DNA of 38,055 nt from Ignavibacteria bacterium (GTDB lineage Bacteria > Bacteroidota > Ignavibacteria > Ignavibacteriales > Melioribacteraceae): NCBI GenBank assembly GCA_009773205.1, contig WPAE01000014.1, positions 1-38,055 on the forward strand, written 5' to 3'. Below, in pieces: positions 1 to 38,055 of the stretch. The notes under the pieces were generated by a model. That model had not been told where the DNA came from and did not search any database. It saw only the letters and a list, made by a program, of their open reading frames with translations. The stretch's first letter is position 1, and each line of letters starts with the position of its first letter. A program made the translations under genes and the position numbers.

Positions 1-97
1 AGATAATTCGAGATAAGGCATTATACGCCGATTCCACCAGAGCGGACAGGGGTACTGCATGCGCAGGTGTGTGGGAGAGTAGGTAGCTGCCAGCCCT
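1..97 (+). rRNA. rrf: 5S rRNA 3' portion (partial, possibly atypical)
   Basis: The stretch from about 53 to 97 reads like the 3' half of a bacterial 5S rRNA: GGTACTGC, then GTGTGGGAGAGTAGG, then the closing-stem strand GCTGCCAGCCCT. The bases before it (CGAGATAAGGC...CGCCGAT) resemble the 5S middle. About 18 extra bases (28-nt region around TCCACCAGAGCGGACAGG) separate CGCCGAT from GGTACTGC, where normal 5S genes are continuous. The 5' half lies outside the window. A strong terminator follows at 125-156, as at the end of an rRNA operon. It may be a genuine 5S with an insertion or a degenerate extra copy; the sequence alone does not decide. Confidence 0.6.
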
Positions 98-124
98 CCC
101 GCTGCGGGTGAAGATTATTTTTAG

Positions 125-157
125 AACCCCAATCGATTTTCGTTTGGGGTTTTTTGT
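125..157 (+). terminator. Rho-independent terminator after 5S
   Basis: AACCCCAA (125-132) pairs perfectly with TTGGGGTT (144-151) across an 11-nt loop, followed by a run of T to position 155. Its location just after the 5S-like 3' end fits an rRNA operon terminator. Confidence 0.85.
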
Positions 158-169
158 TTTTAGGCTGTT

Positions 170-347
170 GACACTTCTTCAAAGTCCGATCCAGATATTT
201 CGGGATAAGGCATTATACGCCGATTCCACCAGAGCGGACAGTGGTACTGCTTACGTCCTTATGAGAAGCGGGGTGTGGGAATCCTACTAAAATACAGAGG
301 GATAGTCCACCAGAGTCGGTCGAGAATCAGGCAGCTGCCAGCCCTCC
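170..347 (+). pseudogene. Degenerate, expanded 5S-like copy
   Basis: Positions 192-248 repeat positions 1-57 almost exactly, including the 18-nt insertion. The copy then diverges: about 60 extra bases holding another CCACCAGAG palindrome-like core (305-325) sit before the shared end GCAGCTGCCAGCCCTCC at 331-347. With two insertions it is unlikely to fold as 5S rRNA, so I treat it as a decayed tandem duplicate. The terminator that follows is conserved with the first copy, so the whole 3' module was duplicated. Confidence 0.5.
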
Positions 348-372
348 TGCGGCGGGTGAAGATTTTTTTTAG

Positions 373-405
373 AACCCCAATCGATTTTCGTTTGGGGTTT
401 TTGTT
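373..405 (+). terminator. Second copy of the same terminator
   Basis: AACCCCAA (373-380) pairs with TTGGGGTT (392-399), followed by T residues. Stem, loop and flanks match the terminator at 125-157, so it is part of the duplicated module. Confidence 0.8.
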
Positions 406-410
406 TTAAA

Positions 411-511
411 CATGCGCAGGTATTTGAGAGTCCCGCTAAAAGCAGCGAGATAAACCTCCAAAGGCGGTCAGGAATCCGGTAACAGCCATGATTAAAATTA
501 GAAAGGGCTGT
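411..511 (+). pseudogene. Third, highly degenerate 5S-like tail
   Basis: CATGCGCAGGT at 411-421 matches the 5S segment at 59-69. What follows (CCGCTAAAA...GATAAACCTCCAAAGGCGGTC...GGAATCCGG) aligns base by base with 271-335 of the second copy with many changes. ACAGCC (482-487) can pair with GGCTGT (506-511), a weak hairpin. No coding content is seen. It looks like an older round of the same duplication. Confidence 0.35.
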
Positions 512-591
512 AAAAATGCCGGAAAAGAAATGTTGTTTCAATAACATCAAATTGTTAATTCCCAATGGGACTTTGTAATTGGAGTTTAAAA

Positions 592-1443
592 ATGGAATAT
601 CTTTCACTTAAAGAAATTGCTTCCTTAAAGAAAGATATTAATCACGAGCTCTATCTACTTCTTTCGGACAAATCTGCTGTAACAAAACCCAACTCTCTTC
701 AATGGTTGTTTTTTGTTGATTGCGTTAACACACTCTTTATTCCACAGACTAATTCAAATTTCAATTCGTTAACCAATTCCAATAAAGCGCAGCTTAAATA
801 TGAGATTGAAAATAAACTGAGAAACTTTTACTTAAGGCCGGGAAGGAAAATTGATTTTGTTTTCCAGATGATTCATAAAAAGGAACTGAAGAATATTTTT
901 TATGAAGAAACTGACTCTTACCCTAGCATAGGTGAATACGCAGTTTTAGTTCGAGATACTTCTAAAGAGATTTCTCCTAATAATGGATTAACCGAAAAAG
1001 ATATCAAAGAATATATTGAACGTGTTGTTACAGAAGCCGTTGAAACAGAATTCGAGGCATACCAAACGCTGCCCCAAATAATTGAAGAGGAACTGCTCAA
1101 TAGTTGGTTTTGTCCTTTTGGCCCGGCTAAAAAAGAAATCATGCATGTATTAACCCGCCACGTAGAAAGGGGATGGGTTTTAACTAACCCGATGAATCCC
1201 TCTACTAAAAGAATACTTGCCATTAAAGTTAAAGATATAAAGAAAAAAGAAATTTTTGTTTCTACCACAGAGTATTGGTATTTGCGCTGGTGGGATACTA
1301 AAAAGAATTCCTATGCATTCCCTTACAGAGAAACAAACCATCAACAATATATCTTAAGAAAAGATACTGGAATTTGGAAAGTTTACGAAACGATTAGACC
1401 TTCGCCAAGGACTTCCATTCCGCATAGACGAAAGTATCTGTAA
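592..1443 (+). CDS. Hypothetical protein
   Basis: I do not recognise this family. An ATG at 565 is in frame, but 592 is preferred because GGAG at 581-584 lies 7 bases upstream of it; this gives a protein of about 283 residues beginning MEYLSLKEIA. There is no signal peptide or membrane segment. The N-terminal half is helical and rich in Lys/Asn. The C-terminal third is basic and aromatic: EYWYLRWWDTKK, a YILRKDTGIWKVYE segment, and an Arg-rich end (SPRTSIPHRRKYL). The basic tail could bind nucleic acid, but that is only a guess. It stands alone between the 5S repeats and a repeat-filled gap, with no operon partner. Confidence 0.6.
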   Translation: MEYLSLKEIASLKKDINHELYLLLSDKSAVTKPNSLQWLFFVDCVNTLFIPQTNSNFNSLTNSNKAQLKYEIENKLRNFYLRPGRKIDFVFQMIHKKELKNIFYEETDSYPSIGEYAVLVRDTSKEISPNNGLTEKDIKEYIERVVTEAVETEFEAYQTLPQIIEEELLNSWFCPFGPAKKEIMHVLTRHVERGWVLTNPMNPSTKRILAIKVKDIKKKEIFVSTTEYWYLRWWDTKKNSYAFPYRETNHQQYILRKDTGIWKVYETIRPSPRTSIPHRRKYL

Positions 1444-1636
1444 GGAAACATACTTCTTATAACGTATATTATAGGAAAGAGCTTAAATACAACAACTTAC
1501 AAACGCAATCAACCATCAAGGTTTTGTTAACCCCTTTAATACAAATTATTTATAGCAAAGTAATATTCTTTCGAAAATCGATTTTCGAATATTTTTACAC
1601 ACCACATTGAGAAGATTTTATAATTACCTGTATTAC

Positions 1637-1757
1637 GGGCACCTCTAAAAACAAGTATTTATAAAATTTCAACCACGCCAAAAAACGGCGGGCGGGCGCA
1701 GAGTTCGAAAAGAAAACGCAAAGTCCGCAAAGAATATTGATGTTTTTAGAGGTGCCC
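1637..1757. mobile_element. MITE-like element, perfect 17-bp inverted repeats, TTAC duplication
   Basis: GGGCACCTCTAAAAACA (1637-1653) is the exact reverse complement of TGTTTTTAGAGGTGCCC (1741-1757). The element is 121 bp and is flanked on both sides by TTAC (1633-1636 and 1758-1761), a likely 4-bp target-site duplication. The core has no credible gene. Elements of related ends lie at 1772-1881 and 30314-30394. Confidence 0.75.
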
Positions 1758-1771
1758 TTACAATAATTTAT

Positions 1772-1881
1772 AGGCATCTCTAAAAATTGTCATTCTAAAT
1801 CCGCTTTAGCAGATAAAGAATTTCAGCTTTGTCTATTTGAAAGAAAACGAAGATTCTTCGTCGCTCCGTTTAGAGATGCCC
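1772..1881. mobile_element. Second MITE-like element with related ends
   Basis: GGCATCTCTAAA (1773-1784) pairs with TTTAGAGATGCC (1869-1880). The ends resemble those at 1637-1757, but the core differs: it carries a GTCATTCTAAATCCGCTTTAGC repeat also found inside the methyltransferase gene near 19955-20035. Flanks TTAT and TAAT are a one-mismatch duplication. Confidence 0.6.
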
Positions 1882-1912
1882 TAATGATCGTGGCTTTTTA
1901 GAGCAGGCTCAT

Positions 1913-3565
1913 TTATAACTTTTTGATTTCTTTACCACCAAGCTCTTTGATAATTGCTTGTGCAAGTGAACTGTCTTCTAGTTGGTTTGTTTGGTTAGTA
2001 AGTTCGATGCTATTCTTTTTAGAGGAAGCTTTCTTTTTACTCACATTGATTTTTAGTTTTTTACCAAACACTTCTTTTGTCTTGGTATCCAGATAAGATT
2101 CATTGGTTTTAATAATATCTTCGTCTTCGGGATGATCAACTTCGAGGTGTATTTGATCGCTTAAAAAATTTACCGGGTTTGAATTAACGAGTACAGAACC
2201 AAAAAATACTTTTTCAGTTTTTACTTGATCTACAAAGTTTTTCCATTGTTCAATTACATTAGAAAGATCAGATTCATCTTTTACTTGAGGAACTACAAAA
2301 GATTTTACAGTAGGAAGTATAATTTCTGTATTAACCGGCTCGATATTTTTAATAGGTGCTTTTGAGTGATAAGAAATCTTTGTTTTTGGTTCACTAACCG
2401 ATGAAGAGTTAAAAGAAACTTTAAAATCACTCTTTTCAATTTTAGAAAGAAGTTCAGAAATAGTAGAGGAGCGTTCTAAGCCAATCAAATGAACAAGTGC
2501 GACTTCTAATTTCAGTTTTTGGTTTGAAGAAGTTTTAATTTCGTAAGCAGTTTTATTAATGAACGAGAGGATTCGTAAAAGATCGCCTTCCGAAAACTTA
2601 CCAGAATAGCTTAAATATTTTTGTTTAAAAATATCAGCGCCTTCAATAAGAGAAACATCATTTCTGATTATCACAGTCAATGTGTTACGGAAATGCTCTG
2701 TAAGTCCGTTTAAGAAATCAATAAAATTCCAGCCGTTCTCATAAATTTTCTGAGAAACATCGAATGCGCTGGCAAAATTCTTTTCCAAAATTGCATTAGA
2801 AATTGCAAAGTACACTTCTTCATCAATAAGGTTAAACATTACCGAAAGTTCTTCAGAATCCACTTTATTTCCGCTGAAAGCAATTACTTGATCGAACAAA
2901 CTTTGCGCATCGCGCAATGCGCCGTCTGCTTTTTTAGCTATTAAACTAAGCGCCAAATCGTCTATTTCTATGCCTTCTTTAAGAGCAATTTTTTTCAAAT
3001 GCTCTTTCATTGGCGCAATTTCTATTCTTCTAAAATCGAAACGCTGGCAGCGAGAAATTATAGTAAGGGGAACTTTGTGAATATCGGTAGTAGCAAAAAT
3101 AAAAATTGTGTGTTGAGGAGGTTCTTCTAATGTTTTAAGAAGCGCATTGAAGGCTTCTTTGGTAAGCATATGAACTTCGTCTATAATATAGACTTTATAA
3201 TTGCTTTTAGTTGGCGAGTATTTTACAGACTCTCTCAGCGTTCTTATTTCTTCTATTCCTCTGTTAGATGCGCCATCCATTTCTATTATATCGAGAGTTT
3301 GAGAGTTAGAAAACGACTCACACATTTTGCATTTATTGCAAGGCTCTCCGTTAGCAGGCTCCAAACAATTAAGAGCTTTAGCCAGAATTCTTGCAGTTGT
3401 TGTTTTACCACAGCCACGCGGACCGGTAAGTAAATAAGCATGTGCAATGCGTTTATTAATAAAAGCGTTTTTAATTGTAGTAGTAATATGTTCTTGCCCA
3501 ACTACTTCGGCAAAAGTTTGCGGGCGCCACTTTCTGGCGGTAACAATAAAATTAGGTTCACTCAT
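1913..3565 (-). CDS. dnaX: DNA polymerase III subunit gamma/tau
   Basis: This is the clamp-loader ATPase that loads the sliding clamp during replication. The N-terminal AAA+ domain has Walker A GPRGCGKTT (residues 48-56), a zinc-binding set C67, C76, C79, C82, the Walker B box IIDEVHML (127-134) and the TLEEPP stretch after it. The C-terminal part (roughly 360-550) is Lys/Ser-rich and poorly conserved, as usual for tau. Its length of 550 residues is normal. Its ATG overlaps the stop of the upstream GAF-domain gene by 4 bp (ATGA), so the two are translationally coupled. I saw no A-rich slippery site that would make a short gamma form. Confidence 0.95.
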   Translation of the reverse strand: MSEPNFIVTARKWRPQTFAEVVGQEHITTTIKNAFINKRIAHAYLLTGPRGCGKTTTARILAKALNCLEPANGEPCNKCKMCESFSNSQTLDIIEMDGASNRGIEEIRTLRESVKYSPTKSNYKVYIIDEVHMLTKEAFNALLKTLEEPPQHTIFIFATTDIHKVPLTIISRCQRFDFRRIEIAPMKEHLKKIALKEGIEIDDLALSLIAKKADGALRDAQSLFDQVIAFSGNKVDSEELSVMFNLIDEEVYFAISNAILEKNFASAFDVSQKIYENGWNFIDFLNGLTEHFRNTLTVIIRNDVSLIEGADIFKQKYLSYSGKFSEGDLLRILSFINKTAYEIKTSSNQKLKLEVALVHLIGLERSSTISELLSKIEKSDFKVSFNSSSVSEPKTKISYHSKAPIKNIEPVNTEIILPTVKSFVVPQVKDESDLSNVIEQWKNFVDQVKTEKVFFGSVLVNSNPVNFLSDQIHLEVDHPEDEDIIKTNESYLDTKTKEVFGKKLKINVSKKKASSKKNSIELTNQTNQLEDSSLAQAIIKELGGKEIKKL

Positions 3566-4077
3566 TTTAGTATTTCGTTAATCTGATTAAAATTTAGTTT
3601 TTCGGTAATTATTCTGCAAATTATTTCTAAGTACATCTTATCGTGTAAATTGAATGATGCATATTTATGGCTGTCAATATCGAGAACTCCGCAAAGTTTA
3701 TCGTTTTGAATTAATGGAACAACGATTTCAGATTTTGAGAAAGAGTCGCATGCAATGTGTCCGGGAAAGCTATTAACATCATCTACTATAATTGTATCCT
3801 TCGTTTGAGCAGAAGCGCCGCAAACACCGGAACCTACATTAATAACAGTGCAAGCAGCTTTTCCTTGAAATGGGCCAAGGTAAAGTTTGTTCTCTTTAAG
3901 CAAATAAAACCCTACCCAGCTAAACTTGTTAAAGGCTTCCATTAAAACAGCAGTTACGTTTGAAAGGTTGGAAATAATTGGTTCATCATTATTAAGTAAA
4001 TATTGGATCTGCGGAATTATAGCATTATAAATATCCACATCGGAAAGATTTTTGTCTATCGAAATTGATTCAGCCAT
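3562..4077 (-). CDS. msrC: Free methionine-(R)-sulfoxide reductase (GAF domain)
   Basis: The whole 171-residue protein is a GAF domain of the YebR/fRMsr type, which reduces free Met-(R)-sulfoxide in the cytoplasm. Diagnostic segments are SWVGFYLL (53-60), LGPFQGKAAC (67-76), GSGVCG (82-87) and FPGHIACDSFSKSEIVVP (104-121). The three family cysteines are present at 76, 86 and 110. It starts in a TAATG junction with lon (1-bp overlap) and ends in an ATGA overlap with dnaX, so the three genes form one minus-strand operon. Pairing an oxidant-repair enzyme with the Lon protease hints at a protein-quality theme, but that is inference. Confidence 0.88.
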   Translation of the reverse strand: MAESISIDKNLSDVDIYNAIIPQIQYLLNNDEPIISNLSNVTAVLMEAFNKFSWVGFYLLKENKLYLGPFQGKAACTVINVGSGVCGASAQTKDTIIVDDVNSFPGHIACDSFSKSEIVVPLIQNDKLCGVLDIDSHKYASFNLHDKMYLEIICRIITEKLNFNQINEILK

Positions 4078-6500
4078 TATTTTGATTTTCTACTTATAGT
4101 TATCTTTTTTTGTTTTTCTTCTGGAAAGACAAAGGGAATAGCTTCTTTGATAGTCTTTATCGGTACAATATTCAAACCTTGCTTAACTTCATCTTTAATT
4201 TCTATTAAATCTTTTTCGTTGTCTTTAGGAATAAGTACAGTTTTAATGCCGCCGCGTCTTGCAGCTAAAAGTTTTTCATTTAAACCGCCTATTGCTAAAA
4301 CTTTGCCGCGTAAAGTAATTTCACCAGTCATCGCAATATCACTTTTAGCCGGCTTACCGCTAAAAGCAGAGTACATTGCAAGCGCCATTGTAATTCCGGC
4401 AGAGGGACCATCTTTTGGAATTGCACCTTCTGGCAGATGAATGTGAACTTCTTTTCCTTTAGCAAATTGTGCATCTAACCGAAAATCTTTTGTATTAGAT
4501 CGAAGATAACTAAGCGCCGCTTGAGCCGATTCTTTCATAACATTACCAAGCTGTCCAGTTAGCGTAAGTTTTTCAGCGCCGGTCATTATAGTTGCATCTA
4601 CTTGAAGAAGTTCGCCGCCAACACTTGTCCACGCTAAACCGGTTATGCTTCCAACACGAACTTCTTTATCTGCTTTTTGGTGTCTAAAACGTGGAACGCT
4701 CAAATATTTTTCTATTGTGGTCTCATCTATAACAAATTTCTTTTTGATTCTTCTTTTAAAGCCGTTTTCTGATTGGGAAAGAACAATATCTCTTGCAGTT
4801 TTTCTAAAAACAGAGGCAATTTCTCTTTCAAGATTTCTCACGCCTGCTTCACGTGTGTATTCTAAGATAATTTTTTTGATAGCTTCGTCTTTGAATTCAA
4901 GATCAAACTTATCTAATCCGTGAGCGATGACTTGTTTAGGGTTAATATGCCTTTTAGCTATTTGTACTTTTTCATGTTCAAGGTAGCCAGGTAATTCGAT
5001 TATTTCCATTCTGTCTTGCAAAGGTAAAGGAATGTTGTAGCGAACGTTAGCAGTAGTAATGAACATTACTTGCGATAAATCATAATCAACATCTAGATAA
5101 TGATCGTTAAATGTGTGGTTCTGTTCCGGATCAAGAACTTCGAGCATAGCAGCAGAAGGATCGCCTCGGAAATCCATACTCATTTTATCAATCTCATCGA
5201 GCAGCATAACCGGATTTATACTTTTTGCTTTTTTCATTGATTGAATAATCTTGCCGGGCATAGAGCCGATGTAAGTTCTTCTGTGTCCGCGAATTTCTGC
5301 TTCATCGCGCACGCCGCCAAGTGAGATGCGGACAAAATTTCTTCCGAGTGCACGGGCAATTGATTTACCGAGTGAAGTTTTTCCAACGCCAGGAGGACCT
5401 ACAAAACATAGAATTTGTCCGCGCATGTTTTTAACTAGATTTAGCACGGCTATATGTTCAACAATTCTTTCTTTAGGTTTATCTAATCCGTAATGGTCTT
5501 CATCTAAAATTTTACGAACGTTTTTGATTTCCAGAAGGTCCTTTGTCTTTTTATGCCAAGGAACGTCAATCAGCCAATCTAAATAATTTCTTAAAACAGT
5601 TGCTTCTGGAGAGCTTGGAGGTGTTTTTCTTAATTTGTTGAACTCTTCAATTGCTTTCTCATAAACTTGTTCAGGCATTTTAGCGTTCTCAATCCTATCT
5701 TTCAGCTTTAAAAACTCCGGAGAGGGATCTTCATCATCACCTAGTTCATCCTGCAGAATTCTTATTTGTTCTTGAATAATAAACTTGCGCTGAGTTTTCT
5801 GGATGTTCTCTTGAACCTTTCCTTCAATTTCTTTCTCAATTTTCAAAATTTCGATTTCCGAATTCAATATTTTGATAACTTCATAAAGCTGTTCGGTAAG
5901 TGAGAAACTTTGAAGAATTTTTTGTTTTACTTCCATAGATTGATTGATGTTAGCGGCAACATAGAAAAGCTTTCGGTCGTATTCATCAATGTTTTCGTAA
6001 GCGTTTACAGCTTCTGGAGGAATTGCTTTGTTAGATTTAACATATTCTTTAAACAAATTTGAAAGCTGGCGCATAAGAGCGTTTAGTTCTCTTTTATCTT
6101 CTTCAACCGGCTGCACAATTTCAATTTCTGCTTCAAAGAAATTTGTTCGGTGTGTGTAGTGAACAATTCTTCCATGTATAATTCCATCCACTAAAATTTT
6201 AAGTAATCCGTTAGGTAGTTTTAATATCTGAATAATTTTAGCAATAGTACCTTCTAAATAAATATCGTCTTTTGTTGGCTCCTCAACGTTAGCTCTTTTT
6301 TGAGCAGCAAGAAATATGTATTTTGAACCATCTAAAGCAAAATTAGCCGCACGAATCGAAGTCTCTCTTCCAACAAGAACTGGAAAAATCATGTAAGGAA
6401 AAATTACATTATCTCGTAATGGCAGCACAGGCAATACAGCCGGAATGCTTTCAATTGTAGTTATATCGGAACTTGGCTTAACATCTCGATCTTTCATCAA
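4077..6500 (-). CDS. lon: ATP-dependent endopeptidase La (Lon)
   Basis: This is a full-length 807-residue Lon protease, which degrades damaged and regulatory proteins in the cytoplasm. In order: N-terminal substrate-binding domain (about 20-215) starting with LPVLPLRDNVIFP, a coiled-coil linker (about 215-300), an AAA+ module with Walker A GPPGVGKTS (368-376) and Walker B VMLLDEIDKM (431-440), then the protease domain. The catalytic dyad is visible as Ser in PKDGPSAG (near 700) and Lys in GGLNEKL (near 743). It is the first gene of the lon-msrC-dnaX operon and has a candidate promoter at 6529-6560. Confidence 0.97.
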   Translation of the reverse strand: MMKDRDVKPSSDITTIESIPAVLPVLPLRDNVIFPYMIFPVLVGRETSIRAANFALDGSKYIFLAAQKRANVEEPTKDDIYLEGTIAKIIQILKLPNGLLKILVDGIIHGRIVHYTHRTNFFEAEIEIVQPVEEDKRELNALMRQLSNLFKEYVKSNKAIPPEAVNAYENIDEYDRKLFYVAANINQSMEVKQKILQSFSLTEQLYEVIKILNSEIEILKIEKEIEGKVQENIQKTQRKFIIQEQIRILQDELGDDEDPSPEFLKLKDRIENAKMPEQVYEKAIEEFNKLRKTPPSSPEATVLRNYLDWLIDVPWHKKTKDLLEIKNVRKILDEDHYGLDKPKERIVEHIAVLNLVKNMRGQILCFVGPPGVGKTSLGKSIARALGRNFVRISLGGVRDEAEIRGHRRTYIGSMPGKIIQSMKKAKSINPVMLLDEIDKMSMDFRGDPSAAMLEVLDPEQNHTFNDHYLDVDYDLSQVMFITTANVRYNIPLPLQDRMEIIELPGYLEHEKVQIAKRHINPKQVIAHGLDKFDLEFKDEAIKKIILEYTREAGVRNLEREIASVFRKTARDIVLSQSENGFKRRIKKKFVIDETTIEKYLSVPRFRHQKADKEVRVGSITGLAWTSVGGELLQVDATIMTGAEKLTLTGQLGNVMKESAQAALSYLRSNTKDFRLDAQFAKGKEVHIHLPEGAIPKDGPSAGITMALAMYSAFSGKPAKSDIAMTGEITLRGKVLAIGGLNEKLLAARRGGIKTVLIPKDNEKDLIEIKDEVKQGLNIVPIKTIKEAIPFVFPEEKQKKITISRKSK

Positions 6501-6528
6501 ATTTACTTTCTCCGTATTGCTTTTATTT

Positions 6529-6560
6529 CAAATATACCAATAATGAATAGCGCTTACAAG
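6529..6560 (-). promoter_or_regulatory. Candidate Bacteroidota-type promoter for lon
   Basis: On the minus strand TATATTTG (6536-6529) matches the -7 consensus TAnnTTTG. CTTG (6560-6557) lies 20 bp upstream, where the -33 TTTG box belongs. The implied start is about 20-25 nt before the lon ATG at 6500. This is a motif match only. Confidence 0.45.
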
Positions 6561-6602
6561 GAATGCATTTTCTCTATTTCACTCTTGATCGTGATCTGCA
6601 TT

Positions 6603-6663
6603 AACGAAGATTAAGATTACGAGCATGAGCAAGAAAAGTCATTCGAGTATGAGTAAGAAAAAG
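6603..6663. repeat. Imperfect tandem repeat
   Basis: ACGAGCATGAGCAAGAAAAG is followed by CGAGTATGAGTAAGAAAAAG, two imperfect units of about 20-25 bp between the divergent lon and suhB genes. No function is evident. Confidence 0.4.
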
Positions 6664-6720
6664 CTTTCGGCATAAAAGTTTGCAATAGCATATTTTTAAG
6701 AAAACAATTTGAAGAGATAA

Positions 6721-7485
6721 ATGTTAGATAAAGTGATTTACATTGCTCGTGAAGCCGGAGAAGTTTTGCGAAACGGTTTTGGCAAGAATTTTTTAGTTGA
6801 ATACAAAACAAATGTTGCAAATCTTGTAACCGAATATGATAAAAGATCTGAAAAGACAATTATAGATTTTATTAAGAAAGAGTTTCCAACTCATTCTGTG
6901 TTGGCAGAAGAAAGCGGAAGCCACCAATCCAGCGGCGAATACCTTTGGGTAATTGATCCGCTTGACGGAACAACCAACTTTGCTCACGGACTGCCTATCT
7001 TTTCCGTTTCAATCGGTGTTCTAAAAAAGGGTGAGATGGTTTGCGGAGTTATTTACGATGTTATGCGCGATGCAATGTACACCGCTGAAAAAGGAAGCGG
7101 AGCTTTTTGCAATGGCAGAAAACTTTGCGTTAGCACAAATGATGATTTGCACAAAAGTGTTTTGGTTACAGGCTTTCCTTACAATGTGCATGAAAATCCC
7201 GATTTTGCATACGAGCGCTTTACGGCTTTCTTGCGTGTTGCGCGCGCAGTAAGAAGACTTGGCTCTGCCGCAATTGATATGTGTTATGTAGCCGAAGGCG
7301 TGTTCGATGGTTTCTGGGAAGTTTCTCTCAACGCTTGGGATATGGCTGCTGGAATTATTTTAGTTGAAGAAGCTGGAGGAAAGATAACCGACTTTGCCGG
7401 TAACGCTACTACAATTTTTGGTAAACAGATTTTAGCAAGCAATGGCAAGGTTCACCAGAGCATGATTAATGTATTGCGTGTTTAG
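6721..7485 (+). CDS. suhB: Inositol monophosphatase family protein
   Basis: This 254-residue protein belongs to the Mg-dependent inositol monophosphatase/SuhB family, which hydrolyses phosphate monoesters such as myo-inositol-1-phosphate. The metal-binding motifs are intact: EES (about 61-63), WVIDPLDGTTNFAHG (about 77-91) and the C-terminal LNAWDMAAG with EEAGG (about 199-218). The start follows GAAGAGATAA directly. Family members also include 3'-phosphoadenosine phosphatases and fructose-bisphosphatases, so substrate is uncertain. It is divergent from lon and is followed 40 bp later by a secreted protein gene with no obvious functional link. Confidence 0.88.
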   Translation: MLDKVIYIAREAGEVLRNGFGKNFLVEYKTNVANLVTEYDKRSEKTIIDFIKKEFPTHSVLAEESGSHQSSGEYLWVIDPLDGTTNFAHGLPIFSVSIGVLKKGEMVCGVIYDVMRDAMYTAEKGSGAFCNGRKLCVSTNDDLHKSVLVTGFPYNVHENPDFAYERFTAFLRVARAVRRLGSAAIDMCYVAEGVFDGFWEVSLNAWDMAAGIILVEEAGGKITDFAGNATTIFGKQILASNGKVHQSMINVLRV

Positions 7486-7525
7486 ATTTTTTTTGAGAAA
7501 TTAATATCAACACTTTAGGCGCTGT

Positions 7526-8497
7526 ATGAAAAAGATGTTTTTGTTTATACTTTTTGCGTTTAGTGCAATATTAGTTGGGCAAGTGCGCGAAGAACTCAAT
7601 TATTATCACCTTCATGTTGGAGATGTTTGGCAGTATAGGATTATACACCATTCAGTGAGTTCCCAAGTAAATACTTTTTATATGTCTAAGAAAGTTTTAA
7701 TTGATACAACTTTTGGCAATGGCACAAAATATTTCATAGTTGAACAACCAAAATTCGTACACTGGAAATTCTCAACACCGGAAAAAATTTACACTCGAAT
7801 TGATTCTATGAGCGGAATAATTTATGAACGCTCGCCTTTGTCTTCCTCAGAAGTTAAAGTTGACAGCCTATTTTGTAATAACGGGGTACTTAAAGGGAAT
7901 GGTTATCGAGAGTTATATTTTGTTCATTCAGATGAAAAAAGTGTATTTGGAGAAATTAGAAAGACAAGAAGATTAACAAGTCCTACTGTTTCTCAAGGAT
8001 TGGATTTAACAATTTCCTATGCAATGAATATAGGCGTTTACCTTAAAGGGATATCAAATAAATGGGTTGGTTCCGAAGGAAACAGCTACACATTAGTTTA
8101 TGCAAAAATAAATGGCAAAGAATATGGCACTTTTGTTTCAGTAAAAGATGAAGAAACAATTCCGACAAAGTTTAGCCTTTCCCAAAACTATCCAAATCCG
8201 TTTAACCCAAGTACAGTTATAAGCTTCAAGGTACAAGCAGCAAGCCACGTAACTCTGAAAGTTTACGATGTTTTAGGAAGGGAAGTTGCAACTCTCGTTG
8301 ATGAATACAAACAGCCCGGGACTTATAATTCTCAATTCTCAATTCCCCGCCTCGCTGGGCGCGAGTCGCCTGCGTTGCCGAAGACGCAAGACGAGGCAGG
8401 AAGCGGGGTCAATTCTCAATTCTCAAGCGGTGTTTACTTTTATAGATTGCAAGTAGGGAAATACAGCGATACTAAAAAAATGGTTTTGCTTAGATAG
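7526..8497 (+). CDS. Type IX-secreted protein with C-terminal sorting domain
   Basis: The 323-residue product has a signal peptide (MKKMFLFILFAFSAILVGQ), a middle region (20-210) I do not recognise, and a type A Por-secretion sorting domain. That domain shows FSLSQNYPNPFNPST (about 217-231), VTLKVYDVLGREVATLVD (about 241-258) and the end SGVYFYRLQVGKYSDTKKMVLLR. The protein should be exported by Sec and then released or anchored through the type IX system. The domain is interrupted at residues about 272-297 by translated repeat DNA: heptanucleotide units flanking a palindrome (see 8327-8427). It stays in frame and the final strand is intact. Confidence 0.85.
   Translation: MKKMFLFILFAFSAILVGQVREELNYYHLHVGDVWQYRIIHHSVSSQVNTFYMSKKVLIDTTFGNGTKYFIVEQPKFVHWKFSTPEKIYTRIDSMSGIIYERSPLSSSEVKVDSLFCNNGVLKGNGYRELYFVHSDEKSVFGEIRKTRRLTSPTVSQGLDLTISYAMNIGVYLKGISNKWVGSEGNSYTLVYAKINGKEYGTFVSVKDEETIPTKFSLSQNYPNPFNPSTVISFKVQAASHVTLKVYDVLGREVATLVDEYKQPGTYNSQFSIPRLAGRESPALPKTQDEAGSGVNSQFSSGVYFYRLQVGKYSDTKKMVLLR
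8327..8427. repeat. Palindrome flanked by heptanucleotide repeats, inside a gene
   Basis: AATTCTC units at 8327-8345 and again at 8409-8427 flank a GC-rich insert whose ends pair: CCCCGC (8345-8350) with GCGGGG (8403-8408). The insert is much richer in GC than its surroundings and is translated in frame as part of the sorting domain. Confidence 0.65.
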
Positions 8498-8843
8498 TAA
8501 AAATCTCCTGCCGGGAATTTTCTGTATTACAAAGTTGTTATCCTTTAAAACGTAGTTGAATTTTGAATTCGTTGACATTAATTTGCTTAAGCGTAAGAAC
8601 AGAAAAGACAGTTTTACCGATAGTTTTCTTATTCCCGCCGAAAAATATTTGAAAGGGCACAACAATAGAGCATATTTTTACGTCAAAATTTCAATTAAAT
8701 ATTCTAATGTAGTTTTATCTCTCAATTCTCTTAAATTTTCTAATGCCGAATTTAGCATTAAGCTGCTGCAATACGGTTTAGATATTGAATAGGTCTTGAG
8801 ATGAAAGACTAATCTCATAAACAAAATGTATGGTGAAAACTTA
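8498..8843. other. Gene-free stretch before the exporter operon
   Basis: These 346 bases hold no convincing gene. A plus-strand frame of 78 codons at 8556-8792 has no recognisable domain and no good ribosome-binding site. I found no clear TAnnTTTG promoter. CTCTCAATTCTCTT near 8720 is a trace of the same heptamer seen at 8327. The promoter for the exporter genes probably lies here but cannot be placed. Confidence 0.5.
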
Positions 8844-10034
8844 ATGGAAACAAAAAACGCTGATTTATCTTCTTTACGAATTGACAGAACTAAAAAGAGT
8901 GTTAATCCAGAGCAGAAACAGAAAGTGATAAAAACAATTATTTGGTTTGTAACAGTGGTAGTTGTTGTATTACTAATTTACTTCGGATTCAAAAACATTA
9001 CAGCGCCGGCAGTTGAAGTTACATTAACAACAGCAACGTTACAATCATCGGCACAAAGCAGCGCTGTTTTAACTGCAAGCGGATATGTAGTTGCTCAACG
9101 TAAAGCGGCTGTTGCATCTAAAGGAATGGGAAGATTGGTTTACTTAGGTGTTGTTGAAGGAGATAAAGTTGCTGCCGATCAAGTAATTGCACGTTTGGAA
9201 GATAATGACATCAAAGCGCAGCTCGCTCAAGCACAGGCAAATTTAAAATTGAACCAGGCTGAATTAAAAGATGCTGAAAATAATTACAACAGGCAGAAAA
9301 CTTTATTAGCAAGCGGCGCTACAAGCCAAATGGAAGTTGATGCGGCAGAATCACGTTACAACAGAGTTATTGCCTCTATTGATGTAGCTAAAGCACAAGT
9401 ATTAGCCGCTGAAGTTTCGATGGAGAATACTTTAATCCGCGCTCCGTTTAATGGAACTGTTCTTACAAAGAATGCAGATGTTGGTGAAGTTGTAGCTCCG
9501 CTTGGCGCCGGCGCAAATGCAAAAGCTGCCGTTGTAACTATTGCCGATATGAATTCGCTTCAAGTTGAAGCAGATGTAAGTGAATCCAACATAGAAAAGA
9601 TTTTGCCAAACCAAGATTGCCAAATAAGTTTAGATGCATATCCAGGACATAACTACGCCGGTTACGTTTCTAAAATTGTGCCAACAGCAGACCGCGGCAA
9701 AGCTACTGTAATGGTGAAAATTGGCTTTAAAGAATATGACAGCAGAGTTTTACCAGAAATGAGCGCTAAGGTTCTTTTCTTGCGCGAAGCAATGAATGAA
9801 AAGCTAAAAAAAGAAGTCCCGAGCTTGGTAATTCCTAAAACAGCGTTGGCAAACCGTGGCGGGCAAGTTGTTACGTTTCGCCTGCAAGACGATAAAGCAT
9901 TGCAAGTTCCGGTTATAACCGGAAAAGAATTCGGCGCTTACATAGAAATTACAAGTGGTTTAGAGAATGGTTCTCAAATAATTGATAATGTTACCGACGA
10001 AATTAAAAACGGCGCTAAGGTTAAAACAAAATAG
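8844..10034 (+). CDS. MacA/HlyD-type periplasmic adaptor of an ABC exporter
   Basis: This is a membrane-fusion protein linking an inner-membrane transporter to an outer-membrane channel. It has one N-terminal membrane segment (IIWFVTVVVVVLLIYFGF), then a lipoyl/barrel-sandwich half starting SGYVVAQRKAAVASKG and continuing VGDKV-like GDKVAADQVIARLED, a helical hairpin (AQLAQAQANLKL to QVLAAEVSME), the second lipoyl half NTLIRAPFNGTV, and beta-barrel and membrane-proximal domains. An upstream in-frame ATG at 8826 exists, but GGTGA at 8832-8836 sits correctly for 8844, so I prefer 8844 (about 396 residues). The three following genes complete the pump. Substrate unknown. Confidence 0.88.
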   Translation: METKNADLSSLRIDRTKKSVNPEQKQKVIKTIIWFVTVVVVVLLIYFGFKNITAPAVEVTLTTATLQSSAQSSAVLTASGYVVAQRKAAVASKGMGRLVYLGVVEGDKVAADQVIARLEDNDIKAQLAQAQANLKLNQAELKDAENNYNRQKTLLASGATSQMEVDAAESRYNRVIASIDVAKAQVLAAEVSMENTLIRAPFNGTVLTKNADVGEVVAPLGAGANAKAAVVTIADMNSLQVEADVSESNIEKILPNQDCQISLDAYPGHNYAGYVSKIVPTADRGKATVMVKIGFKEYDSRVLPEMSAKVLFLREAMNEKLKKEVPSLVIPKTALANRGGQVVTFRLQDDKALQVPVITGKEFGAYIEITSGLENGSQIIDNVTDEIKNGAKVKTK

Positions 10035-10063
10035 CCCCACCTTTATCCTCCCCAAATGGGAGG
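10033..10063. repeat. Copy of a dispersed AGCCCC...CTCCCC repeat
   Basis: AGCCCCACCTTTATCCTCCCC followed by AAATGGGAGG matches, with changes, the sequences at 33597-33626 and (inverted) 33717-33747. It overlaps the stop codon of the adaptor gene. Confidence 0.45.
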
Positions 10064-10099
10064 AATTGTAAAAATGAATTACTTAGATAGGAGAAAGCA

Positions 10100-10777
10100 A
10101 TGAGTGGTATTATTCAAGTAAAAAATGTTTCGAAATCTTATTGGAGAAATAGTTTAGAAATTCCGGTACTAAATAATCTATCGCTGGAAGTTAATGATGG
10201 AGAATTCCTTGCTATGATGGGACCATCAGGTTCTGGAAAAACAACTTTGCTTAATCTTATTGCCGGAATTGACCGCCCAACTTACGGAGAATTAACAGTT
10301 GCAGGAACTGACATAGCCAAACTAAGTGAATCTGCATTAGCTAAATGGCGTTCTTCAAATGTTGGTTTTGTTTTTCAGTTTTACAATTTAATTCCTGTAT
10401 TAACGGCTTATGAAAATGTAGAGCTTCCGTTATTGCTTACTAAGCTTTCTAAAGCCGAAAGAAAAAAACATGTAGAGATGGCGCTTGGTATTGTTGGCTT
10501 GGGAGATAGAATGTCTCACTATCCAAAACAGCTTTCTGGCGGGCAGGAACAGCGTGTAGCTATTGCCCGTGCAATAGTTACAGATCCAGTTATTCTTGTT
10601 GCAGATGAACCAACCGGCGATCTTGACAAAAAATCTGCAGAAGAAATTTTAACATTGATGGATAGACTAAATAAAGAATTTAAGAAAACAATTGTAATGG
10701 TAACTCACGATCCGCACGCTGCCGAGAGAGCAAGCCGTCAGCTTCATCTCGATAAGGGCGATTTGGCTGGAGTGTAA
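10100..10777 (+). CDS. ABC transporter ATP-binding protein (MacB/LolD type)
   Basis: The 225-residue ATPase powers the exporter. It has Walker [10 protein letters not shown] (about 40-48), the Q-loop in [19 protein letters not shown], signature [14 protein letters not shown], Walker [14 protein letters not shown] and the H-loop VTHD. Length and the [13 protein letters not shown] segment are typical of the LolD/MacB/FtsE branch, which drives mechanotransmission rather than classic import. GGAGAAAG just before the ATG is a good ribosome-binding site. The permease gene starts 2 bp after its stop, indicating tight co-translation. Confidence 0.93.
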
Positions 10778-10779
10778 CT

Positions 10780-11940
10780 ATGAAAGTATTAAAACTGATT
10801 TTAAAAAATGCTCTTAGGCATAAACTAAGAACTCTTCTTACAATCTTCGGAATTGCAATTGCTGTAATTGCATTCGGGTTGTTGAGAACAGTTGTAACGA
10901 TTTGGGATTCTGCAGTTGATGCAACAATGGCAAACCGCTTAATTACACGCCAGGCAGTTTCTTTTATTTTTCCTCTTCCATATTCCTACAAAGAAAAAAT
11001 TGAAAAAGTGCCGGGTGTAAACAGGGTTTTGCATCAAACGTGGTTCCAAGGCGTTTATAAAGACAAAAGTAATTTCTTTGTTAGAATGGCTGTTGATCCG
11101 GATGCAATGTTTGATGTTTATCCAGAATTTCTGCTAACTCCAGAAGAGTTAGCCTCCTTCAAAAAGGAAAGAGATGCTTGTGTTATTGGCGCTGATATTG
11201 CTCAGCAGCACAATTTGAAACTTGGAGATAAAATGGTGCTTGAAGGTGACATCTATCCAGGAAGATGGGAGTTTACAGTTAGAGGAATTTATAAAGGGAA
11301 AAATAAAAACACAGATAAAACGCAAATGCTGTTTCATTGGGATTATGTAAACGAAAGATTGAAGGCTGAAACGCCTGTAAGAGCTAATGATGTTGGCTGG
11401 TTTGTTGTTCAGGTTGCAGATCCAAATAAATCAGCGCAAATATCAAATCAAATTGATGCGATATTCAAAAACTCTACTGCCGAGACAAAAACTGAAACAG
11501 AAAAAGCATTTACTCAAGGTTTCGTTTCGGCATCTGGTGCAATTATTTCTGCTATGAACGTTATGTCTTTTGTTATTATAGGAATTATTATGCTTGTTTT
11601 AGCAAATACTATGATTATGTCTGCACGTGAAAGAACCAGAGAATACGCAGTTTTCAAAACGTTAGGTTTTTCTGCAAAGCATTTGGTCGGATTAATTTTA
11701 GGCGAGTCTATGTTGATTTCGATTCTTGGCGGGGGAGTTGGTTTGTTTTTAACATTTCCGATTGTTGCTGGTTTTGAACAAGCGATGCCAAAGGGATTTT
11801 TCCCATTTTTCTTTATTGAACCAATAACTGTTGTATTAGCTGTTACGGCAACAATTTTAGTCGGTTTAATTTCTTCTGTCTTTCCAATTCAAAGAGCATT
11901 AAGCACAAAAATTGTAGATGGATTTAGATTTGTTGGATAG
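10780..11940 (+). CDS. MacB/FtsX-type ABC transporter permease, first
   Basis: The 386-residue permease has the MacB topology: an N-terminal membrane helix (about 17-40, TIFGIAIAVIAFGLLRTVVTIW), a large periplasmic domain (about 45-260) and three C-terminal helices (about 263-285 IIGIIMLVLANTMIM, 305-330, 345-375). RERTREYAVFKTLGFS after the second helix is the conserved FtsX-family cytoplasmic loop. It likely pairs with the second permease at 12018 to form a heterodimer with two ATPase copies. Confidence 0.9.
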   Translation: MKVLKLILKNALRHKLRTLLTIFGIAIAVIAFGLLRTVVTIWDSAVDATMANRLITRQAVSFIFPLPYSYKEKIEKVPGVNRVLHQTWFQGVYKDKSNFFVRMAVDPDAMFDVYPEFLLTPEELASFKKERDACVIGADIAQQHNLKLGDKMVLEGDIYPGRWEFTVRGIYKGKNKNTDKTQMLFHWDYVNERLKAETPVRANDVGWFVVQVADPNKSAQISNQIDAIFKNSTAETKTETEKAFTQGFVSASGAIISAMNVMSFVIIGIIMLVLANTMIMSARERTREYAVFKTLGFSAKHLVGLILGESMLISILGGGVGLFLTFPIVAGFEQAMPKGFFPFFFIEPITVVLAVTATILVGLISSVFPIQRALSTKIVDGFRFVG

Positions 11941-11946
11941 AAAGTA

Positions 11947-11992
11947 GGGAACGGTCTTACTTGTCCGCCGTTCCGTGGCGGAGACCATTCCC
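11947..11992. repeat. Nested palindrome between the two permease genes
   Basis: GGGAACGGTC (11947-11956) pairs with GACCATTCCC (11983-11992, one mismatch), and inside it TCCGCC (11964-11969) pairs with GGCGGA (11977-11982). There is no T-tract, so it is unlikely to be an intrinsic terminator. The TCCGCC/GGCGGA core resembles the insertions in the 5S-like region. Confidence 0.55.
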
Positions 11993-12017
11993 ACATGTAA
12001 AAAATTAGGAGATAAAC

Positions 12018-13184
12018 ATGGCAATTCCATTTAAATATACTACACGAAGCTTCATTACAAGAAAGCTAACAACATTCATAACAATTACCGGTATTGCTCT
12101 TGTGGTGTTTGTTTTTGCTGCTGTGCTAATGATGGCTTACGGTGTTGAAAAAACTCTTGTTGCAACCGGTTCGCCGGATAATATTAAAGTAGTAAGAAAA
12201 TCCTCGCAAGGTGAAATTTCCAGTATAATTGAAGGCGATGCCGTTAATCTTATTAGAACTTTACCACACATTGCAACAACTACTGAAGGCAGGCAGATTA
12301 TTTCCGGTGAACCTTGCGTAATAATAAACCTGGATATTAAAACTGGAGGAATGAGCAATATCTCTGTTCGCGGAGTTTCTCAAGAAGTTAAATTGCTGCG
12401 CCCGCAAGTTAAAATTACAGAAGGCAGAATGTTTAATCCTTCCCTACGTGAATTGGTTACCGGAAAAGCAGTAAACAAAAAATTTGCAGGTGCCGGAATT
12501 GGTAGTAAAGTAAAATTTGCAGGAGATAACTGGACAGTAGTGGGAATTTTTGAGGATAATGGGAGCGGTTTTGAATCGGAAATGTGGGGCGATGCAAATC
12601 AAATGTTGAACGCTTTTAACAGAGGCAGCGCAGTTTCAACTGTAACAATTAAGCTGGATGACATAAAAAACATGGAGCAGTTTAAGAGAGCGCTTGCAAC
12701 AGATAAACGGTTAGAGCAATACGAAGCAATGACTGAGCAAAGATTTTTTGAAATGCAGTCCGAAGCGCTCTCAATTTTTATCCGCATACTTGGAACATTT
12801 ATTACAATAATTTTCAGTTTTGGCGCAACCATTGGCGCTACAATAACAATGTATGCCGCAGTTGCTAACAGAACAGTTGAAATTGGAACTATGCGCTCAC
12901 TTGGTTTCAGCAGAAGAAGTATTCTTACAGTCTTTATGACGGAATCTTTACTGATAACTTTAATAGGCGCGGCTGTGGGAATTGCACTGGCTTCACTTTT
13001 GCAATTCTTTTCAATTTCTACTCTTAACTGGAACTCATTTTCGGATTTAACATTCAGCTTTGCTCTAAATCCTTCAATCATAATTTCGTGTTTAATTTTC
13101 GCAGTTTTTATGGGATTGCTTGGCGGGTTCTTGCCTGCTGTACGCGCAGCAAGATTAAATATTGTTAATGCGCTAAGAGGATAG
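12018..13184 (+). CDS. MacB/FtsX-type ABC transporter permease, second
   Basis: This 388-residue protein has the same layout as its upstream neighbour: an N-terminal helix (about 18-42, ITIT-GIALVVFVFAAVLMMAYGV), a periplasmic MacB-like domain (about 50-255) with DNIKVVRKSSQGE and TEGRMFNP segments, and three C-terminal helices. The cytoplasmic loop NRTVEIGTMRSLGFSRRS matches the FtsX family. GGAGATAAAC precedes the ATG. Having two different permease genes suggests a heterodimeric exporter. No TolC-like channel is encoded here, so the outer-membrane partner is elsewhere. The gene converges on res. Confidence 0.9.
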   Translation: MAIPFKYTTRSFITRKLTTFITITGIALVVFVFAAVLMMAYGVEKTLVATGSPDNIKVVRKSSQGEISSIIEGDAVNLIRTLPHIATTTEGRQIISGEPCVIINLDIKTGGMSNISVRGVSQEVKLLRPQVKITEGRMFNPSLRELVTGKAVNKKFAGAGIGSKVKFAGDNWTVVGIFEDNGSGFESEMWGDANQMLNAFNRGSAVSTVTIKLDDIKNMEQFKRALATDKRLEQYEAMTEQRFFEMQSEALSIFIRILGTFITIIFSFGATIGATITMYAAVANRTVEIGTMRSLGFSRRSILTVFMTESLLITLIGAAVGIALASLLQFFSISTLNWNSFSDLTFSFALNPSIIISCLIFAVFMGLLGGFLPAVRAARLNIVNALRG

Positions 13185-13199
13185 TAGGAAATTTACATT

Positions 13200-13227
13200 T
13201 AGGCGAACTACTAAAATAGCTCGCCTA
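13200..13227. terminator. Hairpin at the convergent gene ends
   Basis: TAGGCGA (13200-13206) pairs with TCGCCTA (13221-13227). It spans the res stop codon between two convergent genes. No long T-run follows on either strand, so termination activity is uncertain. Confidence 0.35.
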
Positions 13228-16105
13228 TAACTTCTTGTTTTTTCAACATCGCATATTCAAAAACATCTGTTGCAGTAGCGCCTTGTTTCCTTAGAGCTGC
13301 AAAAGTATTCTCTCCAAGTAAAACATAACTCCAGTCTCTATTCATTCTATCATTAAGCTGCAATTCGTTTATTCTCTCAACAGTATCAATAGTTGCTCTC
13401 TGTTTTTGTTGAACATTGCCTTGCGATAAATGCGATTGCGCTTTGGTCTCAACAATATAAATTCCGTTGTTTGTTTTTACTAAAAAATCTGGTGAGTAAA
13501 AAGCCAACAACCCATCTTCCCTCACATAAAATATCTTAGCAAAATCATGGTAGTATTCGTTTATCTTAATAAGTGCGAGAACATCAGTTTGTAAATCAAC
13601 AAACTCCATAAATGTTTTTTCCAATCCACCTTTATTGGATGGATATGCTTGTGCTTTATAAATCGTTTTTTCCATAGGCAGACAATACTTTTCTCTCATT
13701 CGTAGTGTTTCAACCTCAGAGAAATAGTTTTTAATTACAACAGCTTCGGTAGCAGTAATATTTTGTTGTGCGTTATAAATTGCCTCACCAAGTTCTTTCA
13801 TCATGTGGTCTATTATGCCTGATTTAGCAATCAAAAGTAACTTCCAATTATTATTTACTAAAGGATCGAAATCCTGAGAAAACAGCTTATGCCTAATAAA
13901 AATATCAATTGCTCTTACCAATGCTACTTTGTTTACTTGTAAAAATGGAAATGCTTTTTGTTTTCTTACTCCAATATTTACTACCGCATTCGTTATTACA
14001 TTTACAACTTTAGAAAGATATTCGTTATAACTTTTTGCATCAAATAAATCACCCTTAACTATATATTCACCAAATCTTGTTTTAACTGTCATTTCTTCCG
14101 AGAAGAAAACATCTCCTTCACGATTAATAAACTTTTCCAATTGCTCAATACGGTATGTTGTAAATGGTCTGATTTTGTCAACGTCAATCAAAACTTCTTT
14201 CAATTCTTCTTCGCTATCTCTAACAATTGTGGGCCAATACAAATCATATTTTTTATAATCATCTTTTAACCCAACAGTAATTATATCGCCAATAACTCCG
14301 CCGCCTGTTCCTTCTATTGTTCCAGCCAAATTTTCCTTCATCAACTCATCATAAAACTCTACAAACTTTGGATGTTCTACTATATGGAGTATATCCATCA
14401 AGTTATCTGGCTCTTTCTTCTCAGTAAGTAATTTCCTTCTATTTTCATCTTTGCTGTCCTGAAATTCCGGCTCACGCCACATTAATCTTAATCCACGCCC
14501 AATTGTTTGCTCTAATAAGATTGGTGCTTGTGCAGAACGTAGCGGAACAATCACACAAATATTATTTACGTCAAATCCTTCTCTTAACATCAGAACAGAA
14601 ACAATTACTTTCGGTTGTGCATGTTTATCAACATTGAACAACCTTCGTTTTATTTGAGACCATTCTTTTGCCGGAATATTACCTTTTCGGTCAGAATCTA
14701 TTTGCATTACATCTTCTTCGCCAAGTCCTTCTTGCATTAAGAATTGTGTTACCAAAGGTGAAACGCTCGTGTCTTCACAAATCACAAACATCTTCGGATG
14801 TTTTTCAGCTTTTATTTTTATGAATTCACTTTCCAGCTGTTTTAACTTTGTTAAACCGGCTCTTAACATTACCCGCTGTCCTTCAGAAAGACTAACCGGT
14901 TTATTTCCTTCACGTTCTGCTTTGAAGTCTAATTCCATTGCAGCAATTTCTTTTCTCTTATCAAGAGCTATTGTTTTCACTAAACCGTTTCTTATTGCGG
15001 CTGCAAGGTCAAAATCAACAATTGTATGCGGGAAATAATGCTTAGTTCTTTTCTGTCCGCTTCCGGTTACATCATAAGGTGTAGCAGAAAAATCTATTTG
15101 AATAAACTTAGTCCCCTTTGGTTGAGATATGTAATTCAAACTTCGTTGCCACTCAACCTCTTTTATTTCACCGTAAGTTTTGTTTTCGTGTATATGATGC
15201 GCCTCATCATTAAATACAGCCAAATCATTTATTGAAGCTAAGAATTCTAATTCAGCTCCGGCAAGAAAATTGTTATCTAAAGATTCCAAACTATGTCCTG
15301 CACTTGTCCCCGGTGAAATAGGGAGAAGTTCATTAATATTCTTCGGCACATTTTCTAGCAAACTTGGTTCTTCTTCGTTTTCTTCTTCTTCACTTCCTGC
15401 TAATAAATGCCAATTGGTAATTGCAATCATTCCATCGGCAGTTACCTTCCGTCCAATTTCTTCTTTCTGGCAAATAGAACTCTGAACAAAACCAAATATT
15501 TCTTCTCTAAAACTTTCTGGAATAAAAAGTTTCTCAAATACTTTTAAATCCGAACTTGCAAATTCTCTAAATCCGCTTTCTCTCTGCTTTCCTAAATAAG
15601 CATCAAGTAATCTCTCATAAACAATCAATCCGGGTGCAACAAGCAAAAAGTTTTTAGTGTATCTGCCGGTTTTTGTCTCTTCATATTTTGCGTTCAAATA
15701 TTGCCATATTAATAGTGCATGCATTACCCATGTTTTACCGGTTCCGGTAGCCATCTTCATACAATATTTTGGATGCAGATATTTTGGTTTTTGTATTTCA
15801 AATAAAAAACCTTCATCATCAAGCGTATCCTTTCCACACGCCGCATACATATCAGTTACGTTATTTATTTTAAGAACTTCATGCAGATAAATCGTATTTA
15901 GTATTGCCTGCTTTTGTCCTAAGTGAAAATTAAACTCCCTCAACTCACTAAAAGCATCAGAAAACCAAAACCTAAGCAGCTCATTTGTGATTGGTGTTGC
16001 AGCGGCAAATTGGAAATCATTGAATTCTGCATTTGCACAGCCAGAAACCTTAGCTGCAAACTTTAAGGGTAATTCTCTTGTGCCTATATTCATTGGATTG
16101 GCCAT
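13211..16105 (-). CDS. res: Type III restriction enzyme, Res subunit (helicase-nuclease)
   Basis: The 964-residue protein is a superfamily 2 translocase fused to a nuclease. Walker A is MATGTGKTW (118-126), the DEAH box is in VFNDEAHHIHE, motif III is in QIDFSATPY, and motif VI is QTIGRGLRLMWRE. A C-terminal PD-(D/E)xK nuclease follows, with PDF at about 872-874 and ETK at 886-888. With Mod it would cut DNA at unmethylated asymmetric sites in an ATP-dependent way. It starts 6 bp after the DUF1016 gene. All motifs are intact, so it is probably active. Helicases of this class also occur in other defence systems, but the nearby Mod supports type III. Confidence 0.88.
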   Translation of the reverse strand: MANPMNIGTRELPLKFAAKVSGCANAEFNDFQFAAATPITNELLRFWFSDAFSELREFNFHLGQKQAILNTIYLHEVLKINNVTDMYAACGKDTLDDEGFLFEIQKPKYLHPKYCMKMATGTGKTWVMHALLIWQYLNAKYEETKTGRYTKNFLLVAPGLIVYERLLDAYLGKQRESGFREFASSDLKVFEKLFIPESFREEIFGFVQSSICQKEEIGRKVTADGMIAITNWHLLAGSEEEENEEEPSLLENVPKNINELLPISPGTSAGHSLESLDNNFLAGAELEFLASINDLAVFNDEAHHIHENKTYGEIKEVEWQRSLNYISQPKGTKFIQIDFSATPYDVTGSGQKRTKHYFPHTIVDFDLAAAIRNGLVKTIALDKRKEIAAMELDFKAEREGNKPVSLSEGQRVMLRAGLTKLKQLESEFIKIKAEKHPKMFVICEDTSVSPLVTQFLMQEGLGEEDVMQIDSDRKGNIPAKEWSQIKRRLFNVDKHAQPKVIVSVLMLREGFDVNNICVIVPLRSAQAPILLEQTIGRGLRLMWREPEFQDSKDENRRKLLTEKKEPDNLMDILHIVEHPKFVEFYDELMKENLAGTIEGTGGGVIGDIITVGLKDDYKKYDLYWPTIVRDSEEELKEVLIDVDKIRPFTTYRIEQLEKFINREGDVFFSEEMTVKTRFGEYIVKGDLFDAKSYNEYLSKVVNVITNAVVNIGVRKQKAFPFLQVNKVALVRAIDIFIRHKLFSQDFDPLVNNNWKLLLIAKSGIIDHMMKELGEAIYNAQQNITATEAVVIKNYFSEVETLRMREKYCLPMEKTIYKAQAYPSNKGGLEKTFMEFVDLQTDVLALIKINEYYHDFAKIFYVREDGLLAFYSPDFLVKTNNGIYIVETKAQSHLSQGNVQQKQRATIDTVERINELQLNDRMNRDWSYVLLGENTFAALRKQGATATDVFEYAMLKKQEVIGELF

Positions 16106-16111
16106 AAAATT

Positions 16112-17239
16112 CTATTGTTCCAATAGTTTTTGTAATTGTTTTTTACTTGGCAGATATAATTTATATTCTCGCGCAAATATTTGTTTGTTGTCTTTTGGTA
16201 ATGTGTATTCAATTACTGCTTTGTTGGTCTGTTTGCATAGAACAATACCAACTGTTTTGTTCTCGCCTTTATTTTTAATTTCACGATCATAAAAATTCAC
16301 ATACATCTGCATCTGCCCAATGTCCTGGTGTTTTAATTCGCCAATTTTCAAATCAATCAACACAAAACATTTCAGAAGTCTGTTGTAAAAAACTAAGTCA
16401 ACATAAAAATTGTCTCCATTAAATGAGATTCTCTGCTGTCTGCTTTGAAAAAGAAAACCTTTTCCCAATTCTAAAAGAAAGTTTTCTAATTTATTAATTA
16501 TAGCAGTTTCCAACTGGCTTTCTGTGTATTCGGTTTCTTCTTTCATTCCTAAAAATTCTAAGACTACCGGCTCTTTCAGCATATCAATCGGTTTGGATAT
16601 TATCTGCCCTTTTTTGCTGAGCTCCCTAACTGCTTTTTTATTTTTGCTCAATGCAAGCCGTTCGTAAAGAGAAGTGTTGTATTGCCTTTGAAGTTCTCGA
16701 ACAGACCAGTTATTGTTTGCCGTTTCTATCTCATAAAAATTTCTTTCTTCTTCATTTTCAATTCTTAAAAGGAATGAGTAATGAGACCAGCTAAGTGGAA
16801 AGTGAAAATGAAATTTGGCGGACACTGTCTGCCATTTTACTAACTGAACATCTTTCTTATTTTGAATTACTTCTGATTTACGCGACGCTGTCGCGTATTT
16901 CTCCAATTGTGCAGACGGTGCCTGCACTATTTCAGATTTCCGCAACACTGTCGCGGAAATTCGTGTATTAAATAAAAGATAAAAATTTCTCATCCTATTC
17001 AGATTATCTTCCGAATATCCGCTTCCAAATTCTTTCGTCAATCTCTTTGATAAATTCTTTAAAGTCTTTTCGGCATATACAGCACGCTCTTTCCCTTGCT
17101 GTTCATCTTCAACTATCATTTTTCCGATATGATAATTTGTGAAAACAAGAGTTGTATTTACATTCTGAACAACAAAGTTTTTCGCTTGATCAATAAGCTG
17201 CTTAACAGATAAAAAAAGATGCGCTTTTTTCTGAGTCAT
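16112..17239 (-). CDS. DUF1016 (YhcG-like) PD-(D/E)xK nuclease
   Basis: The 375-residue protein has the DUF1016 N-terminal helical domain (about 1-100, with YHIGKMIVEDEQQGKERAVY and GSGYSEDNLNRMRNFYLLF) and a C-terminal PD-(D/E)xK nuclease domain (about 225-375) containing FYVDLVFYNRLLKCFVLIDLKIGE. In the nuclease motif the usual (E)xK is DLK. Between the domains, after NFYLLF and before LSWSHYSFLL, there is an extra segment with two similar stretches, LRKSEIVQ and SRKSEVIQ, each encoded by a hairpin (16879-16897, 16936-16960). The family often travels with restriction systems. It lies 1 bp after RAYT and 6 bp before res. Confidence 0.82.
   Translation of the reverse strand: MTQKKAHLFLSVKQLIDQAKNFVVQNVNTTLVFTNYHIGKMIVEDEQQGKERAVYAEKTLKNLSKRLTKEFGSGYSEDNLNRMRNFYLLFNTRISATVLRKSEIVQAPSAQLEKYATASRKSEVIQNKKDVQLVKWQTVSAKFHFHFPLSWSHYSFLLRIENEEERNFYEIETANNNWSVRELQRQYNTSLYERLALSKNKKAVRELSKKGQIISKPIDMLKEPVVLEFLGMKEETEYTESQLETAIINKLENFLLELGKGFLFQSRQQRISFNGDNFYVDLVFYNRLLKCFVLIDLKIGELKHQDIGQMQMYVNFYDREIKNKGENKTVGIVLCKQTNKAVIEYTLPKDNKQIFAREYKLYLPSKKQLQKLLEQ
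16879..16960 (-). repeat. Two palindromes inside the DUF1016 gene
   Basis: TACGCGAC (16879-16886) pairs with GTCGCGTA (16890-16897). ATTTCCGC (16936-16943) pairs with GCGGAAAT (16953-16960), with inner AC/GT pairing. Both share the GCGACAG-x-GT-x-GCG design and encode the near-duplicate peptides TASRKSEVIQ and TVLRKSEIVQ. Confidence 0.65.
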
Positions 17240-17240
17240 C

Positions 17241-17699
17241 TTAATCAGCTCCCTTCATTTCTTCTTTTATTTGAAGATCATATTTCTTAATAAAAAGGGC
17301 AACTTCTTCTGCAAAAGTTATTTTTTTATGATGCTCTTTCTGATTACTAATATATTTTTCAACTTCTTTAACCATTGATTCGCTAACAGAAAAAGCGCCA
17401 TAACCGGTTTGCCAACTGAATTTTTCTTTAAGATAATTCTGCTGATTTACCCAATGAGATGATTCACCTTTAACATTTTTAAAAATATCTTGAACAGAAT
17501 ATTTCTGATTTAATAAAAAAAGAATATGAACATGATCTTTCGTTCCATCTATAATTCTAACACTACAGTCAAAATCTTTTTCTAAATGTGTTTTGATATG
17601 TTGGTGCAATTCTTTTTCATAGTTTTCTGTTATTAGAGGCATTCGGTCTTTTGTGCCAAAAACACCATGCAGCCATATTTTTGTTAGTGAGTGTGACAT
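17241..17699 (-). CDS. REP-associated tyrosine transposase (RAYT; IS200/Y1 family)
   Basis: The 152-residue protein is a single-domain HUH nuclease. It has the metal-binding HVH (56-58, in DHVHIL) and a catalytic tyrosine Y116 in VEKYISNQKEHH, preceded by YGAFSVSES (100-108), all hallmarks of Y1 transposases. Such enzymes cut single-stranded DNA at the foot of hairpins. There are no IS200/605 ends or tnpB, but a hairpin array begins directly upstream (17712-18060), which is typical of RAYT loci. Start: AAGGAAAG precedes the ATG, and the first hairpin ends right at this ribosome-binding site. Its stop is 1 bp from the DUF1016 start, so it is embedded in the restriction operon rather than merely inserted. 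Confidence 0.85.
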   Translation of the reverse strand: MSHSLTKIWLHGVFGTKDRMPLITENYEKELHQHIKTHLEKDFDCSVRIIDGTKDHVHILFLLNQKYSVQDIFKNVKGESSHWVNQQNYLKEKFSWQTGYGAFSVSESMVKEVEKYISNQKEHHKKITFAEEVALFIKKYDLQIKEEMKGAD

Positions 17700-17711
17700 A
17701 ATTCTTTCCTT

Positions 17712-18060
17712 AATGATAAACCGTTGAAACGGTTTATCATTTTGATTATTATTTCAATACCCACGAATGAATTCGTGGGTTACCAAATCACATTTCACAT
17801 ATAAATTCTTTGAAGATGAATTTATCGAATCCTTTTCAACTTTATTACTAACCTACAGATTTATCTGTTCTTCATTATGAAACCATTAAAATGGTTTCTT
17901 GTTTTTTATTGTTTCTTTAATACCCACGATTAAAATCGTGGGTTACTTATTCTTATTTTGCACAGAAATTCATGGTTTCAAAGCTCACTGTTACAAAACC
18001 CACAGATTTATCTGTGGGTACTTCGATACATACTAAATCCATAAACCGATTCATCGGTTT
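17712..18060. repeat. Array of about nine alternating REP-like hairpins
   Basis: Class A hairpins (AAACC...GGTTT) are at 17712-17741, 17879-17898 and 18043-18060. Class B hairpins (ACCCAC...GTGGGT) are at 17759-17780, 17922-17943 and 17998-18019. Weaker members are at 17801-17825, 17855-17868 (ACAGATTTATCTGT, the core of the one at 17998) and about 17965-17979. Centres are mostly 36-48 bp apart. Within a class the outer arms are constant and the inner arms differ yet remain complementary. Loops are TGAA, TAAA, TT or TC. The array fills the mod-RAYT gap. Confidence 0.8.
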
Positions 18061-20228
18061 TAATTTTCTATCAATTCTATCACAGCGCTTTCAAACCCAA
18101 ATACATCTACCGCTTTTACACATACTTTTCTTCTTTCTTTTTTAGGAACTTCAATTACTGCCTCTGTTACAACTCTTAATGGATCGGCATCGTTCTCTGT
18201 ATTTTCTCTGTAATCTTGCCATCGGCTTCTAAATACTTCTCCGTCATAATCCGGGTCAACGCTCCAATACTCAATTAAAGCAAGCGGTTCATTAGCAACA
18301 ATCTTTTGTAATTTCTCTTTATCCGCTTCACTTAATGGCAGCGCGTCAGGTGAAAGCAAAACATAGTTATCCAGTTTAATTGTAATTTGGTCTTTCTCTT
18401 CAATTCCACTTTCCACTTTTACCTTTATACTTTTTACTTGTATCGGTTTTATGGTTAAGTATTGCAAAGAAGAAAAACGAATCTTTCCGCTTTTTATTAA
18501 CTGCTGATAAGAAGTTTTTGTTTTTAATCTGTCAAGTAAATCTGCCGGTATTACAAGCACTTCAAGGTTCTCATCATTCAAAGAAGAAATTACTTGCCCA
18601 ATGTTGGTTTCAAAATTCCAGCCAAGCACAATTACTTTTTGCCAGCCGCCCATAAATTGTGCCCGCCATTGCTGTGCCTTCTTAATTGTATTGAAGCCAG
18701 TAAGTTTATTTGGAGAATCCACTACCACTAATGTTCTGCTGTTTTTAATATAGCCAACATTTGGCGGCGCGTCTTTTTGTGTAAAGGGCATTGCGCCATA
18801 TAATTGCAATACAACTTGCGCAAGCGAACCAATTGTTTTGAACTCACTTTTGCTAAATTGTTCTTTCTGGTAATCTCCAATTGAATGATAAAAAAACGGT
18901 TGTGCGTTTTGGTCTATCAATCTTTTCCTCATTATCATGCAAGCCGGTTTACCAAGATCACCCATTATCCATTTTCTGCCAAGCTTTTCAGCAACTGCAC
19001 CTGTTGTGCCGGCACCTCCAAAGAAATCGGCAACTATTGAATCTTGATTAGAAGATTGACAAATAATTCTTTTTAGTAAGTCTTCTGGCTTTTGTGTTGC
19101 ATAACCAATTGCTTCATAAGAATTAGAAGAAATAAGCTTTATGTCATCCCAAAGATTTCCAATTTTTCGTCCATCATATTCATCTGAATATCTTTTATAT
19201 CGCGGTCTCCCATTATCAGTCCAAAAAATGATGTATGGATTTTCTTTTATTCTTTGATCGAATGTTTCTTGAGTCCATCTCCAGCCTAAATCACTTGTGA
19301 CTGTTTTTCCATTTATTATTCTAATCTGTCCTTTGCTATAAGAATTTGAAGACTGTTCCAATTTTTCATGTGTGTATCTCCTTCCAGTTTCTTTTTCTGT
19401 ATAAGGAAATTTTTCATCCAATTCTTCATCAGATAAATCCTGATATTGTTGATTATAAATACAACTTGATGTTTTGGTGTAATAATAAATACTATCCGTC
19501 ATTACATCCAATCCACGAGCAAGGTGGTGCCCACCGGTTCTTTTAAATACAATATCAGCTTGAAAATTTTCTTTCCCGAAAATCTCATCCATCATAACTT
19601 TTACATAATGCCCAACGTGCCAATCAATATGTATGTAAATACTTCCTTGATCACTTAACAATTCGCGCATTAAAACCAATCGTGGATAAATCATTTTCAA
19701 ATAACTTGCTGTTCCATCTTTCCAAGTATCGCTGTAAGCAAATTGTTCAATAACTGTTGGCTTCTGTTCAACATCACCGTTAGGTAAAGTTACTTTAGTT
19801 CTGTAATCTGCTTTGCTGTCAAATGGCGGGTCATTATACATCAAATCAATTTTACCACGCAAGGAAGGCAAACCGCTTTTTTCATCCCCGGCAAGTAACG
19901 CTTGCATTGCTAAAAGGTTATCACCATAAATAAGTCGGTTAAGCCACAAATTCTGAGGGAGCGAAGTGATCGAAGAAACTCCTAATTCTCGGTGCAGAGA
20001 TTCTTCACCCGCTAAAGCGGATTCAGAATGACCTACTGAATTTGGTATCTGTGGTGTTTTTCCTTTCCAAAGTCCGCTAATGTCTTTAGCTGGTAAAACC
20101 AATTCGTTAGTTTGCAAAGTAATACGCGTTGGCTGTGCAAGCTTCTCTAAAATCTGTTCCGCTTCACGTTTACCCTCAGCAACAATCTTTGGCAGCAGTT
20201 CAATCAAACTTTGTTTTTGTTCTGGCAT
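18060..20228 (-). CDS. mod: Type III DNA methyltransferase, Mod subunit
   Basis: This 722-residue adenine-type methyltransferase provides sequence recognition and protective methylation for Res. Motif order is the beta class: the catalytic motif IV DPPF (133-136, in IDLMYNDPPFDSK) comes before the S-adenosylmethionine-binding motif I DFFGGAGTTG (401-410). Residues about 240-375 are the likely target-recognition region. The C-terminal part (about 450-722) resembles the extended end of type III Mods. Residues about 64-91 are encoded by a dispersed repeat (see 19955-20035) lying between the N-terminal region and LWLNRLIYGDN. The stop codon abuts the last hairpin of the array. Confidence 0.88.
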   Translation of the reverse strand: MPEQKQSLIELLPKIVAEGKREAEQILEKLAQPTRITLQTNELVLPAKDISGLWKGKTPQIPNSVGHSESALAGEESLHRELGVSSITSLPQNLWLNRLIYGDNLLAMQALLAGDEKSGLPSLRGKIDLMYNDPPFDSKADYRTKVTLPNGDVEQKPTVIEQFAYSDTWKDGTASYLKMIYPRLVLMRELLSDQGSIYIHIDWHVGHYVKVMMDEIFGKENFQADIVFKRTGGHHLARGLDVMTDSIYYYTKTSSCIYNQQYQDLSDEELDEKFPYTEKETGRRYTHEKLEQSSNSYSKGQIRIINGKTVTSDLGWRWTQETFDQRIKENPYIIFWTDNGRPRYKRYSDEYDGRKIGNLWDDIKLISSNSYEAIGYATQKPEDLLKRIICQSSNQDSIVADFFGGAGTTGAVAEKLGRKWIMGDLGKPACMIMRKRLIDQNAQPFFYHSIGDYQKEQFSKSEFKTIGSLAQVVLQLYGAMPFTQKDAPPNVGYIKNSRTLVVVDSPNKLTGFNTIKKAQQWRAQFMGGWQKVIVLGWNFETNIGQVISSLNDENLEVLVIPADLLDRLKTKTSYQQLIKSGKIRFSSLQYLTIKPIQVKSIKVKVESGIEEKDQITIKLDNYVLLSPDALPLSEADKEKLQKIVANEPLALIEYWSVDPDYDGEVFRSRWQDYRENTENDADPLRVVTEAVIEVPKKERRKVCVKAVDVFGFESAVIELIEN
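19955..20035 (-). repeat. Dispersed repeat translated in frame inside mod
   Basis: Read on the minus strand, GTCATTCTGAATCCGCTTTAGC and the bases after it match the core of the element at 1772-1881 with about 6 differences in 39. GAAGAATCTC can pair with GAGTTTCTTC within it. It encodes GHSESALAGEESLHRELGVSSITSLP with no stop or frameshift. Confidence 0.7.
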
Positions 20229-20458
20229 ACTTGATCTTCTTTTTCTTGTAGAATTTCTTTTAACTTCAATGTGTCAGTCTCCTAATCAGATACACACAAC
20301 GGTTTAATATAGTTAGAAACATCTAAAAAATTAAAATTAATTTCTAAGCATGTTGTCAAGCGACTTTTTAATAGTGTGCAATACGCGTTTTTGACGATTT
20401 TGCAATGTTTTGATACTGCTGAAGATTTTTAATAATTAGGTCTGGTTTAATAAAACAA

Positions 20459-20490
20459 TTTGCACGCTCTAAGGGCTTTTGCTATTTTTG
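20459..20490 (+). promoter_or_regulatory. Bacteroidota-type promoter for cmk (near leaderless)
   Basis: TTTG (20459-20462) and TATTTTTG (20483-20490) match the -33 and -7 consensus boxes with a 20-bp spacer. The cmk ATG at 20498 is only 7 bp past the -7 box, so the transcript would have almost no leader. Confidence 0.6.
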
Positions 20491-20497
20491 CAACCCA

Positions 20498-21175
20498 ATG
20501 TCTAAGAATATAATAATAGCAATTGATGGTCCCGCCGGTTCCGGTAAATCTACTGCAGCAAAGAATTTAGCGCAGAAATTAGGATTCACTTATTTGGATA
20601 CCGGAGCGATGTACCGCACAATAACGTACCTTTCGCTGCGTGCAGGTGTTGTTGATAACCGTGATGAAGTTATAAAAATAGCTCAAAATGTTAAACTTAG
20701 ACTTAAGACCGATAATGGTTTAACACGTGTTTTTGCTAATGACGAAGAACTTACAGAGCAAATAAGAACCCCCGAAGTTAATTCTAAAGTAAGCGAAGTT
20801 AGCATAATCCCCGAAGTCCGTTTTGAGATGGTTAAAATTCAGAAAGCGTTAGGTGGAAGCTGCAATATTGTTGCTGAAGGCAGAGATGTTACAACTGTTG
20901 TTTATCCAAATGCAGACATTAAAATTTTTCTTACTGCTTCTATTGATGAACGCGCAAATAGAAGATTTAAAGAGTACAAAGCAAAGAATTCGGAAATTTC
21001 GTTTGAAGAAGTAAAAGCTAATTTGGAAAAAAGAGATAAGATTGACAGCGGAAGAAAAGTTTCTCCTCTTAGAAAAGCCGATGATGCAATTGTTTTTGAT
21101 AACACAGGTTTTACTCCAAATGAAGATTTAGATTATTTGTTTGAAAAGATTAAAGAAGTGCTTTCTATAAAGTAA
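20498..21175 (+). CDS. cmk: Cytidylate kinase
   Basis: The 225-residue enzyme phosphorylates CMP and dCMP using ATP in pyrimidine nucleotide supply. The P-loop is GPAGSGKST (11-19), followed by LGFTYLDTGAMYRT, the CMP-binding stretch VAEGRDVTTVVYPNAD and the lid region with RANRRFKEY. Length is normal for the family. No ribosome-binding site is visible, which fits the near-leaderless promoter at 20459-20490. It precedes rpsA, an association common in many bacteria. Confidence 0.95.
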   Translation: MSKNIIIAIDGPAGSGKSTAAKNLAQKLGFTYLDTGAMYRTITYLSLRAGVVDNRDEVIKIAQNVKLRLKTDNGLTRVFANDEELTEQIRTPEVNSKVSEVSIIPEVRFEMVKIQKALGGSCNIVAEGRDVTTVVYPNADIKIFLTASIDERANRRFKEYKAKNSEISFEEVKANLEKRDKIDSGRKVSPLRKADDAIVFDNTGFTPNEDLDYLFEKIKEVLSIK

Positions 21176-21250
21176 CTGAGTGCCTGAGTAACTGAGTTCC
21201 TAACTCATAACTCAAAACTCATAACTTATAACTCAAAAGTGCCTAATAAC
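21176..21250. repeat. Short tandem repeats between cmk and rpsA
   Basis: AACTCATAACTCAAAACTCATAACTTATAACTCAAAA units occur here in runs (no exact period), preceded by CTGAGTGCCTGAGTAACTGAG. This is low-complexity DNA of the type seen at other gap positions in the window. Confidence 0.6.
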
Positions 21251-21358
21251 TATTGAATGCCATCATAAAAAAACTAATGTGAAACTAAAAATGTAACACT
21301 GCAAATAACATTCCAGATGGCGGAGTGAAACTTAGCAGAAGTTGTAGTAGGAGGACAA

Positions 21359-23179
21359 ATGTCCGAACAAGTAAAAGAAGCCAAGAAAATGGTTTCTAAA
21401 CCGATTAAATTCATTAATGCAGATGAGTACACGCAAGATGAGTTAAATGAATTATCAAAACTTTATTCAGAATCTTTTCGCGATATTAAAGAAGGCGAAA
21501 TCATTACTGGCAAGATCGTAAGCTTTAGCGGCGATAATGTTGTAATTGATGTTGGCTTCAAATCAGACGGCACAATTCCAAAATCAGAATTTAACGCTAC
21601 GGAAGAAATTGTAATTGGCGCGCCTGTTGATATTGTAATTGAAAAGACTGAAGACGAAGATGGAAATTTAGTGCTAAGCAAGAAGAGAGCAGATTTCTTG
21701 AAGATTTGGTCTCGTGTTATGAGCGCTTACGATAACCAAACAGTTATTCCCGGTAAAATTCTTAAGAGAATTAAAGGAGGAATGGTTGTTGATTTAATGG
21801 GCATCGAAGCATTCTTGCCTGGCTCTCAAATTGATATTCGCCCTGTTCGCGATTTTGATGCTTTTGTTGGTCAAACAATGGATTTCAAAATTGTTAAAGT
21901 TAATATTCCTACAGAAAATATCGTTGTATCTCACAAAGTACTTATCGAAGAAACAATCTCCGATCAGCGTAAAGAAATTCTTGATAAACTTGAAAAAGGG
22001 CAGATTCTTGAAGGTACAGTTAAAGCTATTACAGACTTTGGCGTATTTGTTGATTTAGGCGGCGTTGATGGTCTTATTCATATTACAGACTTAAGCTGGG
22101 GAAGAATTAATCATCCAACAGAAGTTGTTAAACTTGATGAAAAAATTAAAGTTGTTGTTACAGATTTCGAAAAAGAACGTAAGAGAATTTCTCTCAGCTT
22201 GAAACAGTTACTGCCTCATCCTTGGGAAAATATCGAAAGCAGATTCCAAATTAATAATAAAGTTGGCGGACGTGTAGTTTCTCTAACAGATTACGGCGCT
22301 TTCATAGAAATTCAAAAGGGTATAGAAGGATTAATTCATATATCGGAAATGAGCTGGACACAGCATATCAGCCATCCATCTCAATTTGTTTCTATGGGAC
22401 AGCTTGTTGAAGCCGTAATTTTAAGTTTGGATAAAGAAGAGAAGAAAATTTCTCTTGGTATGAAACAATTAACTCCTGATCCTTGGCAAGATATTGTTAA
22501 AAAATATCCAGTTGGATCGCAACACAATGGAGTTGCGCGTAACTTAACAAACTTTGGCGTTTTCGTAGAGCTCGAACCTGGTATTGACGGCTTAGTTCAC
22601 ATTAGCGATCTTTCTTGGACTAAGAAAATACGCCACCCCGGCGAAGTAGTAAAGAAGGGCGAAAAGATAGATGTTGTAGTTCTTGGCGTTGATACTGAAT
22701 CGAGAAAAATTTCTCTTGGACACAAACAGATTAATACAAATCCATGGGAAAATTTTGAAAAAGAGTATGCTGTTGGAAAGAAATGCGAAGCTAAAATTGT
22801 TCGTATTATTGAAAAAGGCGTTATTGCTGAACTGCATCTTGGTGTTGATGGCTTTGTTCCGGCAACACAATTATCAACTTCTAAGATTAAAAACTTATCT
22901 GTTGCATTTCCGGTAAACACTAAAATCGAATTGAAAGTTGTTGAATTCGACAGAGATAACAAGAAAATTGTTTTGAGCGCTTTGGCTGCATTAAAAGAAA
23001 AGAGCAACGAGGAAATCACTCAGTACATTTCTGAACATAAATTAGAAAAAGTTACTGTTGAAGATATTCTAAAAGCAGATGCAGGCAAGTTTGATTCGTC
23101 AGATTTCAATTTATATGATGATAAGACATTGCCTTCGGCTCCAGCTGCTGCCGAAGAAAAGAAAGAGGAAAACAACTAA
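21359..23179 (+). CDS. rpsA: 30S ribosomal protein S1
   Basis: The 606-residue protein helps mRNA bind the small ribosomal subunit. Six S1 (OB-fold) repeats are visible, beginning near residues 40 (GEIITGKIVSF), 125 (TVIPGKILKR), 210 (GQILEGTVKAITDFGVFVDL), 295 (GGRVVSLTDYGAFIEI), 380 (HNGVARNLTNFGVFVEL) and 470 (CEAKIVRIIEKGVIAEL). Repeats 3-5 keep the full GxFV...GLIHIS/D-LSW pattern; the first two and last are more divergent, as usual. AGGAGGACAA just before the ATG is a strong ribosome-binding site. The acidic tail (PAAAEEKKEENN) is unremarkable. Confidence 0.97.
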   Translation: MSEQVKEAKKMVSKPIKFINADEYTQDELNELSKLYSESFRDIKEGEIITGKIVSFSGDNVVIDVGFKSDGTIPKSEFNATEEIVIGAPVDIVIEKTEDEDGNLVLSKKRADFLKIWSRVMSAYDNQTVIPGKILKRIKGGMVVDLMGIEAFLPGSQIDIRPVRDFDAFVGQTMDFKIVKVNIPTENIVVSHKVLIEETISDQRKEILDKLEKGQILEGTVKAITDFGVFVDLGGVDGLIHITDLSWGRINHPTEVVKLDEKIKVVVTDFEKERKRISLSLKQLLPHPWENIESRFQINNKVGGRVVSLTDYGAFIEIQKGIEGLIHISEMSWTQHISHPSQFVSMGQLVEAVILSLDKEEKKISLGMKQLTPDPWQDIVKKYPVGSQHNGVARNLTNFGVFVELEPGIDGLVHISDLSWTKKIRHPGEVVKKGEKIDVVVLGVDTESRKISLGHKQINTNPWENFEKEYAVGKKCEAKIVRIIEKGVIAELHLGVDGFVPATQLSTSKIKNLSVAFPVNTKIELKVVEFDRDNKKIVLSALAALKEKSNEEITQYISEHKLEKVTVEDILKADAGKFDSSDFNLYDDKTLPSAPAAAEEKKEENN

Positions 23180-23204
23180 TATTTTTTTAGTTGATTAAAA
23201 TATT

Positions 23205-23252
23205 GGGCTGTGTTTAATCTTGTTTTACTTAGATTAGATGCAGCCCGTTTTT
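23205..23252 (+). terminator. Rho-independent terminator of rpsA
   Basis: GGGCTG (23205-23210) pairs with CAGCCC (23241-23246), with an inner stem TAATCT (23215-23220) / AGATTA (23231-23236), followed by GTTTTT. Confidence 0.8.
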
Positions 23253-23256
23253 GTAA

Positions 23257-23341
23257 GAATTTTGAATTTTGAGTTTTGGATTTTGAGTTTAGCATTTTGG
23301 GTTTTGGATTTAGGATTTTGGATTTTGAGTTTTGGATTTTT
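23257..23341. repeat. Heptanucleotide tandem repeat upstream of mtaB
   Basis: About twelve imperfect copies of a 7-bp unit (ATTTTGA / GTTTTGGA / ATTTTGG variants) fill the gap between the rpsA terminator and the mtaB ribosome-binding site. It keeps an open frame, which falsely extends mtaB upstream. Confidence 0.75.
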
Positions 23342-23353
23342 ACAAAGGGATTT

Positions 23354-24703
23354 ATGTCTGCAAAGGTTGCATTTTATACATTAGGCTGTAAGCTGAATTT
23401 TTCCGAGACTTCTACAATTGGCGAGCAGTTTCTAAATCGTGGTTATGAAGTAACTGAATACAATGAAAAAGCCGATGTGTATGTTATTAATACTTGTTCT
23501 GTTACAGATAACGCCGATAAAGAATGCCGGCAAATGGTACGCCGCGCGCTAAAGAATAATCCAGAAGCATATATAATTGTTACCGGCTGTTACGCGCAGC
23601 TTCGCCCAGATGAAATTGTAAAGATTGATGGAGTAGATGCTGTTTTAGGCAGCAATGAAAAATTTAAGTTGTTTGAATACATAAACAATTTTGAAAAGCA
23701 AAAACTCTCGTGTATCTATGTTTCACCAACCGAAAAATTGAATGAGTTCAATTCTTCATTCTCTACAGAAGGAAATGAGCGCACACGCGCTTTCTTCAAA
23801 ATTCAAGATGGCTGCGATTACAAATGCACATTTTGCACTATTCCTCTTGCTCGTGGTAAAAGCAGAAGCGCTAAACCCGATGAAGTTGTCAATGAATTTA
23901 CACAACTTCTCGATGCCGGCTTCAAAGAAATTATTCTTACAGGTGTAAATGTTGGCGATTATTCTTATCATCTAAATCTTGATCGAAGTTTAAAAGAAGA
24001 ACAAGAAACAGATCTGTTTCTGCTATTGCAAAAAATGCTTTCTATTAAAGGAGAATATAGAATTCGCATAAGTTCTATTGAGCCAAATCTTCTAAGCGAT
24101 AATATTTTAGAATTAACGGCAAACGATTCCAGGATGTGTAACCATTTCCACATTCCACTGCAAAGCGGAAGTTCTAAAGTTCTAATGCTGATGCAGCGCA
24201 GATACAAAACGGTTGATTATAAAACTCTAATTCACAAAGCAGTTGAGAAAATTGCTAATCTTGCAATTGGCGTTGATGTTATAGTTGGATTTCCAGGAGA
24301 AACAGAAGAAGATTTTTCAGAAACTTACTCATTCTTACGCGATCTGCCTATTTCCTACTTGCACGTCTTTACTTATTCCGAAAGACCAAATACAAAAGCA
24401 ATTGAGATGCCTGGAAATGTGGATTACATAGAACGCAAAAAACGAAATAATATGCTTAGAATCTTGAGCGAGAAAAAAAGGCATGAGTTTTATCAGAGTA
24501 TGATTGGAAAAGAATTAACCGCTTTGTTCGAGCATGAAGAGCGCAATGGAGAAATGCGCGGCTTTACATCCAACTATTTACGAATTAAGGCACCATATAA
24601 TTCCGAATTAATTAATAAATTTGTTCCGGTTAAAATAAAGGAGGTTGGCGAGAATATTTGTACAGCGGAGATTTTACTGCAAACAGAATTAAAGACTAAA
24701 TAA
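23354..24703 (+). CDS. mtaB: tRNA t6A37 methylthiotransferase MtaB
   Basis: This radical-SAM enzyme adds a methylthio group to t6A37 of tRNAs. The N-terminal UPF0004 domain has the iron-sulfur cysteines in LGCKLNFSE, NTCSVTDNADKECR and TGCYAQ. The radical-SAM motif is CDYKCTFCTIP, and a TRAM-like domain ends the protein (about 385-449). LGCKLNFSE and the SVTDNADKECR form distinguish MtaB from MiaB and RimO. The ATG at 23276 is rejected because its first 26 codons are heptanucleotide repeat; AAAGGGA at 23344-23350 supports 23354, giving about 449 residues. Confidence 0.93.
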   Translation: MSAKVAFYTLGCKLNFSETSTIGEQFLNRGYEVTEYNEKADVYVINTCSVTDNADKECRQMVRRALKNNPEAYIIVTGCYAQLRPDEIVKIDGVDAVLGSNEKFKLFEYINNFEKQKLSCIYVSPTEKLNEFNSSFSTEGNERTRAFFKIQDGCDYKCTFCTIPLARGKSRSAKPDEVVNEFTQLLDAGFKEIILTGVNVGDYSYHLNLDRSLKEEQETDLFLLLQKMLSIKGEYRIRISSIEPNLLSDNILELTANDSRMCNHFHIPLQSGSSKVLMLMQRRYKTVDYKTLIHKAVEKIANLAIGVDVIVGFPGETEEDFSETYSFLRDLPISYLHVFTYSERPNTKAIEMPGNVDYIERKKRNNMLRILSEKKRHEFYQSMIGKELTALFEHEERNGEMRGFTSNYLRIKAPYNSELINKFVPVKIKEVGENICTAEILLQTELKTK

Positions 24704-24714
24704 TTGGATTAGCC

Positions 24715-25554
24715 ATGAAACGAATCATTTCTCTTGTTGTACTTCTTTCGTCAATTTGTAATGGGCAGTTTGTTAATAGCAATCAGCAATCAGCTTCCAC
24801 CTTTCAGCTTTCAGCTTTCAGCTTTCAGCAGAAGAATTTGAAAATCCAAAATCCAAATCCTTACCAGAGCGCAGTCGAAGGATCTGAAATCCAAAATTTT
24901 AACTCTGCTTACCAATATCCAACTCGCCTCGATAGACACAAGTCGAAGCAGGCACCCAGCACGCTTCCTCAGAAAAAGAGCGCTGGGTTAGCAATTTTGT
25001 ATTCTATGATTTTACCCGGAATGGGAGAGCTTTATACGAATGGTTACGAAAGCGGTAAATACTTTACAATTGCAGAAGCAGCATTGTGGAGCGTGTTTAC
25101 CGGCTACACTCTTTATGGCAATTGGAAAAGAGATAATTATATTACTTTCGCTAAATCTAACGCGGGAATTAACCTTGACGGAATGGAATCTAACTTTATT
25201 GCGAATGTTAGTATTTATGTGAGCATAGACGATTATAACAGAACAAAAGAACTTAACCGTGAGTTTGATAAAACATATAATAAGAATCTCTTTAATTGGA
25301 ATTGGGCAAATAACGATAAACGAAAAGAATTTCGCGATATGTGGTCATCCAGCGAAAACGCATACAACAAAGTTAGATTTGTAGTTGGAGCAATTGTTCT
25401 TAATAGAGTAGTTAGTGCAATAAATGCTGTCAGATTGGTCTCTGCTTACAATAAAAATTTATCGAACGAACTTAGCTGGAATGTTTATTTTGGGGTTGAA
25501 GATAAGCCTACTTTACCATCATCAATTACAATTAATTTTGTGAAGGTGTTATAA
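24715..25554 (+). CDS. DUF5683-like secreted or membrane protein
   Basis: The 279-residue product begins with a signal peptide (MKRIISLVVLLSSICNG). A long low-complexity segment (about 20-85) is encoded by repeat DNA: TTTCAGC heptamers (24802-24829), AAAATCC units and short palindromes. The conserved part starts at SAGLAILYSMILPGMGELYTNGYESGKYF (about 91-119), which resembles DUF5683-like proteins and has hydrophobic stretches at 93-107 and 121-137. A second helix pair lies near 225-245. Function is unknown. It follows mtaB by 11 bp and is probably co-transcribed. Confidence 0.7.
   Translation: MKRIISLVVLLSSICNGQFVNSNQQSASTFQLSAFSFQQKNLKIQNPNPYQSAVEGSEIQNFNSAYQYPTRLDRHKSKQAPSTLPQKKSAGLAILYSMILPGMGELYTNGYESGKYFTIAEAALWSVFTGYTLYGNWKRDNYITFAKSNAGINLDGMESNFIANVSIYVSIDDYNRTKELNREFDKTYNKNLFNWNWANNDKRKEFRDMWSSSENAYNKVRFVVGAIVLNRVVSAINAVRLVSAYNKNLSNELSWNVYFGVEDKPTLPSSITINFVKVL
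24801..24829. repeat. TTTCAGC heptanucleotide repeat within a gene
   Basis: Four perfect copies of TTTCAGC (24802-24808, 24809-24815, 24816-24822, 24823-24829) are translated as FQLSAFSFQ-type sequence near the N terminus of the secreted protein. Confidence 0.85.
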
Positions 25555-25555
25555 A

Positions 25556-25583
25556 AAAAAGCTGCCAATTGGCAGCTTTTTTT
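25556..25583. terminator. Bidirectional Rho-independent terminator
   Basis: GCTGCC (25561-25566) pairs with GGCAGC (25571-25576), flanked by A8 and T7, so the hairpin works in both directions. It separates the convergent 24715 gene and susD. Confidence 0.9.
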
Positions 25584-25608
25584 ATAAACTACTCACAACA
25601 TACTTTTC

Positions 25609-26823
25609 TTACAAAGGAGGCAAGTTTGGATTTGCATTTCTTTCGTTACGTGGAATAGGCATGTAACGCCAAACATTACCGGTAATGTGCCATTTATCTG
25701 TTCTGTGCTGGTCCATCAATCTTGTGCCTTGAACAAATAATTCTTTATCTCGTTCAACTAAAATACCATCAACATTAATTGTTGTTAACGGATCGAGATT
25801 TCTTGATGTTCTAACAGCATTAACAAGTGCTAAAGCGTTTCCAGAACCAGAACCTCTAAGAACACATTCAGCAATCATTAGATTATTTTCTTGCCATGTC
25901 ATTACCGGAAAGTTGTTTGTTCTATCCGGATATTTCATCTGCCAGTAATAAGTAATGTTATCGGTTCCTCGTACAGTTCCAAGTTTAATTCTGTTAGCTT
26001 CTTTAGGTTCTCTTACAACATAATCGTTGAAGCGGGAGTTTACAGCAATCTGAACACGTCCAGCGCCTGCAAAGCCCCAGAAATAGATGTTGAAAAGATC
26101 GTTATGCAATGCTTCAAAAGCCCTATCGCCAGAAACCATGCCCGCAGCAGCGTGAGTAGCAGCGTTAGCATAATCTTTTTTAGCAAAATAAGCTTTAGCA
26201 ATCATAGAATTAGTAACTTTTTTCAAGTAGGCATCTGTTTGGATATTGTGCGCCTCTTTCATTTTTGCAATAGCTTGATCTAATAAAGCACCTTGTGGAA
26301 TGAATGGACCCGCATCAATTACTCCGCCCGGTTCGTTCTGGTTTAAGCCAAAAGCAATAGCCATATAGAAACGAGCAATACCGCCATACAAATTACCTGT
26401 AAAAAGAGTGTTAATTCTTCTTTGTTCTGAAGTAAAAGTAACTTTTCCTGCTCTTGCAACTAAATCATCGGCATATTTTCTTACTTGACCAACAGCAATA
26501 TATATACCTTGAACAGTTGCGTTATCAGGCAGAATTGTGCCTCTGTCAATTTCCTCAAAAGTAGGGAAACTTGCAGTTGCAATTCTACTTGTGTAAATCA
26601 TTGCATCAGATTGTAAATCCATTAAACAAGCAAGCTGGCTTGCAGTTGTAGCAAAACGCTGCTGAACACCCTTGGAAAGAAAATCCATTTGCGCTTCTGT
26701 ATTTAAAAAATCATCCTTTGCTAAATCTATAACAGGATCAACATCAGAAATGTATTCTTCGCATCCTGAAAAAGAAAAGAATACGATAGGAAGTAAGACT
26801 AATAATATTTTATATTTTTTCAT
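25609..26823 (-). CDS. SusD/RagB-family surface lipoprotein
   Basis: This 404-residue protein is the substrate-capture lipoprotein that caps a SusC-type channel on the cell surface. The signal ends in a lipobox FSFSGC with Cys21. TPR-like helices follow, with AKAYFAKKDYANAATHAAAGM about 200-220, and the typical end is near NAVRTSRNLDPLTTINVDGILVERDKELFVQGTRLMDQHRTDKW (about 330-375). At 404 residues it is shorter than most SusD proteins. It begins 16 bp after susC. No glycosidase or peptidase neighbour reveals the substrate. Confidence 0.88.
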   Translation of the reverse strand: MKKYKILLVLLPIVFFSFSGCEEYISDVDPVIDLAKDDFLNTEAQMDFLSKGVQQRFATTASQLACLMDLQSDAMIYTSRIATASFPTFEEIDRGTILPDNATVQGIYIAVGQVRKYADDLVARAGKVTFTSEQRRINTLFTGNLYGGIARFYMAIAFGLNQNEPGGVIDAGPFIPQGALLDQAIAKMKEAHNIQTDAYLKKVTNSMIAKAYFAKKDYANAATHAAAGMVSGDRAFEALHNDLFNIYFWGFAGAGRVQIAVNSRFNDYVVREPKEANRIKLGTVRGTDNITYYWQMKYPDRTNNFPVMTWQENNLMIAECVLRGSGSGNALALVNAVRTSRNLDPLTTINVDGILVERDKELFVQGTRLMDQHRTDKWHITGNVWRYMPIPRNERNANPNLPPL

Positions 26824-26839
26824 TTTATTTCTCCTCTCC

Positions 26840-29824
26840 TTATAATCCTAGTCTAAACCAGAAGTTAACGGTTCTTGGTGATTGTAGAGTTAAGAAGTCG
26901 TTACCTCTTGCAATTGTTCTAGCTCCTGTGAAATTCAACTCAACATCCGAACCGGAATACTTTGTGAATCTTGCAAGATTACGAACAGAGACTCCAACAG
27001 AAATTGCTTTAAAGTACCGTGTTAAATCAAATTCACTTAAAACATCAGTTAAGTCGTAGCTTAAGCTTACTTCTCTGATGATTAGGTAATCTGCATCTTC
27101 AACATAATTGCCAGCATAACGCCAGTCTAACTTAGCAAATTTTTCTGCAAGTGCTTTGTATTCATCCGTTCCAGGAGTTAAAGGAGTAACATCAGTTGGG
27201 TTAGAGCTTGGTAAACCAAGTGTAGCGTTAGCAGCAACTATTGGCGCTAAACCAAGCTGCGCATTCATTCTATTGTAAGTACTTCCATTACCTCTTCTGT
27301 TAGCAAACAACTGTGTGTTGTTAAATATTCTGTTTCCTAACGCCCATTCAGTAAATGCATACAAATTAAAGTTCTTTAAGAATTTGAAATTAAGCGTAAA
27401 AGAGCCTGTATGATTTGGAACAGGGTTTCCTAATTCTACTCTATCGGTTGAACGTGTAGAGCGGAGATATTTTCCGGCTGCATCATACTCTGCTGCAATT
27501 GAAGTAAAAGTAAAGAACTCATACTTTGGTTTGCCAACGTGAATAACATTGTTAATAGAATAAATTGGCTGTGCGCCGCCCAAATCTTTAACTTCATTCT
27601 TTTGATAGTTCCATATAAAGCTTAGATCTAGTTTATAGTCTGCGGTTCGTATTGGAGAGTACTGAATTAAAGATTCAAAACCGGAAGCATCAACAGCGCC
27701 TACGTTAAATGGTTGAGTAGAAGCTGTTAAACCGGTTGAAGGAGCGTTAACTTTTCCTACTATCGAGTTAGTAGCTTTTTGAATATAGTAAGTGAATTCT
27801 AAAGAAATATCACCAAAAAGTTCTGTATCCAAACCAACTTCAAATTCTTTTACTCGTTCAGGTTGAATTTCAGGATTACCAATTACAGAAATTACAGCAC
27901 CTGCGCCATAACCGCCTGCTTCGGCTGCATACAACAAAGGAATACCATCAAGTAAACCAGGTAAAACACCGCTTTCGCCGTAAGCCGCTCTTAGCTTTAA
28001 CAAATTAAAGAACGATGGTGTAAAATCATATCGGTCTAATCTTACAGCTAAGCTTGCTTTTGGATATGTGATTGATGGAGAGTTTGCTCCAAGAGAGCTT
28101 GCATAATCTTTTCTTAAACCAAGTGTTAAGAAGTATTGATCTAAGTAATTAAAAGAATGCTCTGTAAATATACCGCCGTCACGCAAATGGCTGAAACCTT
28201 CGCCGTAACCGGAAATTTTGCCAGCAGCTCCAAGTGTAGTAATTAATTCCGATGTAAATGTTTCGCCCGTTACGTTTGTAGATTTATTTGTACGGTCGAA
28301 AAACTGTCCGCCTACTACTGAGCGAATATCAAGATCTTCAAATAATTGATAATTGTAACCAACGTTAAAATCGTACGTAAATTGAGTGTTAAAGCGTTCA
28401 AAGATACTCTTTTGTCCTTGAGTAATTAAACCGCCAAAGTTTACTCCGAACGGGAATAAACGCACCTGACGCCAACTGCTGTTATCTATACCGATACTTG
28501 CATTAACATCAAGGTTGTCCATTGGTCTATAGTTCATACTAAAAGAACCAACAAACTGATTAAGGTCGTGGTTATCGCTGAATTTATAAAGGTCTTCTTC
28601 CTTTACAAAAGCGAATGGTCTAAAGTCAAGAATTGTATTTCCAAGTCCGCCATAAATAATGTTATCATTATTTGGTCTCTGAAACTTATTCTTTACATAA
28701 CCAGAACTTAGTTTTAATGTAACAGCATCGGTTGGGAATGCGGTTAAATTTAACCTAACTGTACTTCTGTCTCCTGAGTTACCAGGATAGATACCATCTT
28801 CTTGTCTGTTTTCAAAAGAAGAGTAGTACTTCATAGCATTGTTGCCGCCAGTTGCACTCAAAAAGTGTTCGCGGATTGGACCAACTTTGAATTGGCTGTT
28901 TAATTTATCAACACGGGTTAATTCCTTTGTTGCTGCATTTTTTACAACCCAAGTTTGAACAGTTTCAAAATTTTCATAATCGTATGTGTATAACTTTTCA
29001 TTGTAGCCGTAATTGAAACGATAATCAACAGAAATACCTGCGCCAACTTGCTGAGTTAACTTTCCCGATTTTGTTGTAATTAATACAACACCGTTAGAAC
29101 CATTTGCACCGTACATAGAAGCTGCTGCTGGTCCTTTTAGGAACTCAATTTTTTCAATGTCGTTAGTGTTTAAGTTTGCAAGTGTGCTTATACCTTGTCC
29201 GCCAACAGCAAACCCGACAACTTCTTGGTTATCCATACGAACGCCATCTACATAAATAATTGGTTGTCCATCGCCATTAAGGCCGCCGCCGCCTCTAACA
29301 TTAAATCTCCAGCCGGAGCCAACATTACCAGAAGAAGTTGTTAATTGAACGCCGGCTACTTTGCCTCCAACTAACTGAGAAAGAGAACCATAGGTGTTGA
29401 CCTGCTGAAGTTCTGCTGCCGAAACCCTTCCAACAGCAATTTCTGCAACAGACTTAGAAGTTTTAGAAGCAATACCTGTAACTACTAACTCATCACTTAA
29501 GAAAACATCTTCTACTAACTCAAAGTTTTGAGTAATGTTGTTACCGCTTAAAGTTATAGATACAGAACCCTTTTTGTAATTAACAAATGAAGCTGAAAGT
29601 TCTACCCTTTGACCCTTTGCAAGTTCTTTCGGAATATCGAAAGAATAATTACCATCAAGGTCTGAAGCTGCCCCGGTGTTGAGTGCTTTAATTATTACGC
29701 TTGCACCAATAAGCGTCTCCCCATTAGTATCTGTTACTTTTCCAGATACCTTAAATGTTCCCTGAGCCAGCAGCATTGCTGGGGCTATTACAAGGAACAA
29801 CAGGACCCGTAGTGTTTTTCCCAT
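26840..29824 (-). CDS. SusC/RagA-family TonB-linked outer-membrane protein
   Basis: The 994-residue transporter imports glycans or peptides across the outer membrane with its SusD partner. It has a signal peptide (1-21), a carboxypeptidase-regulatory-like domain (about 24-110, VSGKVTDTNGETLIGASV and SDLDGNYSFDIP), a plug domain (about 125-245) with VRGGGGLNGDGQPIIYVDGV and NTNDIEKIEFLKGPAAASMYGANGSNGVVLITTK, and a long beta-barrel ending TVNFWFRLGL. It leads a susC-susD pair transcribed away from the 30420 regulator. No sigma/anti-sigma or two-component regulator adjoins the pair. Confidence 0.93.
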   Translation of the reverse strand: MGKTLRVLLFLVIAPAMLLAQGTFKVSGKVTDTNGETLIGASVIIKALNTGAASDLDGNYSFDIPKELAKGQRVELSASFVNYKKGSVSITLSGNNITQNFELVEDVFLSDELVVTGIASKTSKSVAEIAVGRVSAAELQQVNTYGSLSQLVGGKVAGVQLTTSSGNVGSGWRFNVRGGGGLNGDGQPIIYVDGVRMDNQEVVGFAVGGQGISTLANLNTNDIEKIEFLKGPAAASMYGANGSNGVVLITTKSGKLTQQVGAGISVDYRFNYGYNEKLYTYDYENFETVQTWVVKNAATKELTRVDKLNSQFKVGPIREHFLSATGGNNAMKYYSSFENRQEDGIYPGNSGDRSTVRLNLTAFPTDAVTLKLSSGYVKNKFQRPNNDNIIYGGLGNTILDFRPFAFVKEEDLYKFSDNHDLNQFVGSFSMNYRPMDNLDVNASIGIDNSSWRQVRLFPFGVNFGGLITQGQKSIFERFNTQFTYDFNVGYNYQLFEDLDIRSVVGGQFFDRTNKSTNVTGETFTSELITTLGAAGKISGYGEGFSHLRDGGIFTEHSFNYLDQYFLTLGLRKDYASSLGANSPSITYPKASLAVRLDRYDFTPSFFNLLKLRAAYGESGVLPGLLDGIPLLYAAEAGGYGAGAVISVIGNPEIQPERVKEFEVGLDTELFGDISLEFTYYIQKATNSIVGKVNAPSTGLTASTQPFNVGAVDASGFESLIQYSPIRTADYKLDLSFIWNYQKNEVKDLGGAQPIYSINNVIHVGKPKYEFFTFTSIAAEYDAAGKYLRSTRSTDRVELGNPVPNHTGSFTLNFKFLKNFNLYAFTEWALGNRIFNNTQLFANRRGNGSTYNRMNAQLGLAPIVAANATLGLPSSNPTDVTPLTPGTDEYKALAEKFAKLDWRYAGNYVEDADYLIIREVSLSYDLTDVLSEFDLTRYFKAISVGVSVRNLARFTKYSGSDVELNFTGARTIARGNDFLTLQSPRTVNFWFRLGL

Positions 29825-30419
29825 ACACTTCTCTCCGATTGTGGATTGATTTAGTTAGAAACGAGAGTTACACCTCTCATTAATTGATACAATCTATACG
29901 CAATTCTTTTAGATAATACTGGTTCTGTTAATTAGCGAATGAAGAATCTGTTTTTAATCTGAAAAAAGAAGTTTCGTGTCTATAAACTAAAAGTATGATA
30001 CGAATTTTTCAGTTGCCTCTATTTATTATTTTTGCAGCCTAATGTTCGCTAACTTATAAGCAACATAATTTGAAAAAATCTCAAAAACAATAGGTTAGGG
30101 CAGTTCTAAAAATTAGTTTGTAATAGCACAATAGAAATGCCGGTAAAAAGTAGTTTACGTGTTTCAAAAAAAAGGTCCGTCGAATGGAAAACTTACTGAC
30201 AATGAGTATGAAAGAAGAGAGTCGGCTCAAGTCAATAAGCCAGTTAGAGGAGAAAAAAATTAGTCGGTTAGTAGTGATTTTAAATCTAAATTTGTAATAG
30301 ATTATTTTCTATTTGGCACCTCTAAAAACTTTTGTTTTAAAATATTTCATCCCGCAAAGCGGGGCAAAGGAAATTGATATTTTTAGAGGCGCCCTATTAA
30401 CAATCACTAAAATTAGCTG
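29825..30419. other. 595-bp intergenic region with repeat remnants
   Basis: This holds the control region of susC and the leader of the AlbA_2 gene. A lone GGGCAGTTCTAAAAA at 30098-30112 resembles the ends of the GGGCACCTCTAAAAA elements. A complete element lies at 30314-30394. TATTTTTG at 30027-30034 resembles a -7 box but has no -33 partner, and the ATG after it opens only five codons. No gene or tRNA is seen. Confidence 0.5.
30314..30394. mobile_element. MITE-like element with TATT duplication
   Basis: GGCACCTCTAAAA (30315-30327) pairs with TTTTAGAGGCGCC (30381-30393) with one mismatch. TATT flanks both sides (30310-30313 and 30395-30398). At 81 bp it is shorter than the 1637 element and has a different core containing CCCGCAAAGCGGGG. 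It ends 25 bp before the next gene. Confidence 0.7.
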
Positions 30420-31745
30420 ATGATGAAAGAATCGGAAACAATCGAATTCAAAAAGTCCGTTGCAGAACTCAATGAGGCGCTTAAATCTATTTCAGCAATT
30501 CTTAACAAACATCAAAAAGGTGAGCTCTTTTTTGGATTAAAGAACGACGGTTCTCCGGTTAAGAATTCAATTTCTGAAAAAACTCTTCGCGATGTTTCGC
30601 AAGCCATTTCAAGTAAAATCGAACCCAGAATTTTTCCAACCATAAAGACAACCGATATCAACGGAATAAAAGTAATCAAAGTTTCTTTTGAAGGGCGCCA
30701 AGTTCCTTATTCTGCTGAGGGTAGATACTTCATCAGAGTTGCCGATGAAGACAAACAACTCTCTGCAGCAGAATTGAAAAAACTTTTCTTCTCTAACAAA
30801 GACTATAAATGGGACGCAAGTATAAATCTCTCCGCTTCATTAAAAGATATCAACATCAAAAAGGTAAAAGACTTTTGTAGTAAAGCTGATATCGCTTACA
30901 CTAATCTTGAAGATGTTCTTGAATCATTAAATCTGCTCTCAAATGAAAAACTTACAAATGCTGCAGTAATTTTATTCGCTAAGAATCCAGGTAAGTTTTT
31001 CTTCAACGCAAAGTTGATGTGTGCTGTCTTTGCAGCTAATAACACCGCCACAATTTTGGACCAAAAAGATTTCACTGGTGATCTTTTTGCACTGATCAAA
31101 GAAGCCGAACTCTACATTCTAAAAAATATTTATCTCGGCATGGAAGTAGAAGGGCTTTATCGAAAAGATATTCCTGAAATAAATAAAGAAGCACTTCGCG
31201 AAGCAATCATAAACGCATTCATTCACAGAGATTATCACGATCTCGACTTCGTCTCAGTTGGTGTATTCAAAGACAGAGTCGAAATAAAAAATCCAGGTGG
31301 ATTAATCGGCGGGTTGCAGATTAAAGATATAGTCAAACGGCACATCTCAAAAAGAAGAAATGAACTCATTGCAGATCTTCTCGGACGAGCTCACTTAGTA
31401 GAGCGAAAGGGAAGAGGCATTGCATTAATTCTTGACAAAGAACCCACAGCGAAATTTGAAGAGATTGCATGTTTATTTATTACGACATTTAAACGTAGGG
31501 CTTTTTTTGTCAATCAAGGGTTGGTTGATGGGTTGGTTGACGGGTTGGTTGATAGCCAGAAGAAAATCGTACAGCTGATTGAATTTTCTCCAAAAATTTC
31601 AATTGATGAAATGAAACAAAAAATAGGAATATCAAGAACAGCAATAGATAAACACATAAAAAAATTGAAAAGTAACGGTATTCTTGAAAGGATTGGAAAT
31701 TCTAAATCTGGTTATTGGAAGCTTGTAAACAAAAAGTCAAATTAA
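30420..31745 (+). CDS. AlbA_2 / ATP-binding / winged-helix transcriptional regulator
   Basis: The 441-residue protein has the layout of the AlbA_2 (formerly AAA_4) regulators. It has an N-terminal Schlafen-like AlbA_2 domain (about 4-115, ETIEFKKSVAELNEALKSISAILN, GELFFGLKNDG), a middle region, a HATPase_c-like domain (about 255-360, EALREAIINAFIHRDYH, VEIKNPGGL, LGRAHLVERKGRGI) and a C-terminal winged helix (about 385-440, ISIDEMKQKIGISRTAIDKHIKKLK). A 12-bp tandem repeat encoding GLVD GLVD GLVD (31518-31553) links the last two. Two ATGs are in tandem at the start. Such proteins control unknown regulons; a target cannot be deduced here. Confidence 0.8.
   Translation: MMKESETIEFKKSVAELNEALKSISAILNKHQKGELFFGLKNDGSPVKNSISEKTLRDVSQAISSKIEPRIFPTIKTTDINGIKVIKVSFEGRQVPYSAEGRYFIRVADEDKQLSAAELKKLFFSNKDYKWDASINLSASLKDINIKKVKDFCSKADIAYTNLEDVLESLNLLSNEKLTNAAVILFAKNPGKFFFNAKLMCAVFAANNTATILDQKDFTGDLFALIKEAELYILKNIYLGMEVEGLYRKDIPEINKEALREAIINAFIHRDYHDLDFVSVGVFKDRVEIKNPGGLIGGLQIKDIVKRHISKRRNELIADLLGRAHLVERKGRGIALILDKEPTAKFEEIACLFITTFKRRAFFVNQGLVDGLVDGLVDSQKKIVQLIEFSPKISIDEMKQKIGISRTAIDKHIKKLKSNGILERIGNSKSGYWKLVNKKSN
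31518..31553 (+). repeat. 12-bp tandem repeat in the regulator linker
   Basis: Three copies of GGGTTGGTTGAT/C (31518-31529, 31530-31541, 31542-31553) encode GLVDGLVDGLVD. The 12-bp period means copy-number change adds or removes four residues without a frameshift. Confidence 0.85.
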
Positions 31746-32095
31746 TCTTTCTCGTCCGCTAATCTCAGCTTGTCTCGCAACAGGCGGATTGGGTAATCGT
31801 AACCAGAAATTGTCAAAATTATCTTCCCTGCCCGCCATGTTTGGTCTAAAGAGGCAGGCGGGTTAGATTCGGCTCATTTATGTAATAACTCTTTAAAAAT
31901 GTCAGCACTTAAAACACAATAGAAATCTCGGTAGTAAATTAGTAAATCCATTAATTATAGTTTTGTTTTATCTTTACCACGTTAGAAAACCCCGCTGTTT
32001 GAAATAATATTCCTTATTTAGCTAACACGGGGTTAATGCCCCGCGTGAGCCATCTAGTTCGAAGGTGAAGGTCTTCTAACGGGGTTTACTTTGCT
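31746..32095 (+). promoter_or_regulatory. Structured leader region upstream of truA
   Basis: Near 31958-31965 TAGTTTTG resembles a -7 box. From 31981 to 32087 the DNA is highly self-complementary: AAACCCCG (31987-31994) pairs with CGGGGTTT (32080-32087), AAATAA (32002-32007) with TTATTT (32014-32019), and CACG-GGG (32026-32032) with CCC-CGTG (32040-32047). GTTAGAA (31981-31987) can instead pair with TTCTAAC (32074-32080). The long stem ends 8 nt before the first ATG. Positions 31750-31870 also hold CCTGCC...GGCAGGCGGG-type hairpins. Whether it acts as RNA is inferred. Confidence 0.45.
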
Positions 32096-32845
32096 ATGAG
32101 AATCAAAAAAATGAATAATTATAAGTTAATAATTCAGTACGATGGAACAAATTACGCCGGCTGGCAAAAACAGAATGGTGTGGCTACAGTGCAAGAAATT
32201 ATTAATAAGTCTATTAATAGGATTTTAAAAGAAGAAGTAAATTTACTTGGTTCCGGAAGAACTGATGCAGGTGTTCATGCTTGGGGACAGGCGGCTAATT
32301 TTAGAACAGAGAAAGAAATTAACCTATTTCAGTTTCAGTATTCTCTCAATTCAATTTTGCCGAATGATATTTCTGTCCGCTCATCCGAAAAAATTGATGA
32401 AAATTTTCATGCTAGGTTTGATGCAAAAAAACGTTCTTACATTTACTTGTTTACAAAAACAAAATCGCCTTTCTATCAAAAATATTCTTATCATAACCAC
32501 ACGGTTTTCGAGTATGATTTTGAATATTTGAACAAGCTAAGTAAAATATTTTTGGGCGAGCATGATTTTACTTCTTTATCTAAAAGAAATGCAGATACGG
32601 AAAACAAAGTATGCAACGTTTACGAAATTCATTGGCGGAAAGGAAATGAGATTGCAGCTTTTTATATTACAGCAGATAGATTTTTACGTGGAATGGTTAG
32701 AGCAACTGTTGGAACTTTATTAGAAGCCGCAAAAGGTAAAAAAGATGAAAGTCATCTATTAGATTTACTTCAAAAGCAAAATAGAGAAGAAGCCGGAGAA
32801 AGTTTGCCGGCAAAAGGTTTATTTTTATTTAAAGTGAGGTACTGA
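32096..32845 (+). CDS. truA: tRNA pseudouridine(38-40) synthase
   Basis: TruA converts uridines 38-40 of tRNA anticodon arms to pseudouridine. It begins KLIIQYDGTNYAGWQKQ and has the catalytic aspartate in GRTDAGVHAWGQ, then FHARFDAKKRSYIYLFTK and the C-terminal DRFLRGMVRATVGTLLEAAKGK. An in-frame ATG at 32111 (giving MNNYKLII, the usual family start) is a strong alternative to 32096; no clear ribosome-binding site decides. Its stop overlaps the start of the SDR gene by 1 bp (TGATG). Confidence 0.94.
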   Translation: MRIKKMNNYKLIIQYDGTNYAGWQKQNGVATVQEIINKSINRILKEEVNLLGSGRTDAGVHAWGQAANFRTEKEINLFQFQYSLNSILPNDISVRSSEKIDENFHARFDAKKRSYIYLFTKTKSPFYQKYSYHNHTVFEYDFEYLNKLSKIFLGEHDFTSLSKRNADTENKVCNVYEIHWRKGNEIAAFYITADRFLRGMVRATVGTLLEAAKGKKDESHLLDLLQKQNREEAGESLPAKGLFLFKVRY

Positions 32846-33594
32846 TGATTGATTTAACGAACAAAGTAACAATTGTAACCGGCGGCTCACGCGGAATTGG
32901 ATCCGCTTGTGTTAAACTTTTTGCGCAGGCAGGTTCTAAGGTTGCCTTTACATATAAAAGCAAAAAACAAGAATCCGAAGAACTTGAAAATCTTTTTCCC
33001 GGTTTTGTAAAATCCTACCAGGTTGATATGGAATCTGAAAAGGAAATTGTTGAAATGGTTGAAGCAGCAGAAAAAGAATTTGGCAAGGTTGATATTCTTG
33101 TTCACAATGCCGGCATTTGGAATGATGGAACTTTAGAAACAACTACACTTGCTCACTGGCAGCAATTGATGAGAGTTAATCTCGATTCTACATTTTTGTT
33201 TGCAAGAGCATGCGCGCCTATTATGAAGAAAAATAAATTCGGCAGAATGATATTTATTTCTTCAACTGCCGGACAGCGCGGCGAATCCTTTCACTCTCAT
33301 TATGCTGCTTCTAAAGGCGGAGTGATTTCCTTTACTAAATCTTTGGCAGTAGAGTTAGCTCCTTATAATATTACAACAAACTCAGTAGCGCCAGGCTGGG
33401 TAGATACTGATATGAATAACGAAGTCTTTGCAGATGCTGAATTTAAAGAAATTGCTAGAAAGGGAATTCCGGTTGGTAGAATTCCTACTCCCGAAGACAT
33501 TGCCGGTCCAGCATTGTTTTTGGCTTCAGATTTGGCAAGACATATTAACGGTGAAATATTAAACGTAAACGGCGGAAGCGTACTATGTGGATAA
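32845..33594 (+). CDS. SDR-family oxidoreductase (FabG-like)
   Basis: The 249-residue protein is a short-chain dehydrogenase with the nucleotide-binding TGGSRGIGSA, the NAG motif, a catalytic Ser (ISSTAG) and YAASK, and the usual C terminus with HINGEILNVNGG. It resembles 3-oxoacyl-ACP reductase FabG, but many SDRs share this set, so the substrate is uncertain. Translation is coupled to truA by TGATG. Confidence 0.85.
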   Translation: MIDLTNKVTIVTGGSRGIGSACVKLFAQAGSKVAFTYKSKKQESEELENLFPGFVKSYQVDMESEKEIVEMVEAAEKEFGKVDILVHNAGIWNDGTLETTTLAHWQQLMRVNLDSTFLFARACAPIMKKNKFGRMIFISSTAGQRGESFHSHYAASKGGVISFTKSLAVELAPYNITTNSVAPGWVDTDMNNEVFADAEFKEIARKGIPVGRIPTPEDIAGPALFLASDLARHINGEILNVNGGSVLCG

Positions 33595-33596
33595 AA

Positions 33597-33747
33597 AGCC
33601 CATCCCTGCCCCCCAAAGGGAAGGGTTTTTAAATTTTGAGTTACATAAAATTGTTTTCAAAATTTGATGGTATTTTTCTAGGGAGATTAAATCGAATGAA
33701 GCCACATGTTGAATATAGCTCCCCATTTGGGGGAGGAAGAGGGGGCT
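33597..33747. repeat. Inverted-repeat pair flanking an intergenic element
   Basis: AGCCCATCCCTGCCCCCC (33597-33614) and its imperfect reverse complement, in CCCCATTTGGGGGAGGAAGAGGGGGCT (33721-33747), bracket about 90 bp of non-coding DNA. The same end occurs at 10033-10063. The right end includes GGAAGAGGGGG, which serves as the ribosome-binding site of the next gene. Confidence 0.5.
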
Positions 33748-33751
33748 GACG

Positions 33752-34213
33752 ATGGAATTTGTAGCAAATCTTCATCCAATAGTTGTTCATTTTCCGATTG
33801 CTGTTTTTGTTTTATACAGCTTATCGGAAATTACAGCGTTAATATTAAAGAAAGATTGGCTTGGTAAGATTACAATTGCACTCCTTGGTATTGGTGTTGT
33901 TTCTTCAATATTTGGCGCACTAACAGGCAGCCAAGCTTATACTATAATTAAACCGGTTCTAAACTCAAAAGAAGCTGTAGTTGAAGCAACAATAATTAAG
34001 CATGAGCAGTTTGCTACAATTACTCTTTGGTACTTTTTGTTTTTGTTAATACTAAAGACATATTTATTAATTCAGAAAAAACAATCGCAAAACTGGAAAA
34101 TAGTTTTTTGTATTTTAAGTTTGGTTGGAATTTATTTTGTGTACGAAACCAGTTTGCTTGGCGGTAAACTTGTTTATGAGTTTGGCGTAGGCACTCAACT
34201 TTTTAATAAATGA
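33752..34213 (+). CDS. DUF2231-family membrane protein
   Basis: The 153-residue protein is mostly hydrophobic, with about four membrane segments (near 12-33, 42-60, 88-107, 116-135). It begins with LHPIVVHFPIAVFVLYSLSE, a His-rich motif typical of DUF2231 proteins, whose role is unknown. Its ribosome-binding site lies in the right end of the repeat at 33597-33747. Confidence 0.75.
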   Translation: MEFVANLHPIVVHFPIAVFVLYSLSEITALILKKDWLGKITIALLGIGVVSSIFGALTGSQAYTIIKPVLNSKEAVVEATIIKHEQFATITLWYFLFLLILKTYLLIQKKQSQNWKIVFCILSLVGIYFVYETSLLGGKLVYEFGVGTQLFNK

Positions 34214-34217
34214 TAAA

Positions 34218-34802
34218 ATGAAAAAGATTTGTTACTTAATTCTTCTTTTTACGTCTGTGGCTTTTGCTCAATTCAAACTTGGCGATGCTAAAGGTTTGTT
34301 TATGTCTATTGGCGTTGGGCCACGTTTCCCGATTACTGATATGTCTGACAACAGCAATATTGGAGTAGGCGCAAATATTAATTTCTCTTATACAGATAAC
34401 GGCTTGCTACCATTATTTTTCTACTCATCAATTGGTTATGCACATTACCCAGGAAGACAGGATTTATATAAGCGTACCGATTACAGTTCTTTTTCCAGCA
34501 ATGTTTTAATTATCGCTTCGGGTGTAAGATATTATTTTCGACCTGTGGTTGAGCAAGTAGTTTTGTTAATGCCTGTGATTGATATTGGAGCGGAGTATGC
34601 ACTGTTTGAAAATTGGAATCAGTTTAAAACCGGAAGCGGAAAAAGCAATTATGTTGAAGAACTCAATAAGTTTGGTTTTCACGTTGGTGTTGGTTTCTCT
34701 ATGTTTATATTAGATTTTATGACTTACTACAATTATCTCCCTTACGCTCATTACATTTCTGTTGATCTTAGAGTTAACTTACCTATATTTATCAAAATTT
34801 AG
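34218..34802 (+). CDS. Small outer-membrane beta-barrel-like protein
   Basis: The 194-residue protein has a signal peptide (MKKICYLILLFTSVAFAQ) and alternating hydrophobic/polar strands rich in aromatic residues, e.g. GANINFSYTDNGLLPLFFYSSIGYAHY and HVGVGFSMFILDFMTYYNYLP. It looks like an eight-strand-type outer-membrane protein, but I cannot assign a family. It starts 4 bp after DUF2231 and 9 bp before the enoyl-CoA hydratase, so all three are probably one transcript. Confidence 0.7.
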   Translation: MKKICYLILLFTSVAFAQFKLGDAKGLFMSIGVGPRFPITDMSDNSNIGVGANINFSYTDNGLLPLFFYSSIGYAHYPGRQDLYKRTDYSSFSSNVLIIASGVRYYFRPVVEQVVLLMPVIDIGAEYALFENWNQFKTGSGKSNYVEELNKFGFHVGVGFSMFILDFMTYYNYLPYAHYISVDLRVNLPIFIKI

Positions 34803-34811
34803 AGGTGAAAA

Positions 34812-35594
34812 ATGGATTACAAGAACATTTTTTTCGAAGTAAAAAATAATATCGGTTTAGTTACAATTAACCGTCCGGAAAAACTAAATGCGCTTAACGA
34901 TGAAACTCTTGACGATCTCAAGAAATGCTTTTCAAGTATCAAAGAAGATTATGCGGTAAATGTTGTAATAATAACCGGCGCAGGCGAAAAAGCCTTTGTA
35001 GCTGGAGCAGATATTTCTGAAATACACAAGTTGAATGTTATTGCCGCCAAACATTTTTCCGAAAAAGGGCAAAGCGTTTTTAACTTGATAGAAAAACTTG
35101 GCAAACCAGTAATTGCAGCAATAAACGGTTACGCTTTAGGCGGCGGTTGCGAGCTTGCTCTTGCTTGCCATATAAGAGTAGCAAGTGAAACAGCAAAATT
35201 TGGTCAGCCTGAAGTTAATCTTGGTATTATTCCAGGTTACGGCGGAACACAAAGATTGACAAGGTTAGTAAACTCCGGAAGAGCTTCTGAATTAATTTTA
35301 ACTGGCGATATTATAGACGCAAATGAAGCTATGAGAATTGGATTGGTTAACAAAGTTTATCCTTCTACTGAATTAATTGCTGAAGCAATTAAACTTGCTG
35401 AGAAAATTTCTTCGAAGGCACAAATTGCTGTAAGTATGTCATTGCGTTCTATTGTTAGCTGCGATGAACTCTCGGAAACCGAGGGACAAAATCTTGAATC
35501 TGGAATGTTTGCGCTTTGTTGCGGCACGGAAGATTTCAAAGAAGGAACAAGCGCGTTTTTAGAAAAGAGAAAACCGAATTTTACGAATCAATAA
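34812..35594 (+). CDS. Enoyl-CoA hydratase/isomerase family (crotonase)
   Basis: The 260-residue crotonase hydrates trans-2-enoyl-CoA (or crotonyl-CoA) in fatty-acid or butanoate metabolism. The oxyanion-hole segments are AFVAGADISE (61-70) and NGYALGGG (105-112), and the catalytic glutamates are E114 in GGGCELAL and E134 in FGQPEVNLGIIPGYGG. GAGGTG at 34801-34806 precedes the ATG. Substrate chain length cannot be read from the sequence. Confidence 0.9.
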   Translation: MDYKNIFFEVKNNIGLVTINRPEKLNALNDETLDDLKKCFSSIKEDYAVNVVIITGAGEKAFVAGADISEIHKLNVIAAKHFSEKGQSVFNLIEKLGKPVIAAINGYALGGGCELALACHIRVASETAKFGQPEVNLGIIPGYGGTQRLTRLVNSGRASELILTGDIIDANEAMRIGLVNKVYPSTELIAEAIKLAEKISSKAQIAVSMSLRSIVSCDELSETEGQNLESGMFALCCGTEDFKEGTSAFLEKRKPNFTNQ

Positions 35595-35608
35595 TTTTTA
35601 GGAAGTTT

Positions 35609-36634
35609 GTGGCGAGTACGAAAAGAAAGATTTTTACTTATTTACTGTTTACTGCTTTAGCTCTCTTGTTAGTTAATATTGCTGTTGATTTGTTTACACA
35701 CAAAACTAAAAAACCCGTTGCGAGTGAATTATCTAGAACAGAGATTGAGAATACTTTTTGGAAAGTTCTTGATGATTATGGTATAAATGCCGAGTGGGTG
35801 AAAAAGAAAAAATTCCGTGAGGAACATGAAGACTCTATCAACGCGCAGTTTTTGGTAACTCTTCCCGCGGAAGTACCAATCCCTTTGATTATCAAAGATA
35901 TCAACAATGTTATAGAAAAAGATATAACCGGATTCGTATCCAAAGAGATGCAAATTTTCGGCGCTACAGAAATAAGAATCTACACCAATGAGATGCTTAA
36001 ACTAAAAGCTACTCTCACACCAGACCCTAAACTGGCGAGAAACAGAAATGATTTTTCTTTCATTATTTCGGATGCTTTTACTCTAAGCGATAAAAAGTTT
36101 TCTGATTTTTTGAATGTAACTTATCCGGTTGCAGCAGCAATTGTTCCCGATACGGATGAGTTATTAAAAGTTGATTCGCTTCAGCGATTTTCCAAAGAAT
36201 ATGTTTTGCTTATCAATAATGATATTGATGATTCCAAAATGAAGCTTGTTCAAGAATACCAAAAAGAACTTTTACGCAGTTCGATAAGAAATATTCTTTC
36301 TGCTTTTCCTAATGCAAAATATGTTACCGTTGAAGAACGAAGTAAACTTTTTAACTCACCTATTTACAATTTTGTGCGGGATGAGTTTAAGAAAAGAAGG
36401 TTTACCGTTTTTCCTTTGAGTGAATTTATAAGATTAGAAACAGAAGATGAACAAGAACTTGTTTCCAAGTTTAAGTTTTATTCCGAGGATACAACTGCTT
36501 CCCGCCAAAAAGTTTTTTACTTAACTCTTGATAACTTTGGTAAAATTACGCCGCTTATTGTTAAATACAAAAAGCAGGGTAGTAAAATTGTGCCGGTTTC
36601 TAAATCTTATTTGAGTATTAAGCAAAAGAATTAG
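35609..36634 (+). CDS. Membrane-anchored hypothetical protein
   Basis: I do not recognise this family. The ATG at 35516 lies inside the crotonase gene; AGGAAG at 35600-35605 supports a GTG start at 35609 (MASTKRKIFTYLL), giving about 341 residues. One helix (about 7-26, IFTYLLFTALALLLVNIAVDLF) anchors it, with the rest presumably in the periplasm. Two similar alpha/beta halves follow. The first is about 45-150, with FLVTLPAEVPIPLIIKDIN. The second is about 160-260, with FLNVTYPVAAAIVPDT and YQKELLRSSIRNILSAFPNAKYV. This pattern may be a degenerate polysaccharide-deacetylase-like fold, but no catalytic residues stand out. Confidence 0.6.
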   Translation: MASTKRKIFTYLLFTALALLLVNIAVDLFTHKTKKPVASELSRTEIENTFWKVLDDYGINAEWVKKKKFREEHEDSINAQFLVTLPAEVPIPLIIKDINNVIEKDITGFVSKEMQIFGATEIRIYTNEMLKLKATLTPDPKLARNRNDFSFIISDAFTLSDKKFSDFLNVTYPVAAAIVPDTDELLKVDSLQRFSKEYVLLINNDIDDSKMKLVQEYQKELLRSSIRNILSAFPNAKYVTVEERSKLFNSPIYNFVRDEFKKRRFTVFPLSEFIRLETEDEQELVSKFKFYSEDTTASRQKVFYLTLDNFGKITPLIVKYKKQGSKIVPVSKSYLSIKQKN

Positions 36635-36931
36635 CACTAGCGCCAACAAGTATTTTTCATCCCCCTTTTTACCTTGCCTTTCAGATAGTATTTGTTTAAA
36701 ATGTCAGCAAGTAAATAAAAGATATTTAATGGGCGGACTCATCTACAAACTTCTCGGGGTCCAAATTGGAAACACACTTACACATTCTTTAGCAATTTTT
36801 TATAAAAGATAAATTAGTTTCTTTAGCTGTCTTGCTCATTCCATAACAAAACAGCAATAAAGTTAAAGCCGTTTTTTTTGCAAAAAGAAAAAGATGCCGC
36901 TTAAAAGAAGATTAAGTTAGAATATGAATCT

Positions 36932-37936
36932 TTGCTAAGCGGCAGATTTGTGAAAGTCGGTGTAGTTGTATTGGCTGTGCTATTTGTATTTACCAGTAAA
37001 AGTTATTGCGATATGTCATCTAAGCAGTTTCAATTATCAAACTTGCTTAAAAACAGCCAACTTGTTGTAAAAGGCAAAATTGTACAAGTAAAAAGTGATG
37101 ATAACTATTACAAAATGAGCTTTAGTGTGGAAGACTTATTAATCGGCACAATGAGCTCAAATAAAATTGAAGTTGTTTCCAGATTTAAGAATGGCTTCCG
37201 ATTAGAAGATGAACCATATTTGGAAGAAGGTAAAGAATATATACTGTTTTTAAGCAATACTAAAAGTGTGTGGACAATTACCAATCGAATTGCCGGGGTT
37301 TTAAGTGTGAATGCGGCAGATGATCTTAAGAAAGTGATCCAAGACTACAAGTTGCAAGAAAAACTTTTTGATAAAGGGAATTGCGGAAAACTAATATCGC
37401 TGTTTGATAAAGTAGAAACTGAATACATTAAAAACTTATTACTCTTAGATATTGAAGAAAATTTAACAGCAAATGAATTTAACTTTGTTAAAAGACTAAT
37501 TGAAAGCAATAATAAAAAAACGAAAATGTTTGGTATTAAACATGCCGGCAAGTTGAAACTCAACGAGTTGCATGAGAGTGTTAAACAGACTCTTTTAACC
37601 AGTACAGACCCAAGAGAAAAGTTTTATAGCATAAGTGCGCTTGGTGAATATTCTGATATAAAAGATCTAAATGTTCTACAAAGATTTTTAACAGAAAATG
37701 AACAAGCCAACCGGAGAGTTGCTATCTATGCCTTAATGAACTTAAAAAGTGAATTAGTAATTGAGCCGCTAATTAATGCTTACAAAAGTGAAAGTGATTG
37801 GGGTAATAAGTCAGCTATAATTAGTGTACTAAAGAGTTTTAGTGATAAAAAGGAAGTTAGAGAAGCATTAAGTGATTTTAGAACTTCTGAAAGAAATAAA
37901 TTTTTACAGGACTATATTGATGATATTCTTAAATAA
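36932..37936 (+). CDS. Secreted HEAT-repeat protein
   Basis: The 334-residue product has a signal peptide and a C-terminal run of HEAT-like alpha-helical repeats (about 185-334: SALGEYSDIKDLNVLQRFL, AIYALMNLKSELVIEPLINAY, SVLKSFSDKKEVREAL). The N-terminal half (about 30-140) contains VVKGKIVQVKSDDNYYKMSFSVEDLLIG and YLEEGKEYILFLSN, a beta-rich domain I cannot name. The start is TTG at 36932 or, more typically for a signal peptide, GTG at 36950 (MKVGVVVLAVLFVF); neither has a strong ribosome-binding site. HEAT repeats suggest protein binding outside the cytoplasm. Confidence 0.65.
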   Translation: MLSGRFVKVGVVVLAVLFVFTSKSYCDMSSKQFQLSNLLKNSQLVVKGKIVQVKSDDNYYKMSFSVEDLLIGTMSSNKIEVVSRFKNGFRLEDEPYLEEGKEYILFLSNTKSVWTITNRIAGVLSVNAADDLKKVIQDYKLQEKLFDKGNCGKLISLFDKVETEYIKNLLLLDIEENLTANEFNFVKRLIESNNKKTKMFGIKHAGKLKLNELHESVKQTLLTSTDPREKFYSISALGEYSDIKDLNVLQRFLTENEQANRRVAIYALMNLKSELVIEPLINAYKSESDWGNKSAIISVLKSFSDKKEVREALSDFRTSERNKFLQDYIDDILK

Positions 37937-37958
37937 AACAGAGAGGTTTGTAATGAGA

Positions 37959-38055
37959 TGTCGGCGACCAGATTATTCCCCAGCAAAAAGGTAAAAAAGA
38001 CCAGATGATTCCCCAGCTGTAGGATCACATTAATCCCCAGTCCCAGGGTCAAATG
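37959..38055 (+). mobile_element. Left end of an IS21-family element
   Basis: Starting at TGTCGGCGACCAGATTATTC, the sequence carries repeated 18-bp units typical of IS21 multiple terminal repeats: GACCAGATTATTCCCCAG (37966-37983), GACCAGATGATTCCCCAG (37999-38016), GATCACATTAATCCCCAG (38023-38040) and the beginning of a fourth at 38047. The spacing settles at 24 bp. TG at the tip fits IS21 ends. The transposase genes (istA/istB) would lie just past the window. Confidence 0.7.

Follow-up and report, generated by a model that had tools for sequence, protein, structure and literature searches.

PMC10969869 describes type II MITEs as elements that resemble autonomous ISs only in their ends. PMC4596501 reports on BrickBuilt and MITEPgRS of Porphyromonas gingivalis, which have nearly identical ends matching those of IS5-family ISs and are dissimilar over the rest of their sequences. 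Here, we analyse three short elements in a window of 38,055 nucleotides (the whole stretch of DNA under study, contig C242), which belongs to an Ignavibacteria draft genome of 4,140,253 bases in 476 contigs (completeness 99.95), called the source genome below. An earlier sequence-only reading had proposed that these elements of 121, 110 and 81 bp share related terminal inverted repeats, and all three are present as described there. We regard it as highly likely that they are members of a type II MITE family and were moved in trans by an IS5-family transposase. The elements, their target-site duplications and one further end-like sequence are the following:

1633..1636, no strand assigned: target-site duplication TTAC, left of the 1637-1757 element
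1637..1757, no strand assigned: MITE copy of 121 bp, core family A, with terminal inverted repeats 1637-1651 and 1743-1757
1758..1761, no strand assigned: target-site duplication TTAC, right of the 1637-1757 element
1772..1881, no strand assigned: MITE copy of 110 bp, core family B, with a REP-like core starting GTCATTCTAAATCC
30098..30112, plus strand: solitary end-like sequence with 2 mismatches, which is unpaired and may be a decayed copy
30310..30313, no strand assigned: target-site duplication TATT, left of the 30314-30394 element
30314..30394, no strand assigned: MITE copy of 81 bp, core family A, with terminal inverted repeats 30314-30328 and 30380-30394
30395..30398, no strand assigned: target-site duplication TATT, right of the 30314-30394 element

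The first two elements are adjacent, with 14 bp between them, and lie between a gene at 565-1443 (no Pfam match at E<=1e-5) and a dnaX-like gene at 1913-3565 on the minus strand; a gene encoding a Schlafen/AlbA_2 domain lies downstream of the third element. With at most 3 mismatches, the end motif occurs 9 times in the window versus a mean of 1.37 and a maximum of 5 in shuffled sequences, none of 100 shuffles reaching 9. The two perfect 4-bp duplications noticed before, TTAC/TTAC and TATT/TATT, were recovered as well; the flanks of the 1772-1881 element (TTAT/TAAT) are alike in three of four bases. The nearest relative of the 1637-1757 element (L149) is of equal length, that of the 30314-30394 element (L092) differs by one base, and the 1772-1881 element matches its 138-bp relative L122 over the full length, apart from a 28-bp internal deletion and two differing bases. 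No match to Rfam was obtained at gathering scores anywhere in the window. Two repeat pairs at 1-159 and 193-407, which are 92% alike over 63 and 79 nt, look by eye like 5S rRNA remnants; they gave no Rfam match at gathering score, and a similar sequence follows dnaX in the genome G001. A tandem array with a 14-bp unit and about six copies is located at 23246-23354.

In the source genome, the degenerate end motif GGGCRYCTCTAAAAA was found 172 times in forward and 167 times in reverse orientation (339 matches with at most 2 mismatches), compared to 19 and 17 matches (36) for the reversed motif used as a control. With at most 1 mismatch, the GGGCATC form gave 64 forward and 61 reverse matches versus 0 and 0 in the control, the GGGCGCC form 61 and 76 versus 1 and 0. 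A search of the genome for facing pairs of ends, which the sequence-only reading had advised, brought up many more elements. Our census covered the window and 122 loci of the source genome, drawn from the matches listed (100 of 339, 100 of 125 and 100 of 137, plus further listed places). Ends were paired by a script that was blind to the flanks and accepted one end with at most 2 and the other with at most 4 mismatches (sum at most 5) at a distance below about 465 bp; this yielded 107 paired elements and 29 single ends. The end-bearing elements constitute a large MITE family in the source draft genome.

Perfect 4-bp duplications flank 80 of the 107 paired elements in this partial census. When the left flank of one element was combined with the right flank of another, full 4-bp identity occurred in only 8.5% of 11,342 combinations; the tabulation of duplications that had been called for thus came out far above chance. 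The flanks of the remaining pairs agree in three (12 pairs), two (10), one (4) or none (1) of the four bases. Perfect flank identity at 5, 6 or 7 bp was found for none of the 107 pairs, at 2 bp for 8 and at 3 bp for 6. The commonest duplications are TTAA (23), ATAA (9) and TTTA (8). We counted the 27 elements that lack a perfect duplication and the 29 unpaired ends against an explanation by IS5-type MITEs. The 29 single ends were all inspected by eye, and some of them belong to six loci close to the end of a contig (L004, L015, L109, L116, L129, L142); an IS was seen by eye behind none of them, the adjoining DNA looking like MITE core, other repeats or unrelated sequence.

One insertion can be compared with related genes lacking the element. 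An 81-bp copy (L006) with the flanks TAGT/TAGT interrupts a PhoU-domain gene of the source genome at codon 162. The joined flanks match G001 (61%, residues 1-218) and G003 (60%, residues 1-219), which belong to the same genus as the source genome, in one open frame each, and the alignments are ungapped across the junction at codon 162; the match within the source genome itself consists of two pieces (1-162 and 159-229). Judged from these alignments, the position in G001 and G003 appears to be an empty site, with the reservation that further relatives of the PhoU gene exist in the source genome and in others. In the stretch downstream of dnaX that was examined in G001, no end motif with at most 3 mismatches occurs; at the equivalent loci near contig ends, G005 has no end motif and G004 one single weak match. 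A search of the other 38 near genomes for exactly matching pairs of ends spanning 66-96 bp found none, and the exact end was absent from three other genomes of the genus (G001, G004, G005); diverged copies would have escaped either search. These absences suggest that the family arrived or expanded in the lineage of the source genome. In viral contigs, an exact-match scan for paired ends gave no hit in four spacing ranges, which together span 40-163 bp.

The 107 listed elements have lengths of 71-263 bp (pairing limit about 465 bp). Speaking of mobilised "cargo", as the sequence-only reading did, is an overstatement, as elements of this size are too short for a usual gene. Among 214 ends, bases 8-15 are kept in at least 95%, base 1 is a G in 81%, and variation between A/G and C/T is seen at bases 5 and 6. 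The commonest base accounts for only 44-57% at bases 16-20 and is back up to 68-83% at bases 21-24, a renewed agreement for which the predominance of a single core family may account. Clustering the cores by BLAST with single linkage, after removal of the first and last 16 bases, resulted in the clusters A (83 elements), B (13) and C (5) and in 6 singletons; single linkage can chain via nested repeats, and cluster A is possibly somewhat too large. The core of the 1772-1881 element belongs to B, and those of 1637-1757 and 30314-30394 both belong to A, where they are joined through intermediates. A direct BLAST match between the latter two cores was not found at E<=1e-4; their direct alignment showed that both subterminal regions are common and that the internal segments differ. 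The three cores had been called unrelated, which is correct for 1772-1881 but not for the two members of A.

Other repeats occur in the vicinity of the MITEs. Ends like GAGCCTACTCTAAAAAG mark another repeat, which lies several times in or beside MITEs (L013, L093, L096, L133, L150). At L109, L116, L150, L093 and L096, a sequence that begins with CATNRGCRTCAAC interrupts the core hairpin CCCGC(A/T)AAGCG (or its complement) at a single position; it looks like an element targeting the hairpin of the MITE core.

The exact end occurs in 10 of 391 genomes of the class, including the source genome. In G038, a transposase gene interrupted by one in-frame stop lies between facing ends that are 1,268 bp apart and flanked by TCTA/TCTA. 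G169 contains an IS of 1,340 bp (flanks AATA/AATA, one end with 1 mismatch) with an open frame of 376 codons. The G038 transposase fragment has matches in four of the ten exact-end genomes (G038, G119, G169, G190) and in none of the other six, to which the source genome belongs; ends without the enzyme are therefore common, a result that a stray motif could also give and that we counted against the explanation. At the transposase match in G119 only one end was found; the full-length copy in G190 has other ends, and a sister element there has the ends GGGGACTTCCAAAAA. Scores above the cut-off of NF033581 (transpos_IS5_4) were obtained for L070, L071, L072 and the L045 fragment, and both DUF772 and DDE_Tnp_1 domains were found in L070 and in the L045 fragment. 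A comparison by eye of these IS ends with the MITE cores revealed agreement over about 16 bp only.

By means of a profile of four transposases, at least 502 relatives were identified among 587 candidate stretches in named genomes, and the best 80 of the 502 were used; several of these come from one genome (e.g. L223, L224, L226), and 65 have more than 150 bp before and more than 200 bp after the match. For these best 80 of 502, the motif was present with at most 4 mismatches at both expected places in 67 loci, at one place in 13 and at neither in 0, whereas eight shuffled motifs were found at both ends in 0-1 loci and with a duplication in 0. With at most 1 mismatch, the real motif was found at both ends of 35 of the 80, a shuffled one at 0. 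A perfect 4-bp duplication accompanies 38 of the best 80 of 502, where the pairing prefers duplications. The 67 loci with both ends include records titled Bacteroidetes, Ignavibacteria, Spirochaetales, Nitrospira, Clostridia, Sulfurimonas and Candidatus Ruthturnera. Because 67 of the 80 loci, in records from several phyla, carry the end, it characterises a broad IS5-type group rather than the source genome.

A transposase gene with the same ends, for which a check had also been advised, thus exists in other genomes, but none was found in the source assembly. There, the 228-residue transposase fragment gave 0 matches at E<=0.001 and the four-row transposase profile 0 matches at E<=1e-20, and both results were counted against the explanation. 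Similarly, none of the six DDE_Tnp_1 matches in the source genome is bracketed by facing ends with at most 3 mismatches; at L039 and L042 neighbouring MITE ends are close by, and a partner can be found at chance level if 4 mismatches are allowed. A partner element of the IS5 family was accordingly not detected in the source genome (0 matches), which as a draft of 476 contigs could lack it. Multi-copy ISs are often missing from draft assemblies; therefore, absence from the assembly is weak evidence for absence from the cell. The acting enzyme very probably belongs to the IS5 family (NF033581, transpos_IS5_4 type); we infer its identity, as no copy was found in the source draft genome.

The proposed course of events is as follows. 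The three window elements are gene-less short DNA with the 15-bp terminal inverted repeats GGGCRYCTCTAAAAA. A transposase of the transpos_IS5_4 type, supplied in trans, would bind the two ends, cut the element out or copy it, and then paste it into a staggered 4-bp cut, such that insertion would duplicate 4 bp of a mostly AT-rich target. Since recognition would be confined to about 15 bp, the interior could be any short sequence; the length classes would have been made by internal deletions, segment swaps and later insertions. The enzyme may either have been lost from the lineage or reside in DNA lacking from the draft assembly. Like type II MITEs, the elements are short and without coding capacity, possess terminal inverted repeats, show a fixed 4-bp duplication, occur in high copy number and resemble an autonomous IS at their ends only. 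The sequence-only reading had already suggested a transposase that recognises the ends alone and mobilises varied interiors. This suggestion is supported, with the restriction that only one of the three window cores stands apart from the others. It fits at least three core types behind 15-bp ends, 80 of 107 duplications, the empty site, and the IS5 ends found in several phyla.

The same reading had linked the core of the second element to a repeat inside mod, and this link was borne out: positions 1789-1827 and 19994-20032 are 85% complementary over 39 nt. The mod-like gene is part of a minus-strand locus (13214-20228) that resembles a type III restriction system and in which we note:

13214-16105, minus strand: ResIII protein
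16115-17239, minus strand: YhcG-type nuclease
17244-17699: IS200-like Y1 transposase gene, between mod and YhcG
18063-20228, minus strand: N6_N4 methylase, mod-like
19994..20032, minus strand: REP-like relative of core B within the mod-like gene, without terminal inverted repeats nearby (locus L280)

The REP-like repeat region (19957-20032) falls within the mod-like reading frame and would therefore be translated. In the source genome, 45 occurrences of the pattern GTCATTCTGA..GAAGAATC were found, compared to 0 in the control; the REP-like repeats of core B are palindromic and are present in both orientations within the elements read. The loci of 30 of the 45 matches were analysed, of which L293 was left out, several matches sharing one element. 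An element end (at most 2 mismatches) is near 21 of these 29 clearly read loci and absent from 8, the mod-like copy among them; hence, the REP-like sequence occurs both inside and outside of elements. As to the order of events, capture of the REP-like sequence by an element is the simpler guess.

Three Y1_Tnp matches were found in the source genome. Just upstream of the Y1 transposase gene in the window there are two palindromic repeats of the CCCACGAAT..ATTCGTGGGTT type (17740-17808 and 17903-17971, 75% alike), which are possibly this transposase's own REP-like sites. At L012, L020 and L021, one-ended copies of core B stop at the identical base of the palindrome, after GATTCTTCATC, and are followed by different DNA. 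One-ended, Y1-like movement was considered for these three and dropped, as other single-ended copies break elsewhere; L137 and L153, which by eye look like right-end deletions with the TTAA duplication kept, also speak against it, though TTAA is common.

It is very improbable that the elements are structural or regulatory repeats, such as terminators or REP/BIME-like hairpins, which spread in some other way and whose inverted ends form a stem and no transposase site. As single strands, all three window elements do fold better than shuffles (z of -5.5, -3.5 and -3.4), core B is REP-like and has copies without ends at 8 of 29 loci, and the window harbours an IS200-like Y1 transposase gene. However, the 4-bp duplications of 80 of 107 elements and the empty site show insertion at a staggered cut, identical ends bound whole IS5-family elements, and 94 of the 107 elements are outside the core B cluster. 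To our knowledge, Y1 enzymes make no staggered cuts. We give just as little credence to a mover from another transposase family with a different chemistry, whose ends would be similar by chance. Three other DDE transposases with open frames of 469, 508 and 515 codons (L038-L040) are indeed encoded in the source genome, but none is bracketed by facing ends with at most 3 mismatches, whereas the motif brackets 67 of the best 80 of 502 loci of the transpos_IS5_4 type, compared to 0-1 for shuffled motifs.

The most probable of the alternatives is a dead family, mobilised long ago by an enzyme that is now lost and surviving as a relic; we consider this quite possible, without favouring it. It is in line with the failure to find a transposase in the assembly, with the divergence of many copies (median pairwise identity of 0.82 in the 97-bp class) and with the presence of decayed and nested copies. 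On the other hand, within the 81-bp class an identity of 97% or more is reached by 13 of 78 pairs, the best being identical, and 80 of 107 duplications are intact. This evidence concerns the date of the movement and not its mechanism.

A more far-reaching reading, which we deem unlikely, regards the IS5-type end as a general capture frame: the same few kinds of scattered intergenic repeats (CAAAG-rich, GATAAAAC-rich, and REP-like GTCATTC../GTCATTG..) would have been packed repeatedly, in genera that are not related, between GGGCRYCTCTAAAAA ends. IS5-family enzymes, rather than enzymes of their own, would then be responsible for the spread of some REP-like and other short repeats in environmental bacteria. 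By eye, same-ended elements contain a REP-like GTCATTGCG... pair in G309 and cores of the GATAAAACGGATT type in G119. Three of 10 elements from other genomes of the class match cores of the source genome at E<=0.01, versus 3 of 200 queries obtained by simple base shuffling; the matches are 14-28 bp long, and the three elements stem from two genomes, the two from G119 being near-copies, which leaves about two independent cases. A repeated packing of alike repeat kinds across genomes is thereby hinted at, as a lead only. If the capture reading were true, the origin and spread of several common unassigned short repeats would be explained; as the evidence stands, the family is a tidy, ordinary case. 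It suggests that an IS5-family transposase needs about 15 bp per end, and since the conservation of this end extends over several phyla, orphan MITEs can be sought and assigned with the help of the end sequence alone.

In the open-licence literature, no relevant paper was found for the end sequence, and the matches listed for the core sequences look unrelated; no paper came up there on MITEs whose interiors are unrelated, and a query combining "MITE" with the whole word "Ignavibacteri" gave none, which carries little weight as the stem is not a whole word. The present family is new, and its kind is already known (type II MITE, with a precedent in P. gingivalis). With the type II MITEs of PMC10969869 it shares small size, the lack of genes, similarity to ISs only in the terminal inverted repeats and, presumably, movement in trans; in contrast, no autonomous partner was found in the assembly, and at least three core types occur under one end. 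REP/BIME repeats, which are covered together with their Y1 transposases in PMC2817692 and PMC3116915, are resembled by core B with its REP-like repeats in opposite orientations; unlike these, core B is enclosed by IS5-type ends with 4-bp duplications. The IS5-family ISs of NF033581 have identical 15-bp ends and the 4-bp duplication, but are about 1.2-1.35 kb long and contain a transposase gene, which is lacking in the elements described here. BrickBuilt and MITEPgRS/464 (PMC4596501) likewise form two families with near-identical ends and an unrelated rest, and their interiors hold other repeats. They differ by the end GAGACC..., partner ISs in the genome, lengths of 84-991 nt and duplications of varying length; for BrickBuilt, the same paper gives 19 copies in the strain described.
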